DNA of 64,000 nt from Tildeniella nuda ZEHNDER 1965/U140 (GCA_019358895.1 JAHHIG010000018.1:1-64000), one strand, 5' to 3'. Counted from the first letter of the stretch, positions 1 to 64,000 are shown. Numbers and translations are program-made. The notes: generated by a model from the letters alone, not told the origin.

Positions 1-126
1 TCGCTTCTCCCCAAGGAGAAGGGAGGTAGAAGTCTTGTCCTCTCTACCTTTGGGTGAGAGTGAGGGTGTAGCTTGCTTCCCGAAGGTGGGCGGCTTTCGC
101 GGTTCATACCTTGATTCAGCAACGCC
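1..126 (-). mobile_element. Partial MITE-like repeat, same family as 37884-38031 (terminus GGCGTTGCTGAATCAAGGTATGAACCGC)
   Basis: Reverse complement aligns by eye with 37884 onward: ggcgttgct-aat-aaggtatgaaccgc...cccaaaggtagag...gacttctacctcccttctcc-tggggagaag. Confidence 0.65.
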
Positions 127-359
127 TGATTTGCCTGTCGGATTAACGTTTGCCCTAAGTGAGCAAACACGCCCGCATCTTCAATGACTGCTAACAGCAA
201 GCCGTGTTTATTACCAAAATGGCGAAAGAGCGTAACTTCATTCACCTCCGCTAATTCTGCAATCTGCCGCGTGGTTGTGTCTGTAACACCCTGAACGGCA
301 AACAACTCCAGCGCCGCATGAATTAAACGCTGTCGAGTTGGGTTTCGTTGAGCAGACAT
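1..359 (-). pseudogene. TetR/AcrR-family regulator, N-terminal part; reading frame runs into a MITE-like repeat at 1-126
   Basis: Reverse strand from ATG at 359: MSAQRNPTRQRLIHAALELFAVQGVTDTTTRQIAELAEVNEVTLFRHFGNKHGLLLAVIEDAG..., a TetR HTH. From about 126 downward the codons are repeat sequence shared with 37884-38031. Confidence 0.7.
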
Positions 360-600
360 GGGCAAAATGTAAGTAACACTTGCAAAATTTGAAATTCGCT
401 GTTAGGCTACAGGTGTAAGTAGCACTTGCATTCTCTCCTACTGTAACGGCTTCTTTGGCAAACGAGCTACCGACTGATACTAGCAAGGCATCTCACCACT
501 GAAGGACAGTTGCCACTGGAAGACAGTTGAAAGAGAGTCAGTCTGCCAATCTTGCATCGTTGGATACTGGTTTGTTTTAGTCATTTCGATAAGGATTTTC

Positions 601-1443
601 ATGACTTCTAATTCTCTTGAAACTGCCTCCGAGGGCAGACAGTCACAAACGTTGAGCTGGGTAAACGTCGTATTTTTTGGGGCGTTTCATGCGCTGGCGC
701 TACTGGCACCCTGGTTTTTCTCCTGGTCTGCGCTCGGTGTCGCTGTTTTCTTGCACTGGCTCTTTGGCAGCATTGGCATTTGCCTGGGCTATCACCGCAT
801 GTTGACGCATCGCAGTTTCTATGTGCCTAAGTGGCTGGAACGGACGATCACGCTCATTGGTGCGTTAGCGTTACAGGGTGGACCGACGTTTTGGGTGGCT
901 GGACACCGGATGCATCACCTCTATACCGAAGATAACGAAAAAGACCCGTACTCGGCTCAAAAGGGATTCTGGTGGAGCCACATGATGTGGTTGTTCTATC
1001 CGCAAGCACGCTTTTTCGATCGCGAATCCTACCGACAGTTCGCACCTGACATTGATAAAGATCCCTTCTACCGCTTTTTGGATCGCTACTTCTTGATGCT
1101 TCAAATCCCGGTGGGTGTAACGCTCTACTTGCTAGGCGGTTGGTCATTTGTCATCTACGGCGTGTTTCTAAGAGCCGTCTTACTCTGGCACAGCACCTGG
1201 CTGATCAACTCGGCAAGCCACATGAGCGGTTATCGTACGTTCAACCCTGATGACAATTCCCGCAATCTCTGGTGGGCAGCGATTTTGACCTATGGCGAAG
1301 GCTGGCACAATAACCATCACGCCTACCCCAACGTGGCAAAAGCGGGCTTGAAATGGTGGGAAATTGATATGACCTGGTGGTCGCTTTATGTCCTCAAGCG
1401 TCTGGGCTTAGCGAAAAGAGTGGTCATGCCACCAACCAATTAA
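601..1443 (+). CDS. desC: Acyl-CoA / acyl-lipid delta-9 type fatty acid desaturase
   Basis: Histidine boxes GYHRMLTHRSF, HRMHH, HNNHHAYP. Confidence 0.88.
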   Translation: MTSNSLETASEGRQSQTLSWVNVVFFGAFHALALLAPWFFSWSALGVAVFLHWLFGSIGICLGYHRMLTHRSFYVPKWLERTITLIGALALQGGPTFWVAGHRMHHLYTEDNEKDPYSAQKGFWWSHMMWLFYPQARFFDRESYRQFAPDIDKDPFYRFLDRYFLMLQIPVGVTLYLLGGWSFVIYGVFLRAVLLWHSTWLINSASHMSGYRTFNPDDNSRNLWWAAILTYGEGWHNNHHAYPNVAKAGLKWWEIDMTWWSLYVLKRLGLAKRVVMPPTN

Positions 1444-1453
1444 GTGAATCGAT

Positions 1454-1515
1454 TAACCGCCGAGACGCGGAGGACACAGAGAAACCCTTCTGCGTGCTTT
1501 GTGCCTCTGCGGTAG
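1454..1515. repeat. Imperfect inverted repeat, 'ACCGCCGAGACGCGGAGGACACAGAG...CTTTGTGCCTCTGCGGT' type
   Basis: Two ends are imperfectly complementary; located 3' of desC. Confidence 0.45.
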
Positions 1516-1571
1516 CGTTTCAGGATTGTTGAATCGGCTCACCCCTCAAAATAGAAAACCTTTAAAGCAGA

Positions 1572-1603
1572 GGGGGCGATCGCCTAACGATCGCCCCCTT
1601 TTT
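1572..1603. terminator. Rho-independent terminator-like hairpin between convergent desC and rpe
   Basis: GGGGGCGATCG-CCTAA-CGATCGCCCCC followed by TTTTT. Confidence 0.7.
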
Positions 1604-1626
1604 GGCATCAAACCGCTCGATACTCT

Positions 1627-2337
1627 CTAAACCGTTGCCAGTTCTGGAGTGGGGCGTTTGCTGTTGCGGATGCCTGCGATCGCTTCGGCATAATCAGGTG
1701 CCTTGAAAACAGCGGAACCTGCGACGATCGCATTTGCACCTGCTTCAATCACCTGCCAGGTGTTGTTCATTTTCAAGCCACCATCGACTTCAATCCAGGG
1801 ATCAAGTCCACGTTCGTCGCACATCTGGCGCAGTTGACGAATTTTGGGTAAGACACCCGGAATAAAGCTCTGTCCACCAAAACCAGGATTGACGCTCATG
1901 ATCAAAACTAGATCACACAACTCCAGAACGTAGTCAATCAGCTCTAGAGGGGTGCCAGGATTCAGCACCACACCAGCCAGTTTGCCCAATTCTTTGATTT
2001 GTCCCAGCGTCCGGTGTAGGTGCGGTGAAGCATTGTGTTCGCAGTGGACGTAGATGTGATCGGCTCCGGCTTTGGCAAAGTCCTCTACGTACTTTTCTGG
2101 CTCAACGATCATTAAATGAACGTCGAGGGGCTTTGTCGTAATGGGGCGAATCGCTTCTACAATCAGCGGTCCGATCGTTATATTAGGAACAAACCGACCA
2201 TCCATCACATCGACATGAATCCAATCGGCTCCGGCAGCATCAACTGCTCGAATTTCGTCGCCCAGGCGGCTAAAGTCGGCTGATAGAATCGATGGAGCAA
2301 TCACGATCGGCTTTTTACTGGATGGCGTTTGGGTCAT
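1627..2337 (-). CDS. rpe: Ribulose-phosphate 3-epimerase
   Basis: [52 protein letters not shown] motifs. Confidence 0.96.
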
Positions 2338-2422
2338 GGCTGTCTGGGTCTCCTAACGGCGCTGTATGGTAGCTAGTTTAACAAACTGTGATTCAAGTCC
2401 CTAGTCTTGTGGAGAAACCTTC

Positions 2423-4129
2423 GTGGTGCGGCGGCACGTTTTGAGGCAACACATTTTGAGAACGTTGGTTTGGTTTAGTGGTGGAGCGAGCACGATCGCA
2501 CTCAGTACACTCGTTTTAGGCACAACCGCCGCCATAGGGGGAGCACCGCAGCCTAGTTCGATCGGTGAAGCAGGCATTGATGCGCTACGACTGCATGCAT
2601 CGCCCTACAACTTAATTGGGCGCAAGATTGCGATCGGACAAGTGGAGATTGGTCGTCCTGGTCAGTTTGGCATTGACAAAGCGGTGGCACACAACCGAAC
2701 GGTGCCATTAATGCGCGTCTTTTTCCGCGATTTGCCTGCTCGGATGAACGCCAATGTGGACGGTCATGCTCAGAATGTTGCCAGTATTATGATCAGCGCT
2801 GCCAAAGGGTTGCAGGGCGTGGCACCGGGGGCACGACTGTATTCGTCAGCGGCAGGAACGCCAAAGCGCTATGGGCAACCGGAAGAATGTTTGTCGGCTC
2901 AATATATTGCCGAGCAAAATGGTGGCGATGTACGGGCAATCAACTTTAGCTTTGGGGAAGCGCTACGCCAAGATCCCCGACCAAATCCAACCTTGGATGG
3001 TAACGCGCTGCTGACTCAGTGCATTGATTGGTCTACTCGTGTACATAACGTTCTGTACATCATTGCAGGCAACCAGGGCAAAGGTGGAATTTCGATCCCG
3101 ACAGACAATTTCAACGGCATCAATGTTGCCTTTACAACGCGAATGGAGGGCGTGTTTCGCAAGCTTGATTTTGCCAATTTAGGCGATGCATCGGGTTCAG
3201 GATCAGCGATCGCAGGCATCGAAAGCAATGTCGGTCCCCGTCGCGCGATCGGGTTGGTCGCTCCTGGCAATGATGTCAGTTTAGTCGCCTTGAACGGCAA
3301 CCTCACAACCTCCAGCGGCACCAGTTTTGCGGCTCCGCACGTGACGGCAACGGTGGCGCTACTGCAAGAGTATGGCGATCGCCAACTGCGCGAAAGCTGC
3401 AAACAACCGGGATGTTTACTGCCCTGGACGCTGGATGCTCGACGTGAGCAGGTGATGAAAGCGGTGCTGCTGAACTCAGCCGATAAAATTAAAGATGCTG
3501 GCGATGGGCTGACCTTGGGCATGAGCCGCACGATTTTGGACAAAAACAACCGCAGTTGGATCGAGTCCGATGCGTACAGCGATCGCAAACTGCCCCTGAA
3601 TACTCAAATGGGAGTTGGTCAACTCAATGCGTTTCGGGCATACCAGCAGTTTAGTCCTGGACAGTACACTCCGGAGGCAGCGGTGCCTGCGATCGGGTGG
3701 GACTATCGGATGGTGGGGATCAAGGATAAAGGAGAAGGGATAAAGGACAAAAAGGTAGAAGCAGAGGCTCCATCGTTTCAAGATTATGTGCTGGAAAAAC
3801 CCTTACAGAAAGGAAGCTTTGTCTCAGCCACACTGGTATGGAATCGTCTGGTGGAGCTGGTAGACAAGAACAATAGCGGTGCCTTTGACATGGAGGAGAG
3901 CTTTCGCGATCGGGGCTTAAATACCCTTACTCTGTACTTGATGCGCGCTGAGGCTAATGATGTCAACCAAAGCATCTGGTCAAGTGTCAGCGAAGTAGAT
4001 AGCGTACAGCACGTTTTTCATCCGGTGCCTGCCACAGGACGATATAAAATTCGCGTCCAGTTTCAGCGCCAGGTAAATGAACCCACACAGCCGTATGCGC
4101 TTGCCTGGTGGACGGTGCCCGCTCGCTGA
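2423..4129 (+). CDS. S8 (subtilisin-like) family serine peptidase, probably exported
   Basis: GTSFAAPHVTATVALL (Ser region), VDGHAQNVASIM (His region), IIAGNQG (oxyanion Asn); hydrophobic N-terminus. Confidence 0.8.
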   Translation: MVRRHVLRQHILRTLVWFSGGASTIALSTLVLGTTAAIGGAPQPSSIGEAGIDALRLHASPYNLIGRKIAIGQVEIGRPGQFGIDKAVAHNRTVPLMRVFFRDLPARMNANVDGHAQNVASIMISAAKGLQGVAPGARLYSSAAGTPKRYGQPEECLSAQYIAEQNGGDVRAINFSFGEALRQDPRPNPTLDGNALLTQCIDWSTRVHNVLYIIAGNQGKGGISIPTDNFNGINVAFTTRMEGVFRKLDFANLGDASGSGSAIAGIESNVGPRRAIGLVAPGNDVSLVALNGNLTTSSGTSFAAPHVTATVALLQEYGDRQLRESCKQPGCLLPWTLDARREQVMKAVLLNSADKIKDAGDGLTLGMSRTILDKNNRSWIESDAYSDRKLPLNTQMGVGQLNAFRAYQQFSPGQYTPEAAVPAIGWDYRMVGIKDKGEGIKDKKVEAEAPSFQDYVLEKPLQKGSFVSATLVWNRLVELVDKNNSGAFDMEESFRDRGLNTLTLYLMRAEANDVNQSIWSSVSEVDSVQHVFHPVPATGRYKIRVQFQRQVNEPTQPYALAWWTVPAR

Positions 4130-4138
4130 TAGCTAGCC

Positions 4139-4171
4139 AGATCCCCGACTTTTTGAAAAAGTCGGGGATCT
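4139..4171. repeat. Perfect palindromic hairpin AGATCCCCGACTTTTT-G-AAAAAGTCGGGGATCT (dispersed-repeat type / possible terminator)
   Basis: 16-bp arms with a 1-nt centre, between the S8 peptidase and NACHT genes. Confidence 0.75.
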
Positions 4172-4256
4172 ACGCGTGACACCTTCTCACTCAAATGCGT
4201 GTGGTCAACTGATGAGATGCCAGTACAGTTGATAAAGGTGTAGTGAGCGAATCCCC

Positions 4257-6455
4257 ATGACCTTTGAGCGGATCGCAGTTCAGGCAGCGAGTTTGACCTT
4301 AGCAACGATTTTTAGCCGCGTGCTGTGTGACGGTGGCAGTCGAGTTTTGGGCTGGATGGGCAAAAGCCTGGACGAGAAGACCGAGCAACTCATTGCCAGA
4401 GCCGCTGTGCAGTATATCCAGAACTATGGCGATCGCCACGGCATTCTCAAAGTGCTGGGAATGCGAGAACCCGTCGCGCTAGAGTCGGTTTATACCAATG
4501 TTCAGTTTTTGCACAAGGCGGGTGTCCACTGGTTTGAGTCGATCGAATCGCTAGAGAAAGCCTATCGCCAGTCGGGTAGACGCGGTTTTCAGCTCGATAA
4601 CGCGGTTAAGCAAGATGGGCTTCAAGTTGCCAACGAAAAGCAATACCTGATGGTGCTGGGTGGACCCGGTGCAGGCAAGTCTACCTTTCTCCGCAAAATG
4701 GGCTTGGAAGCACTCAAGGGCAAAGTCGGCGGCTATGCACATGAATGCATTCCTGTGCTGATTGAGCTGAAGAATTTCACTGCCAACGAGATTGATCTAG
4801 AGCGGGCGATCGCGCAAGAATTTCGCATTTGCGGCTTCCCTTCACCGGACGAAATCACCACCAAACTGCTGGAGCAAGGAAAACTGCTCATTCTGCTGGA
4901 TGGGTTAGATGAAGTGCCCACCAAAAACACCGATGAAGCCATCTGTCAGATCCAAAATTTTGTCGATCAGCACGACAAAAATCGCTTTATCGCATCCTGT
5001 CGCGTCGCTGCCTACCGTCACAACTTCCGCCGCTTCAGCGATGTAGCAATGGCAGAATTTGACCAGACGCAAATGCAGCAGTTTATTCACAATTGGTTTG
5101 GCTCTGCCGCTGATCAAACCGCAGGCACGGCTCAGCGCTGCTGGGAACTGTTGCAAAAGCCAGAGCATGTCGCGGCAAAAGAATTGGGACAAACGCCGCT
5201 GCTGCTAACGCTACTGTGCCTGGTGTACGATCGCTCCCAAAACTTTCCCAACAACCGCAGTGGACTTTACTGCAAAGCATTGCGCGTGCTGCTTGAAGAA
5301 TGGGCAGCCGAGAAGCGCATCATGCGCGAACAAATTTATCAGGGCCTGAACACCGAGCTGGAAGAAATTCTGCTGTCGGAGCTTGCCTACTATGGGTTTG
5401 AAGCAGACCGCTTGTTCTTCTCCCAACGCGAAATTGTCAGCCAGATCAAAATCTTTCTCACCTCCAATCTGAACGCGCCGAAGCATTTGGATGGAGAAGC
5501 CATTTTGCACGCGATCGCCATTCAACAGGGCATTCTGGTCGAACGCGCAGAAGATGTGTTCTCCTTCTCGCACCTGACCTTACAGGAATATCTCGCCGCC
5601 CAGTTCATTGATGATCACAACCAGATTGCGGCACTGGTTGCCCGTCACCTGACCGACGATCGCTGGCAGGAAGTGTTTTTGCTCGTTTCCGGGTTGATGC
5701 GCCACGGAGCAGATGAGCTACTGCTGCGGATGGAGCGCAAAACCCGCAAGTACATCAACACGCCACGTCTGGAAGCGCTGCTGCAATGGGCAGACCAAAT
5801 CACAGCCGATACAGGCGGTGCGATTAAGCCAGCCGCCAAACGAGCTGCCGCCCTTTTTCTGGCAGTGGTACGCGATCGCGCCCAGGATTTGGTGCGTATT
5901 CTGCATACTGATCTGGCACGAGTGCTGGATCTGGTGCAAACGCTCGATTTGGTGCGCTCTCCAGCGGCAGTGTCTGCCATTGACCTTTCTCGTGCTGTAA
6001 AGCTTGCCCATGCCCTGCATTTGAACTGTGTGCCTGCTCGCGCCAAGACTCGCAGTCGCACCGTTGCTCGGACTTCACGCACGATCGCCCAGGCACTGAC
6101 CAAAGCTTTGGCACAAGAATTCCATCAGTCCAGAGTGTTCAAAAATATCAACTTCAAAGCAGTCGTTGCCCGATTGGAAGCATTGAAGCTGCGCGAACCG
6201 ACCGCCAATCAGCCCGAAGCACAACAATCCTACAGCGATCGCCTCTCTCAGCTCTGGCTCCACGCCCTTCAACTCGATGCCGATCTAGTCAACCTTACTG
6301 AAGCGGAACTGCAAGCACTGGAAAACTATCTCTATGCCAACTGGTTGATGGTACGTTGCAAGCAAGCGGCTGTCAGAGTATCACCGCAAACCTGGGGCGC
6401 GATCGAGCAGCGGATGCTGAGCCTTGAAGGTATAACGACTCATGACGACGGTTAA
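4257..6455 (+). CDS. NACHT-domain STAND NTPase
   Basis: Walker A GGPGAGKSTFLRK; Walker B-like LLILLDGLDEVP; FSHLTLQEYLAAQF motif typical of NACHT proteins. Confidence 0.85.
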   Translation: MTFERIAVQAASLTLATIFSRVLCDGGSRVLGWMGKSLDEKTEQLIARAAVQYIQNYGDRHGILKVLGMREPVALESVYTNVQFLHKAGVHWFESIESLEKAYRQSGRRGFQLDNAVKQDGLQVANEKQYLMVLGGPGAGKSTFLRKMGLEALKGKVGGYAHECIPVLIELKNFTANEIDLERAIAQEFRICGFPSPDEITTKLLEQGKLLILLDGLDEVPTKNTDEAICQIQNFVDQHDKNRFIASCRVAAYRHNFRRFSDVAMAEFDQTQMQQFIHNWFGSAADQTAGTAQRCWELLQKPEHVAAKELGQTPLLLTLLCLVYDRSQNFPNNRSGLYCKALRVLLEEWAAEKRIMREQIYQGLNTELEEILLSELAYYGFEADRLFFSQREIVSQIKIFLTSNLNAPKHLDGEAILHAIAIQQGILVERAEDVFSFSHLTLQEYLAAQFIDDHNQIAALVARHLTDDRWQEVFLLVSGLMRHGADELLLRMERKTRKYINTPRLEALLQWADQITADTGGAIKPAAKRAAALFLAVVRDRAQDLVRILHTDLARVLDLVQTLDLVRSPAAVSAIDLSRAVKLAHALHLNCVPARAKTRSRTVARTSRTIAQALTKALAQEFHQSRVFKNINFKAVVARLEALKLREPTANQPEAQQSYSDRLSQLWLHALQLDADLVNLTEAELQALENYLYANWLMVRCKQAAVRVSPQTWGAIEQRMLSLEGITTHDDG

Positions 6456-6738
6456 CCCTTTTGAACCGTACCCTTCAGCTTCAAAGCGAACATTCACACG
6501 GGTTACTCAAGACATTTTACTCAGACATTTCCAAGCATTTAAGGCTAAATTGCGTTAGTCCTCATCTCAAGCTGAGCCTAAAGCTGATACATTGGTACTA
6601 GGATCTGTTCTAAATGTCAACCCACCGTGTAGGAGAACGCTCTTTCTCCACATTTAGCGTTAGTTGTTATGAAAAAAGTCTAGCCGTAGCGCCTGTGATC
6701 GAGTAACCTTAGTTGGTTCGCGTGATGGTTGAATCGTT

Positions 6739-9348
6739 ATGTCCTTTGTCGGTCTGCACATTCACAGTGATTACAGCCTTTTAGACGGTGCCAGTCAGTT
6801 GCCGGAACTGGTCGATCGCGCCGTTGAGTTAGGGATGAAGGCGATCGCCCTGACGGATCATGGGGTCATGTATGGGGCGATCGAGCTGCTGAAAGTGTGC
6901 AAGGGCAAAGGCGTGAAGCCCATCATCGGCAACGAAATGTACATCATGAATAGTGATGTCACCAAGCAGGAGCGTCGTCCCAAGTACCACCAGATTGTGC
7001 TGGCAAAGAACGACGTTGGCTACAAGAATCTGGTCAAGCTCACGACCTTATCGCACCTCAAGGGCTTTCAGGGTAAGGGGATGTTCGCCCGCCCCTGCAT
7101 CAACAAAGAAATGCTGGCGGAGTACCACGAAGGTTTAATTGTCACCAGCGCGTGTTTGGGCGGCGAAGTGCCCCAGGCGATTTTACAGGGAAAACCAGAG
7201 ATCGCCCGACGAGTGGCACAGTGGTACAAAGACCTGTTTGGCGACGACTACTATCTGGAAATTCAGGATCACGGCTCGCAGGAAGACCGGATCGTGAACG
7301 TCGAGATTCTCAACATTGCCCGCGAACTTGATATTCAAATTATTGCCACGAACGATTCCCACTACATTTCTTGCTTCGATGTGGAGGCGCACGACGCACT
7401 GCTGTGCATTCAAACGGGCAAGCTGATTTCCGAAGACAAACGACTGCGCTATAGCGGTACGGAATACCTCAAGTCAGCGGATGAGATGCGATCGCTCTTT
7501 CAAGATCACCTGACGGGGGATGTGATTGAGGCGGCGATCGCCACGACCCTCGAAGTTGCCGACAAAATTGAGGAATATCACATTCTGGGCGAACCCCGGA
7601 TTGCAGATTATCCCATCCCAGAAGGCTACAGCACCGCCGACGAGTATTTTGAGCACGTCGCCTGGACGGGGTTGCTGGAACGCTTCAAAGTCCAGTCGCG
7701 GGAGGGAATTGAGCCAGTCTACCGCGATCGGATGGACTACGAACTCAAGATGATGCAGCAGATGGGGTTCGCCACCTACTTCCTTGTCGTGTGGGACTAC
7801 ATCAAATACGCCAGAGACCAGCGGATTCCCGTCGGACCCGGACGCGGCTCGGCAGCAGGTTCTCTCGTTGCCTATGCGATGAGCATTACGAACATTGACC
7901 CCGTGCATCATGGCTTACTGTTCGAGCGCTTCCTCAACCCCGAACGCAAGTCCATGCCCGATATTGATACGGACTTTTGCATCGATCGCCGGGAAGAAGT
8001 GATCAAATACGTCACCGAAAAGTACGGCACCGAGCGGGTCGCGCAGATCATCACCTACAACCGCATGACCTCCAAAGCGGTGCTGAAGGACACGGCGCGG
8101 GTGTTGAACATTCCCTACGGCGATGCCGACAAGATGGCAAAAATGATCCCCATCGTGCGCGGGAAACCCACCAAGCTGAAGGTGATGATTTCGGCAGACA
8201 CGCCTGCGCCGGAGTTCAAAAAGCGGTATGACGATGAGGCGATCGTGCGCCAGTGGATTGATACCGCCATTCGCATCGAAGGCACCAACAAAAGCGTCGG
8301 CATCCATGCAGCCGGGGTCGTCATTTCTGCCTGCCCCCTGGATGAACTGGTGCCCCTCCAGCGCAACGCCGATGGAGCCGTCTTCACCCAATACTACATG
8401 GAAGACATCGAATCCCTGGGACTCCTGAAAATGGACTTTTTGGGACTCAAAAACCTGACCATGATTCAAAAAACGGTCGATCTCATTGAGCAGACGAAGC
8501 ACGAGACGATCGATATGGACGGTCTGCCGCTCGATAACCCCGAAGTCTACAAACTGCTGGCACGGGGCGAACTCGAAGGCGTGTTCCAGCTAGAATCCTC
8601 CGGGATGCGCCAGATTGTGCGCGACCTGAAGCCCGACAGTCTGGAAGATATTTCCTCGGTGCTCGCCCTCTATCGTCCTGGTCCACTCGATGCGGGACTG
8701 ATTCCTAAATTCATCAACCGCAAACATGGACGCGAGGCGATCGACTATCCCCACGAAATCCTGACCACGATCCTGAGTGAAACCTACGGCATCATGGTCT
8801 ACCAGGAACAGATCATGAAAATCGCGCAGGATATGGGCGGCTACTCCCTCGGTCAGGCAGACCTGCTGCGGCGGGCGATGGGGAAGAAAAAGAAAGCCGA
8901 GATGGAAAAGCACCAGGAAATGTTTGTGGCAGGTGCTCAAAAGAATGGCGTGAAGGCAAAAGTGGCATCCGATTTGTTCGATCAAATGGTGATGTTTGCC
9001 GAATATTGCCTCAGCTACGATACCGAGATTCTCACCATTGAATATGGCGCGATCGCGATCGGCAAACTCGTCGCCAACAAACTCCCGTGCACTATCTACA
9101 GCATGACTCCCGCAGGTTACATCTACACCCAACCGATCGCCCAATGGCACGATCGCGGCAACCAACCCGTGTATGAATATCACCTCGACGATGGCTCAAC
9201 CATTCGTGCCACCAAAGACCACAAATTTATGACGATGGATGGTCAAATGCTGGCGATCGACACCATTTTTGAGCAAGGGTTAGATCTCAAACAAACTGAT
9301 CTCAAGCAAACTAAAACTTCTGTGCCTGCTACCGTTGAAGCAGGTTGA
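6739..9348 (+). CDS. dnaE-N: DNA polymerase III alpha subunit, N-terminal half, fused to split DnaE intein IntN
   Basis: PHP/DnaE motifs ([36 protein letters not shown]), then [14 protein letters not shown]...[31 protein letters not shown]. Confidence 0.96.
9007..9348 (+). other. Split DnaE intein, N-terminal fragment (IntN, 113 aa)
   Basis: Begins at Cys (TGC 9007) after extein ...MVMFAEY; block B TKDHKF; resembles Npu/Ssp DnaE IntN. Confidence 0.95.
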
Positions 9349-9382
9349 TCTTGTTGGAGCCGATCGCACAAGGAGCCGTCGT

Positions 9383-10042
9383 ATGGTTAGCACTACGCCC
9401 CCATCCACCAGCCCCACAATTGTCCTCAAGGGCGAACAGCGGGTGGTCATTCATGGACTGCACTGGAACGCTTACGAACAAATCTTAGGCGCTCTACCCA
9501 ATCAGCGTCGAGCCAGACTGATCTATGACCAGGGGACGTTAGAAATTACGATGCCAAACGAAGATCACGATTTTTTCGGTCGCATGATTGGGCGTTTCAT
9601 CTGGATTTTGGTGGAATCACTAAACTTAACTATCAAAACAATGGGTTCCACCACCATGAATTATCCGGCGATCGATCGGTCAGCCGAAGCCGATGAAGCC
9701 TTTTACATTCAAAATCAGCCACAGGTCAGCGGTCGAAACATCAACTTTGCCGAAGATCCCCCGCCTGATCTGGTTGTTGAAGTCGATATCACCCACACAG
9801 ACATCGATAAGAATCGCTTTTATGCCAGTATTGGTGTCCCTGAATTTTGGCGTTTCAATGGTCAAAGCCTCTACATTTATCAACTTCAAGAGGGGCAATA
9901 TGTTGAAGTCGAAGCCAGTCCGACGTTTCCAACAGTACCCAAAGCTCGTCTTTACGATTTTTTAGAACAATGCCGTACCAATGAAGTGCAGGCAAGTAAA
10001 GATCTTCGTCAGTGGGTGCAGCAAGAAATGCAGAGCGATTAA
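9383..10042 (+). CDS. Uma2-family putative endonuclease (PD-(D/E)XK-like)
   Basis: PPPDLVVEVDITHTDIDKNRFYASIGVPEFWRF signature; start at 9383 supported by upstream AAGGAG. Confidence 0.85.
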   Translation: MVSTTPPSTSPTIVLKGEQRVVIHGLHWNAYEQILGALPNQRRARLIYDQGTLEITMPNEDHDFFGRMIGRFIWILVESLNLTIKTMGSTTMNYPAIDRSAEADEAFYIQNQPQVSGRNINFAEDPPPDLVVEVDITHTDIDKNRFYASIGVPEFWRFNGQSLYIYQLQEGQYVEVEASPTFPTVPKARLYDFLEQCRTNEVQASKDLRQWVQQEMQSD

Positions 10043-10081
10043 TGGTTTAACTGACATGACCTATAAGAACTAGAGACGGTT

Positions 10082-10279
10082 ATGAAAATTACTTATGATC
10101 CGGATATTAATGTGTTGAGAATTATCTTGAATAACCAACCCATTGAAGAGAGCGATGAAGGACAACCGGGCATTATTCTTGATTACGATAAAGATGGCAG
10201 TGTTATCGGATTTGAAATTCTTGATGCTTCTAAACGAGTAGAAAATCCTCAGTCGGTGGAGTATTCCATTTCTACTTAA
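10082..10279 (+). CDS. DUF2283 family small protein
   Basis: MKITYDPDINVLRIIL...GIILDYDKDGSVIGFEILDASKR. Confidence 0.8.
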   Translation: MKITYDPDINVLRIILNNQPIEESDEGQPGIILDYDKDGSVIGFEILDASKRVENPQSVEYSIST

Positions 10280-10283
10280 AAGC

Positions 10284-10406
10284 GTGTGTGCGATCGCGCA
10301 ACTGGGTATTAGCTTCCACGATTGGCTTCAGTTAGCACCCCGGGAAACCAAGCCCGAAGGCTCCAACTTAATGTATATCATTCCCGCTGAACCGCTTTCA
10401 CTTTAA
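10284..10406 (+). pseudogene. Possible C-terminal remnant ORF (VCAIAQLGISFHDWLQLAPRETKPEGSNLMYIIPAEPLSL*)
   Basis: Open 40-codon frame with protein-like composition but no clear start or RBS. Confidence 0.25.
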
Positions 10407-10439
10407 GCTTTGAACCACTGCCTTTTAGGAGCTAGACCC

Positions 10440-10769
10440 ATGCCAAAAACAACCGTTTCAGCCGATGGGCAAATCATCATTCCAAAAGAAGTTTTGGATT
10501 TTCTCAAGCTTCAGGCTGGTGATGAAATCGACTTTCTGATTGAAGAGGATGGTAAAGTCATTGTTCAAAGTGCATCTAGCGACAGTCAGGATGATGATAA
10601 ATTACCTCCCAGATTGAAGGTTTTGCAGGAGAAACTACAGAGAGGTGAAAAGATTCATGTGCACGATCTCAAAGGTATGTTGCATCGAGAGGGCGATGAG
10701 CCGATGTCGATCGAAGCAATGGACGAACTCATGAAACAACACGTTGCGAGTAAAGTATTAGATCACTAA
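10440..10769 (+). CDS. AbrB/MazE-like (SpoVT-AbrB fold) antitoxin
   Basis: MPKTTVSADGQIIIPKEVLDFLKLQAGDEIDFLIEEDGKVIV; SD AGGAG upstream of the ATG. Confidence 0.85.
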   Translation: MPKTTVSADGQIIIPKEVLDFLKLQAGDEIDFLIEEDGKVIVQSASSDSQDDDKLPPRLKVLQEKLQRGEKIHVHDLKGMLHREGDEPMSIEAMDELMKQHVASKVLDH

Positions 10770-10775
10770 ATAGCT

Positions 10776-11180
10776 ATGAAGGGTGTCGATACAAATATTC
10801 TGGCTCGCTATTTTTCCGAAGATGATCTAGTGCAGCTAGAGCAAGCATCTCAGCTAATCGATCAGACTGCTCAAATGGGAGATTATCTGCTTGTCAATAC
10901 CATTGTTCTCTGTGAATTGGTTTGGACTTTGGAATCGCGGTATAAGTATAAAAAATGTCCGCTCATCATCGTAATTGAATCGTTATTGGATACAGAAGTC
11001 TTTGTGTTTGAGGATAGGCGAGCGATCGAGCAAGCCTTGGATACTTACAGAATGAGCAAAGCTGGTTTTGCTGATTGCCTTATTAATCGAATCAATCAAG
11101 ATTTAGGTTCTACAGAAACTTATACATTTGATCGAACGACTGAAGGGTTGGATGGATTTACTGTACTTGTGGGGACTTGA
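10776..11180 (+). CDS. vapC: PIN-domain VapC-type toxin (putative RNase)
   Basis: GVDTNILARYF, CELVWTLE, AGFADCLI, TFDRTTEGLDGF acidic PIN motifs; starts 6 bp after the antitoxin stop. Confidence 0.85.
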   Translation: MKGVDTNILARYFSEDDLVQLEQASQLIDQTAQMGDYLLVNTIVLCELVWTLESRYKYKKCPLIIVIESLLDTEVFVFEDRRAIEQALDTYRMSKAGFADCLINRINQDLGSTETYTFDRTTEGLDGFTVLVGT

Positions 11181-11185
11181 GAGAA

Positions 11186-11296
11186 ATGGTCAAAATTATT
11201 AGTCGTCAAGCGTTAGGAACCCAGCCTGTTTTTGACATTGGGGTGTCATCCGACGACCATAACTTTCTGTTGGCAAATGGGTTGATTGCCTCCAAT
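11186..11296 (+). other. Split DnaE intein, C-terminal fragment (IntC, 37 aa)
   Basis: Ends in Asn (AAT 11294-11296) followed by +1 Cys (TGT 11297). Confidence 0.95.
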
Positions 11297-12526
11297 TGTT
11301 TCAACAAATCGCACTCGACGGCGTATGGGTATGTAACCTATCAAACGGCGTATCTCAAGGCAAACTATCCGATCGAATACATGGCGGCGCTGTTGACAAC
11401 GAACAGTGGCGATCAGGATAAAGTGCAGCGGTATATTGCCTCCTGTATGGCGATGAATATTCGCGTGGAGCCACCGGATGTGAACCGATCGGGCATCGAT
11501 TTCACCCCCTTAGAAGACCGTATTTTGTTCGGCTTAGGCGGTGTGCGAAATGTGGGGATGGGACCGATCGAATCCCTCCTTTCCGCTCGTGAAGAAGGTC
11601 CGTTCAAGTCATTAGCGGATCTGTGCGATCGCGTTGATTCTCGTACCGTGAACCGTCGTGCCCTGGAAGCATTGATCTACTGTGGGGCGTTTGACACGAT
11701 CGCACCCAACCGTCAGCAGCTCATCAAAGATTTGGATCTAGTGATTGATTGGGCACAGTCTCGCGCCAAAGATCGCGCCAGTGGACAGGGGAATCTGTTT
11801 GATTTGTTTAGCAGCACAGCGATCAAAGAAGCCCCTGCGAGCTTTGAAACGGCTCCCAAAGCGCCACCCACACCAGATTTTCCTCAACAAGAAAAGCTAC
11901 GTTTGGAGAAAGAAATTCTGGGCTTTTACATTTCCGATCACCCACTGAAAGCCTTGCGAGAATCGGCGCGGGTGCTGGCTCCCATCAGCTTAAGCGATCT
12001 CAACGACTATAAAGAAGGGACGAGTATTAGCGCGATCGTCATGCTCACCAGCGTTAAACCCGTCGTCACGAAAAAGGGCGATCGCATGGCAATCATTCAG
12101 ATTGAAGATTTGACGGGACACACAGAAGCGGTCGTCTTTCCCAAGTCCTATGAGCGCATCCATCAACACATTCTGGCGGATGCACGACTGATGGTGTGGG
12201 GCAAGGTCGATCGCCGCGACGAACAGGTGCAGTTCATCATTGACGATGCCGAGCCGATCGAGTCTGTTCGGATGGTGATGGTAGAACTTGATCCCACGCT
12301 TGCCAGTGACATTGAGCAACAGCATCGATTACGCACTGTTCTGCTGCAACAGCGAGGCGAGGATGATAAAGCAAAAGTGTCTGTAGTGGCGATCGTTAGT
12401 GCTCAAGACAAGCGCCACTTTGTCCGCTTTGGTCCACAGTTTCGAGTGCAGGACGATCAAGCAGCGATGAATGCGCTCACAAAAGCGGGTTTTCAGGCAC
12501 GCGTCTCATCGTTAGCAACCGCCTAG
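11186..12526 (+). CDS. dnaE-C: Split DnaE intein IntC fused to DNA polymerase III alpha subunit, C-terminal half
   Basis: MVKIISRQALGTQPVFDIGVSSDDHNFLLANGLIASN|CFNKSHSTAYGYVTYQTAYLKANYP; OB-fold region follows. Confidence 0.96.
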   Translation: MVKIISRQALGTQPVFDIGVSSDDHNFLLANGLIASNCFNKSHSTAYGYVTYQTAYLKANYPIEYMAALLTTNSGDQDKVQRYIASCMAMNIRVEPPDVNRSGIDFTPLEDRILFGLGGVRNVGMGPIESLLSAREEGPFKSLADLCDRVDSRTVNRRALEALIYCGAFDTIAPNRQQLIKDLDLVIDWAQSRAKDRASGQGNLFDLFSSTAIKEAPASFETAPKAPPTPDFPQQEKLRLEKEILGFYISDHPLKALRESARVLAPISLSDLNDYKEGTSISAIVMLTSVKPVVTKKGDRMAIIQIEDLTGHTEAVVFPKSYERIHQHILADARLMVWGKVDRRDEQVQFIIDDAEPIESVRMVMVELDPTLASDIEQQHRLRTVLLQQRGEDDKAKVSVVAIVSAQDKRHFVRFGPQFRVQDDQAAMNALTKAGFQARVSSLATA

Positions 12527-12856
12527 GGCGCGTCATCAATTAGCTCCAAAACCCTGCGGTATCACCATAATCGCGCCCGCCCCAACACACCAGGCTAGGG
12601 GCTGGAACCCTTGCTGCAAGTCATGTGTAGTTGTAAGTGATGATAGCCCCTAGTGATCGCTTGTTTTAAGTTTCCACATTTGTGCCACATCAGCAAACTG
12701 CCGTAATACACGCTGGTTCCAGTGAGGCGATCGAGTCCCAGCACCTTACTTCTCCGTTTGTCACGCGCTCTACAAAATTCTTGAATTAAAAGTTTCTAGA
12801 GGATGAGAGATTCGCAAGCATAGGCAGTATATTGGCTCCAGTAGTTACCTTACCCC

Positions 12857-15800
12857 TTGCAAATGACGCATTTGCCAAGTCCGGGAAGCGATCCCGGTTC
12901 AAACTCTAACAGGCGCTCACGGTTACGTTTGTTGAGGCGAGTCGGTCTTCCGATCGGTATCGTAGCCCTAGCTGGAGTGGCGGCTGGTGCCTGGTATGGA
13001 TGGGTCTTTGTTAACGAAAAGCTGGCTCCGCTGGTGGAGTCCAATCTGAGTGAATCGCTGAAACGTCCAGTGAAGTTGGGCAAAGTAGAACGCTTTTCGC
13101 TCACTAGCCTACGCTTTGGTGCCTCATCTGTACCTGCGACAGCAACTGATTCCGATCGTGCCACCGTTCAAGCGGTTGATGTGGCGTTCAACCCCATTCG
13201 GTTATTGCTCACGCGCAATTTGAACCTGGATATTACGCTGGACAAGCCAGACCTTTATCTAGAGCAAGCACCGGATGGCAACTGGATCTCTGTGCAGATC
13301 TCGGATGAGGAACAGAAGGGACCCGTTAGAACCGAGCTACAGGCGATTCGCTTTAAAGACGCTAAAGCCGTGCTGGTAGCTGCGGGCAAAACGGGTGGCA
13401 AAGCAGCTCCTGTAAGGCTTTCGCAGCTTAACGGTAGCGCCAACTTTTTTGACCAGAATCAACGCATCACGTATGCACTGGCAGGACAATCGGACACGGG
13501 CGGTAGCTTAAAGATCAACGGCGAAACGCTGCGATCGCAGTCCCAAACCAACCTGCAAGTCCAGGGACAAAACTTTGCCCTGGCAGAGATCGATCGCCTC
13601 GTCAAACTCCCGGTCAACCTGCCAGCCGGACGCGCAAACGGCAACATCGGTGTGCAGTTTCGCCCCAATCAGAAAAGCCCTTATCTGACAGGCACCGCAA
13701 CCTTTACAGGCGCAACGCTGGCGATCCCCAAAGTGCCGTATACATTCACCCAGGCGAAGGGCGGACTCCAACTGCAAGGGACACTACTCACGCTTGAGAA
13801 CACCGAAACACTCTTTGGTAAGGGTAAAATTCCTGTACAGGCGAACGGCACGCTTGATTTTGATAAGGGCTTTAATCTGACGGCGAAGGTGAAGGCAGTC
13901 AGCCTTACTCAACTGTTCAATACCTTTCAGTTAAAGCTGCCTGTGCCAGCAACGGGCGAAGTGATGGCAGACCTGAAGGTAACGGGTGCAACGCAAAAGC
14001 CTGTCATCACTGGCGTTGCCCGTAACACAAAACCGGGTAAGGTCGATCGCGTTGACCTCAGCCAATATAGCGCCAAATTCCAACTGAATACGGCAACGTT
14101 AGCGCTGGCAATTCCTGCTATTCAGGCAACCCCTGCTGCTGGCGGACTGGTGACGGGTACGGGACAGGTCAAACTCAATAACCCGGTACAGTTGGCGTTC
14201 AACATCCAGGCAAAAGACGTTCCCGGAGAGCCGATCGCCAGCGCCTACAATAGCGGCAATACGTTACCCATTGCGATCGGGCGCGTCAGTGCTCAAGCAG
14301 TCGTCAGAGGCACGGCAACCAATCCTCGTACCTTTGTCCGTTGGCAGGCACCTGAGGCACAATACGCTGGCTCTGGCGAAATTGCGATCGCCAATGGCGT
14401 AATCGCGCTTCAAAACACCAACCTGGCTGTAGCAGGCGGTACTGTCAGCGCCCAGGCACAGGCAAAAGCAGGACGCTGGCAGGCATTGGTCACAGGTTCC
14501 AACGTTCAGCTCAATCGCTTTTCTAAAGATCTACGGGGGTTGTTTAGCGGAGCGATCGCGCTGTCTGGTTCGCTATCCAACTTTAGCCCAGCCAGCGTAC
14601 GTGCTCAGGGGCAGGCACGTCTATCGCAAGGCATTTCGGTCATTGCAGCGCCGCTTGATGCCCAGTTTGCTTGGGATGGGCAAAAGATCGTTCTGCAAAA
14701 AGCCACTGCTCCCGGTTTTAGCGCGAACGGTGCCATCTTTGCGCGGTTGACGGGTACGCCAGCGATCACTAATCTAGATTTAAACGTTCGCACGAATAAC
14801 TACAGCTTGCAGGCGATCGCACTCCCCATTCCCCAAAGTGTTGATTACTCTGGGCGGGTAGATTTTGCCGGACGGTTGACAGGCACCCCTACAAACCCGA
14901 ACATCAATGGTGGAGTGACGCTGCGACAGTTTGTACTGAATGGCACGGCGTTTGAACCCCTGCTGAGCGGCAATCTGCGTGTAGCAAGGGGCGTGAATTT
15001 GAACCTGACAGGGCAGCAAGACCGCATTGCCCTCACGCTCGGTCCCACCTATCAGATTGTTGCCTTCAATATTCAGCGCGGTGAGGCGATTGCAACAGGC
15101 AGAACTCAGGGTGATTTACTGCTGGTAGACGCGAAAAAGTTTCCGCTTTCGTTTCTCAACACACCTGCAACAGCCGCCTTTTTCCCGCTGTCAGGTGAGC
15201 TAAACGGTACCGTTGCGCTGAGCTTGAGCAGGCTGCGATCGGGCGATTTGAGCCAGCTGAGCGCCAATGGACAATTGACTATCACCCAGCCGACGATCGG
15301 TACCTATCGAGCCGATCAATTTGGTGGGCGCGTTAGCCTGACCAATGGTGTCGCAACCCTTAGTGGCGCTGAGCTACGACGGGGTCAAAGCGTCTTTCAA
15401 CTGGATGCAAGTGCCAAAATCACTGGTTCAGACCCTCAGGTTCAAGCACAGTTAAATATTCCTCAAGGACAGCTTCAGGACGTGCTGGAGTTACTCCAGT
15501 TCTTCAACCTGTCTGACTTCTCGCGGGGTGCCACCTTGCCGTCATATGGCAGTGCCGCTGACCTTGAAACGGTGCCTGTTGAGTTCTCCCGCACGACGCT
15601 ACTGAATCAAATCCGCCGCCTTGCAGAAATTCAAACCTTGAAAGAGCAGGCAGAAGCCCGTCAGCAGGCATCACCCTTACCAGAACTCCGCGAATTAAAA
15701 GGGGCGTTTAACGGCACAATCAACGCCTCTGGCTCGTTGCGGACTGGCATTAGTGCTAACTTCAACCTGCGTGGACAGGACTGGCAGTGGGGTAGCGCCC

Positions 15801-17695
15801 TCTCAGCAAAACGAGTTGTAGCAAGAGGCAACTTCGAGAAAGGGATCCTGACGCTGCTGCCATTGCGCTTCCAATCAGACCAGTCACTGGTCGCCTTTTC
15901 GGGACAAATCGGCGGTGCCACACAGTCAGGGCAATTGCGTGTGGAAAACATTCCGGTCGATCGCATAACAGAATTGTTTACCCTACCGATCGACGTGCAG
16001 GGCAACCTAAATGCTACCGCGACCATATCGGGTAGCCAGAACAACCCTCAGGTAATTGGGCTACTCAGCCTGGATAACGGCGTACTGAATGGTACCGATG
16101 TCCAGCAGGCGCAAGGTAATTTTGGCTATAGTAATGCCCGTCTCAATTTTGGCAGTCGGCTGTTACTGAGCGGCACCGAACCAGTCACGCTGTCTGGCAG
16201 CATTCCCCAAAAACTGCCGTTTGCGTCCGTCGAGCCAGCTAGCGATCAAATTCGACTGAGCGTCAATGTCAAAAACGAAGGACTGGCGCTGCTGAACCTG
16301 CTGAACAACCAGGTTGCCTGGATCGATGGCAAAGGGCAGGTAACTGCCGAAGTGCAGGGCACGCTCCGGCAACCGATCGCCACTGGCACTGCCAGCGTCG
16401 AAAATGCCACACTGCAAGCAAGAGCACTCCCCGAACCACTTGAGGGCGTGACAGGTACGATTCGCTTCGACCGCGATCGCCTGCGGGTAGACAACATCAG
16501 CGGTCAATTTACACGCGGCGATGTCACGGCAGCGGGCGTTCTGCCAATTTTTGCTGCCTTTTCTTCAAGCGACCCCGACCAGCAAACACCCCTTAACGTC
16601 TCTCTCAACAAGGTGGGGATCAACCTGAAAGGGCTGTATCAGGGTGGAGTCGGCGGCGACGTGCAGATTACAGGTACGGCGCTCAATCCTATCATTGGCG
16701 GCACGATTCAACTCTCAGACGGACAGGTGCTGTTGGCAGGTTCAGAAGGCGGCACCAACGCTAACACTGGTGGCACCAGTACCAGCAATGGCGGCACAGG
16801 AACCAATGGCAACCCAACACCTTCGCTCGGCAGTGCCTCTAATGTCATTACCTTTAACCAACTGCGGATTGCGCTGGGCGATCGCGTTCAGGTCGTCAAT
16901 GCTCCGCTGCTAAGTTTCGTTGCCACCGGAGATCTGACCATCAACGGCACCCTGGATGACCTCAAACCAAAAGGACTGATTAGCCTCAAATCTGGTCAGG
17001 TCAATCTCTTCACGACTCAATTTACCCTGGCTCGTGGCTATCCCCAAACCGCTGAATTTGTTGAGAACCAGGGGCTGGATCCAAACCTGAACGTGCGCCT
17101 CATTACGTCTGTGGCAGAAGTAACCAATAGCCGCTTGCCTGCATCAACGCTGTCGTCTGAAATCAATGACTCAACGATCACAGCCTCTGCCTACGGCTCC
17201 TTGCAAACCGTTCGCATTCAGGCACAAGTGCAGGGACCTGCCAGTCGGCTCTCTGACAACCTCAAGCTCACCAGTAGCCCCTCTCGCAGTGAAACCGAGA
17301 TTGTGTCTCTATTAGGCGCTGGTTTCGTCAGTACGTTAGGGCGGGGCGATACTGCCTTGGGCATTGCGAATCTGGCTGGCTCTGCACTGCTGAGCAACAT
17401 CCAGGGCATTATTGGTAATGCGCTTGGACTCAGCGAATTTCGCCTTTTTCCTACGGTGACTCGCCCGGATCGAGCGCGTGATACCAGCGGCGGTAGTTCC
17501 GCTCTTGGTTTAGGGGCAGAAGCGGCGATCGACATCACCCCAAGCATTTCGCTCTCGGCACTCAGAATCTTAACCTCAAACCAACCCACTCAGTTTGGTA
17601 TTCGCTATCGTTTCAATGACCAACTGCTACTGCGCGGTTCCAGCGATTTTTCTGGCGATAGCCGTGCTGTCGTCGAGTACGAAACGAGGTTTTAG
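12857..17695 (+). CDS. Translocation/assembly module TamB (DUF490) domain protein
   Basis: 1612 aa, N-terminal TM, repetitive beta-rich AsmA/TamB-like sequence, C-terminal SETEIVSLLGAGF...FGIRYRFNDQLLLRGSSDF...VEYETRF. Confidence 0.85.
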   Translation: MQMTHLPSPGSDPGSNSNRRSRLRLLRRVGLPIGIVALAGVAAGAWYGWVFVNEKLAPLVESNLSESLKRPVKLGKVERFSLTSLRFGASSVPATATDSDRATVQAVDVAFNPIRLLLTRNLNLDITLDKPDLYLEQAPDGNWISVQISDEEQKGPVRTELQAIRFKDAKAVLVAAGKTGGKAAPVRLSQLNGSANFFDQNQRITYALAGQSDTGGSLKINGETLRSQSQTNLQVQGQNFALAEIDRLVKLPVNLPAGRANGNIGVQFRPNQKSPYLTGTATFTGATLAIPKVPYTFTQAKGGLQLQGTLLTLENTETLFGKGKIPVQANGTLDFDKGFNLTAKVKAVSLTQLFNTFQLKLPVPATGEVMADLKVTGATQKPVITGVARNTKPGKVDRVDLSQYSAKFQLNTATLALAIPAIQATPAAGGLVTGTGQVKLNNPVQLAFNIQAKDVPGEPIASAYNSGNTLPIAIGRVSAQAVVRGTATNPRTFVRWQAPEAQYAGSGEIAIANGVIALQNTNLAVAGGTVSAQAQAKAGRWQALVTGSNVQLNRFSKDLRGLFSGAIALSGSLSNFSPASVRAQGQARLSQGISVIAAPLDAQFAWDGQKIVLQKATAPGFSANGAIFARLTGTPAITNLDLNVRTNNYSLQAIALPIPQSVDYSGRVDFAGRLTGTPTNPNINGGVTLRQFVLNGTAFEPLLSGNLRVARGVNLNLTGQQDRIALTLGPTYQIVAFNIQRGEAIATGRTQGDLLLVDAKKFPLSFLNTPATAAFFPLSGELNGTVALSLSRLRSGDLSQLSANGQLTITQPTIGTYRADQFGGRVSLTNGVATLSGAELRRGQSVFQLDASAKITGSDPQVQAQLNIPQGQLQDVLELLQFFNLSDFSRGATLPSYGSAADLETVPVEFSRTTLLNQIRRLAEIQTLKEQAEARQQASPLPELRELKGAFNGTINASGSLRTGISANFNLRGQDWQWGSALSAKRVVARGNFEKGILTLLPLRFQSDQSLVAFSGQIGGATQSGQLRVENIPVDRITELFTLPIDVQGNLNATATISGSQNNPQVIGLLSLDNGVLNGTDVQQAQGNFGYSNARLNFGSRLLLSGTEPVTLSGSIPQKLPFASVEPASDQIRLSVNVKNEGLALLNLLNNQVAWIDGKGQVTAEVQGTLRQPIATGTASVENATLQARALPEPLEGVTGTIRFDRDRLRVDNISGQFTRGDVTAAGVLPIFAAFSSSDPDQQTPLNVSLNKVGINLKGLYQGGVGGDVQITGTALNPIIGGTIQLSDGQVLLAGSEGGTNANTGGTSTSNGGTGTNGNPTPSLGSASNVITFNQLRIALGDRVQVVNAPLLSFVATGDLTINGTLDDLKPKGLISLKSGQVNLFTTQFTLARGYPQTAEFVENQGLDPNLNVRLITSVAEVTNSRLPASTLSSEINDSTITASAYGSLQTVRIQAQVQGPASRLSDNLKLTSSPSRSETEIVSLLGAGFVSTLGRGDTALGIANLAGSALLSNIQGIIGNALGLSEFRLFPTVTRPDRARDTSGGSSALGLGAEAAIDITPSISLSALRILTSNQPTQFGIRYRFNDQLLLRGSSDFSGDSRAVVEYETRF

Positions 17696-17754
17696 GTCAA
17701 CAAGTAAGTGGCATTCGAGGTTTGAACCGTGTAGAGGTATAACGAAACGCGTTG

Positions 17755-18513
17755 CTATAGAAAGAGCGCTTGCCGATGTGCCATCACCTGAGTTGGTTCA
17801 ATCTCGGTAACGGCTTCATCCAGCGGCAGCATCCGCACACAGCGTTGGAAGACATTCGCTTGATAAACGCGGCGATTGGTCATGTCAACGCCTGTTAGCC
17901 AACCACTTTTAGGATGATAAGCGCCAGTATCAATATCTAGCCAGCCATGCCCACGAGCGAGTTCACCAGGAGCCACGTTGGGCAGCGTAAAGGTAATCGT
18001 ATGCCCCGTAATGATAAGCTTGTCCGCAAAATAAGGTTTCGGGCTGCTGTGAAACTCGTCGCGAATCCAGCAAAACTCTTGCGTTGTTTGTGCTTGAATT
18101 GGCAACCCGGGATGAACACCTGCATGAACCAGCCACAGATCGCCCAAGTCGATGTATGTGGGCAGCGTTCTCATCCAATCAACATGGTCGGCTCGAATTC
18201 CAGCATCACCGTAGCTGGCAACAGTTGCCCGTCCGCCGCTGTAGAGCCACGCTTGTAGAGCAGGGTGAAACGCATGTCCATGCGGAAAAGCATCAACCAA
18301 AAGTTGCTCATGATTGCCCAGCAGGCAATGATAGCCATGCTGCTGTACCAGATTGACGACGTTGGCACTATCAGGACCACGATCGATCAAATCTCCGAGG
18401 AAATAAACCTGATCAGCCTCACCTGGTGCGATCGCATCCAGCAATGTCATCAAACCTTCGTAGTGACCATGCACATCGCCAATGATGATTCGACGATGAT
18501 TAGTTTCACTCAT
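17755..18513 (-). CDS. Metallophosphoesterase (serine/threonine phosphatase-like)
   Basis: IIIGDVHGHYEGLMTLLDAI, FLGDLIDRGPDSANV, LLGNHEQLL. Confidence 0.9.
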   Translation of the reverse strand: MSETNHRRIIIGDVHGHYEGLMTLLDAIAPGEADQVYFLGDLIDRGPDSANVVNLVQQHGYHCLLGNHEQLLVDAFPHGHAFHPALQAWLYSGGRATVASYGDAGIRADHVDWMRTLPTYIDLGDLWLVHAGVHPGLPIQAQTTQEFCWIRDEFHSSPKPYFADKLIITGHTITFTLPNVAPGELARGHGWLDIDTGAYHPKSGWLTGVDMTNRRVYQANVFQRCVRMLPLDEAVTEIEPTQVMAHRQALFL

Positions 18514-18763
18514 GCGATCGCCTTCTCTGTAATCTTACTTAAGCTCAAACCACGCCGCACTCGTGAACGTTGCGGACATCAGACAGTTGGTTGAACACGC
18601 TGATGTGAAGTCGATTTGAATCAGGTGATTTGAATCACTAGGTTCATTATGCCCTGTTTTTTTTGCCAGTTTCCACACTCACCTTAAAGCTTACATTTCC
18701 TACCCAGAAGTTTACTCAACCTTCACTGATCTGTTTGAGCACACTCTGTTTAAGCACAAGGGT

Positions 18764-19489
18764 TTATTGCCCTAAAGCCCTGAGGAACCGTTGCATTTCT
18801 TCTAGAACACTTCGCTTGGGTGCTGCTTGCGCTCCGCCAACTTGAAGCAACAGTTCTTCTAGCCTTTCTGAGTTTGGCTTCGACAACTCTTCTGCCGCTA
18901 ACGTGTAGGTCTGATTCGACTCCAGCCAAACTTGCCAGGGCGAGGGGTAACACCGCAGCAGCGCAGCCTGATCAAGCGGTCGCACGTAGTAGCAAGGCTC
19001 AAAGGTGCTGAGGAAGCGTTCGCGGATTTTGCGTGCGGCGTAACCAATACCAACGGTGCCAATATCTTCTAAACGAGGAGTCAAGAGGATAACTGGGCGC
19101 TCTCCAGCGGCTAGACAAATCTGTTCAACTGGCGACACTTCTACTGACGAGGGCGCGACGAAGAGAAACATCTGGTCGTCGGGGCTAACCAGTTCTTCGA
19201 CGGGTGTTGTTTGCCTCGCACCAGCGACATCCAGGCTGCAAATTGGATGAGGTATTGATCCCCAGTCACGTCTGGCTAGCGCGGCGGCTCCAGCGTCGGT
19301 AAAAAATACTTTTAGCGTTGCGCCCATGTCGCTAAAGATAGATAGGTATTGAAAGGCGATCGGCGTTGGCTTTAGCTCTGGTAGTAATAAGTCGATTTGG
19401 AGGCGCGTATAGCCAGCCGCGATCGCTGCCTGAGTAGCGCTTTGTGCCTGCGCGATCGCGTCTTCTAGCGTTTGAGGAAATTCAACCAT
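18764..19489 (-). CDS. DUF1995-family protein
   Basis: MVEFPQTLEDAIAQAQSATQAAIAAGYTRLQIDLLLPELK; likely start at 19489 rather than the longest ORF. Confidence 0.75.
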   Translation of the reverse strand: MVEFPQTLEDAIAQAQSATQAAIAAGYTRLQIDLLLPELKPTPIAFQYLSIFSDMGATLKVFFTDAGAAALARRDWGSIPHPICSLDVAGARQTTPVEELVSPDDQMFLFVAPSSVEVSPVEQICLAAGERPVILLTPRLEDIGTVGIGYAARKIRERFLSTFEPCYYVRPLDQAALLRCYPSPWQVWLESNQTYTLAAEELSKPNSERLEELLLQVGGAQAAPKRSVLEEMQRFLRALGQ

Positions 19490-19645
19490 AGAGGGTAGTA
19501 GCGAGGGGTAACGGATAAAGGCTGAGCGCTCATCGCTCATGTACCTGATCCTAAGTCTATGGGGTTGCCTCACTTAAGGAAAAGAACTCAGCGTTGTCGT
19601 CTTCAATCTACCCTTGAATTGTTTTGACTCGCTCTCCCTCAGGTT

Positions 19646-20245
19646 TCAATCCTTACACACTACAGCGTTCGGTTCTAAGAACCAAATTGCATAGCCTTGA
19701 GCAGCTCTGGTGATAACAGCGCCGACCTCTTTGCGCTGCAACCGGGCAGCAAGCATCAGCGCCTGCTGTTGCGTGGTTACCACTTTAAGCAAGCCATAGT
19801 GCTGACCATCAACCAGTACTGCCGCTAGACGTTGCTCTGAATCTGGCAGGCTAATGTGGCACGCTTTATAGTCGTTACGGGATTCAAGAATTTTGCAGGG
19901 CGGTAAATCGATGGCGGTCTGCAAAGGTTGAGACGGCGATCGAGGGCACGAATCGACGTATGCTTCAGGTTCTAACCGCCAAATAGCATACCCTTTCGCT
20001 AACTGGGTAATGACAGCTTCTGTACCTGCCGAGATCAGTCTGTTGCCGATTTCCAGCGATCGCGATCGATCTTGAACGACCTTGACCAGACTGTAGTATT
20101 TGCCCTGCACAATGACGGCTGCCGCCCGGTAATCTTCCCCTGGCAGACAAATATGACACGAACGATACTGGTCACGAGATTCTAGTATTTTAGGAGTCAG
20201 GTCTAACTGATTGACGGGCGATTGAGTGCGAGTTGGGGGTAGCAT
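19646..20245 (-). CDS. Hypothetical protein with two tandem ~75-aa repeats
   Basis: KILESRDQYRSCHICLPGEDYRAAAVIVQGKYYSLVKVV...VITQLAKGYAIWRLEPEA is repeated as KILESRNDYKACHISLPDSEQRLAAVLVDGQHYGLLKVV...VITRAAQGYAIWFLEPNA. Confidence 0.75.
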   Translation of the reverse strand: MLPPTRTQSPVNQLDLTPKILESRDQYRSCHICLPGEDYRAAAVIVQGKYYSLVKVVQDRSRSLEIGNRLISAGTEAVITQLAKGYAIWRLEPEAYVDSCPRSPSQPLQTAIDLPPCKILESRNDYKACHISLPDSEQRLAAVLVDGQHYGLLKVVTTQQQALMLAARLQRKEVGAVITRAAQGYAIWFLEPNAVVCKD

Positions 20246-20438
20246 GAACTGACCTCAAAGAGATGCTCCAGAAGGGTATCGAATCTTAAAAATCTAAAAG
20301 AAACTTAACTGGGTGATTCTATTTTCGCTGCAATCGCTTAGTAACTGAAACCGTGATAACGCGCATTTTCAGCCTTTTGGCGCGGCATAACCTGCGTTTC
20401 ATAGTTCGTCCCTTTCTATGCTCAATGCTTAAATCAAC

Positions 20439-20813
20439 ATGTCTCATCCTTGCCACATTGTCGTTGCAGGCAATCCTGCCATTATTTATGCCAGTCGTAA
20501 TGGTACGCCCGATCGCATTCTGCCCATTCTCAAGCGGTTTCTTGACCGATTTTGGCAAGAGAGGGATTTAGCTGGTGAAGATAGCGAAACGCCTGAGTGT
20601 CTGGTCGCTCAGATTATCGTCCGCTTTGGCTTTGAAATTTGTGAGGATGACTTCTCAAATTTGCGCGTGGGCGTGAGTTACAACCCCAAAGCAGAGTACC
20701 TTTACTGCATCTCGCCTCAGCGCGATGTGAGCGTTTGGGTGGCGGAGACGCGCTATCGCAAAGAGCCAACCCTCGGTCTGGAAGGCTGTCGGCGTTGGGA
20801 GGGTGAGGAGTGA
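20439..20813 (+). CDS. Conserved hypothetical protein
   Basis: Coherent 124-aa ORF (MSHPCHIVVAGNPAIIYASRNGTPDRILPILKRFLDRFW...). Confidence 0.55.
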   Translation: MSHPCHIVVAGNPAIIYASRNGTPDRILPILKRFLDRFWQERDLAGEDSETPECLVAQIIVRFGFEICEDDFSNLRVGVSYNPKAEYLYCISPQRDVSVWVAETRYRKEPTLGLEGCRRWEGEE

Positions 20814-20880
20814 GGAGTGAGGAGGCAGGAGGCAGGAGGTAGGAGGTAGGAGGTAGGAGGCATAAGGGAAGAGGGAGGAG
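20805..20880. repeat. Purine-rich heptamer microsatellite (AGGAGG[C/T])n
   Basis: gaggagtgaggagtgaggaggcaggaggcaggaggtaggaggtaggaggtaggaggc. Confidence 0.85.
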
Positions 20881-20921
20881 GATTTTTGAGTCGCTCTAAC
20901 AAACAGAAACAGCATTCCGTT

Positions 20922-22103
20922 TCAGAGCGTTGCTTGGCAGAATGTCTGGTAGTCGGCTTCAACTTGCCTTGCGTAGGTTTGGGCGTAGTCGAGTAGAGGC
21001 TGATGCCACTCGCTGGTTTGAGCGAAGGCGATGAGGTCGTCTGCGATCGCCGAGCCTTGCCGCCCACCGCTCAACAACTGTCCCCAGGCGATGATTTCTG
21101 CCATCGTTTCGATCCCTTTACGTAGGTGACGGGGTTTGCCATTCCATTGGCTGAGATTAACTTTATCGTCTGTTGGTTGCAGTTCACGCAACACGTAGGC
21201 TTGACTGTCGATTTCTACTGCATCTAAAAGGGCAGGCGGTGACCACTGAACGCGTTTTTGCACGGCGACAATGCGTTCTGCTTGATTCGCCCATTGGGGT
21301 TGTGGGCAGGCGACATAGGGCTGCAAGGCAGATGCAACACCGATCTTTAGATCCAGGAGGTAATTACGATTCGGAGAGCCATCGCCTTCGACTAGCAAAA
21401 TATAGCGCTCAAGCCCTAGACTACCCATACCAGCCACACGATAAGCACCATCAAGCAAGCGAAAGAACTTCGGTTTTTTCTGCTTGGCTATCCAAGTTTC
21501 AAGCAATGCTTCAATTTTGTCGCGCTGTGTTTGGGCGATCGCTTGTACCTTTTCGTTAAGCAATAGTTGGCGCATTTTGCCCACTTTCTTGGTGCGTTTG
21601 TCCAAAAAGTCTTTGCGCTGACGCTGCTTCAGGCTGTCCAGCAGCTCTTTGACTAACCCAGTCGCAGTCTCTCGATTGACCATGCCAACCTGACCTTTCG
21701 CCAAAACACTGGTGTAGGCAGTGAGCGCATTTTGACAGAGCGCCTGTGTATCGGTTGCGTCGATCTTAAGGCTACGACCTGCCACTAAAATCGATGTCAG
21801 AAAGCGGGCTAAATCCCAGGTGCAGGGCGCGAGCACCGCTTCATCAAAATCGTTGATGTCGAAATAGACGAGGCGATCGTTGCCCTTGTAGCTGCCAAAA
21901 TTTTCTAGATGCAGATCGCCACAGATCCAGACGGGCGGAGCCGCGTTCAATGGCGAGTTGACTGGAAAATCTTCGTAGAATAAGTGACACGTACCACGCA
22001 AGAAGGCAAACACATCTTGCCGCATCGTTCGATACTTCAGAGTTAGCAGATCTGGTTTGCGGTTGTGATTAAACTGCTGAATGCGTTCAACGACGGTTGC
22101 CAT
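20922..22103 (-). CDS. DUF2252 family protein
   Basis: MRQDVFAFLRGTCHLFYEDFP, WICGDLHLENFGSY, YFDINDFDEAVLAPCTWDLARF. Confidence 0.88.
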   Translation of the reverse strand: MATVVERIQQFNHNRKPDLLTLKYRTMRQDVFAFLRGTCHLFYEDFPVNSPLNAAPPVWICGDLHLENFGSYKGNDRLVYFDINDFDEAVLAPCTWDLARFLTSILVAGRSLKIDATDTQALCQNALTAYTSVLAKGQVGMVNRETATGLVKELLDSLKQRQRKDFLDKRTKKVGKMRQLLLNEKVQAIAQTQRDKIEALLETWIAKQKKPKFFRLLDGAYRVAGMGSLGLERYILLVEGDGSPNRNYLLDLKIGVASALQPYVACPQPQWANQAERIVAVQKRVQWSPPALLDAVEIDSQAYVLRELQPTDDKVNLSQWNGKPRHLRKGIETMAEIIAWGQLLSGGRQGSAIADDLIAFAQTSEWHQPLLDYAQTYARQVEADYQTFCQATL

Positions 22104-22348
22104 AATTGTCCATAGCCTCTGTGGGATGCCGTGTTATGGCAGTCCTGAATCGTTTGTGAAAAGTATGCAGTGATTTTAACAGTCAGGGGCAGCCGTCAGC
22201 GTTGAAACCTGGTGCTGAGAGCGAAGCCAGCATCACTTTCACAAATCAAACCGGATTGCTGTAGCACTTGAAGCGAAGGCTGAAGGTCATCGCCTGAGAA
22301 TGCTTTAAGACCACTTGAACGTCAATCTAAATTGAGCAAAGTCGAGTC

Positions 22349-22561
22349 ATACCAAATCCAAAAATAGACGCTACAGATCAATCGATCCGCCCTTACCCTT
22401 TTCTTGTATGCCGAAGGCTTTAAGCCCTCTCCCTTTCTTGAATGCCCATCGGGCTATAGGGGCAAGTTTTGCCCTGAAGCAACCGAAACGCCAATCATGT
22501 GCTGCTCAAACTTGTCCTTACGACGTGCAGCCTTTGCAACAAACCCGATTCAAATTGGTAT
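22349..22561. repeat. Candidate element with ATACCAAAT...AATTGGTAT ends and CGCTACAGAT subterminal motif
   Basis: Ends and the CGCTACAGAT motif shared with 45042-45170 and 62406-62527. Confidence 0.4.
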
Positions 22562-22644
22562 CAGGCTGAAAACGGCTTCATTGACAGATTTCCAAGCATC
22601 GCGTCAGAATTGATACAGAATGACGTTTTTAGTAGCTGTTTTGC

Positions 22645-23310
22645 ATGTCACTGGATTTTATTTCTGTAGAGAAAGTTGAAGAAGTTGCACAGCAGTATGG
22701 CTATTGGGCTGTCTTTCTAGGAATCTTTTTAGAAAGCTTAGGGCTACCTGTTCCCGGAGAAACTGTAACCTTAGCAGGCGGCTTCTTAGCTGGTAATGAC
22801 CAGTTGAACTATTGGATGGTGTTAGCTGATGCCGCATCGGGTGCCATTCTGGGTGGAAACGTCGGCTACTGGATTGGCAGACGTGGTGGCTGGTCGCTGT
22901 TGCTGAAAGTTGGGCGCGTTTTTCGCGTTGGTGAAGAGCGTCTGGAATCGCTTAAGCGTCAGTTTAGTGAGAATGCTGCTAGAACCGTCTTTCTGGGTCG
23001 CTTCATCGCACTTCTACGTACATTTGCCAGTCCTTTGGCGGGTATCGTGCAGATGCCTTACCTCACATTCACGGTTTATAACACGCTGGGGGCAATCACC
23101 TGGGCATCAGTGGTCGTGAGTCTTTCGTATTTTGCAGGGCAGTTTGTACCACTGGAGCAAATGGTTGCATGGGCAGGTCAGTTTGCCTTCGTTATGTTGC
23201 TCGTGGCGATCGCCTGGATTATGATTCCACTTTGGCTTGAATCGCGCAAGGCAAAAGAAATTGTGAAACATGAGCCGCAGCCCGACGACCAGCCTGCTAG
23301 TGGTTTGTAA
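22645..23310 (+). CDS. DedA-family membrane protein
   Basis: FLESLGLPVPGETVTLAGGFLAG, GNVGYWIGRRGG, FLGRFIALLRTFASPLAGI. Confidence 0.9.
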   Translation: MSLDFISVEKVEEVAQQYGYWAVFLGIFLESLGLPVPGETVTLAGGFLAGNDQLNYWMVLADAASGAILGGNVGYWIGRRGGWSLLLKVGRVFRVGEERLESLKRQFSENAARTVFLGRFIALLRTFASPLAGIVQMPYLTFTVYNTLGAITWASVVVSLSYFAGQFVPLEQMVAWAGQFAFVMLLVAIAWIMIPLWLESRKAKEIVKHEPQPDDQPASGL

Positions 23311-23448
23311 TGAGTTTGCAGTACGTTTTGACCTGACGGTTAGAGCGGTTGAAGTCAACGCTTGCGGCGATCGCTCGTCTTAAAGCTTGCCAAATCGGTA
23401 CCATTAGCCGTTCAATGGCAGCTATCCTCTTTTTATGGCAGCCTCTGC

Positions 23449-24831
23449 ATGTCTTTTCGTGCCACGATCGCTCAACTCAGCCAGATTCTGAATGTATCAC
23501 CGTTCGCTCATGCCGCTGTCGCTTTAGAAACAGAGGCGATTGGCATTACAACCGATACCCGTTCGCTCCAAGCGGGCGAAGTCTTTTTGGCACTGCGAGG
23601 AGACCGCTTTGATGGTCATGCGTTTGTCGAACAGGCAGCAGCCAAAGGCGCGATCGCAGCGGTTGTTGATCGGCGTTTCCCTTTAACAGATTGGGACGTT
23701 AAGGGCAGCAATCCTCGGTTTCCTCTACTGCAAGTGGCGGATACACTACAGGCTTATCAGGCGATCGCGCACTGGTGGCGGACTCAATTTACCTGCCCTG
23801 TCATTGCGGTAACGGGTTCAGTGGGCAAAACCACGACCAAGGAATTAATTGCAGCCGTGCTCTCCTTGCAGGGAACCGTACTCAAGACGCAGGCAAATTA
23901 CAACAACGAAATTGGTGTGCCTAAAACGCTGCTGGAACTGGGGACAGAACACGCGTTTGCGGTCATTGAGATGGGGATGCGAGGGCAGGGAGAAATCGCG
24001 CTGCTGACTCAGCTTGTTCGCCCTGATCTTGGTGTGATCACCAACGTTGGTACGGCACATATTGAGCGCTTGGGTTCTGAACAGGCGATCGCGCAGGCAA
24101 AATGTGAGCTTTTGGCAAAAATGCCCAGCAGTAGCATCGCCATTCTTAATCAGGATCTACCGCTGTTGATGCAAACCGCAGCGTCCGTCTGGCAAGGCAA
24201 AACCATGACCTATGGCTTGGATGGCGGCGATTTATATGGACACTTGCTTGACCCCGAAACACTGGTAGTCGGCGATTGGACGCTGCCACTCCCTTTACCC
24301 GGACGGCACAACGCCTTGAATTATCTAGCAGCGCTGGCAGTTGCTAACGCACTGAGCATTGACTGGTCGCCACTCATGTCTGGACTAACCGTCAATCTTC
24401 CAGCAGGACGCGCGAAACGATATACCTTACCGGGTGACATTTTGCTGCTAGATGAGACCTACAATGCTGGGTTGGAATCAATGCTGGCATCCCTCAATCT
24501 GCTTGCCCAAACGCCAGGGACGCGCCGGATCGCTGTGCTGGGCACCATGAAGGAACTAGGGGAGCGATCGCCCGAATTTCATCATCAGGTTGGCGTTGCC
24601 GCGCGCACGTTGCAGCTCGATCGCCTGCTCATTTTGGCAGATCCAACCGAAGCCACTGCTATGAAAGCAGGCGCAGCAACACTTGCAGCAGAATGCTTTT
24701 CTAGCCATGCTGCGGTGGTAGAACGGTTACAAACGCTGATGCAACCGGGCGATCGCATCCTCTTTAAAGCTTCGCGGGCGGTTGGGCTAGAGCAGGTTGT
24801 TGATCAGTTGCGCGATCGTCTTGCGCCATAA
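23449..24831 (+). CDS. murF: UDP-N-acetylmuramoyl-tripeptide--D-alanyl-D-alanine ligase
   Basis: TDTRSLQAGEVFLALRG, VTGSVGKTTTKELIAAVL, NYNNEIGVP, DETYNAGLESMLASL. Confidence 0.93.
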   Translation: MSFRATIAQLSQILNVSPFAHAAVALETEAIGITTDTRSLQAGEVFLALRGDRFDGHAFVEQAAAKGAIAAVVDRRFPLTDWDVKGSNPRFPLLQVADTLQAYQAIAHWWRTQFTCPVIAVTGSVGKTTTKELIAAVLSLQGTVLKTQANYNNEIGVPKTLLELGTEHAFAVIEMGMRGQGEIALLTQLVRPDLGVITNVGTAHIERLGSEQAIAQAKCELLAKMPSSSIAILNQDLPLLMQTAASVWQGKTMTYGLDGGDLYGHLLDPETLVVGDWTLPLPLPGRHNALNYLAALAVANALSIDWSPLMSGLTVNLPAGRAKRYTLPGDILLLDETYNAGLESMLASLNLLAQTPGTRRIAVLGTMKELGERSPEFHHQVGVAARTLQLDRLLILADPTEATAMKAGAATLAAECFSSHAAVVERLQTLMQPGDRILFKASRAVGLEQVVDQLRDRLAP

Positions 24832-24834
24832 GCG

Positions 24835-25641
24835 CTAGGTTTTAGACCAGGCAGGATGGGTTAGCAACGAGGCAATCACCCGCACGCCGCGCAGTTGATT
24901 TGAGAGTGGCAGGTGACCCTTGGGTGCCGACAGATCCCACGTGAATCCTTGTGGATAGCGTGTCCACAAGTTCCCTGTACGCCACCCAATTTTTGCCCAA
25001 AGCTGATCCCAATTTTTGCCCGCGCTGAGCCAAATTTCGCGCTGCACCGAGAAGCCAAACTTACCTTCAGAATGAGTTAGCCAGAGCGCATTCAGCGTTT
25101 GCAAATCCGTTACCGGAAATTGAGCGACTTCTGTGAAATAGAGCCACTTACGCTGTACGGCTGCGGTACCAACGACTTCGCACATTTTTTGTAAGGTCAG
25201 CTGATCCGCCACTTGAAACTTTTGTTCCGCCAGTAGTCGTTGTAGGGAACTATAGTCAATGCCTGCTTCGGACTTTAAAGGCACAACACCTTGAGGAAAG
25301 TGGGCTTGGAGAAACGTCTGCGCTGAGGCAGAATCTGAGCTAAAGAGCGTTTGATACGCCATTCCAATGACTGGGAGAGCCGTACTTTCCAGCGGTTGGG
25401 GCGCGAAGTCATCAATGGAGGCAGTGCTGTTTACGGTCTGATAGTGCTCGGCAAGAAATCGCATCAGCGCACCCAATCCAGGCTCGCCAGCAGCGCCCAA
25501 AGCCTGAATGGTTTGCCCCTGATTCTTAGCAGCGGTAGCGCTCAATTGCAGATAGAGAGCGTCTGTAGGGTCAGCACCATCGCTTAAAGACGTAGTCACC
25601 AGGTTGCCAGTTGAATTAGCCATCCTATCCATCAAGTCCAC
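24835..25641 (-). CDS. gun4: GUN4-domain protein (tetrapyrrole biosynthesis regulator type)
   Basis: DYSSLQRLLAEQKFQVADQLT...LWLTHSEGKFGFSVQREIWLSAGK...FTWDLSAPKGHLPL. Confidence 0.85.
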   Translation of the reverse strand: MDLMDRMANSTGNLVTTSLSDGADPTDALYLQLSATAAKNQGQTIQALGAAGEPGLGALMRFLAEHYQTVNSTASIDDFAPQPLESTALPVIGMAYQTLFSSDSASAQTFLQAHFPQGVVPLKSEAGIDYSSLQRLLAEQKFQVADQLTLQKMCEVVGTAAVQRKWLYFTEVAQFPVTDLQTLNALWLTHSEGKFGFSVQREIWLSAGKNWDQLWAKIGWRTGNLWTRYPQGFTWDLSAPKGHLPLSNQLRGVRVIASLLTHPAWSKT

Positions 25642-25997
25642 ATGCTATTGAGAGATGAGCAAGCCATTTAAAGAACAGCGCACTGTGCTCACTCCATTTG
25701 GATAAGCTGGTCTCTGTGCGATCGCGGCGCTGTTACTGATGGAGGCTTGAAGCAAAGTAGAGAGAAGTAAACTAGATTTGCGTTATGCAGTCCACACCAC
25801 TGTGCAAACCAGACGCTAGCCTTCTACGTTAGCAGGTCTGAAGTGTGTTTTTAAAGTCTCAGGCTGCTGCAAAACAAAACCAGATATAGCTGTCGCCATC
25901 AAAGTTGAAACATTGGGATTAAAGGGGTGTGGGGCGAACCCATGTGACTACGGCTACAGAAGAAAAAGCAGACCCCAGCGGCTTAGAGCAACAATGT

Positions 25998-26495
25998 CTA
26001 ATCATCTTGTGCAGCCAGAATCCGCTTTACAATTGCAGAGGTCGAACTGGGTACTTCAATCCGAATCAATTCGACACGACCACCATACGCCTGCACGATC
26101 GCCGCTTCTGGGAGGGTCTCCAGTTGATAATCACCACCCTTGGCGTAAATCTCTGGCTGGAGAGTAGCAATCAATTGACTGGCAGTCGTTTCGGCAAAGA
26201 TGATCACCCCATCGACTGACCTGAGTGCAGCGAGAACCTCGGCTCGTTGCTGTTCGGGCACGATCGGGCGGGACGGTAAGCCCTCAGCTTGGGGTTTGAT
26301 TGCCTGTACTGAGCGATCGCTATTCAAACCCACTACTAGCGCCTGTCCAAGACTTCTCGCAGCCTGTAAATAGCGCACATGCCCCGCGTGGAGGAGGTCA
26401 AAGCAGCCGTTTGTAAACACTAACGGTCGCCAACGTTGAGGATCAGCCGCGATCGACTGCTTCAGTTCATCTAAAGTGTAGAGACCAGAAAACAT
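25998..26495 (-). CDS. rfaE2: RfaE2/HldE-like ADP-heptose (heptose-1-phosphate) adenylyltransferase
   Basis: VFTNGCFDLLHAGHVRYLQAARSLG, LVVGLNSDRSVQAIK. Confidence 0.88.
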   Translation of the reverse strand: MFSGLYTLDELKQSIAADPQRWRPLVFTNGCFDLLHAGHVRYLQAARSLGQALVVGLNSDRSVQAIKPQAEGLPSRPIVPEQQRAEVLAALRSVDGVIIFAETTASQLIATLQPEIYAKGGDYQLETLPEAAIVQAYGGRVELIRIEVPSSTSAIVKRILAAQDD

Positions 26496-26657
26496 AGGAA
26501 CAAGGGATAAGGGATAAAGAGTTTTAAACAATCTTTAGGCTACCGCTTCGCAGAAATAATCTTTAGCCTTAACTTTAGCCTTCTGCCCTCTGCCTTCTAC
26601 CCTCTGCCCTTTACCTTCTGCCCTCTGCCCTCTGCCTTCTCTTCCAGCTTGCAGCCC

Positions 26658-27335
26658 TTAGTCCTCACCCGGTAAGCTCTCTGTCGGCAGCTTATAGCCG
26701 CGCTCAAAAGCAAACCGAACGAGTTGTGAGCGGTTTTCTAACTGTAGCTTGCTGAGAATGTTGCTGAGGTGCGTCTGCACAGTGCGAGGGCTGACAAACA
26801 AGCGATCGCCAATTTGTTTATTGGTAAAGCCTTGAATCACCTCCCAAAACACCTTTTCTTCGGCAGGTGTAAGTGGTAGAGGGTGGGGTGTCACTGGCAC
26901 GTGTCCATTGAGGGCTGCGCTATTGCCTTCCCGCTGCATCAGTAGCACGATTTCGCTGTGGATGCGGCGCGATCGCTCAAGCTGCGATTCAATTTTTGCC
27001 AGTAGCTCTCTCGGCTCAAACGGTTTAATCAGGTAATCGTCAGCGCCGATGGAGTGCCCTTGTACCCGATCGTCTACTTCTCCTTTGCTAGAGAGAAAGA
27101 TAAAGGGTACGAGTTGCCCAGAGCGGGTCGATCGCAAGCGACGACAAAACTCAAACCCATCCATCTCAGGCATCATGACATCCGAAACCACTAAATCTGG
27201 AGGATCTTGTTCAAATAATTTGAGTGCTTCAATGCCTGACGCAACATTCTGCGTCAGATAACCCCGTTTTTCTAGGTAGCGTGTGAGCGCCATCCGTAGG
27301 GTTGCATCATCATCAACTACTAGAACTTTCTTCAT
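26658..27335 (-). CDS. Response regulator, REC + LuxR/NarL-type HTH
   Basis: VLVVDDDATLRMAL, VVSDVMMPEMDG, NKQIGDRLFVSPRTVQTHLSNILSKL. Confidence 0.92.
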   Translation of the reverse strand: MKKVLVVDDDATLRMALTRYLEKRGYLTQNVASGIEALKLFEQDPPDLVVSDVMMPEMDGFEFCRRLRSTRSGQLVPFIFLSSKGEVDDRVQGHSIGADDYLIKPFEPRELLAKIESQLERSRRIHSEIVLLMQREGNSAALNGHVPVTPHPLPLTPAEEKVFWEVIQGFTNKQIGDRLFVSPRTVQTHLSNILSKLQLENRSQLVRFAFERGYKLPTESLPGED

Positions 27336-28074
27336 CTAGATCTCTGCAGCGGTAGTACAAAATACATGTGAGAAGCGCTCCGTGTTTGTTTCAGCACACA
27401 ACCTCCAGGCACAGCGTTGAGAATCATCAGGTAAGGATATCTAGTCTGTTTTTCTAAGATGCGCAATCAGTGAGGGTAGCCATCTTCACACCAATTTGTC
27501 TGCCAACGTGCCCGCCTCTTGTAACTGAAGTAGTATTCCCACTAAGTTAGATGAACTGCCTATAATTATCGGTGCTGAGCAACTTATTCTACTCAATCAC
27601 GCTAAATTGCTGAACTTAATCAGCAATTCCCTCGTTCCTATCTTAGAGTTCCCAGGGATTTCTGCACAAACTAGATGGCAGTATCCGAGTTTATGGAAAA
27701 CATGCAACGGTCGTTAGAGATGCGGCATGATGATCAGCGACTCAAACCAGACAGATGACATCTAGCGATCCTATTTGAATGATGAGAGTGACACTGGTAT
27801 TAGCGGTCAGCGGTCAGCGGTTAGCAAAAAAAAACTGATCGCTAACTGATTCAGTCTTGCTGATAAATGGGTCAGCGATAGAACTGACGATAGTCAATTG
27901 GTGTTTACAGCGATCGATCGCTGTATCGCAGTCAGATGCACTACAAACCTGTTCAGCCATTGGGCTATTCTAACCACAGCAGTACAGCCGAGCGATGCTG
28001 TGAGGGACTCGTTGTTTGGTGATCCGCTCGTTGGCTGATGCTGCGCCGCTACACAAGTACAGGAGTGATTGTCA

Positions 28075-29499
28075 ATGACCTATGAAAAAATTTCGCCCCC
28101 AACGATCGGTACCAAAATCACGTTTCAAAACGGTGAGCCTCAGGTACCAGACAACCCCATCATTCCCTATATTCGTGGAGACGGGACGGGCATCGACCTT
28201 TGGCCCGCCTCTCAGCGTGTTTTTGACGCAGCCGTAGAAAAAGCGTATGGTGGCAAACGCAAGATTAGCTGGTTCAAAGTCTTTGTGGGCGATGAGGCTT
28301 GTGACACCTATGGCACTTATCAGTACTTGCCAGACGATTCGCTGACGGCAATCAGAGAGTACGGTGTAGCAATTAAAGGTCCGTTAACAACCCCGATCGG
28401 TGGTGGCATTCGATCGCTCAACGTGGCGCTGCGTCAGATTTTTGACCTGTATGCTTGTGTCCGTCCCTGCAAATACTATGCGGGCACACCATCCCCACAC
28501 CGCTTTCCAGAAAAGCTGGATGTCATTATTTACCGCGAAAATACTGAAGATATTTATCTGGGCATTGAGTGGAAGCAGGGTAGTGAGATTGCCGATCGCC
28601 TGATCAAGCTTCTCAACGAAGATTTGATTCCCGCTACGCCCGAACATGGCAAGAAACAAATTCCGCTTGACTCTGGCATTGGCATTAAGCCCATTAGCAA
28701 AAAAGGCTCCCAGCGCCTGGTACGCCGTGCCATGAAACACGCTTTGCGTTTGCCCAGGGAAAAGCAAATGGTAACGCTTGTCCACAAAGGCAACATCATG
28801 AAATATACCGAAGGCGCGTTTCGTGATTGGGGCTATGAACTGGTGACGAGCGAGTTTCGCGGTGAATGCGTGACCGAGCGCGAATCCTGGATTTTAGGCA
28901 ACAAGGAACGCAACACAGACATCACGCTGGAAGAAAATGCCCGTCAGATTGATCCGGGCTACGATGCGTTGACGGTTGATAAGAAGGAAAAAATCTGCGC
29001 CGAAGTGCAAGAAGTTTTAGGAACCATTTGGGACTCTCACGGCAGCGGACAGTGGCAAGAGAAAATCATGGTGAACGATCGCATTGCCGATAGCATCTTT
29101 CAGCAAATCCAGACGCGACCCGATGAGTACTCCATCTTGGCAACCATGAACCTGAATGGGGATTACTTATCAGATGCGGCAGCGGCGATCGTTGGTGGGC
29201 TAGGCATGGGTCCCGGAGCTAACATCGGTGACGTATGCGCCATCTTTGAGGCAACCCACGGCACCGCTCCTAAACATGCTGGACTCGATCGCGTTAACCC
29301 CGGTTCTCTCATCCTGTCTGGGGTCATGATGCTGGAATATCTGGGCTGGCAAGAAGCGGCTGACCTGATTACTCAAGGCATCAGTGCGGCGATCGCCAAC
29401 CGTGAAGTCACCTACGACCTCGCCCGCATGATGGAACCGCCCGTAGAGCCGCCGTTGAAGTGTTCGGAGTTTGCTGAGGCGATTATTCAGCACTTTTAA
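28075..29499 (+). CDS. icd: NADP-dependent isocitrate dehydrogenase
   Basis: [66 protein letters not shown]. Confidence 0.95.
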
Positions 29500-29515
29500 C
29501 GCAAGGGGAGAGGAG

Positions 29516-29573
29516 TAAGGGGGCAAGGGAGGCAGAGGGGCAAGGGAGGCAAAGGGGCAAGGGAGGCAAGAGA
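29516..29573. repeat. Imperfect tandem repeat (GGGGCAAGGGAGGCA[G/A]A)n
   Basis: gggggcaagggaggcagaggggcaagggaggcaaaggggcaagggaggcaag. Confidence 0.8.
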
Positions 29574-29696
29574 AACGTTTTAAGTTTTAAGTGTTAATTC
29601 TGATTTGCTTTCAACTGAGTTTAAGTTTTTAACTCACTTCCCCCTCTCCCCCTGCTTCCTTTGACTCCCTACTCCCCACTCCCGACCCCCGACCCC

Positions 29697-30884
29697 CTAC
29701 CGACTAATCCGTACCAGCAAAACACCGCCAAACACCAGCCCAATCAGCGTCGGCAGCCATCCCGCCAAAAAGGAGGAAAGAATATCGAACTGGTAAAGGG
29801 CTTCGCAAATGCTGATGAAGAGATAGTAGGACACGATCAGCACCAGACTGATACCGAAGCTGGTACCGCGACCGACTCCTCGACGAGGCTGAGTGCCTAG
29901 AGTTGCGCCTACCAAACCAAAGACCAGACAGGCAAACGGAAACGCCATTTTTTGATCAATGCGTAGTGTCAGCTTACGGATTTCTTTCTGATTGCCTGTT
30001 TGACTGATAAGACTCAGATATTCTTGGATCTGGGCGATGTTCATTTCACCAGGGTCGAGCGATGTCTGGGCAATATCTAGCGGTGTGCGTGGAAGCTGAA
30101 TCTGCTGTTGGGTGAAGCGGATAATATTGCGATAAGAACCATCTGGCGCAACTACGTAAATGGTGCCATTGAAGAAGTCCCAGGTTTTCTGGTCAGTGTT
30201 CCAAAGAGCCGCTTCGGATGCCACGATTTGATTGAGTCCATTCTGTGAAAAATCAAGGATGGTCAAGCCTTTCATCTGCTTCCCATCAAACTGCTTGGCG
30301 TAAAAGATGCGAGACAGCACCCTTTCACGATCGCCATTTAGTTGTTTAACGTTTTGAAACTCTTGGTAAAGAATATTTTGTTCTCGAAATGATGGCTCCT
30401 TTTTGTTCAGGGCAGCATCGAGCGTATTGGATGCCTGACGGTTAGCAGCGGGAACGATCGCTTCATTAAACGCAAACGTAATGCCCGTGACAATCAAGCC
30501 CATGACGATCGCGGGCGCAATCAGTCGATAGATGCTCACCCCACAGCTCCGTAGCGCCACCAGTTCGCTATCGCTTGAAAGCCGACCATACACGGTCAAA
30601 CACGACAGCAGCATCGACATGGGAAACGACAAACCGATAAAATAGGGCAGCTTGAGCAGAAAAACCTGCACTGCAATAGAGATCGGTAACCCGGCTTCCG
30701 TCACCCGCCGCACGAGATCGAACAGCACGCCGATCGCCACACCAATGGACGAAAACGCACCTACTCCAAACAAAAACGGCATGATCAGTTCGCTAGCAAT
30801 ATAGCGATCCATGACCGAGAACAGTGAGGTGAGCCAACCAAACGGTTTCAAAGGCGGCGGACTGGTGGTGGAGATTGAAGCCAT
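29697..30884 (-). CDS. LptF/LptG-family permease
   Basis: MDRYIASELIMPFLFGVGAFSSIGVAIG...; YjgP/YjgQ-type topology. Confidence 0.88.
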   Translation of the reverse strand: MASISTTSPPPLKPFGWLTSLFSVMDRYIASELIMPFLFGVGAFSSIGVAIGVLFDLVRRVTEAGLPISIAVQVFLLKLPYFIGLSFPMSMLLSCLTVYGRLSSDSELVALRSCGVSIYRLIAPAIVMGLIVTGITFAFNEAIVPAANRQASNTLDAALNKKEPSFREQNILYQEFQNVKQLNGDRERVLSRIFYAKQFDGKQMKGLTILDFSQNGLNQIVASEAALWNTDQKTWDFFNGTIYVVAPDGSYRNIIRFTQQQIQLPRTPLDIAQTSLDPGEMNIAQIQEYLSLISQTGNQKEIRKLTLRIDQKMAFPFACLVFGLVGATLGTQPRRGVGRGTSFGISLVLIVSYYLFISICEALYQFDILSSFLAGWLPTLIGLVFGGVLLVRISR

Positions 30885-30892
30885 ACATTAGG

Positions 30893-30945
30893 GAGTGGGG
30901 AGTAGGGAGTAGGGAGTGGGGAGTAGGAAGTGGGGAGCAGCGGAG
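30893..30945. repeat. Purine-rich short tandem repeat (GGGAGTG/GGGAGTA)n
   Basis: gggagtggggagtagggagtagggagtggggagtagg. Confidence 0.8.
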
Positions 30946-31087
30946 CAAACAGAACTCAAAACTCGGTGAGAGGCGGAAGTCAGGAGTCAGGATTTACTTA
31001 AAGTGCCATCCTTCATTCCTTCACTTCCTCATCCCCTCACTCCACCGCGAAGCGGAAGCAAGCTACACTTCTTACTCCTCACCGCTT

Positions 31088-31849
31088 CTATGGTTGAAAA
31101 CTATCACCCAGATAATACTGTCGCACCAGCGGGTTGCTGTAGAGTTCTTCGGAGCTACCAGAAGCAAGAATTTGTCCATCGCGCATGATGTAAGCGCGAT
31201 CGGTTATTGCCAGAGTCTCTCGGACATTGTGATCAGTGATGAGTATGCCAATTTGACGATCGCGCAGTGCGGCTACAATTTGCTGAATTTCGGCAACGGC
31301 GATCGGGTCAACGCCAGCAAACGGTTCATCTAGGAGCAAAAACTTGGGACCGCTGCGTCCAGCCGCTAAGGCTCGTGCTAATTCAGTGCGCCGCCGTTCT
31401 CCACCAGAGACTTGAGACCCTTTGGTATGGGCAACTTTTTCGAGCCGAAATTCCTTCAGCAAATAGGTCAGCCGATCGTGCCATTCTTGCCGGGGAACCT
31501 GAGACTGTTCCATTACTAGTAGAATATTCTCCTGCACGGTCAAATACCGAAAAATGCTTGCCTCTTGCGCCAGATAGCCAATGCCCAACCGTGCCCGTCG
31601 ATGTAGTGGGAGTGCTGTAATTTCCGTATCGTTCAGCCAAACGCGCCCTTGATTTGGTTTTTCTAGCCCCGTCGCCATGTAAAACGTCGTCGTTTTGCCC
31701 GCTCCATTCGGACCCAATAGTCCTACAATCTCACCCTGAGAGACAGAAAGACTGACGCGGCTGACCACAACCCGCGCACCATAGGACTTATGAACATTCT
31801 CAAGCGCAATCTTCAACCGTCCACTCCTGGTCGTGCTGGGCAAGAACAA
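31088..31849 (-). CDS. lptB: LptB-type LPS export ABC transporter ATP-binding protein
   Basis: GLLGPNGAGKTTTFYM, VSGGERRRTELARALA, LLLDEPFAGVDPIAV. Confidence 0.93.
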   Translation of the reverse strand: MFLPSTTRSGRLKIALENVHKSYGARVVVSRVSLSVSQGEIVGLLGPNGAGKTTTFYMATGLEKPNQGRVWLNDTEITALPLHRRARLGIGYLAQEASIFRYLTVQENILLVMEQSQVPRQEWHDRLTYLLKEFRLEKVAHTKGSQVSGGERRRTELARALAAGRSGPKFLLLDEPFAGVDPIAVAEIQQIVAALRDRQIGILITDHNVRETLAITDRAYIMRDGQILASGSSEELYSNPLVRQYYLGDSFQP

Positions 31850-31888
31850 AGCTGACGACGATCTTATCGTGGATCAGCCGCCACTGTC

Positions 31889-32467
31889 TCAACGCGAACC
31901 TGGAGACGATGGGCTGGACAGCGGTGGTGCCAGATCGGGTTGTCTGCGCGGCAACACTGGCACAGCAGGCGTAAACTGTGGCTGTGGCGTGAATGGCGCA
32001 GAATTTGCAGTTGGGGCAGGTGTGGTTGTTGCCTCCGGAACGAGGTAAATCGACTCGACCTGCTTTGGTGCGTCTGGTAGCGCCACAAATTTACCTTCGT
32101 CGATTAAATAGGTAACTGTTTCACCTCTGAGGCTATTGCCTTGTTGCAAAACATACACATTCCCACTCAGCACAATCCGGCGTTCGCGGCTGAAGTATTG
32201 TGCCTGAGCCGACGTTGCCTGAATTTGTCGGGCGGGATAGTTGATCTGCACGTTGCCGCGTGCTGTGATCACGCCCGTTTTGGAGTTTGCCTCCTGTATA
32301 TCCGATCGCAGCGTGAGCGATCGACTGACCTCTTGCGCTTCAGTCGGCGTACTGAGCAAGAGATTCACCCCACTGTTTAGCAACAATGCGGTTGCCAACG
32401 CACCTGGAAGGACAGCTATCAGTTTGAGCAGCTTTAACGGAACAAGCAATCGAAGAGAAGACATCAT
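31889..32467 (-). CDS. lptA: LptA/OstA-like periplasmic protein
   Basis: RSDIQEANSKTGVITARGNVQINYPARQIQATSAQAQYFSRERRIVLSGNVYVLQQGNSLRGETVTYLIDEGKF. Confidence 0.85.
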   Translation of the reverse strand: MMSSLRLLVPLKLLKLIAVLPGALATALLLNSGVNLLLSTPTEAQEVSRSLTLRSDIQEANSKTGVITARGNVQINYPARQIQATSAQAQYFSRERRIVLSGNVYVLQQGNSLRGETVTYLIDEGKFVALPDAPKQVESIYLVPEATTTPAPTANSAPFTPQPQFTPAVPVLPRRQPDLAPPLSSPSSPGSR

Positions 32468-32681
32468 GGGGCAGAATACTCAGCGAGATGGCGAAGAATC
32501 AGATGACAGCGCTGGAAGATGCTTTAGTAGTTTACCCAATCTTGCTTCGGCTCAGGCGAATTCTTTTAGAAGGTATGACGGTTTAAAGATAGCGTCCTAG
32601 AGCCTGTAAGACGAGTAATCAGAGTGAAAAGTTGCGGGTCGATCGCCCACTTAAACGAAAGCAACCTCACTATAGCCACCA

Positions 32682-33128
32682 TCAACCGACTTTTTGCAGC
32701 GTTGGAAAAGCAAGTGACTGAAGTCGTTCACCGCCTGATACATTATCCTCTGCGGGTCTTATCCCCAGTTGCTGCATCACGACGCTTACCCGATCGGGTC
32801 CTGCCTCCTGAAGCGTGGTGAGAATCTGAAACGTCTGCGTCAAAAACTGCTCCACGTCGATCGCCGCGTAGATTGGCTGATAGCCCCGCAGCCGATTGAT
32901 GCCTTCACCCATCAAGAGAACCGCACCGCGCCAGTTTTGATTGCCCAGATGATAGAGCGCAACCGCCACTTGCAGAATACCCTGATAGAACTTTTTGTCT
33001 GGCTCAGTTGCTTCAATCCATAGCGCTTCTAACGTGTCATGACACGCATAAAACTCCCGCTGGTTAAATTGCTCAACTCCCTGCCAGAACTCATCTGGCA
33101 ATGTCTCATTTGATGATGCGTCGTTCAA
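32682..33128 (-). CDS. DUF309-family protein
   Basis: EQFNQREFYACHDTLEALWIEATEPDKKFYQGILQVAVALYHL. Confidence 0.88.
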   Translation of the reverse strand: MNDASSNETLPDEFWQGVEQFNQREFYACHDTLEALWIEATEPDKKFYQGILQVAVALYHLGNQNWRGAVLLMGEGINRLRGYQPIYAAIDVEQFLTQTFQILTTLQEAGPDRVSVVMQQLGIRPAEDNVSGGERLQSLAFPTLQKVG

Positions 33129-33340
33129 GATTGCTATCCAACGAAAGGCTTGTTAAACGGAAAGCGATTAGCGGTCAGCCGTCAGCCATGAAGGTAAGAG
33201 CTTTGTTCAGCGAAAATCCTTAGAATTCAGCCTTTGTGAGTATTTTAGCGATTTCGCTCGTTATTACCCAACAGGTTTAAGACTGTCAACTGACCGCTGA
33301 CCGCTGATAGCTGATCGCTGCCCGCCCCTTGCTTGCGACT

Positions 33341-34084
33341 CTAGCGTTGAATTGCGTGGATCGAGCTATCTTGCAGCAGTTTACGCTCGGTAGCATCGAT
33401 CGCCACGCTGGACAACAGAGACTGTCGCAGTGCTTGCAGTTGAGTGGCGCTGCTGGGTGGTGTAAAGGCAGTTTTTAGCACGTCGTACCACAGGTTTGCC
33501 TGAGCGTAGAGCTGAGCTTGATTCGAGCGATCGCGGGTTTGCGCCAACTGTTGTTTTAAGCCTGTTTGCATCGGTACGACATCGATGACAGCTTCGGCAA
33601 AAAGATTGCTAGAAGGGCGATTGGCATTGCACACCAGTTCGACCTGCCAGCGATAACGTTTACCAACCGTTAACTCAGGCAGAGCACCCGCAGCCGACAT
33701 GACCGTAATGCCAGACACGCTTCGCAGGCGATCGTCTTTGATTTCTTTCACCAGCTTAAAGCGATCGTTGTCCTGTTCATACAGCCTGAACTCGATCGGC
33801 AGAGATACCGCATCACGCACAAACCAGGCAAACGTAGGGCGCGTTGATACGGTCTGTCCCGCTTGCCCGCCTGGTGCCAACAAAATTAGTGCCGGTACGT
33901 TAGGCGCAACTGGTAGAGCACTCGTACCACAACCTCTGCCACCAGATGACCGACCACTGGTCGGTGCTGTATCGTCATCTGCTGCCACGGTTAACGCAGG
34001 CATGAGGCATAACCCCAAAACAATGCCAGCAACCAGCTTCGTAACGATTCGTTGCGTGAGAACCAATGCAACTTGATGCTTCAT
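33341..34084 (-). CDS. DUF928-family protein
   Basis: APGGQAGQTVSTRPTFAWFVRDAVSLPIEFRLYE...GKRYRWQVELVCN. Confidence 0.8.
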   Translation of the reverse strand: MKHQVALVLTQRIVTKLVAGIVLGLCLMPALTVAADDDTAPTSGRSSGGRGCGTSALPVAPNVPALILLAPGGQAGQTVSTRPTFAWFVRDAVSLPIEFRLYEQDNDRFKLVKEIKDDRLRSVSGITVMSAAGALPELTVGKRYRWQVELVCNANRPSSNLFAEAVIDVVPMQTGLKQQLAQTRDRSNQAQLYAQANLWYDVLKTAFTPPSSATQLQALRQSLLSSVAIDATERKLLQDSSIHAIQR

Positions 34085-34269
34085 GACTATCCAAAACGCT
34101 CCAACAACGCTAAGACTATTGAAGCCTGTTTAACGGACGCTTGATTGACTGAAACGGGTGAAAAAACTGCCACCAGGGTTTTGGGCTGCGCCAGACAAGC
34201 TCACAAACCATGCCGTGGGGCATGTGAGGGTGACGCTGAAAGCTGCCTCCAAGCGATCGCGCCAACTCT

Positions 34270-36072
34270 TTAGCCTGAGCCGTCCCCCGTCCTTCTCGTT
34301 CCTTCTCGTGTCGTTTTCAAAGCACTCGTAAGCAGACCATTATCAATCACTTGCAAAGCATACCAATTTTTGTCCCGCCGACAAATAACGTCTAGACAGC
34401 TAACGTTGATGGTGTGGTTGCCAACATTACACAAGGCTTCCTCCAGAAAAAGGCACAGATCCTGTTTTTGGTCAGTCGATAGGGGACACTCTTTGAGGGG
34501 TGTAAAGTCTGGCGGGATGAGGGTCAGGATGGAGGCAAACCCTGGCAGATCTCGCTTCAGGGTGTTTTCATAAACCTGATAGAGCAATTCATGAATGGGT
34601 GTTTGCGTGTAGCGCTGATCGCCTGTCACAAGTGCTTGTTGCATTGATTCGTAAACCGATCGCAATTCCTGGTTCAAATTTTGCAGCTGCGATCGCACTT
34701 TTTCGGCTGACAGATCGTCGAGGCTTCGCAGCATCGCTGCCAGCGTTTGCAGGGGACCGTTATGCACCGCATCGTATGTACGCTGAAGTGTCAGACTCCG
34801 CTGTTCTAACAGCAGTCGAGCATCACGGTCAAACAGCAATGTCGTTAAGCCTGCTGCACTTAACGCTAGTAGCGCAGGCACGACAGGAATCCACCAGCCG
34901 ATCGTGATGAGTCCGTAGCTCAGTGCGATCAAGCCAGCGCTACTCACTGCCAAACCTAAAAACGTTTTCCAGGGCGATTGCAGCAGCAAGCCCAGCACTA
35001 TACCAATGAGTCCCCAGACCACAATCCAAAGATATTCCACGCTTTTTGACCAGTTACGCAGCAGCGGACGGTGATCCAAAACGGCACTGATGATTTGACT
35101 GATCGAGTGAGCGTGATTCTCAACGCCATAGAGCAACTTGTAATCCTCACCGGTTGTGCCGATCGCATCGGTCAGCAAACTGCCCTTGGTCGCAACCGTA
35201 GTCACCGTATCATTCTGGCTGTTTGGGGCAGTCACACCCACTAAAACGATACGGTCACGAATCCACTCTGGCTGCACCCGCCCCTTCAGCACGTCTGTCA
35301 TCGAAACAGCCCGAAACGGGTTTGGGTGGCTGCGAAAGTTCAGCAGCATTTGGTTGCCGCCTGCCTTTGCCTGCACGTAGCCACCTGTACTAGCACGAAA
35401 GCGGGGTAGCTCGATCGACCCAAGGCGAATTGGATCGCTGGCACGGGTACCATGCCGAAACGTGGCTGCTTGAGTACGGAGATAGCGTGCTGCCAGTAGC
35501 AGTGATAGAGAGTACTTCACCTGACCAGAGCTAACCTTGCTAGCTAACAAGCAGCGCCGTAATTTGCCATCCGAGTCAATCACGATATCTGCCAGACCCA
35601 CCTGTGTATCGGGCAATTCTGGGGGCGGCTTGACCTTAAGCAGGGCAGATGAACCCACATCCGCTTCAATACCAATGAGGTTGGGGCTGTTTCTGAATAC
35701 CTGTGCCAGCTCAGCCCGATCGGGGTCTGTAGTCAGGTCACGAAACAGATCGAGACCGATCGCGGCAGGCTGATACTGCTGTAGGGTTCGTAGCAGTGCC
35801 GCTAACTCACGGTCTGGGATCGGGTATTTGCCCACCAGTCGAATATCTTCTTCAGTAATGCCGACGATCACCACTCGCGTGTCCGGTGCCTCCAGCGGGC
35901 GCGATCGCAGAAACTGATCAAAAGTAGCTAACTCTAAAAGTTGCAGCGAACCAGTGATGCGGGCGATCGCCACCAGCCCAATAACGACCAGCCCAGGCAG
36001 TATCCCCACGCGCCAAACCTTGGCATGAGGCTCAATTTGTTTCCAAAATCCAGCGTTCACTTTAATGTTCAT
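34270..36072 (-). pseudogene. CHASE2-domain NarL-type sensor histidine kinase, apparently frameshifted near the 3' end
   Basis: CHASE2 extracellular domain, 3 TMs, AVHNGPLQTLAAMLRSLDDLS (HisKA_3-like), start of HATPase. Frame lost at 34290-34309; the +1 frame continues EGRGTAQAKELARSLGGSF... to about 34116. Confidence 0.8.
34290..34309. repeat. Perfect 10-bp tandem duplication TCCTTCTCGT x2 in the kinase gene
   Basis: Read directly: cgtcccccg|tccttctcgt|tccttctcgt|gtcgtttt. Confidence 0.95.
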
Positions 36073-36219
36073 TCAAGTCAACAAGGGCTAAAGCTTGCTT
36101 CTCTCTTACTGAGTGATGTTCAAGCCAGTCGGTGACCAGACAATCAAAGACTAGCGTTACAGGTAGGTTCTACGGATGCAGGCAAACGCTTTGAAGCACC
36201 GTTCATCCCCTACCGATGC

Positions 36220-36891
36220 TTAGTTCAGTAGCCCCAGTTTTCGAGCCGCGATCGCAATCTGCATCCGTAAATCCTTGTCGGGTTCGTCGTAAATGCCCAA
36301 CGCATCCTGAAGTCTCACCCAGTAGTTTCGCACCGTGCGATCGCTCACCCGCATCCGATCGGCGATCGCTTTATCTGTCAGACCCTCCTGAAATTTCAGC
36401 GTGAGCACCTCTAACCACTTGCGGTCAAACTCAGAGCGGGAACGCAGTTCCGGTGGCAAGTAAATTGAGCCACGCAGCGCAAAATCCACCAGTCGTAGCA
36501 TCTCGCGGATGGGCAGCGACTTGTCCATCGCCGCAAAGCCACCTTCGTAGGCGTTAATCATTGGCTTCAGCTGCACCAGCGGCTTAATATTTGTACTCAG
36601 CACCATAATATTCGGTGCCAACTGACTCTCGATCAGCGTTTTGAGAAACTGAATGCCAACCTCAGCACTCGCGATCGCATAAGGCTTCTGAGGCACACTC
36701 AAGTCCAGCACTACTAACGTGGGATGATAATAGCCGATTTGCGTCTGAGCCGTTTGAATCTCTTGCGCCGTCAAAATTTCAGCAGTAGGATACGCTCGCT
36801 TTAAGGCAGGTACTGTACCTTCCAGAATCGCCTCGTGGTCATCAACCACCAAAAAAGTTTGAGTCGTGGCATCGGACGAACTTCGGCTCAT
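36220..36891 (-). CDS. Response regulator, REC + LuxR-type HTH (probable partner of the CHASE2 kinase)
   Basis: FLVVDDHEAILEGTVPAL, LVVLDLSVP, TDKAIADRMRVSDRTVRNYWVRLQDAL. Confidence 0.88.
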   Translation of the reverse strand: MSRSSSDATTQTFLVVDDHEAILEGTVPALKRAYPTAEILTAQEIQTAQTQIGYYHPTLVVLDLSVPQKPYAIASAEVGIQFLKTLIESQLAPNIMVLSTNIKPLVQLKPMINAYEGGFAAMDKSLPIREMLRLVDFALRGSIYLPPELRSRSEFDRKWLEVLTLKFQEGLTDKAIADRMRVSDRTVRNYWVRLQDALGIYDEPDKDLRMQIAIAARKLGLLN

Positions 36892-36978
36892 CGTTCACAC
36901 CTGCATGAATGAGATTGCTCCAAATTAATTGTAAGAAGGAAAAGTGGAGCTGACGCTAACGATGCACCAAAAAGTAAA

Positions 36979-37002
36979 AGTGGGCAGAAATTTCTGCCCA
37001 CT
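36979..37002 (-). terminator. Hairpin AGTGGGCAGAAATTTCTGCCCACT, terminator-like for the pilin gene
   Basis: Perfect 24-bp palindrome; minus strand continues TTTTACTTTTT. Confidence 0.65.
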
Positions 37003-37063
37003 CTATTAATCGTTGAATCGCACTAGATGCAAGTGAAAGCCATTCGGCTCAGTTGCTCACGAG

Positions 37064-37606
37064 TTACTTACCAAGATCCTGGAAGTTGGTGCCATCACAA
37101 GCGGGACCGACGTTCGCGGTAAAAGCAACCCCAGCAGGACTACCCGCTGCGGGCTTGACGGATTGGCAAAGGACAGCCAGGGTTGTTGCTTCCCCAGCCG
37201 TGGTGCCTGTGGTAAAGCCAACACCAACACCACCCGTGTGCGCTCTTAGCGTGGTGGTGAATTTAGGATAGGACAGGTTGGTCACTGCGGAGCTGGTTTG
37301 ACCGTTGATGGCGTAGGTGTAGTTGGTTGTATCGGTCTTGATGCCAAGACCCAGGATGGATACATCGCTAGAGAAGGTGTTCTTCTCCAGGTAGTAAGCC
37401 TGTTGTGAACGGTTCATAGAGCCGATGTACTGCTTGGATTCCGATTCCTTCGCTTTGTTTGCCTGGTTCAGGAAGGAAGGCAGCGCGATCGCAGACAAAA
37501 TACCGATGATGATGATAACAACCAGCAGTTCAATCAGGGTGAAGCCTTTTTCTTGCTTCTTGGCGATCAGGTGTTGCAGGAACTTAGCTTGGAAATCAGA
37601 TTTCAT
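37064..37606 (-). CDS. pilA: Type IV pilin-like protein (PilA)
   Basis: Prepilin motif EKGFTLIELLVVIIIIGILSAIALPSFLNQ. Confidence 0.93.
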   Translation of the reverse strand: MKSDFQAKFLQHLIAKKQEKGFTLIELLVVIIIIGILSAIALPSFLNQANKAKESESKQYIGSMNRSQQAYYLEKNTFSSDVSILGLGIKTDTTNYTYAINGQTSSAVTNLSYPKFTTTLRAHTGGVGVGFTTGTTAGEATTLAVLCQSVKPAAGSPAGVAFTANVGPACDGTNFQDLGK

Positions 37607-37883
37607 GAGAGGGTCTCCTTTTAGGTGCGGGGTCGTAGTTCTAACTCCTGAACCTAACGTACCCCTCCAACACCAACTTCATATCACCATCGACTATTTT
37701 TCTGAGAAAATGAGTTGAATGGCGGCTTTGCTCTGCTTTCCAAGCACGCTAGCAAGGGCTTTTAGTGAGACTTCTACAGCCACGTGCGCTCGTCCCCAAG
37801 CGATTTTCAGAAACGGAGCGCTCAAGAAACGATCGATCTCCTGTGGCGACGAATGGCGATCACCCCTAACGGCAGGAATTTTT

Positions 37884-38031
37884 GGCGTTGCTAAATCGAG
37901 GTATGAACCGCAAAATCCGCCCTCACCCTAACTCTCTCCCAAAGGTAGAGGAGACAGGACTTCTACCTCCCTTCTCCCTGGGGAGAAGGGCTGGGGATGA
38001 GGGTTAAATCATACTTGCCTTCAGCAACGCC
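37884..38031 (+). mobile_element. 148-bp MITE-like element with TIRs GGCGTTGCT/AGCAACGCC and 8-bp TSD GAATTTTT
   Basis: GAATTTTT at 37876-37883 and again at 38032-38039; GGCGTTGCT...AGCAACGCC ends; no ORF. Confidence 0.85.
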
Positions 38032-38283
38032 GAATTTTTCTCATCTCTTATCTGAATGCTCCGAAAGGAACGCTCTATTAATCGGCAGGATTCGGTTCGC
38101 GGGTCAGCGCTGTGCATGATTGCAGCAACTTGGGCAAGATGGAAGGGAGCGTTTTGGCGAAAAGACCTGTAAAACGATTATGGACGTTGCTACATAAAGG
38201 TATAAATTGCCCTCATCCCAAACCCTTCTCCCCGGGGAGAAAGGCTTAAATTGCTGCTAACCTGATTGATTTGAGTGAGCGAA

Positions 38284-41200
38284 ATGGACATTCAGCAGTT
38301 TATGGCACAGCTATCTCAGCTTGAGCAAGCTTGGCAAGCACCACTAGACTTGCTTGAACCGCAGCTTTATCAGTTACTGGAGCAAACGGGTGCGTTGACC
38401 AGTGCGCCAGTGCTACAGCTGCTCAATGCTGCTACTGGTGCCTTAGCACCAGGGGAAGTGTACTGCGAAGTAGGTTGCCAGCAAGGAGTCAACCTTATTG
38501 GTGCTTTGCGTCATCAGCCGCAGTGTATGGCTTATGCGGTTGAAGATACGGGCAACGCCAAGTTTGAAGCGGTGACTGATCGCCTGTTTGAGAATTTGAC
38601 TGCTTTCGGGCTAGAGGAACAGGTGCTTTTCTGTGGTCAATCCTGCGAAGAGTTTTTTGCTGAGTTAAAGGAAGCAGAGCTAAGCGATCGGATCGGTGTC
38701 TATGTTTACAGTGGCGAGACTGATTATCGATCGCAAATGCTGGGGCTAATGCTGGCACAGTCGTTTCTTGCCGATCAGTCACTCATACTCATCAGTCAAG
38801 GGGCGTTAGGCACTGTTCGACAAGCAACATGGGATTTTTTAGCCACCAATTTGCCAGCAAGACTGTTGCTTGATGCCTCAAGTGACACCGAAAGTCACCT
38901 GTTCAGGCAAGGTCTGTGTGCTCAAGGCTGGCTGATTTTAAGTTGGGATGCCAGCAATCCTCGTGCTCAGGATGAGTTTGACTGGCAGCAACATCGCGAT
39001 CGGGCTGTGATTGATGCCATTTACAATCTGCCTGTACACCCAAATTGGTCATACCTCGAAACCTTAGCTAAAGAAGCGGTACAACTGCATCTCGACGGTT
39101 GTTTAGCTGAAGCAGAACAGAAGTATCGAACACTTCTACAGTTTGAGCCTCAGAATGCTGAGATTTGGTTTCGTTTAGGTATGCTGTACCATTTGGCTGA
39201 AAACGACGAGGCAACGCTTGAAGTATTGCAGCAGTCGCTCACACTTCAACCAAATCACGCTTTAGCGCACCATGTCAGCGGTTTGGTGCTGGAACGAATG
39301 ATGCACACTGCGGAGGCGATCGCAGCCTATCAGCGGGCGCACACGCTAGATGCAACCTACATTGACACGCTCCATCGCCTGGGCGATCTTTTGCTTCAGA
39401 CTGGTGAAAGCAGTCAGGCAGAAGCGTTGTTTCAGCAGGCGATCGTCATTAAACCTAACGAATTTGGTGGGCATCTCCGTTTGGGCGATGCGCTCATGGC
39501 ACAGCAAAAGGCTGAACCCGCGATCGCCGCTTATCGTCAAGCGCTGTTGCACAAACAGCTTGATCCTGACATCCTACGGAAATTAGGTGAGGCGTATACT
39601 GCTGCTGGAGATCTGGCTAGTGCCCATAGCTTCTTTGCCCATTCGTTAAAGCGTGCTGGTAATCATGAAGCCGCGATCGAGGAATTTCGCGCTGCCTTTG
39701 CACTTACCGTGGGAACGCTGAGCGACTATTTCGCACTGAGCGAATGCTATCAGCTCTGTGGACAAATTGACGCGGCGATCGACTGCATCCGTAGTGCAGC
39801 AAACCTGGAACCAGACGATCCCCTCTTGAGGATTTTTCCACAAACAATCCTACCGCTGCTCTATCAAAACGTGGATGAGCTTGCCAGCTATTATCAGCGG
39901 TTTGAACAGGGTCTTAAAACTCTGCAACATCAGGTCGAGTTGACGGAGGTTCAACACGAGACCGTTAGCTTTACCAGCATTCTCATGCTCGGCACGTTTT
40001 ATCTGGCATATCAAGCAGTGAACGTTCGAGCATTGCAGTCAATTGATGGGCAATTATTACAGCGTGTCATGCGTGAGAGCTATCCAGATTGGTTAACGCC
40101 CCTAGCCATGCCGCCAATCCCGGCGACGGGCAAAATCCGAATCGGCTATCTTGCTGATTCAATGGGTGCAAACAGTATGTCGCGCTGGGCAGTGGGCTGG
40201 TTGCAACATCACGATCGCAGTCAATTTGAAATTTACTGCTACAACACTGGCTCTGCTAGCGATAGTGGCACAGAGTCATTTCACGCTCTAAGCGATGTGT
40301 ACCGTTCTATTCCCAATGATTTATCAGCAGTGAGTCAGCAGATTCTTGACGACAAGCTACATGTTTTGGTGTTTTTGGCGATCGGCACCCACAAGCCAAC
40401 GGCAATGATTGCCTGTCTGCAATTAGCGCCCGTGCAGTGTAGCACCTGGGGGCATCCTGTCACCTCTGGCATACCCACGATCGACTATTACCTCTCTGGC
40501 GCGTTGATTGAGCCAGAAAACGCCCAGGAGCATTACACAGAAACGCTCATTCGGCTCCCCAATCTTGGGATTAGCTATCCGCAGCCAATTATTCCAGCAC
40601 CGACGAAAACGCGTGCGGACTTTGGGATCAGCGCAGAGGCTGTACTCTATATCTCCTGCCAGTTCATCACTAAATATCTGCCGCAGCACGACTGTTTGTT
40701 TGTGGCGATCGCGCAACGCGTGCCCCAGGCAAAATTCGTTTTTATTGTGCGGTCAACAGGGACACTCCGCTGTAGCCCAAGCTTAGAACGGCAATTCCGT
40801 CAGCGGCTCCAGCAAGCGTTTCTGGTTGTCGGGCTGAATAGCGATGATCATTGTGTATTTCTACCAGGGCAAAGCTGGCAAGACTACACCAGTTTACTGC
40901 TGGATGCAGAGGTGTTTTTAGATACGCCTGATTTTTCGGGTGGACACACTACGTTCGACGCGATCGCCTGCAATTTGCCGATCGTCAGTCATGTTGGCGA
41001 GTTTATGCGAGGTCGTCAGTCGTTCGGGATGCTCACGATGATGGGTATCACCGAAACGATCGCTCAGGATGAAGCGGAGTACGTTGAAATTGCGGTACGC
41101 CTTGGTTTGGAGCCAGAGTGGAGACGAGCGATCGCGCAGCAAATGAGCGATCAGCAGCACTATCTTTTCGACGACACCGCTTGCGTGAAGGGACTGGAAC

Positions 41201-41823
41201 AGTTTTATCAGCAAGTAGTACGAGAGCGCTTGGAGCAACAGACTCAAGCACTACCTCTGCCAATCACGTCAGTTCACTCGGATGAAGTCAAACGGCTGCT
41301 GCATGTAGGCTGTGGTCCGTACCGCCCTGATGCCTTGCCAGAACTATTCCGTACAGACGCATGGCGAGAAATTCGGCTTGATATTGATCCATTAGTGGAG
41401 CCAGACATCCTTGGCACGATTACCGATCTGAGCGCTGTTCCCAGCGCCTCGGTCGATGCGGTCTTTTCGTCTCACAACCTGGAGCATATTTACTACGACG
41501 AAGTGCCTATTGCGCTTGCTGAGATGTATCGCGTTTTAAAGCCGGGTGGCTTGGTTCTGATCAGTGTGCCTGATATTCAAAGTGCCGCAGAACAGATTGC
41601 TCAAGGCAACTTGGAGGGCACGCTTTACCATTCTCCAGGCGGACCGATCGCCGCGATCGACCTCGTATATGGTTACCGACCAACCCACGCGTTTGGGATT
41701 CACCACTTACATCGCACTGCCTTCACCGCTGAAACACTCAGTCAAAAGCTCCAGCAAGCAGGGTTTTCCGAGATTGTCAGTCATCGAGAGAACTTCAACC
41801 TTGCTGTCAGAGGCTATAAGTAG
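38284..41823 (+). CDS. Multidomain: N-terminal methyltransferase-like + TPR + OGT/SPINDLY-type glycosyltransferase + C-terminal class I SAM methyltransferase
   Basis: YCEVGCQQGVNLIGAL; TPR units; TWGHPVTSGIPTIDYYLSG...LDTPDFSGGHTTFDAIACNLPIVSHVGEFMRGRQS; HVGCGPY...SSHNLEHIYYDEVPIALAEMYRVLKPGG. Confidence 0.82.
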   Translation: MDIQQFMAQLSQLEQAWQAPLDLLEPQLYQLLEQTGALTSAPVLQLLNAATGALAPGEVYCEVGCQQGVNLIGALRHQPQCMAYAVEDTGNAKFEAVTDRLFENLTAFGLEEQVLFCGQSCEEFFAELKEAELSDRIGVYVYSGETDYRSQMLGLMLAQSFLADQSLILISQGALGTVRQATWDFLATNLPARLLLDASSDTESHLFRQGLCAQGWLILSWDASNPRAQDEFDWQQHRDRAVIDAIYNLPVHPNWSYLETLAKEAVQLHLDGCLAEAEQKYRTLLQFEPQNAEIWFRLGMLYHLAENDEATLEVLQQSLTLQPNHALAHHVSGLVLERMMHTAEAIAAYQRAHTLDATYIDTLHRLGDLLLQTGESSQAEALFQQAIVIKPNEFGGHLRLGDALMAQQKAEPAIAAYRQALLHKQLDPDILRKLGEAYTAAGDLASAHSFFAHSLKRAGNHEAAIEEFRAAFALTVGTLSDYFALSECYQLCGQIDAAIDCIRSAANLEPDDPLLRIFPQTILPLLYQNVDELASYYQRFEQGLKTLQHQVELTEVQHETVSFTSILMLGTFYLAYQAVNVRALQSIDGQLLQRVMRESYPDWLTPLAMPPIPATGKIRIGYLADSMGANSMSRWAVGWLQHHDRSQFEIYCYNTGSASDSGTESFHALSDVYRSIPNDLSAVSQQILDDKLHVLVFLAIGTHKPTAMIACLQLAPVQCSTWGHPVTSGIPTIDYYLSGALIEPENAQEHYTETLIRLPNLGISYPQPIIPAPTKTRADFGISAEAVLYISCQFITKYLPQHDCLFVAIAQRVPQAKFVFIVRSTGTLRCSPSLERQFRQRLQQAFLVVGLNSDDHCVFLPGQSWQDYTSLLLDAEVFLDTPDFSGGHTTFDAIACNLPIVSHVGEFMRGRQSFGMLTMMGITETIAQDEAEYVEIAVRLGLEPEWRRAIAQQMSDQQHYLFDDTACVKGLEQFYQQVVRERLEQQTQALPLPITSVHSDEVKRLLHVGCGPYRPDALPELFRTDAWREIRLDIDPLVEPDILGTITDLSAVPSASVDAVFSSHNLEHIYYDEVPIALAEMYRVLKPGGLVLISVPDIQSAAEQIAQGNLEGTLYHSPGGPIAAIDLVYGYRPTHAFGIHHLHRTAFTAETLSQKLQQAGFSEIVSHRENFNLAVRGYK

Positions 41824-41927
41824 CCCTGCTCAGTCTCTCTGAAGACACCATTTAGGCGCAGTAGGGGTTTTCATCCCACTGCGATCGCGCTATACTATCC
41901 GTAGTCGTTATGAGTTTGTAAAGAGCA

Positions 41928-43295
41928 ATGACCACCCCAACGATCGAAAACGTAGTGATTATCGGCTCCGGTCCAGCCGGGTATACCGCCGCTATTTATG
42001 CTGCTCGTGCTAATCTCAAGCCGTTTATGTTTGAGGGTTATCAAGCGGGTGGCTTACCTGGTGGGCAACTCATGACAACCACCGAAGTAGAGAACTTTCC
42101 TGGCTTCCCAGAAGGCATTACCGGACCACAGTTGATGGATCGCATGAAAGCGCAGGCAATTCGCTGGGGCGCAGAGTTGGTGACTGAAGATGTCATCTCA
42201 GTCGATTTCAGCCAACGTCCCTTTGTGATCCGATCGGACGAACGAGAAGTCTTGGCGCATAGTGTCGTGATTGCTACAGGCGCAACGGCAAAGCGGCTGG
42301 GTCTACCGTGCGAAAGCCAGTTCTGGAGCCGTGGTATTTCCGCCTGTGCGATTTGTGATGGCGCAACACCGATTTTTCGATCGGCAGAACTGGCGGTTGT
42401 TGGTGGCGGCGACTCGGCAGCAGAAGAATCGATTTACCTGACCAAGTACGGCTCTCATGTACACATGCTGGTGCGAACCGAGAAAATGCGTGCCAGTAAG
42501 GCAATGCAGGATCGGGTTTTGAACAATCCGAAAATCACCCTGCACTGGAACACCGATATCATGGATGTGTTTGGTGAAGAAGACCACATGAAAGGGGTCA
42601 AAATCAAAGACACGAAAACGGGCGAGGAGAGCGAGCTGCACGTCAAAGGATTGTTCTACGCGATCGGGCATACTCCCAACACGTCCCTTTTCAAAGACCA
42701 GCTAGAGCTGGATGATGTGGGCTACATTGTCACCAAGCATGGGTCAGTGGAGACGAGCGTCGAGGGCGTTTTCACCGCTGGCGACGTGCAAGATCACGAA
42801 TTTCGTCAGGCAATTACAGCAGCAGGTACGGGCTGTATGTCCGCCATGCTGGCAGAACGGTGGCTTTCTGCCAATAATCTGATCCAAGAGTTTCACCAGA
42901 CTGACTCTGAAAAGCCAGTTGCAGAAGCCGTGGCGAAGAAAACCGAAGCGGAACAGGAAACTGAGTTCAGCGTTGAGCGGACTCGTCATGAAGGGGGCTA
43001 TGCGCTGCGTAAGCTTTACCACGACAGCGATCGCCTGATTGTGGTCAAATATGCGTCTCCTCAGTGCGGTCCATGCCACACGCTCAAGCCCATTCTCAAT
43101 AAAGTGGTGGATGAATTTGACGGCAAAATTCACTACATCGAAATTGACATTGAGCAAGACCCAGAAATTGCTGAAGCGGCTGGAGTGGTTGGCACACCGA
43201 CGATTCAGTTCTTTAAAGACAAAGATAAAGTGGCAGAAATGAAGGGTGTGAAGCCCAAGAGTCAGTATCGGGAGACGATCGCGTCTTACGTCTAG
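41928..43295 (+). CDS. ntrC (NTRC): NADPH-thioredoxin reductase C (TrxR-Trx fusion)
   Basis: [22 protein letters not shown], thioredoxin [16 protein letters not shown]. Confidence 0.95.
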
Positions 43296-43362
43296 CGAGA
43301 GGCTAATGCGTTGGACTGGTGCCTGTAGAAGCCTGAAATGGAGCGTCTCTACAGGCTCAGCT

Positions 43363-44319
43363 CTAGGTCACTGGACGGTAATAGCGAGTACAGGTTAGCG
43401 CTAGCGCGACTTGCTGGGCAGAGAGGTGTAGCAGCACCAGTTCATCTTCCCGCAACGTTGATGGTTGACACCATTGCAACGACAGCACAGCAAGGGCTTC
43501 CTGCCGATAGGTCACTGGGATCAGCAAATGTGCCTGTATGCCAGAGGTTACGTAATGTTCGATCGCTGCAAGGTCAGGATCAGAGGGGATGTTGACCGCA
43601 GCCTGCGTTTTTTGGGTGGCGATCGCTGCTTGCACCAGAGGATCGTGCTCAAGCCAATTCTCCAGCGCATCATTCGCGCTGTATTTGCCTTGAGTTGCTA
43701 CGAGCTGCTTACCTTCAACCAGCTGGAGAATGCAACCATCTGCCTGAAAGCTTTTGCCAAACGCAGCCGCGATCGGCAGCAGGCTTTCCTCTAGACTGGC
43801 TGACTCCTGAGCAGTGCGAACGATCGCAGATAGTAAAGCCGTTTGCGATTGCGATCGGCGCAATTCTTCTGTTCGCTGCTTCAGCAGGTCGTAAGTTTCG
43901 GCAGCACGTTGCACAACCGCTTTCAATTCGTTTGGATCCCACGGCTTCGTGATGTACTTGTAAACCTGTCCAGAGTTGATCGCCTCTACCAGATCCTCAA
44001 CATCCGTAAAGCCAGTGAGAATGATCCGCATTGTGTCTGGAAACTGCGGTACTGTGCGGCTGAGAAACTCAGTCCCTTTCATCTCTGGCATCCGTTGGTC
44101 TGAGATGATGACGGCAACCTCGCCTTCAGATTCCAACAGCTCCAATGCACGTACACCGCTTTCTGCTTTTAGCACCTGAAAATCGCGGCGAAAGGTACGA
44201 TACAGCAAATCAAGATTGTCAGGCTCGTCATCGACAACTAGCATTTTTGCCTTCTTCGTTCGTTCCAGGCTCGTTAACTGGCGACTCATGGCATCAAGGT
44301 CAGAGATTGCGTAGTCCAT
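43363..44319 (-). CDS. Response regulator REC + GAF-like domain protein
   Basis: MLVVDDEPDNLDLLYRTFRRDFQVLKAESG...IISDQRMPEMKGTEFL...; GAF-like C-terminus. Confidence 0.85.
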   Translation of the reverse strand: MDYAISDLDAMSRQLTSLERTKKAKMLVVDDEPDNLDLLYRTFRRDFQVLKAESGVRALELLESEGEVAVIISDQRMPEMKGTEFLSRTVPQFPDTMRIILTGFTDVEDLVEAINSGQVYKYITKPWDPNELKAVVQRAAETYDLLKQRTEELRRSQSQTALLSAIVRTAQESASLEESLLPIAAAFGKSFQADGCILQLVEGKQLVATQGKYSANDALENWLEHDPLVQAAIATQKTQAAVNIPSDPDLAAIEHYVTSGIQAHLLIPVTYRQEALAVLSLQWCQPSTLREDELVLLHLSAQQVALALTCTRYYRPVT

Positions 44320-44620
44320 AGTGGTAAGAAACTCTTTAGGTCACGTCAGCAGGGAAGCATTCCCAAGGCACTGCATTCACAATGACGGGATAAAAACATG
44401 AGAGCGGATGGGATTGTAGCAACATCGTCACTACAGACCTGATTTCAGTCAAGAGCGCATCGAACGGTCACAATGATGACTCCAATCTGAGATTGAAGCG
44501 AATCGGCTAGAAGATAAGCTATGGATACCACTAGCGAACGGTTCAGATCTAGTTTTGCCAATCTCGTAGCATTTCTAACCTTATTGCAATTAAAAAAGCA
44601 TCTTACCCTTAGAAGCTTGT

Positions 44621-44965
44621 TTACAATGCGTCCCAAGCAACCGCTCTTGATTGAAGCGCAGATTTTGGGTCAGATGCAGGAACCTTAGTCACTACGCCAC
44701 TCATGTTCCCTCCACTGCTATCAGATTCCAAGACCCAAACAGCTACATCTGAAGGCAAAGCGCGAGACGAAGTGTGTGTCATGCCCGTGACATACCCGAT
44801 GTAGTTTCCCATTAAGAAATAAACCGCTACCATTGCCGCTGCGGAGAACGCAACCAGTGTGCCTGCTAGCATCAGCGAAAACTCGTTGCGATCGACTGCC
44901 TGCTGCATTAGATGAAGCGACCAGGCGACCAAGGCGATGACGATGGCAAGAATGAGTATCAGCAT
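44621..44965 (-). CDS. Hypothetical small membrane protein
   Basis: Two hydrophobic segments (MLILILAIVIALVAWSLHLMQQ; LAGTLVAFSAAAMVAVYFLMGNYIGYV). Confidence 0.6.
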   Translation of the reverse strand: MLILILAIVIALVAWSLHLMQQAVDRNEFSLMLAGTLVAFSAAAMVAVYFLMGNYIGYVTGMTHTSSRALPSDVAVWVLESDSSGGNMSGVVTKVPASDPKSALQSRAVAWDAL

Positions 44966-45041
44966 ATCTAAAGTATTGTAACAGATACTCAGATTTCGTC
45001 ATCCCCTCAGCGCACTGTGGAACCCCCGGTTGACAGGTTTT

Positions 45042-45170
45042 ATACCATTTCCCTAAGCTGTCGCTACAGATGCAATCCTTGGCTGGCGGTCAGCGGTCAG
45101 CGGTCAGCGGTCAGCAGTCAGCGGTCAGCAGCAAGAACGAATCTGTAGCGCGATTTTGTAGAATTGGTAT
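45042..45170. mobile_element. Small repeat element (copy A) with ATACCA/TGGTAT ends and 6 central heptamers
   Basis: Near-identical to 62406-62527; contains (GGTCAGC)4 AGTCAGC GGTCAGC. Confidence 0.75.
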
Positions 45171-45289
45171 TACGCCCTTGCAGCTCGAAGCCTTATTCGC
45201 GCAATGTGCCACCCGCAAACTCCCCTCATCCTCCTTGCAGGGGACAGCGATCGCTTTTGCCTCAATCCTAAATTAAGCAATACAGGGCT

Positions 45290-46060
45290 TCAAACCGGGC
45301 GGATAGGCACTTTTTGCTTTGCCAGATAAGCTTTGATCTGAGCGACTGTGAGGTGCCCATAATGCAGCAACGAGGCGAGGAGAGCGGCTTCTGCCTTGCC
45401 GTCTGTGAGTGCCGCATGAATGTGCTCACAGGTTCCGGCTCCGCCTGAGGCAATCACGGGAATTTCGACCTGTTCGGCGATCGTGCGCGTTAGTTCCAGG
45501 TCATAGCCTGCCTGAGTGCCGTCAGCATCCATGCTTGTAACCAGAAGCTCTCCAGCACCGCGCTGCTCAAGGTTTTTCGCCCACGCGATCGCGTCCAGTC
45601 CTGTATTTTCTCGTCCGCCACGCACGTATACATCCCAACCGGGATGGTCGGTATCTAGCCTGCGACGGGCATCGATCGCCACAACGATACACTGGTTGCC
45701 AAAGCGTTCACTGGCGCGATCAATCAGGTTGGGATCACGCACTGCTGCTGAGTTGATGCTCACTTTATCGGCACCAGCCCTTAACAATTGTTTAATAGTT
45801 TCTAAGTTTTGGATGCCGCCTCCAACCGTAAGGGGAATAAACACTTGCTCTGCCGTCCGATACACCACATCGAAAATGATGCCTCGGTCTTCGTGCGTTG
45901 CCGTGATGTCCAGAAACACCAGCTCATCGGCTCCTGCCTGGTTGTAAACTTGCGCCAACTCGACCGGATCACCTGCATCTCGCAAGTCAACAAAATTGAC
46001 TCCTTTCACAACTCGTCCTGCTTTCACATCCAAACAGGGTAAAATTCGCTTCGCCAGCAT
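45290..46060 (-). CDS. hisF: Imidazole glycerol phosphate synthase subunit HisF
   Basis: [34 protein letters not shown]. Confidence 0.97.
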
Positions 46061-46336
46061 GAGATTTTGGAGAGGTTGAACTCTTGGATTCTAAGGCTTT
46101 GGGGGAAGTGAGGGGAGAGGAGTGTAGCTTGCTTCCGCTTCGCGGTGGAGTGAGGGGTGGGGAGACAGAGGAAGAAACGTTGGGGAAGTCGTTTGAAGCG
46201 TCTTCATTCATTGCCGTACTCCCTCTGCTCCCTACTGCCTCCCATGCTCCCTCTGCTTCCCCTGCATCCTCTTTCCTCCCAATTCTCCCCCTGACGCTGA
46301 TACACTGATGCTTGGTTTTATAGTCTTGGAGTTGCG

Positions 46337-46540
46337 ATGGAAGTCGGACAGAAGGTTCGTGTGTATCGGTTGCGCGATCGCGTGTCTCCGGTCATTGCTA
46401 AAAAGCTGGGCGAAGTTGGCGTGATCCAGGATTACAAAATGACAGATGGCAGTGGCGTTGGGTTTCTAGTCAAGTTCACTGATGGCTCAGCCATTTGGTT
46501 TTTTGAGGATGAGGTGAAGCTTGCGCCCGAAAGCAACTGA
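46337..46540 (+). CDS. petP: Cytochrome b6f subunit PetP (DUF2862)
   Basis: MEVGQKVRVYRLRDRVSPVIAKKLGEVGVIQDYKMTDGSGVGFLVKFTDG. Confidence 0.8.
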   Translation: MEVGQKVRVYRLRDRVSPVIAKKLGEVGVIQDYKMTDGSGVGFLVKFTDGSAIWFFEDEVKLAPESN

Positions 46541-46674
46541 TTAAAGGTTGGGTCGATCGCACGGTAACATTCCCAAAGAACGTGTGCAGATTTTAGGCAA
46601 TCGTTACCATAAGAGGGACGCTGGCAGAACTTTCGGCTGGCAAACGTACTGCATTGGGCGTAAAAGCAAGAGAC

Positions 46675-47772
46675 ATGGCTCTAATTTTGACTTTTTTGGG
46701 CAAAGGTGGCGTTGGTCGGACGACGATCGCGATCGCGGCAGCCAAGCGGTTTGCTACTCAGGGAAAGCGGGTGTTGCTGGCATTACAGGAGCCAGTACCA
46801 GCGCTGGAGATCCTTTTGGGCGAGGTTCCTGGCACTGACCCACACGAACTTTCGCCCAATTTTTTTGCCGTGCAGTTTCAAGCGGCGTTGCTGCTAGAGC
46901 GCAGTTGGGAAGAGGTGAAGAAACTCGAAGCGCAATACCTACGAACGCCGTTTTTTAAGGAAGTCTTTGGGCAGGAGTTGGGCGTGTTGCCGGGGATGGA
47001 CAATGCCCTTGTGTTGAATGCATTGAGAGAATACGATGCCAGCGGCAAGTACGATGTCATTGTGTATGACGGCACGGGCGATCAGGCAACGCTACGTCTG
47101 TTTGGGATGCCCGAAATTTTGAGCTGGTACGCCCGTCGGTTTCGCAAGGTGTTTGCTGATTCGGATTTGGGTCGAACCCTGTCACCTTTCTTACAGCCGA
47201 TCGCCAGTGCGGTACTAAACGTCAGTTGGACGGATGATATCTTCAATCAACCAGCCGCTCAGCAGGCAACCAATATTCTGGAGCAGGGGAAGCAAGCACT
47301 AGCCGATCCCAAGCGGGTGGCAGCGTATCTGGTCACCACAGACGATGCGGCGGCGATCGCAACGGCAACCTACCTCTGGGGTGCTGCACAACAAGTCGGG
47401 CTGACCGTGGGTGGTGTGCTGTTAAATCGTACCCATGAGAGTGCGGCAGTCGCGCCAACCTTTGCTCCGCTTACCGTGACACCGATTCCGACGCAAGCAA
47501 CTGACGATTGGCAACCGCTGATTGATGCACTGCCTGACTTTGAGCAAGCGTCTCAGGCTCCTCGTCCGATCGCGATCAACGTGGCAGAGCGTAAAGTCAG
47601 CCTCTTTCTGCCCGGTTTCGACAAGAAGCAGGTGAAGCTGACGCAGTCTGGACCCGAAATTACGATCGAGGCAGGCGACCAGCGGCGGAACATTCTGCTA
47701 CCACCAGAATTGAGCGGTAAACCTGTTGCTGGCGCAAAGTTTCAGGATAATTTTCTCATTATTTCCTTCTGA
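46675..47772 (+). CDS. Get3/ArsA-family ATPase with C-terminal alpha-crystallin-like segment
   Basis: ILTFLGKGGVGRTTIAIAAAKRFA; C-term VSLFLPGFDKKQVKLTQSGPEITIEAGDQRRNILLP. Confidence 0.85.
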   Translation: MALILTFLGKGGVGRTTIAIAAAKRFATQGKRVLLALQEPVPALEILLGEVPGTDPHELSPNFFAVQFQAALLLERSWEEVKKLEAQYLRTPFFKEVFGQELGVLPGMDNALVLNALREYDASGKYDVIVYDGTGDQATLRLFGMPEILSWYARRFRKVFADSDLGRTLSPFLQPIASAVLNVSWTDDIFNQPAAQQATNILEQGKQALADPKRVAAYLVTTDDAAAIATATYLWGAAQQVGLTVGGVLLNRTHESAAVAPTFAPLTVTPIPTQATDDWQPLIDALPDFEQASQAPRPIAINVAERKVSLFLPGFDKKQVKLTQSGPEITIEAGDQRRNILLPPELSGKPVAGAKFQDNFLIISF

Positions 47773-47854
47773 CTTCTGGCTCCTGTCGGCTGATGTGCTG
47801 GAAAACCTGACTTTTTTCAAGTCCACTTAGTTCTGATTTGGATAGTGACGCTGT

Positions 47855-48892
47855 ATGACTGAATCAAATCCTGCTCCACTATCAGACGAACCCATTGCTG
47901 CTGATCTCGCGCCAGATGGGGGCGCGTCGGTACCTGTAGGCGATCGCAATGCCAAAGCTCGCCAACTCCTCGGCATGAAAGGTGCCCAACAAGGTGAAAC
48001 GTCGATCTGGAAGATTCGTCTACAGTTGATGAAGCCGATTACCTGGATTCCGCTTATCTGGGGTGTTGTCTGCGGCGCTGCCTCATCGGGCAATTTCCGT
48101 TGGACGTTAGAGAGTGTGCTGATTTCGGCTGCCTGTATGTTAATGTCGGGTCCTTTTCTGACAGGCTACACGCAGACGCTCAATGACTTTTATGACCGTG
48201 ACATTGACGCAATCAACGAACCCTATCGCCCGATTCCCTCTGGAGCGATTCTCCTGTCTCAAGTAAAAGCACAGATCTTTATTTTGCTTTTGGGTGGGGT
48301 TGGTGTGGCTTATGCGCTCGATCGGTGGGCAGGTCATGACTTTCCAACGATTACCATCTTGGCGCTCATTGGCTCGTTTCTGTCTTACATCTACTCTGCG
48401 CCCCCGCTGAAGCTGAAGCAAAATGGCTGGCTAGGAAACTATGCGTTGGGTGCGAGTTATATCGCGCTGCCCTGGTGGGCGGGTCACGCGCTGTTTGGCG
48501 ACCTGAACCCGACGATTATGGTTCTGACCCTGTTCTATAGTTTGGCAGGCTTAGGGATTGCAGTTGTGAACGACTTTAAAAGTGTGGAGGGCGATCGGCA
48601 GTTGGGCTTAAAATCTCTACCCGTCATGTTTGGGATCACTACCGCTGCCTGGATCTGCGTCGGTATGATTGATATTTTTCAGGCTGGCATCGCTGTTTAT
48701 TTGATTAGCATTCACGAAAATCTCTATGCTGCTATCCTGCTGTTGCTGATCATTCCGCAAATGACCTTTCAGGACATGTACTTTTTGCGCAACCCGCTCG
48801 AAAACGATGTGAAATATCAGGCAAGCGCTCAACCCTTTCTAGTGTTAGGCATGTTGGTCGCTGCCTTAGCTCTGGGTCATGCTGGGGTATAG
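47855..48892 (+). CDS. chlG: Chlorophyll synthase
   Basis: UbiA family: NDFYDRDIDAINEPYRPIPSGAI, YSAPPLKLKQNGWLGN, NDFKSVEGDRQLGLKSLPV. Confidence 0.94.
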   Translation: MTESNPAPLSDEPIAADLAPDGGASVPVGDRNAKARQLLGMKGAQQGETSIWKIRLQLMKPITWIPLIWGVVCGAASSGNFRWTLESVLISAACMLMSGPFLTGYTQTLNDFYDRDIDAINEPYRPIPSGAILLSQVKAQIFILLLGGVGVAYALDRWAGHDFPTITILALIGSFLSYIYSAPPLKLKQNGWLGNYALGASYIALPWWAGHALFGDLNPTIMVLTLFYSLAGLGIAVVNDFKSVEGDRQLGLKSLPVMFGITTAAWICVGMIDIFQAGIAVYLISIHENLYAAILLLLIIPQMTFQDMYFLRNPLENDVKYQASAQPFLVLGMLVAALALGHAGV

Positions 48893-49051
48893 GCATTATT
48901 AGTGTGCCTACTTATACAAAAGTGCATTTTGCAGCTTGCTATCTTACTCAAATTTGCCTGGTGCTTGTCGTTTGAATGCTGCTTTGGGCGATCGTCTAGT
49001 CTGGAGCGGCTTGGCTGAGGGCACAGGCTCGACGATCGTCGATTGAACCGC

Positions 49052-49098
49052 TGTCAAGATTCTGTCAAGAGCTTGACCCCTGTCAGGATTCTGCCAAG
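49052..49098. promoter_or_regulatory. Four TGTCAAG-type heptamers in two 11-bp-spaced pairs upstream of the PBP gene
   Basis: TGTCAAG 49052, TGTCAAG 49063, TGTCAGG 49081, TGCCAAG 49092. Confidence 0.5.
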
Positions 49099-49237
49099 AT
49101 ATAGCAGGCGCTCATTGGAGTTCACGCCAAGGCTGGGTCGTCAGACTTCTCAGGGTTTGCCTGTACCCTGAGACAAATTTCGATCCCAACCCCTTACAAT
49201 GAGAGCGGCGATCGGTTGGTGGTGATGAGGCTGTAAT

Positions 49238-51535
49238 GTGGAAAACTTTCTTTCAAAACTCAAAAACTTATCGATCCGCTCAAACGGTTCTGCTCCGCTG
49301 CGGTCTGAGTTGCGACCAGACAGTGCGGTCAAACCATCCTCTACGTTACCAGTGAAGCCAGCATCAAAGGCTGATCCCGCTGATCCCGTTGCTTCACACG
49401 GCAAGCGTTTTCGCATGGGTAAGCCATTGCATCGTCGGTATACTTTTTGGCTGGCGCTTGTGGCGGTCAGTGGTGGCGGCGCTCTAGCGTGGGGTATGCA
49501 AACGGTCGAAAAGAGCTTGCCTGATGTCTCAGCGATCGCCAGCTTTAACCAGAATGGGACGTTGACGATTAGAGCGGCTAATGGCGTTGTTTTACAGCAG
49601 CTTGGCTCTGCAACCCGGCAAAAGCTCACGATCAAGCAAGTGCCCGATCGCGTTGTCAAAGCCTTCATTGCCGCTGAAGACCGTCGTTTTTACCAGCACA
49701 ACGGTGTTGACTATCAGTCCATTCTGCGGGCAGTGGCATCCAATTTGCTTGCCCGCGATTTTGTTGAAGGCGGCAGCACCATTACGCAGCAGGTTGCACG
49801 CATCGTCTACTTGAACCAGGATCGCACGATGAAACGCAAGGTTCAGGAAGCGTTCCTGGCTCAGAAAATTGAGCGCACCCTGAGTAAAGATCAGGTGCTG
49901 GAAAAGTACCTCAATTTGGTTTATCTGGGTTCAGGAGCCTATGGAGTTGCTGACGCTGCCTGGGTTTACTACAGCAAATCGGTGAATCAACTAACGTTGT
50001 CAGAGACCGCTACGATCGCAGGCTTACCCCCTGCTCCCAGTGACTACTCGCCCCTGGTAAACCCGCAAGTTGCCCGTCAGCGACGCGATATTGTGCTCGA
50101 TCGGATGCAGGAAGCGGGTTACATCACCGAAGCTGAGGTCGAACAAGCGCGTGCTCAACCGCTGACACTCAAGCCTAGCTCTCCCAAGAAGCTGTATAGC
50201 GATACGCCTTACTTCACATCCTACGTACAGCAGCAACTGCCCAAGCTGATTTCAAAAGAACAGCTAGAAGCCGGAGGGCTGACGGTTGAAACCAGCCTCA
50301 ACCCGGCATGGCAGCAGGCAGCGGAAAAAGCGGTCAAAGACGCTGTGAAAAATATTGGTCCTGCCGAAGGCTTCAAGCAGGCAGCGTTAGTAGCGGTTGA
50401 TCCCCGTAACGGTGAAATCCGGGCAATGGTTGGTGGCACTGACTTTGTTACCAGCCAGTTCAACCGGGTGACCCAGGCGCAGCGACAGCCAGGATCATCG
50501 TTTAAGCCGATTCTGTACACTACGGCGATCGCAACCGGCATTTCCCCCTACGCGTCGTATTTGGATGCGCCGTTAACAGTAGATGGCTACAAACCCCAAA
50601 ACTACGGTAGAAAATATAGTGGCTGGCTGTCTCTGCGAGATGCCATTACTAATTCCATCAATCTGGTTTCAGTGCGCCTGCTAATTGATGTCGGGTTTGA
50701 TCCGGTCATCAAATTAGGTCATGACATGGGTATTAAATCCGAGCTATTGCCAACGTATTCTCTGGCACTCGGCGCATCTGAGGTCAACCTGCTGGAAATC
50801 ACTACTGCCTACGCCACTTTAGCGGCAAAAGGCAACCATGCCGAATCGCACGGTATTCGTCGCATTATCAACCGCAATGGTGATGTGATCTACACGGCTA
50901 ACTTGAAGCCCAAACGAGCGATCGACCAAGATACGGTTGCGATCGTCACCTGGATGATGCAGAACGTCGTCAACAGCGGGACTGGGCAGGCGGCTCAAAT
51001 TGGTAGACCCGTTGCAGGGAAGACAGGTACCTCTGAAGATGCCCGCGATCTGTGGTTTATCGGCTTTGTCCCTCAGATGGCGGCTGGCGTTTGGTTAGGC
51101 AACGATGACAACACCCCCACCTGGAGCTACAGCAGCACAGCAGCCGAAGTCTGGCACAACTTTATGACCATCGTTGTGAAGGGGATGCCCGTTGAGAAGT
51201 TTGCTGAGTTGCCCAAGCTTGACAATCGGAAAGGGACGCTCAAGGCAAAGCCAGTCAAGCCAGCTCAAATGTATGACGGCGAAGCGCCTCAGCCTAGCAG
51301 CGGCAATTCAGACAGCTATCGGAGCTATCCAAAAGAGTCTGGAGAACCCACACGTGCTCCCGCAGGCGACTCCAACGGTAGTGCGCCAGTGCCAGCAGCA
51401 CCCGATCAATCACCAGACCCAGCAGTCCCTGAAGCAGCGCCACCCCCCCAAGACACCGCTCCTGAACTGCCGCCCGCTGAACCTGCGCCGCCCCCAACGA
51501 CCTCTGGTCCGCCTCAGCCTGCACCTGCTAACTAA
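49238..51535 (+). CDS. Class A penicillin-binding protein (transglycosylase/transpeptidase)
   Basis: AAEDRRFYQHNGVDY, GGSTITQQVARIVYL, PGSSFKPILY, GKTGTSED; Pro-rich C-terminal tail. Confidence 0.94.
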   Translation: MENFLSKLKNLSIRSNGSAPLRSELRPDSAVKPSSTLPVKPASKADPADPVASHGKRFRMGKPLHRRYTFWLALVAVSGGGALAWGMQTVEKSLPDVSAIASFNQNGTLTIRAANGVVLQQLGSATRQKLTIKQVPDRVVKAFIAAEDRRFYQHNGVDYQSILRAVASNLLARDFVEGGSTITQQVARIVYLNQDRTMKRKVQEAFLAQKIERTLSKDQVLEKYLNLVYLGSGAYGVADAAWVYYSKSVNQLTLSETATIAGLPPAPSDYSPLVNPQVARQRRDIVLDRMQEAGYITEAEVEQARAQPLTLKPSSPKKLYSDTPYFTSYVQQQLPKLISKEQLEAGGLTVETSLNPAWQQAAEKAVKDAVKNIGPAEGFKQAALVAVDPRNGEIRAMVGGTDFVTSQFNRVTQAQRQPGSSFKPILYTTAIATGISPYASYLDAPLTVDGYKPQNYGRKYSGWLSLRDAITNSINLVSVRLLIDVGFDPVIKLGHDMGIKSELLPTYSLALGASEVNLLEITTAYATLAAKGNHAESHGIRRIINRNGDVIYTANLKPKRAIDQDTVAIVTWMMQNVVNSGTGQAAQIGRPVAGKTGTSEDARDLWFIGFVPQMAAGVWLGNDDNTPTWSYSSTAAEVWHNFMTIVVKGMPVEKFAELPKLDNRKGTLKAKPVKPAQMYDGEAPQPSSGNSDSYRSYPKESGEPTRAPAGDSNGSAPVPAAPDQSPDPAVPEAAPPPQDTAPELPPAEPAPPPTTSGPPQPAPAN

Positions 51536-51574
51536 TGTAATGTTAGCTATTGGCTATCCGTTGATTGACTGATT

Positions 51575-54500
51575 ATGTTCGCCAAAGTTCTGATTGCTAA
51601 TCGGGGTGAAATCGCCTGCCGCATCATACGCACACTCGATCGCTTAAACATTGCTTCTGTTGCTGTGTATTCCGAAGCGGATGCACATGCCGCACACGTG
51701 GCAGCAGCGGATGAAGCCGTCTGTGTGGGAAAGGCAGCAGCAGCAGAGAGCTACTTACAGGCAGATGCCATTTTGGCAGCAGCAAAAGCAACTGGGGCAG
51801 ATGCCATTCATCCTGGTTATGGCTTTTTGAGTGAGAATGTTGCCTTTGCGGAAGCGTGTGTTCGAGCGGGAATTGTATTTATTGGTCCTAGCCCAGAGCA
51901 AATTCAGCAGTTTGGCTTGAAACATGAGGCACGGGCGATCGCCGAACAAGCCGGACTCCCCCTCGTCCCCGGTACGCCGTTACTAACCACTCTGGATCAG
52001 GTACGACAGGCGGCAACGGCGATCGGCTACCCCGTAATGATCAAAAGCACGGCTGGTGGTGGTGGCATTGGGATGCAGCTTTGCCGTGAGGAAGAGACGC
52101 TGGCAAGTTTGTTTGAAACCGTGCAGCGCTTAAGCCGCAATAACTTTAACGAAAGCGGTGTCTTTCTCGAAAAATATGTCGAACGGGCGCGACACATCGA
52201 AGTACAGATTTTTGGCGATGGTCAGGGTACAGTGATTGCCCTGGGTGAGCGCGATTGTTCGATTCAGCGACGCAATCAGAAAGTCATCGAAGAGGCACCT
52301 GCACCTCAGATCAGCGCCGCACTGCGACAGCAGTTGTATACGTCTGCGATGCAACTCGGTCAAGCAGTGCACTATCGATCGGCGGGAACCGTTGAATTCA
52401 TTTACGACGTAGACACCGAACAATTTTATTTTCTAGAAGTCAACACGCGCCTGCAAGTTGAGCATGGTGTCACCGAAGCCATTACGGGTATAGATTTAGT
52501 GGAGTGGATGGTGCGACAGGCAGCAGGCGAGTCGCTGTCGCTGGACACCTACCGCTATCAACCAAACGGGCATTCGATTCAGGTGCGGGTGTATGCCGAA
52601 GACCCAAACAAAACCTTTCAGCCCAGTTCTGGGATGTTAACCAACGTGCAGTTTCCGGCTAACATCCGCTGTGACACCTGGATTGCCACCGGAACAGAGG
52701 TATCGCCCTTCTATGATCCACTACTAGCAAAAGTGATTGTGCATGGGGCATCGCGTGCGGTGGCGATCGCATCCCTCCAAACTGCCCTCGCTACCTCTCG
52801 CATTGATGGCATTGAAACAAATCTGGAGTATTTACGCCAAATCATTGCCGCACCTGCCTTTGCCACTGCCACCTTGACGACCAAGTTTCTCAACGAGCTT
52901 GCCTATCACCCCAGGACGATCGATGTCCTTGTAGCAGGCACCATGACGACCGTGCAAGACTATCCCGGACGCGTGGGTTATTGGGATGTGGGTGTGCCAC
53001 CGTCTGGTCCAATGGATTCGCTGGCATTTCGGCTCGGTAACCGGATTTTGGGCAACCCAGAAGCCACCGCTGGGTTGGAGTTTACGCTGTCGGGTTCTAC
53101 TTTGCGCTTCAATACCGATACCGTCATCTGTCTCACGGGTGCGGCGATGAAGGCAACATTGGACAAGGAGCCGATCGCCGTTTGGACAGCCGTTCCCGTC
53201 AAAGCAGGCAGTACGCTTCGTCTGGGCACCATCCAGGGCAATGGGTTTCGGACATACCTTTCTGTGCAGGGTGGGTTGGATGTACCCAACTATTTGGGCA
53301 GCAAAGCGACCTTTACGTTAGGTGGCTTTGGCGGTCACGGTGGCAGAGCCTTGCAAGTCGGTGATGTGCTGAAGTTGAATGCAGCCTTGCCTCAGGAATC
53401 GCACACGTTGCCGTCTGAACTGATTCCTACCTACCCGACCCATTGGGAAATTGGCGTGCTGTATGGTCCTCACGGCGCACCTGATTTCTTCACCGATGCA
53501 GACATCGCAACGTTTTTCAGCACTCACTGGGAAGTGCATTACAACTCAGCACGTACAGGTATTCGGTTGATTGGTCCTAAACCGCAGTGGGCACGGCAGG
53601 ATGGCGGCGAAGCAGGACTACATCCCTCAAATATTCATGACAATGCCTACGCTGTTGGTACGATCGACTTCACGGGTGATATGCCGATCATTCTTGGGCT
53701 AGACGGTCCTAGCTTAGGTGGGTTTGTCTGCCCTGCGACGATCGCCGAAGCCGAACTATGGAAAATTGGACAGCTCAAACCGGGCAACACCATTCAATTC
53801 CATCGCCTGACGTTTGATCAAGCGTTACAGCAAGAATTGCAGTTGGATCGTCAGATTCAAACGCTGCAAGTTGGTCAATCCACAACCGTTGCAGATGATA
53901 GTTCCAGCGATACGCGCTTCGCACACACAAGTGAACGCGCCATTCTTGCCACACTGCCTGCAACCGAAACCCAAATTACCGTCACGTATCGTCAGGCAAG
54001 CGACAAGTATCTGCTGATTGAGTATGGTGAACTGGTGCTGGATTTAAACTTGCGCTTCCGGGTGCATGAGTTGATGACGTATCTGCACACCCATCCCATT
54101 GCAGGCATTTTGGAGCTTACGCCGGGAATGCGATCGCTCCAGGTACATTACGATAGCCGGATACTTTCGCAGCGAGATTTGCTGACAGCGTTGCAAGCAA
54201 TTGAAGTGCAGTTGCCTGCGATCGCTGACCTGAAAACTTTACCAACTCGCATTGTCCATCTGCCTCTGTCCTGGGATGATGCATCGACACAACTAGCCAT
54301 TCAAAAATATATGCAGTCGGTGCGAAACGATGCGCCCTGGTGTCCCAGTAATATCGAATTCATTCGCCGCATCAACGGCTTGGATAGCATTGAAGCCGTA
54401 AAAGAAATCGTTTTCAACGCCAGCTATCTCGTCATGGGGCTAGGCGATGTCTATCTCGGTGCGCCTGTTGCTGTCCCGCTCGATCCGCGTCATCGCCTCG

Positions 54501-55219
54501 TCACTACTAAATACAATCCTGCTCGCACCTGGACACCTGAAAACGCCGTTGGCATTGGTGGTGCCTACCTCTGCATTTACGGGATGGAAGGTCCCGGCGG
54601 CTACCAGTTTGTGGGGCGCACGGTGCAGGTGTGGAATCGCTACAAACAAACGGCAGACTTCACAGACGGCAACCCCTGGCTGCTGCGATTCTTCGATCAG
54701 ATCCGGTTTTACCCAGTGTCTAACGCTGAACTAACGCAACTCCGTGAGGATTTTATTGAAGGCAAATGCAAGCTGAAGATTGAAGAAACGACCTTCAACT
54801 TACAGGACTATCAGCAGTTTCTAACCAGCATTGCGGATGAAGCAACTGCCTTTAAAACCCGTCAGCAAGCGGCATTTCAAGCAGAGCGCGATCGCTGGGC
54901 ACTCAATGCCGACGATGAACGCGCGATCGCTGCCGAACCCGATCGTCCTCCCACGCCAACGGTTGAAATTCCTGACGACTGCTATGCTCTGACGGCTGCT
55001 ACTACCGCTAACGTGTGGCAAATTTTGGTCAAACCGGGCGATCGCGTCACAGAAGACACAGGCATCATCATCCTGGAAGCCATGAAGCAAGAAATGACGC
55101 TGCTTGCCGAAGCACCCGGCATTGTAACAGCGATACTCTGTACTCCAGGGCAACTGGTCACAGCAGGACAAATCCTGGCGATCATTCGCGGCGATGATGG
55201 CATGGCTGACCTTTCATGA
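51575..55219 (+). CDS. Urea carboxylase-type biotin carboxylase (BC + AHS2/AHS1 + biotinyl domain)
   Basis: KVLIANRGEIACRIIRT; KAGSTLRLG...GLDVPNYLGSKATFTLGGFGGHGGRAL; LEAMKQEM biotin site. Confidence 0.9.
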   Translation: MFAKVLIANRGEIACRIIRTLDRLNIASVAVYSEADAHAAHVAAADEAVCVGKAAAAESYLQADAILAAAKATGADAIHPGYGFLSENVAFAEACVRAGIVFIGPSPEQIQQFGLKHEARAIAEQAGLPLVPGTPLLTTLDQVRQAATAIGYPVMIKSTAGGGGIGMQLCREEETLASLFETVQRLSRNNFNESGVFLEKYVERARHIEVQIFGDGQGTVIALGERDCSIQRRNQKVIEEAPAPQISAALRQQLYTSAMQLGQAVHYRSAGTVEFIYDVDTEQFYFLEVNTRLQVEHGVTEAITGIDLVEWMVRQAAGESLSLDTYRYQPNGHSIQVRVYAEDPNKTFQPSSGMLTNVQFPANIRCDTWIATGTEVSPFYDPLLAKVIVHGASRAVAIASLQTALATSRIDGIETNLEYLRQIIAAPAFATATLTTKFLNELAYHPRTIDVLVAGTMTTVQDYPGRVGYWDVGVPPSGPMDSLAFRLGNRILGNPEATAGLEFTLSGSTLRFNTDTVICLTGAAMKATLDKEPIAVWTAVPVKAGSTLRLGTIQGNGFRTYLSVQGGLDVPNYLGSKATFTLGGFGGHGGRALQVGDVLKLNAALPQESHTLPSELIPTYPTHWEIGVLYGPHGAPDFFTDADIATFFSTHWEVHYNSARTGIRLIGPKPQWARQDGGEAGLHPSNIHDNAYAVGTIDFTGDMPIILGLDGPSLGGFVCPATIAEAELWKIGQLKPGNTIQFHRLTFDQALQQELQLDRQIQTLQVGQSTTVADDSSSDTRFAHTSERAILATLPATETQITVTYRQASDKYLLIEYGELVLDLNLRFRVHELMTYLHTHPIAGILELTPGMRSLQVHYDSRILSQRDLLTALQAIEVQLPAIADLKTLPTRIVHLPLSWDDASTQLAIQKYMQSVRNDAPWCPSNIEFIRRINGLDSIEAVKEIVFNASYLVMGLGDVYLGAPVAVPLDPRHRLVTTKYNPARTWTPENAVGIGGAYLCIYGMEGPGGYQFVGRTVQVWNRYKQTADFTDGNPWLLRFFDQIRFYPVSNAELTQLREDFIEGKCKLKIEETTFNLQDYQQFLTSIADEATAFKTRQQAAFQAERDRWALNADDERAIAAEPDRPPTPTVEIPDDCYALTAATTANVWQILVKPGDRVTEDTGIIILEAMKQEMTLLAEAPGIVTAILCTPGQLVTAGQILAIIRGDDGMADLS

Positions 55220-55513
55220 AGTAGCCCGTGTCGCTAACCAACGCTCAAACGAATGAGGGCTTTCGCCGCTTTGCCTGCCTGCTAGCAAACCTTCGATTCC
55301 AATGTGTTCGTCCAAATCAATCCACTCGATCGCGTAACCCTCTCCCAAGAGCTGCCAGTTTTGCCGTTCCTTATGGGAAGCGTGCAGCAGGCGTGGATAC
55401 CAGGATAAAGGAACAATCAGACTTCGCCCATCAACTAGATCCACCGTTAGCTTCTCGTCAGTCACTCTGATTTGTGCGGCAAGGGGTTCGCTCTCAAGCG
55501 TTAAAGTAGTCAT
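55214..55513 (-). CDS. DUF2442-family protein
   Basis: RVTDEKLTVDLVDGRSLIVPLSWYPRLLHASHKERQNWQLLGEGYAIEWIDLDEHIGIEGLL. Confidence 0.82.
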   Translation of the reverse strand: MTTLTLESEPLAAQIRVTDEKLTVDLVDGRSLIVPLSWYPRLLHASHKERQNWQLLGEGYAIEWIDLDEHIGIEGLLAGRQSGESPHSFERWLATRATS

Positions 55514-55564
55514 ACCAAGCCTCCAACAGGGTTTGTTCGTAGCTCTCAAGCACCGTCCCATAAA

Positions 55565-56650
55565 TTGCCCATGCCACCCGTCCACCGTCTTCCTCTACCA
55601 CTCGCTCCAGGACTCCCGTTGACCGCGCTTGCGCCGATGCAAGACGTGACGGATCTGCGCTTCATGAGTGTGATCGCCCACTATGGCAGTCCCGACTACT
55701 TCTTTACAGAGTATTTCCGCGTCTACGCCAATTCAGGGCTGCACAAAAACATTCTGCGATCGATTACAGAGAACGCAACCGATCGCCCTGTTTTTGCTCA
55801 ACTCATTGGCGAGAGCATTCCTGATTTAGTGCGCGTGGCTGGTGAGCTGAGCCAGTATCCGATCGCGGGCATCGACTTGAATCTGGGTTGCCCCGCCCCT
55901 AGAATTTATCGCAAAAACGTTGGCGGCGGACTGTTGCGCGATCCTGACAAAATCGATCATATGCTTGGCGAACTGCGTAAGGCTGTGGCTGGGCGCTTAA
56001 CCGTCAAAATGCGACTGGGTTTTGACGACACTGCTAACTTCGATCGCATTCTCGACCTTATTAATCGGCACAACATTGACTTGCTGAGCTTGCATGGTCG
56101 CACGGTGAAGGAGATGTACCATAGCGACGTGCATTACGACCTGATCGCTCATGCGGTGCAACGAGTGCAGTGTCCCGTCTTCGCCAACGGGAATGTCACC
56201 TCTGCCTTTGCTGCTGCTGCTGTCTTAGCTCAAACAAGAGCCGCTGGAGTAATGATTGGTCGTGCGGCAATTCGCAACCCCTGGATTTTTCATCAAACTC
56301 GCCAACACCTGAGCGGTCAACCCGTCTCAACGATCGCACTACCTGCGGTGCGCGGCTATATTGAACGCCTACGGTGCGCGACAGCTATGCCGTCCATACC
56401 AGAGCGTGCGCGTGTCAACCACATGAAAATGTATCTCAACTACATCGGTCAGGGCGTTGATGTTACAGGAGCATTCTTAAGCGAGATGCGCCATGCTCAC
56501 ACAGAAGCCGAATTGTTTGGTGCTTGCGATCGCCATTTATTAGGTGAGACAAACCGAAGCCAGCCAAATCAAACCTTTGCTATTGAGCCATACCCAGGGC
56601 TGGCTGCTCGCCCTAATCGTGAACCGACTCATGTCTTAAAAGCATGTTAG
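55565..56650 (+). CDS. dus: tRNA-dihydrouridine synthase
   Basis: LAPMQDVTDLRFMSVIAHYG, GIDLNLGCPAPRIYRKNVGGGLLRDP, VFANGNV, GVMIGRAAIRNPWIF. Confidence 0.93.
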   Translation: MPMPPVHRLPLPLAPGLPLTALAPMQDVTDLRFMSVIAHYGSPDYFFTEYFRVYANSGLHKNILRSITENATDRPVFAQLIGESIPDLVRVAGELSQYPIAGIDLNLGCPAPRIYRKNVGGGLLRDPDKIDHMLGELRKAVAGRLTVKMRLGFDDTANFDRILDLINRHNIDLLSLHGRTVKEMYHSDVHYDLIAHAVQRVQCPVFANGNVTSAFAAAAVLAQTRAAGVMIGRAAIRNPWIFHQTRQHLSGQPVSTIALPAVRGYIERLRCATAMPSIPERARVNHMKMYLNYIGQGVDVTGAFLSEMRHAHTEAELFGACDRHLLGETNRSQPNQTFAIEPYPGLAARPNREPTHVLKAC

Positions 56651-56974
56651 AGAACCGCTATAGTTACTAGCAATTGGCGGTCGGAGGAATGTTGATAGCA
56701 CCTTAGTCAGTGGTTAGAGAAAAGCTGATCGCTGATCGCTGACCGCTGACCGCTCTCAACGCAGCCTGAACCTATACCTCAAGGCGCGTACCTGCCGTCA
56801 AACACACAGAAGAATAATGACGAGTCTTTGTGGCAAAATACAGCGATCGAGCGCTTAAAGTAACATCAGAATTCAATGATGAAGAAATTAATCGCTCGCT
56901 CAGCGTAACTTCAAGCGATCTTTAACTTAAAGCCTCAGCATTGCGTAGAGTACTCTTCTCAGGGAGACCAGCCA

Positions 56975-58333
56975 GTGGTGGAAACAGCAGATGTGATTGT
57001 GATCGGAAGCGGACAGGGTGGGGTGCCTCTGGCGGCTGATTACGCTAAAGAGGGACGCAAGGTCGTTGTGTTTGAACGGGATGCGTTAGGCGGTAGCTGT
57101 ATCAACTATGGCTGCACACCGTCGAAGGCGTTTTTGGCAGCGGCTCATGGAGCAGGACGATCGCGGCAGGCAAAAAAATTAGGCATTCACACTCAGGTCA
57201 ACGTTGACTTTCCGGCAGTGATGGAGCGCGTGAGAGGAATTCGCGATCGCTTCAACCAGGGCGTTCACACGCGTCTAGAAAGTGCGGGTGTCAGGGTTGT
57301 CTGTGCTGAAGCATCGTTTGTGGGCGAACGCACGGTCAAAGGTGGTGAGGTCACTGTACAAGCGCCTCTAGTCGTCATCAATACAGGTACATCGTCATTG
57401 GTGCCTGATCTTCCCGGACTGGCAGGCACCCCGTACCTCACCAACCGGAATTTCTTTGATCTAAAAGCCTTGCCGCCTCGTTTGTTAGTCCTGGGAGCCG
57501 GTTATATTGGCTTGGAGTTAGGACAAGGGTTAGCGCGGTTGGGCAGTGAGACACATCTGATCGTGCGGGGCGATCGCGTTCTCGGTCAAGAAGAGGCTGA
57601 CGTGAGCGAGACCCTAGCCGACGCGTTCAAGCAGGACGGCATTCAGCTTCACTTTGGAGTCAATGCCGAGCAAGTTGCCTATAAGAACAATGTGTTTACG
57701 CTGACCTTGAGCAATGGCGACCAGCTTCAGGGAGAAGCATTGCTGATCGTGATTGGGCGCAAACCGAACACAGGTGCCCTTAATGTAGCCGCCAGCGGGA
57801 TTGAGCTAGATGACAAGGGCTTTGTCAAAATTGACGACCAGTTTCATACCACCTGTTCTGGCGTTTATGCGATCGGCGATGCTGCCAAGCAGCCTGCTTT
57901 TACCCACGTTTCCTGGGAAGACTACCGTCGTCTAAAAGCCATTCTCAACGGCGAACAGCGCCATCGGCACGATCGCGTTCTTGGGTATGCCGTCTATACC
58001 GAACCACAAGTGGGACGGGTTGGTATGACGTTAGAACAGGCGCAGAAAAAAGGGATTAATGCTCGTAGCGTCACGCTTCCCATGAGTCAGATTGCACGGG
58101 CGATCGAATGGGGGCACGAACTAGGCTTTTACCGGATGGTCATTGACAATGACACCAATAAGATTCTTGGCGCAACGCTAGTCGGTTATGAAACGGCTGA
58201 GTTGGTACATGTGTTTCTATCCTTAATGGAAGCGGGTGCAACCTGGCAATTGCTGGAACAGTCCGTTCACATTCACCCCACTTATGGCGAAGCGTTGCCT
58301 AGCTTGGCGCGGTTACTTCTGGAAGATCATTAA
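56975..58333 (+). CDS. FAD-dependent pyridine nucleotide-disulfide oxidoreductase (mercuric reductase-like)
   Basis: VIGSGQGGVPLAADYAKEGRKVVVFERDALGGSCINYGCTPSKAFLAAA. Confidence 0.9.
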   Translation: MVETADVIVIGSGQGGVPLAADYAKEGRKVVVFERDALGGSCINYGCTPSKAFLAAAHGAGRSRQAKKLGIHTQVNVDFPAVMERVRGIRDRFNQGVHTRLESAGVRVVCAEASFVGERTVKGGEVTVQAPLVVINTGTSSLVPDLPGLAGTPYLTNRNFFDLKALPPRLLVLGAGYIGLELGQGLARLGSETHLIVRGDRVLGQEEADVSETLADAFKQDGIQLHFGVNAEQVAYKNNVFTLTLSNGDQLQGEALLIVIGRKPNTGALNVAASGIELDDKGFVKIDDQFHTTCSGVYAIGDAAKQPAFTHVSWEDYRRLKAILNGEQRHRHDRVLGYAVYTEPQVGRVGMTLEQAQKKGINARSVTLPMSQIARAIEWGHELGFYRMVIDNDTNKILGATLVGYETAELVHVFLSLMEAGATWQLLEQSVHIHPTYGEALPSLARLLLEDH

Positions 58334-58364
58334 GGAGTTGTACAGAAATAACAGCATGGTCTGT

Positions 58365-58492
58365 AGCCGTCAGCCGTCAGCGAAAAGCCGATAGCTGATA
58401 GCTGATAGCCGATAGCTGATAGCTGATAGCTGATAGCCGATAGCTGATAGCTGATAGCTGATAGCTGATAGCTCATAGCTGATAGCTGATCC
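58365..58492. repeat. Heptamer tandem array (GATAGCT / GATAGCC / GTCAGCC units)
   Basis: gtagccgtcagccgtcagcgaaaagccgatagctgatagctgatagccgatagctgatagctgata... Confidence 0.95.
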
Positions 58493-58628
58493 AAAAGTGT
58501 CCAGTTATTTTTTAGCAAGCTCTAATGCGATCTCTGGAAAAGAATATACCCGCTGGTAGTTTCTTTGCTAGAAATCTCCTAAGTAGAGCCTTCGTAAGGA
58601 CGTAGCACATCCATCACTACAGGTACCA

Positions 58629-59585
58629 TCATTTACCAACCGACGATTCCACCTGAGCGCTTTTCGCAAACGGCAGTTTCCATCCCATCACGCTTTTGAG
58701 GTAGATACTGCCGATGCTGAGGAGAAACAGCACATAGCCAATTGCCTGCACAACGTAAAGTTTGTCTTCGTAGCCAAACAGCGTATGCAGAATTACACCC
58801 GGAAACTGGCTATCAGGAAGGACTTTGCTGGTATTCCAAACCATTGGTCCTAACACGCATGAGGGAAACTTGGTAAAGCGTTCGTAATAGAAACAAAGAC
58901 CTTCGGACTGACGATCGATCTTGGAAAGGGTGCTGATAGCCGTATCAAAATGACCCAGTGCCGAAACGACTAAACCCGCAACAATTAGTAGCAGGAAAAT
59001 GCCCATGACCAAAAAGAAGGCGCGGAGGTTGATTTGCACACCCCAGCGAAACAGGAGAAAGCCGATCGCGATCGCGCAGACAATGCCTGCTATAGCCCCT
59101 ACTGCAGGGATCAGCCCTTGCTGAAACTTAGCGGCAATAAAGAGCACGGTTTCAAAGCCTTCTCGCAGCACGGCGAAAAAGATGAGTCCAAAGATGCCCC
59201 ATCCGGCTGCATTACCACCTTGCAGTGTCGCCCCGATCGCGCCTTCCACCTGACCTTTAAGTAAACGTGCCTGTTGCGTCATCCAAATCAACATCCAGCT
59301 CAACATAACGACCGCTGCCGCGCTAAAGACTCCTTCTAGCAGCGGCTCAAAGACTGGTGCATACTTTTGGTTGGACGACCCTAGCGCTTGGAGCACGAAG
59401 CCAAATAAGATGCCGACCAAAGCGCTCACGACCAGTCCACCTGCAATACCGCCGTACACCCACGTGTTGAGGTGCGACTGTTTTGCTTTTTTAAGGTAAG
59501 CAAGCACAATGCCCACCACAAGAGCGGCTTCTACCCCCTCGCGCAGGGTAATGATAAAGGTCGGTAAGGCAGAGCTAAAGTCCAT
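58629..59585 (-). CDS. FTR1-family iron permease
   Basis: Two REGxE motifs: LREGVEAALVVGIVLAYL and LREGFETVLF. Confidence 0.92.
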   Translation of the reverse strand: MDFSSALPTFIITLREGVEAALVVGIVLAYLKKAKQSHLNTWVYGGIAGGLVVSALVGILFGFVLQALGSSNQKYAPVFEPLLEGVFSAAAVVMLSWMLIWMTQQARLLKGQVEGAIGATLQGGNAAGWGIFGLIFFAVLREGFETVLFIAAKFQQGLIPAVGAIAGIVCAIAIGFLLFRWGVQINLRAFFLVMGIFLLLIVAGLVVSALGHFDTAISTLSKIDRQSEGLCFYYERFTKFPSCVLGPMVWNTSKVLPDSQFPGVILHTLFGYEDKLYVVQAIGYVLFLLSIGSIYLKSVMGWKLPFAKSAQVESSVGK

Positions 59586-59721
59586 AAGGTAAAGCGTTGG
59601 GGGTAAGCGAAGAACGAGAATTAGAGGCGAAGTTGTTTACTTCAGTTCTAGCCCTGCACATCGCAAAAAGGCAGACTCCTACCAGCTTAAAGTGATTTTT
59701 AAGAAAAAGCCCATCATCGTC

Positions 59722-59743
59722 GGGGCGAACGATCGTTCGCCCC
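59722..59743. repeat. Perfect palindrome GGGGCGAACGATCGTTCGCCCC (possible terminator of the minus-strand lipoprotein gene)
   Basis: Direct read; 3' of the 59758 gene. Confidence 0.55.
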
Positions 59744-59757
59744 TATCAGGCTCTGCT

Positions 59758-60774
59758 TTAAGAGGTCTTGGCTGCCTTTCGAGTGTCCACCTCAACGGTC
59801 TTGATGAGTTGAGACACTTGAGTCGGTGTTTTGACGGCAGCGGCAGGAGGAATGGGCGCGGGCCACACCTTCGTAAGTTCAGCCATCGTTTGCTGGATTG
59901 CCTTGTGCGTGTCAGGGTTTTGCTTCTCTACTTGAGGCGCAATGCCTGCATAGAGTTCACCTGCATACTGGACAAACCCGCGTGAATCCTGGTATTCGAT
60001 CGCCTGAGTAATTTTGCCATTTGCGATCGCCGCACCATATTCAGCGTTGGCGGTATCTAGTAATCCGTTGATCACTTGCAGCACAAAGTTGGGAGACTGA
60101 CGTTGGGCTGCGGGTAAGGTAGCGATCGCGCCGTCTACAGCCCGCATTGATGTTGTGAATTCGCTGTCCACTTTGGTCGTGTCCTTTGCTCCGGCTCGGA
60201 CTAAATCCTGGAAAGCAATCAGCGTTGTCTTGAATTCCTTGACGTTCCGTTCTGTAAGCTGATCTTCGACATCCGCATAGATCTCTTCGACGGGATGCCC
60301 GATGTGCGGTTCTGCCTGTTCAGGTTTTTGCAGATCTAGCAGTTCTTTAGCAACGAGCAGATGACCTTTCATCAAGCCCAGCTTGGTCATGTAGTCGATA
60401 TCTTTTGCTTCCCCAGTCAGCACGATGTCTTCGATCGTCACCATGTCTTTAATCTGATCAAACTGTGCCTGGTTAATCACATTTTTCGACACCAACTCTT
60501 CGGGTTTACCGTAGGGGCGGCTTGCCTGAATTTTGTTCGACAGCGCTGGCACACCAAGCTGTGCTTCAAACTTATCCAACTCGGACAAGATGGCAGTATT
60601 GATGTTGATCTTGGGCTTCCCACCATGAGCCATGCCACTCATCGCCATGCTGCTTTGAGCCGGGGAGGGACTGGTCGGTGCAGAAGCCGTGTCGGGTGGT
60701 GGCGTGCTGCACGAAATTAGCACAGTCAAGCTCATAGAGGCGAACACCAACGCTAAAAATTTGAAAAAGGACAT
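59758..60774 (-). CDS. Lipoprotein with ComEA-like helix-hairpin-helix segment plus helical domain, FTR1-associated
   Basis: Lipobox LISC; KININTAILSELDKFEAQLGVPALSNKIQASRPYGKPEEL. Confidence 0.7.
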   Translation of the reverse strand: MSFFKFLALVFASMSLTVLISCSTPPPDTASAPTSPSPAQSSMAMSGMAHGGKPKININTAILSELDKFEAQLGVPALSNKIQASRPYGKPEELVSKNVINQAQFDQIKDMVTIEDIVLTGEAKDIDYMTKLGLMKGHLLVAKELLDLQKPEQAEPHIGHPVEEIYADVEDQLTERNVKEFKTTLIAFQDLVRAGAKDTTKVDSEFTTSMRAVDGAIATLPAAQRQSPNFVLQVINGLLDTANAEYGAAIANGKITQAIEYQDSRGFVQYAGELYAGIAPQVEKQNPDTHKAIQQTMAELTKVWPAPIPPAAAVKTPTQVSQLIKTVEVDTRKAAKTS

Positions 60775-61099
60775 AATGTTTTACTCAGATAAGTAAGAGG
60801 ACAAGAGAAAAGATTGAAGGTGTTTCAGAACGGGTCACTGCACGTGAGGGGTAAACGCTAGAGTCATTTTGCTGCTTGGGTGGCAGCGAATTTAAGCGTA
60901 AGAATTTAGGCTTGAACAGATGCTCAGCCTCAGCGCTAAACGCCAGCGCGGCGTGATGCTTATTGCCAGATATTCCTATTAGTATTTGTGAGGCTTATTT
61001 TGACGGTTCGTCGTAACACTTGTCAATAAGGCTTCCAAAATTTCTGCGAAAGATTCTTAAGAGCAAGCGATTGTCCAGAAGCCAAGCCGTTCTGCACGT

Positions 61100-62140
61100 C
61101 TACATGAGGTGTGCGTCAGCCGCTTCAGAGGGATGTTTCGCCGCCCGATCGACCACCTCAAACAGCCCCATACAGCCAGCTTCCGCGATCGCATCCTGGT
61201 GTGGATGGAACATAAACTTGCCGGGATAGCGATACGAAAACTCTAGAATGTGCCGTTCTGCCGTCCCCATCGTAATGACATCGGTTTCTTCGTCGGGTTG
61301 CAGGTGTCGCCCCGTGCGGTAGACCTGAAACAGATTGGCGTGCAAATGAAAGGTTGCTACCGGGTCAAACTCGATCATGTTCAGCACATACAGCCGCACC
61401 CGCTGATCTTTCTGAATCTGGATGGGGTGCTGCATGTAGTAATGCGGCATCCCGTTAAAGGCATACAGCTCGTTTTTCTGGTCGCCATTTACGTCGTAGC
61501 CAGCCATAATCAGCACCATTTCATCGGCAGGCGGGCGAGGCGTGGGCGGATCGATGATGAACATTCCATACAAGCCTTTGCCAATGTGCCGCGTAACGGG
61601 GGCAATGTGGCAGTGATAAAGGTGAACGCCAAACGGCTCGGCATCAAATTCGTAGATAAACACGCTGCCGTTACGGACGGGCTTGATGCCGTCCATTTCT
61701 GCTTTGTGGACACCGTGAAAGTGTAGTGAGTGCGAATGCCCAGCCCGATTGTAAAAAATGACGCGGATGCGATCGCCCTCTGTCGCGCGAAAGGTGGGTC
61801 CCGGCACTCGTCCGTTCAAGTTCCAGGTAATAAATGAAGTCGCGCTGTTGAGCTGCACGGCTGAGGTTTGTGCTTCGACGCGGAACTCACGAACGGTACG
61901 CCCGTTTTCAGTTGTGACTGTGCCATAGTCAAACTGGCGCAGCGTGGTAAGTGGCGTGAACCCCTTTGGCTCAGCTTGCGGTTGGTCGGACGTTGGGATG
62001 TGGACTGTGTGCGATCGCGGCTGCCAGAGTGTCCGCAGTGCGATCGCGCCACCGATGGCTCCAACCCCTGCCAGACCGACTTTCAACAGATTACGCCGAC
62101 TCCAACGATCGGGTTGATTCAGAGCATAGCGATCGGGCAT
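61100..62140 (-). CDS. Two-domain multicopper oxidase
   Basis: Tat-like SRRNLLKVGLAG; HSHSLHFHGVH, HLYHCHIAPVTRHIGKGLYGMFII, HLHANLFQVY, FMFHPHQDAIAEAGCMG. Confidence 0.9.
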   Translation of the reverse strand: MPDRYALNQPDRWSRRNLLKVGLAGVGAIGGAIALRTLWQPRSHTVHIPTSDQPQAEPKGFTPLTTLRQFDYGTVTTENGRTVREFRVEAQTSAVQLNSATSFITWNLNGRVPGPTFRATEGDRIRVIFYNRAGHSHSLHFHGVHKAEMDGIKPVRNGSVFIYEFDAEPFGVHLYHCHIAPVTRHIGKGLYGMFIIDPPTPRPPADEMVLIMAGYDVNGDQKNELYAFNGMPHYYMQHPIQIQKDQRVRLYVLNMIEFDPVATFHLHANLFQVYRTGRHLQPDEETDVITMGTAERHILEFSYRYPGKFMFHPHQDAIAEAGCMGLFEVVDRAAKHPSEAADAHLM

Positions 62141-62263
62141 AGCGTAACCAGCAGTTCCTGATGCGTACGTTAATGGTGTGTGTCTGCAACAACGGTACTA
62201 CTGCAAATGAGCGCAAAAAGACCTTGCTAGATTACAAGCATAAAAGCCCCTGAGCTTACTGTC

Positions 62264-62291
62264 AATTATTATCATTTAGATGATCATTGTT
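62264..62291. promoter_or_regulatory. Fur-box-like AT-rich inverted sequence upstream of the multicopper oxidase
   Basis: aattattatcatttagatgatcattgtt; minus strand AATGATAATAATT resembles GATAATGATAATCATTATC. Confidence 0.4.
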
Positions 62292-62405
62292 TTACGGGCA
62301 CATTTATCACTAGCTCTCTAGCTACACCAGAGCGTACCCAGAACGACTCCATTGCTCAACGCTTTCTTTGGTTCTATGGCAACTTCTGCCCTTACAGGAA
62401 CCGTA

Positions 62406-62527
62406 ATACCATTTCCCTAAGCTGTCGCTACAGATGCAATCCTTGGCTGGCGGTCAGCGGTCAGCGGTCAGCGGTCAGCCGTCAGCAGCAAGAACGAATT
62501 TGTAGCGCGATTTTGTAGAATTGGTAT
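62406..62527. mobile_element. Small repeat element (copy B) with ATACCA/TGGTAT ends and 5 central heptamers
   Basis: Near-identical to 45042-45170 but 7 bp shorter. Confidence 0.75.
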
Positions 62528-62815
62528 AATCCCAGCGAATTTGATCCAGCATCAAGCGTTTCAATCTATTGCTAAAGCTTTAGATTGCCAACGTTTGCTC
62601 TGTCGACTGCAATATGTAGCCTACGATACAAACATCGCGGTTTTTCTGTTTTTACCATGGGACAACCGTGAAATACGGTCGCTTCTTCGTAGATGTTTCA
62701 GCGTGAAGTCGTTCGATGACTGCTGCCGTTATGCTTGGCTGGTGACACTCTCAGGTAGGCAGGAGTGCGTAGAACTGTACGTCTAAATCTAAATCTCAGT
62801 CGTTTGAGAGTCATT

Positions 62816-63781
62816 ATGAAAACTGAAGACACTAACGGGGAAACGTCTACGCCAGCGATCGCGGAGTCTGTCCCTGCAACGGCAGATCTCAAGAAAAAGG
62901 ACAAGAAGAGGGATAAGAAAAAGCTGAAAAAACGTAAGCAAGCCAAGCTCGAAGTTAAAGAGCCAGCAGTGTTTCATTACATCTCTGAAGGTGAAGGTAG
63001 CTCTAAGCTGTCCAGCAAAGAGTATGAAAAAGAGCTGGCACGTCTGCAAGTAGAGTTGGTGAAAATGCAGTACTGGGCAAAGCACACGGGTACTCGCATT
63101 GTCATTCTGTTTGAGGGACGTGATGCTGCGGGCAAAGGCGGCACGATTAAGCGCATTACCGAACCACTCAACCCGCGTGGCTGTCGAGTTGTGGCATTGG
63201 GTACACCGAGCGATCGCGAGAAAACCGAATGGTATTTTCAGCGGTACGTTCCCCATTTACCCGCAGCAGGTGAAATCGTGTGTTTCGATCGCAGTTGGTA
63301 TAACCGCGCTGGTGTAGAACACGTGATGGGCTTCTGCACAGAAACGCAGTATCAGGAATTCATGCAGACCTGTCCAGAATTTGAGCGGATGCTGGTGCGA
63401 TCGGGCATCATTCTGCTGAAGTATTGGTTTTCGGTGAGCGATGAGGAGCAAGAGCGTCGCTTTCAGTCCCGCACGATCGATCCCGCTCGTCGCTGGAAGC
63501 TGAGTCCGATGGATCTGGAGTCGCGCGATCGTTGGGTGGAATATTCACAGGCAAAAGACACCATGTTTGCCCACACCAATATTCCAGAAGCGCCCTGGTT
63601 CACAGTCGAAGCCGACGACAAAAAACGCGCTCGGCTGAACTGCATCCATCATTTCTTAAGCAAAATTCCCTACATCGATATGACTCCAGAACCGCTGGAA
63701 CTGGCACCACGTAAGATCGCTCCCCATGGCTATGTACGTCCGCCACGCAATGAACAATTTTTTGTGCCACAGATCTATTGA
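62816..63781 (+). CDS. ppk2: Polyphosphate kinase 2
   Basis: LFEGRDAAGKGGTIKRITEPLNPRGCRVVALGTPSDREKTEWYFQRYV, CFDRSWYNRAGVEHVMGFC. Confidence 0.95.
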   Translation: MKTEDTNGETSTPAIAESVPATADLKKKDKKRDKKKLKKRKQAKLEVKEPAVFHYISEGEGSSKLSSKEYEKELARLQVELVKMQYWAKHTGTRIVILFEGRDAAGKGGTIKRITEPLNPRGCRVVALGTPSDREKTEWYFQRYVPHLPAAGEIVCFDRSWYNRAGVEHVMGFCTETQYQEFMQTCPEFERMLVRSGIILLKYWFSVSDEEQERRFQSRTIDPARRWKLSPMDLESRDRWVEYSQAKDTMFAHTNIPEAPWFTVEADDKKRARLNCIHHFLSKIPYIDMTPEPLELAPRKIAPHGYVRPPRNEQFFVPQIY

Positions 63782-63877
63782 TCGCAGAAACGCTCTCGAC
63801 TTTGCTATCGTTTATACCTTTTGTCGGCACGTGACCAAGTACGCTTTGTACGTTTAGTATCCTCAGGAACCAGCATT

Positions 63878-64000
63878 ATGAGTGGCAATGAATCGCGCTT
63901 TGCAGCCATTTGTCAGATTACCGATCGAGAGGTGTTGCCGCCCAAAACGCCCAATCGCCTGGAAGAGCTGTGGGCAACCGACGTGTTCACCTTAAGCAAA
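63878..64000 (+). CDS. Partial CDS, possibly type III glutamine synthetase (GlnN)
   Basis: MSGNESRFAAICQITDREVLPPKTPNRLEELWATDVFTLSK...; resembles GSIII N-termini, truncated by the window. Confidence 0.4.
   Translation, partial: MSGNESRFAAICQITDREVLPPKTPNRLEELWATDVFTLSK

What the first reader, a model, noticed from the sequence alone, without database searches (positions are those of the whole stretch)
6739..12526. Split DnaE intein halves adjacent on one strand, separated only by a nuclease/toxin-antitoxin cassette
Seen: dnaE-N ends in a canonical IntN (C9007...TKDHKF...stop 9348), and dnaE-C starts with a canonical IntC (MVKI...GLIASN|CFN). Both are on + and about 1.84 kb apart. The interval holds Uma2, DUF2283, AbrB/MazE-like and PIN genes, all on +. 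Known: in Synechocystis 6803 the halves are about 745 kb apart on opposite strands, and other described cyanobacterial DnaE inteins are also encoded by separated genes. Inference: this is either a relic of the original splitting event (cargo inserted where an intein endonuclease domain would lie) or a secondary reunion. The layout resembles 'fractured genes', where a freestanding endonuclease lies between split-intein halves (Dassa et al. 2009).
Basis: partly seen in the sequence, partly recalled or inferred. Interest (0 to 1): 0.93.

Follow-up and report, generated by a model that had tools for sequence, protein, structure and literature searches.

The report
DnaE split intein before its halves separated
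In this cyanobacterium the two half-genes of an essential DNA polymerase, whose proteins are expected to be stitched together by a split intein, still lie side by side with a small gene cassette between them; related genomes carry a homing-endonuclease gene in that same gap, so this looks like a preserved early stage in how the biotechnologically important split DnaE intein arose.

Summary
dnaE-N (6739-9348, ending in IntN) and dnaE-C (ATG 11186-12526, beginning with IntC) lie on one strand, separated by a tight Uma2-DUF2283-AbrB-PIN cassette; there is no other dnaE in the genome. It is not unique: 12 of 103 IntN-bearing genomes in a phylum sample have the halves adjacent, same strand and order, <10 kb, in seven families; one more encodes the intein in one contiguous frame.
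The gap contents explain the layout. In genomes of four cyanobacterial families the gap holds exactly one gene, a free-standing LAGLIDADG homing-endonuclease gene (HEG), whose stop overlaps the IntC start codon; truncated copies or 3' fossils occur in a fifth family and in Limnofasciculus. HEG 3' fossils remain just upstream of dnaE-C in two genomes whose halves are now far apart, so dispersal followed adjacency there. A predicted phage contig carries the same-site intein with HEG fused to IntN and a homologous HEG/IntC overlap.
In the window's family the slot holds a dnaE-specific Uma2 nuclease-family gene instead. Four congeners have intact, intein-less dnaE. Best reading: a chromosomal 'fractured gene' (Dassa et al.), ancestral to dispersed split dnaE, its HEG lost or replaced. 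Uma2 as the homing enzyme is unproven. New variant of a known kind.

The parts
6739..9006 (+). dnaE-N extein (PHP, polymerase and finger domains), ends ...MVMFAEY
   Evidence: ORF and Pfam
9007..9348 (+). IntN (113 aa), Cys1 at 9007, block B TKDH, stop 9346-9348; its tail 'PATVEAG' resembles the IntN tails of G418 and G398
   Evidence: sequence, PDB match to Npu DnaE, tail comparison
9383..10042 (+). Uma2 nuclease-family gene belonging to a dnaE-linked subclade
   Evidence: PF05685 E 1.4e-19; close copies lie between or beside dnaE halves in relatives; tree support 0.889
10082..10279 (+). DUF2283 small protein
   Evidence: PF10049 E 1.2e-18
10275..10403 (+). relic: last ~43 aa of 'g474', a gene intact between the halves in G398, G432 and G443
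   Evidence: 70% identity, E 2.9e-13
10440..10769 (+). AbrB/MazE-like antitoxin of a VapBC-like pair
   Evidence: PF04014 E 1.5e-8
10776..11180 (+). PIN-domain toxin-like gene; stop lies 5 bp before the dnaE-C ATG
   Evidence: PF01850 E 1.4e-6; sequence
11186..11296 (+). IntC (37 aa), MVKI...DHNF...ASN
   Evidence: sequence, PDB match
11297..12526 (+). dnaE-C extein, starts CFNKSHS, HHH and OB domains
   Evidence: Pfam

Best explanation
The locus is a chromosomal fractured gene: dnaE interrupted at its standard intein site by IntN, then a free-standing gene cassette, then IntC. The two halves are made as separate proteins that are expected to trans-splice into one DNA polymerase III alpha subunit (inferred from conserved splice residues and homology to Npu DnaE; not assayed). 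The halves were never separated here. The gap is where the intein's homing endonuclease became a free-standing gene, which is how the intein came to be split. That state survives with a LAGLIDADG endonuclease in other cyanobacterial families. In the window's lineage (Stenomitos, Leptolyngbyaceae) that gene was lost or replaced by a dnaE-specific Uma2 nuclease-family gene plus a toxin-antitoxin pair and remnants (inferred). While adjacent, the whole IntN-cassette-IntC unit can be gained from, or lost to, an intein-less allele in one recombination event (inferred), which would explain intein-plus and intein-minus congeners. Once the halves disperse the split is locked in, as in Nostoc and Synechocystis.
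For: Anatomy. HEG alone between the halves in G286 (f29), many f11 genomes, G576 (f18) and G592 (f23), truncated in G539 (f57). The HEG is LAGLIDADG_3 (E 1e-10, above cut-off), related to the homing endonuclease 2dch (E 5e-6), with pairwise dN/dS 0.09-0.19. The HEG stop overlaps the IntC ATG, and HEG C-terminal fossils lie upstream of IntC in HEG-less genomes, including G255 and G497 with dispersed halves. G400, with halves 4 Mb apart, keeps an orphan IntN tail-Uma2-g474 block. Predicted phage contig: same-site intein, HEG fused to IntN, homologous HEG/IntC overlap. Patchiness: intein presence needs 10 changes on the f1+f5 extein tree, at least 7 forced by well-supported branches; four Stenomitos congeners are intein-less. 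dnaE-linked Uma2 forms a clade and is absent from intein-less G420.
Against: No HEG trace in the window or anywhere in its genome. No HEG fossil upstream of IntC in f1, f5 or Nostocaceae. No co-conversion tract between G404 and intein-less G403, or within Stenomitos, so recent homing is not shown. The intein tree is weakly resolved. Some adjacent cases hold ordinary host genes (G027, G207, other f2).
Confidence: 0.77

Rival explanations
1. Local splitting: a contiguous DnaE mini-intein in this family was broken by direct insertion of Uma2 or g474 cargo, independently of the LAGLIDADG lineage.
For: Contiguous mini-inteins exist at this site (G157, G499, G476). No HEG trace in f1/f5. Cargo is homologous across f1 and f5.
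Against: The split site is the same as in HEG-bearing and dispersed lineages. G157 and G499 sit among HEG-bearing and dispersed relatives, and their junction CATG-TTAAAATT looks like a 1-nt deletion of the split-type CATGGTTAAAATT, i.e. refusion.
Confidence: 0.17
2. Secondary reunion: halves once dispersed were brought back next to each other by rearrangement.
For: None found; dispersed relatives exist in the family (G400; G412, G396 and G423 on separate contigs).
Against: Same order, strand, gap type and linked Uma2 recur in several genera and families. Dispersed relatives keep fossils of the adjacent state, pointing the other way.
Confidence: 0.03
3. Adjacency is retained, but Uma2, DUF2283 and AbrB-PIN are passengers or a small defence/TA island that settled between operon-like genes and have no role in intein mobility (about function; compatible with the best explanation's history).
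For: Uma2 and TA families are abundant; 21 Uma2 matches in this genome. g474 is mostly found away from dnaE (38 of 390 genomes) and its N-terminus resembles the defence protein JukB. Gap contents vary widely. G418 has a duplicated relic/AbrB segment.
Against: The dnaE-linked Uma2 form their own clade (support 0.889), and this Uma2 comes and goes with the intein across genera.
Confidence: 0.5
4. Assembly artefact at 9348-11186.
For: The genome is in 38 contigs.
Against: Independent assemblies share the layout (G404 on a 6.2-Mb contig, G398, G011) and G418 contigs end inside the same interval.
Confidence: 0.01

Closest known systems
Cyanobacterial split DnaE inteins (Ssp DnaE, Npu DnaE; Wu et al. 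1998; Caspi et al. 2003)
   Same: Same host gene, insertion site, split point and splice-site residues; close sequence match to Npu; predicted trans-splicing
   Different: Halves adjacent in one co-directional block with a cassette between them, instead of dispersed; intein-less congeners exist
Fractured genes with split inteins and free-standing endonucleases (Dassa et al. 2009, mainly phage/metagenomic loci; from memory, paper not held)
   Same: Conserved DNA-synthesis gene broken by split intein halves with a free-standing nuclease-type gene between
   Different: Cyanobacterial chromosomes and the classic dnaE site; LAGLIDADG or Uma2 rather than the Vsr-related family; gradation to dispersed halves with fossils
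LAGLIDADG_3 free-standing homing endonucleases (PDB 2dch; phage endonucleases)
   Same: Family of the gene that fills the gap in other cyanobacterial families
   Different: Absent from the window's genome
Full-length DnaE inteins outside cyanobacteria (e.g. Desulfonema ishimotonii, 415 aa, PMC6390638)
   Same: Reported as related to cyanobacterial DnaE inteins
   Different: Unsplit intein; insertion site and nuclease type not checked here

Membership tests
Split DnaE intein | Insertion between ...FAEY and CFNKSH of DnaE | tested here: met
   (intein-less congeners are contiguous at this point)
Split DnaE intein | Splice residues Cys1, block B TxxH, HN block F, terminal Asn, +1 Cys | tested here: met
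   sequence, alignment to 2keq
Split DnaE intein | Two separate reading frames | tested here: met
   (39 in-frame stops in the gap)
Split DnaE intein | Trans-splicing activity | not testable with these tools
   needs expression assay
Fractured gene | Conserved DNA-metabolism gene broken by split intein halves on one strand | tested here: met
Fractured gene | Free-standing endonuclease gene between the halves | tested here: inconclusive
   Window: Uma2, named putative restriction endonuclease, activity unproven. Relatives: LAGLIDADG HEG
Fractured gene | Endonuclease targets the empty host site | not testable with these tools
   no co-conversion signature found
LAGLIDADG homing element | LAGLIDADG gene of this family at the window locus or in its genome | tested here: not met
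VapBC-type toxin-antitoxin | AbrB-type antitoxin directly upstream of a PIN gene | tested here: met
   6-bp gap
VapBC-type toxin-antitoxin | Toxin and antitoxin activity | not tested
   needs growth assay

The most novel reading that the evidence does not exclude
The adjacent IntN-nuclease-IntC unit is still a mobile element in Leptolyngbyaceae, with a dnaE-dedicated Uma2 protein acting as a new kind of homing endonuclease that replaced the LAGLIDADG enzyme; all dispersed cyanobacterial split dnaE genes descend from such units.
Probability: 0.25. Interest if true: 0.95.

Novelty: new variant of a known kind. Interest (0 to 1): 0.85.

Why it matters
Split DnaE inteins are the standard tools for protein ligation, yet how an essential polymerase gene came to be split has been explained mostly by inference (a genome rearrangement, or constructive neutral evolution; PMC3403396). 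The series found here (intein-less; contiguous; HEG between halves; HEG decayed; other nuclease-family or TA genes between halves; dispersed with fossils) makes that history directly testable in living cyanobacteria. It also supplies many new natural IntN/IntC pairs and a candidate nuclease association (Uma2) to assay.

Tried and rejected
Co-conversion tracts next to the intein: identity profiles within Stenomitos and G404 against five intein-less congeners showed no peak or dip. Flanking-gene synteny: nothing conserved beyond dnaE in the stretches held, so uninformative. g474 looked dnaE-exclusive in seven genomes, but a class-wide scan found it elsewhere in most carriers, so that claim was dropped. 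The 'open_frame_aa' column suggested a contiguous intein in G395; direct translation showed in-frame stops, so only G157, G499 and G476 are called contiguous. AlphaFold models of the HEG (pLDDT 61) and g474 (pLDDT 51) were too poor for a fold search. Seven of the distant hits were inspected and none showed a same-site split-type intein. Promoter/terminator scan of the gap was at chance level. The IQ-TREE run on the large set timed out, so FastTree and treekit quick trees were used. Caspi 2003 and Dassa 2009 are not in the held library.

Full report
What is there. dnaE-N occupies 6739-9348 and ends in a 113-residue IntN. dnaE-C starts at ATG 11186 with a 37-residue IntC and ends at 12526. Splice residues (Cys1, TKDH, HN, Asn, +1 Cys) are present, and the pair matches the Npu DnaE intein across its length. 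Between them lie Uma2, DUF2283, an AbrB/MazE-like gene and a PIN gene, all on the same strand with gaps of 5-160 bp. A 3' relic of a further gene ('g474') is at 10275-10403. dnaE-N matches the genome only once.

How common it is. In a phylum sample of 386 genomes, 103 carry this IntN. Comparing IntN and IntC places, 12 have them on one strand, in order, under 10 kb apart, in seven families: G000, G286, G027, G011, G336, G354, G039, G207, G298, G002, G066 and G215. One more (G157) has both in one open frame. Three f18 genomes have them about 13 kb apart in reverse order. The rest are far apart or on different contigs; a few could not be placed because the match list was cut. Family-wide searches added many more adjacent cases. 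So adjacency is recurrent, not a singular oddity.

What lies between. I classified the gaps by translation. (a) One gene of about 252-260 aa carrying LAGLIDADG_3 above its curated cut-off, related by profile to the solved homing endonuclease 2dch: G286 (f29), many f11 genomes, G576 (f18), G592 (f23), and a truncated copy in G539 (f57). It is single-copy, and in a 390-genome scan every clear match lies between the halves. Pairwise dN/dS is 0.09-0.19. Decay is visible: single stops in G485 and G494, transposase-like ORFs interrupting it in G491, and short relics in G492 and G505. (b) Uma2 genes: the window, G418, G398, G404 and G011 carry the dnaE-linked type; G443 carries another Uma2, and G442, G430 and G428 carry similar ORFs that I did not run through Pfam. 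(c) g474 with Uma2 or with a Dam-type methylase (G432). (d) Short non-coding remnants. (e) Contiguous inteins with an 18- or 42-bp linker (G157, G499, G476). (f) Host genes (G027, G207 and other f2).

Direction of change. In HEG-bearing genomes the HEG stop overlaps the IntC start codon (CAT GGT TAA / ATG GTT AAA). The same HEG C-terminal peptide (ILRSYKHG-stop or close variants) is readable just upstream of IntC in genomes that have lost the HEG (G460, G469, Limnofasciculus baicalensis). It is also there in G255 and G497, whose halves are now far apart. In G400, with halves 4 Mb apart, an orphan IntN tail followed by Uma2 (76% identical to the window's) and g474 remains at a third place. These fossils show dispersed states arising from adjacent ones in at least two families. 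The contiguous inteins G157 and G499 keep CATG-TTAAAATT, one base short of the split-type sequence, which suggests refusion rather than an unsplit ancestor (suggestive only).

A phage-borne cousin. A 204-kb IMG/VR contig predicted to be viral carries its own dnaE with the same-site intein. HEG is fused in frame to IntN, and IntC begins in an overlapping frame at the position homologous to the cyanobacterial overlap. Its HEG is 38% identical to that of G286. Direction of transfer is not established, and viral origin rests on the database's prediction.

The window's lineage. On the extein tree, intein-plus G404 pairs with intein-less G403 (96% identical), G398 groups closely with intein-less G397 (95% identical), and G000 and G418 sit among four intein-less Stenomitos. 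Presence needs 10 changes in f1+f5, at least 7 forced by well-supported branches. Changes can be gains or losses. The dnaE-linked Uma2 copies group apart from 10-20 paralogues per genome; in G396 the linked copy is frameshifted and a paralogue scores higher in the single-piece search. Between the window and G418 the linked Uma2 is only 68% identical while the exteins are 95%, so the gap contents evolve or turn over quickly. IntN tails of the window, G418 and G398 share PATVEA-like ends, so the IntN-Uma2 junction looks homologous across genera. No LAGLIDADG trace remains.

How it most likely works. Shown: layout, single dnaE, conserved splice residues, recurrence, HEG in the same slot elsewhere, fossils of the adjacent state beside dispersed halves. 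Inferred: trans-splicing in this strain; co-transcription of the compact block; splitting of the intein by a homing endonuclease gene becoming free-standing; replacement of that gene by Uma2 and a toxin-antitoxin pair in this lineage; gain or loss of the whole unit by recombination with intein-less alleles. Uma2 as an active homing enzyme is possible but unsupported by any co-conversion signal; I put it at about one in four.

Novelty. Split DnaE inteins and fractured genes are both known (Wu 1998, Caspi 2003, Dassa 2009, cited from memory and from references in PMC3403396 and PMC6390638). In the held literature I found no report of a free-standing endonuclease between dnaE intein halves in cyanobacterial chromosomes, but key papers are not held, so prior notice cannot be excluded.

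Noticed in passing
L246:2167-5017 (IMGVR_UViG_3300024336_000005): Predicted phage dnaE with a same-site intein, HEG fused to IntN, IntC in an overlapping frame; the same dnaE is also interrupted upstream by an HNH endonuclease ORF (1457-1993).
   Followed up: partly
L435 (G400:C1:1127451-1129523): Orphan block of IntN tail, Uma2 and g474 far from both functional dnaE halves, apparently left behind by a rearrangement.
   Followed up: partly
L032:2444-3865 (-): 'g474' family: mostly helical proteins of unknown function whose N-terminus resembles the defence protein JukB (PADLOC E 8e-13); found in 38 of 390 cyanobacterial genomes, sometimes between dnaE halves.
   Followed up: partly
L062 (G215), between the dnaE halves: A 226-aa gene without Pfam match and with an EAK motif like PD-(D/E)XK nucleases sits alone between the halves, possibly a third nuclease type.
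   Followed up: no
L038:4974-6700 and L065: DnaE of G157 carries a second, different-site intein upstream of the contiguous split-type one; G360 appears to as well.
   Followed up: no
L036/L037 (G418): A repeated g474-end/AbrB segment (two copies 83% identical) lies at the two contig ends facing each other between the dnaE halves and probably broke the assembly.
   Followed up: partly
window 4257-6455: NACHT/STAND NTPase gene directly upstream of dnaE-N with a match to PADLOC candidate PDC-S60 (E 1.8e-11).
   Followed up: no
L082 (G491): HEG between the dnaE halves interrupted by transposase-like ORFs.
   Followed up: no
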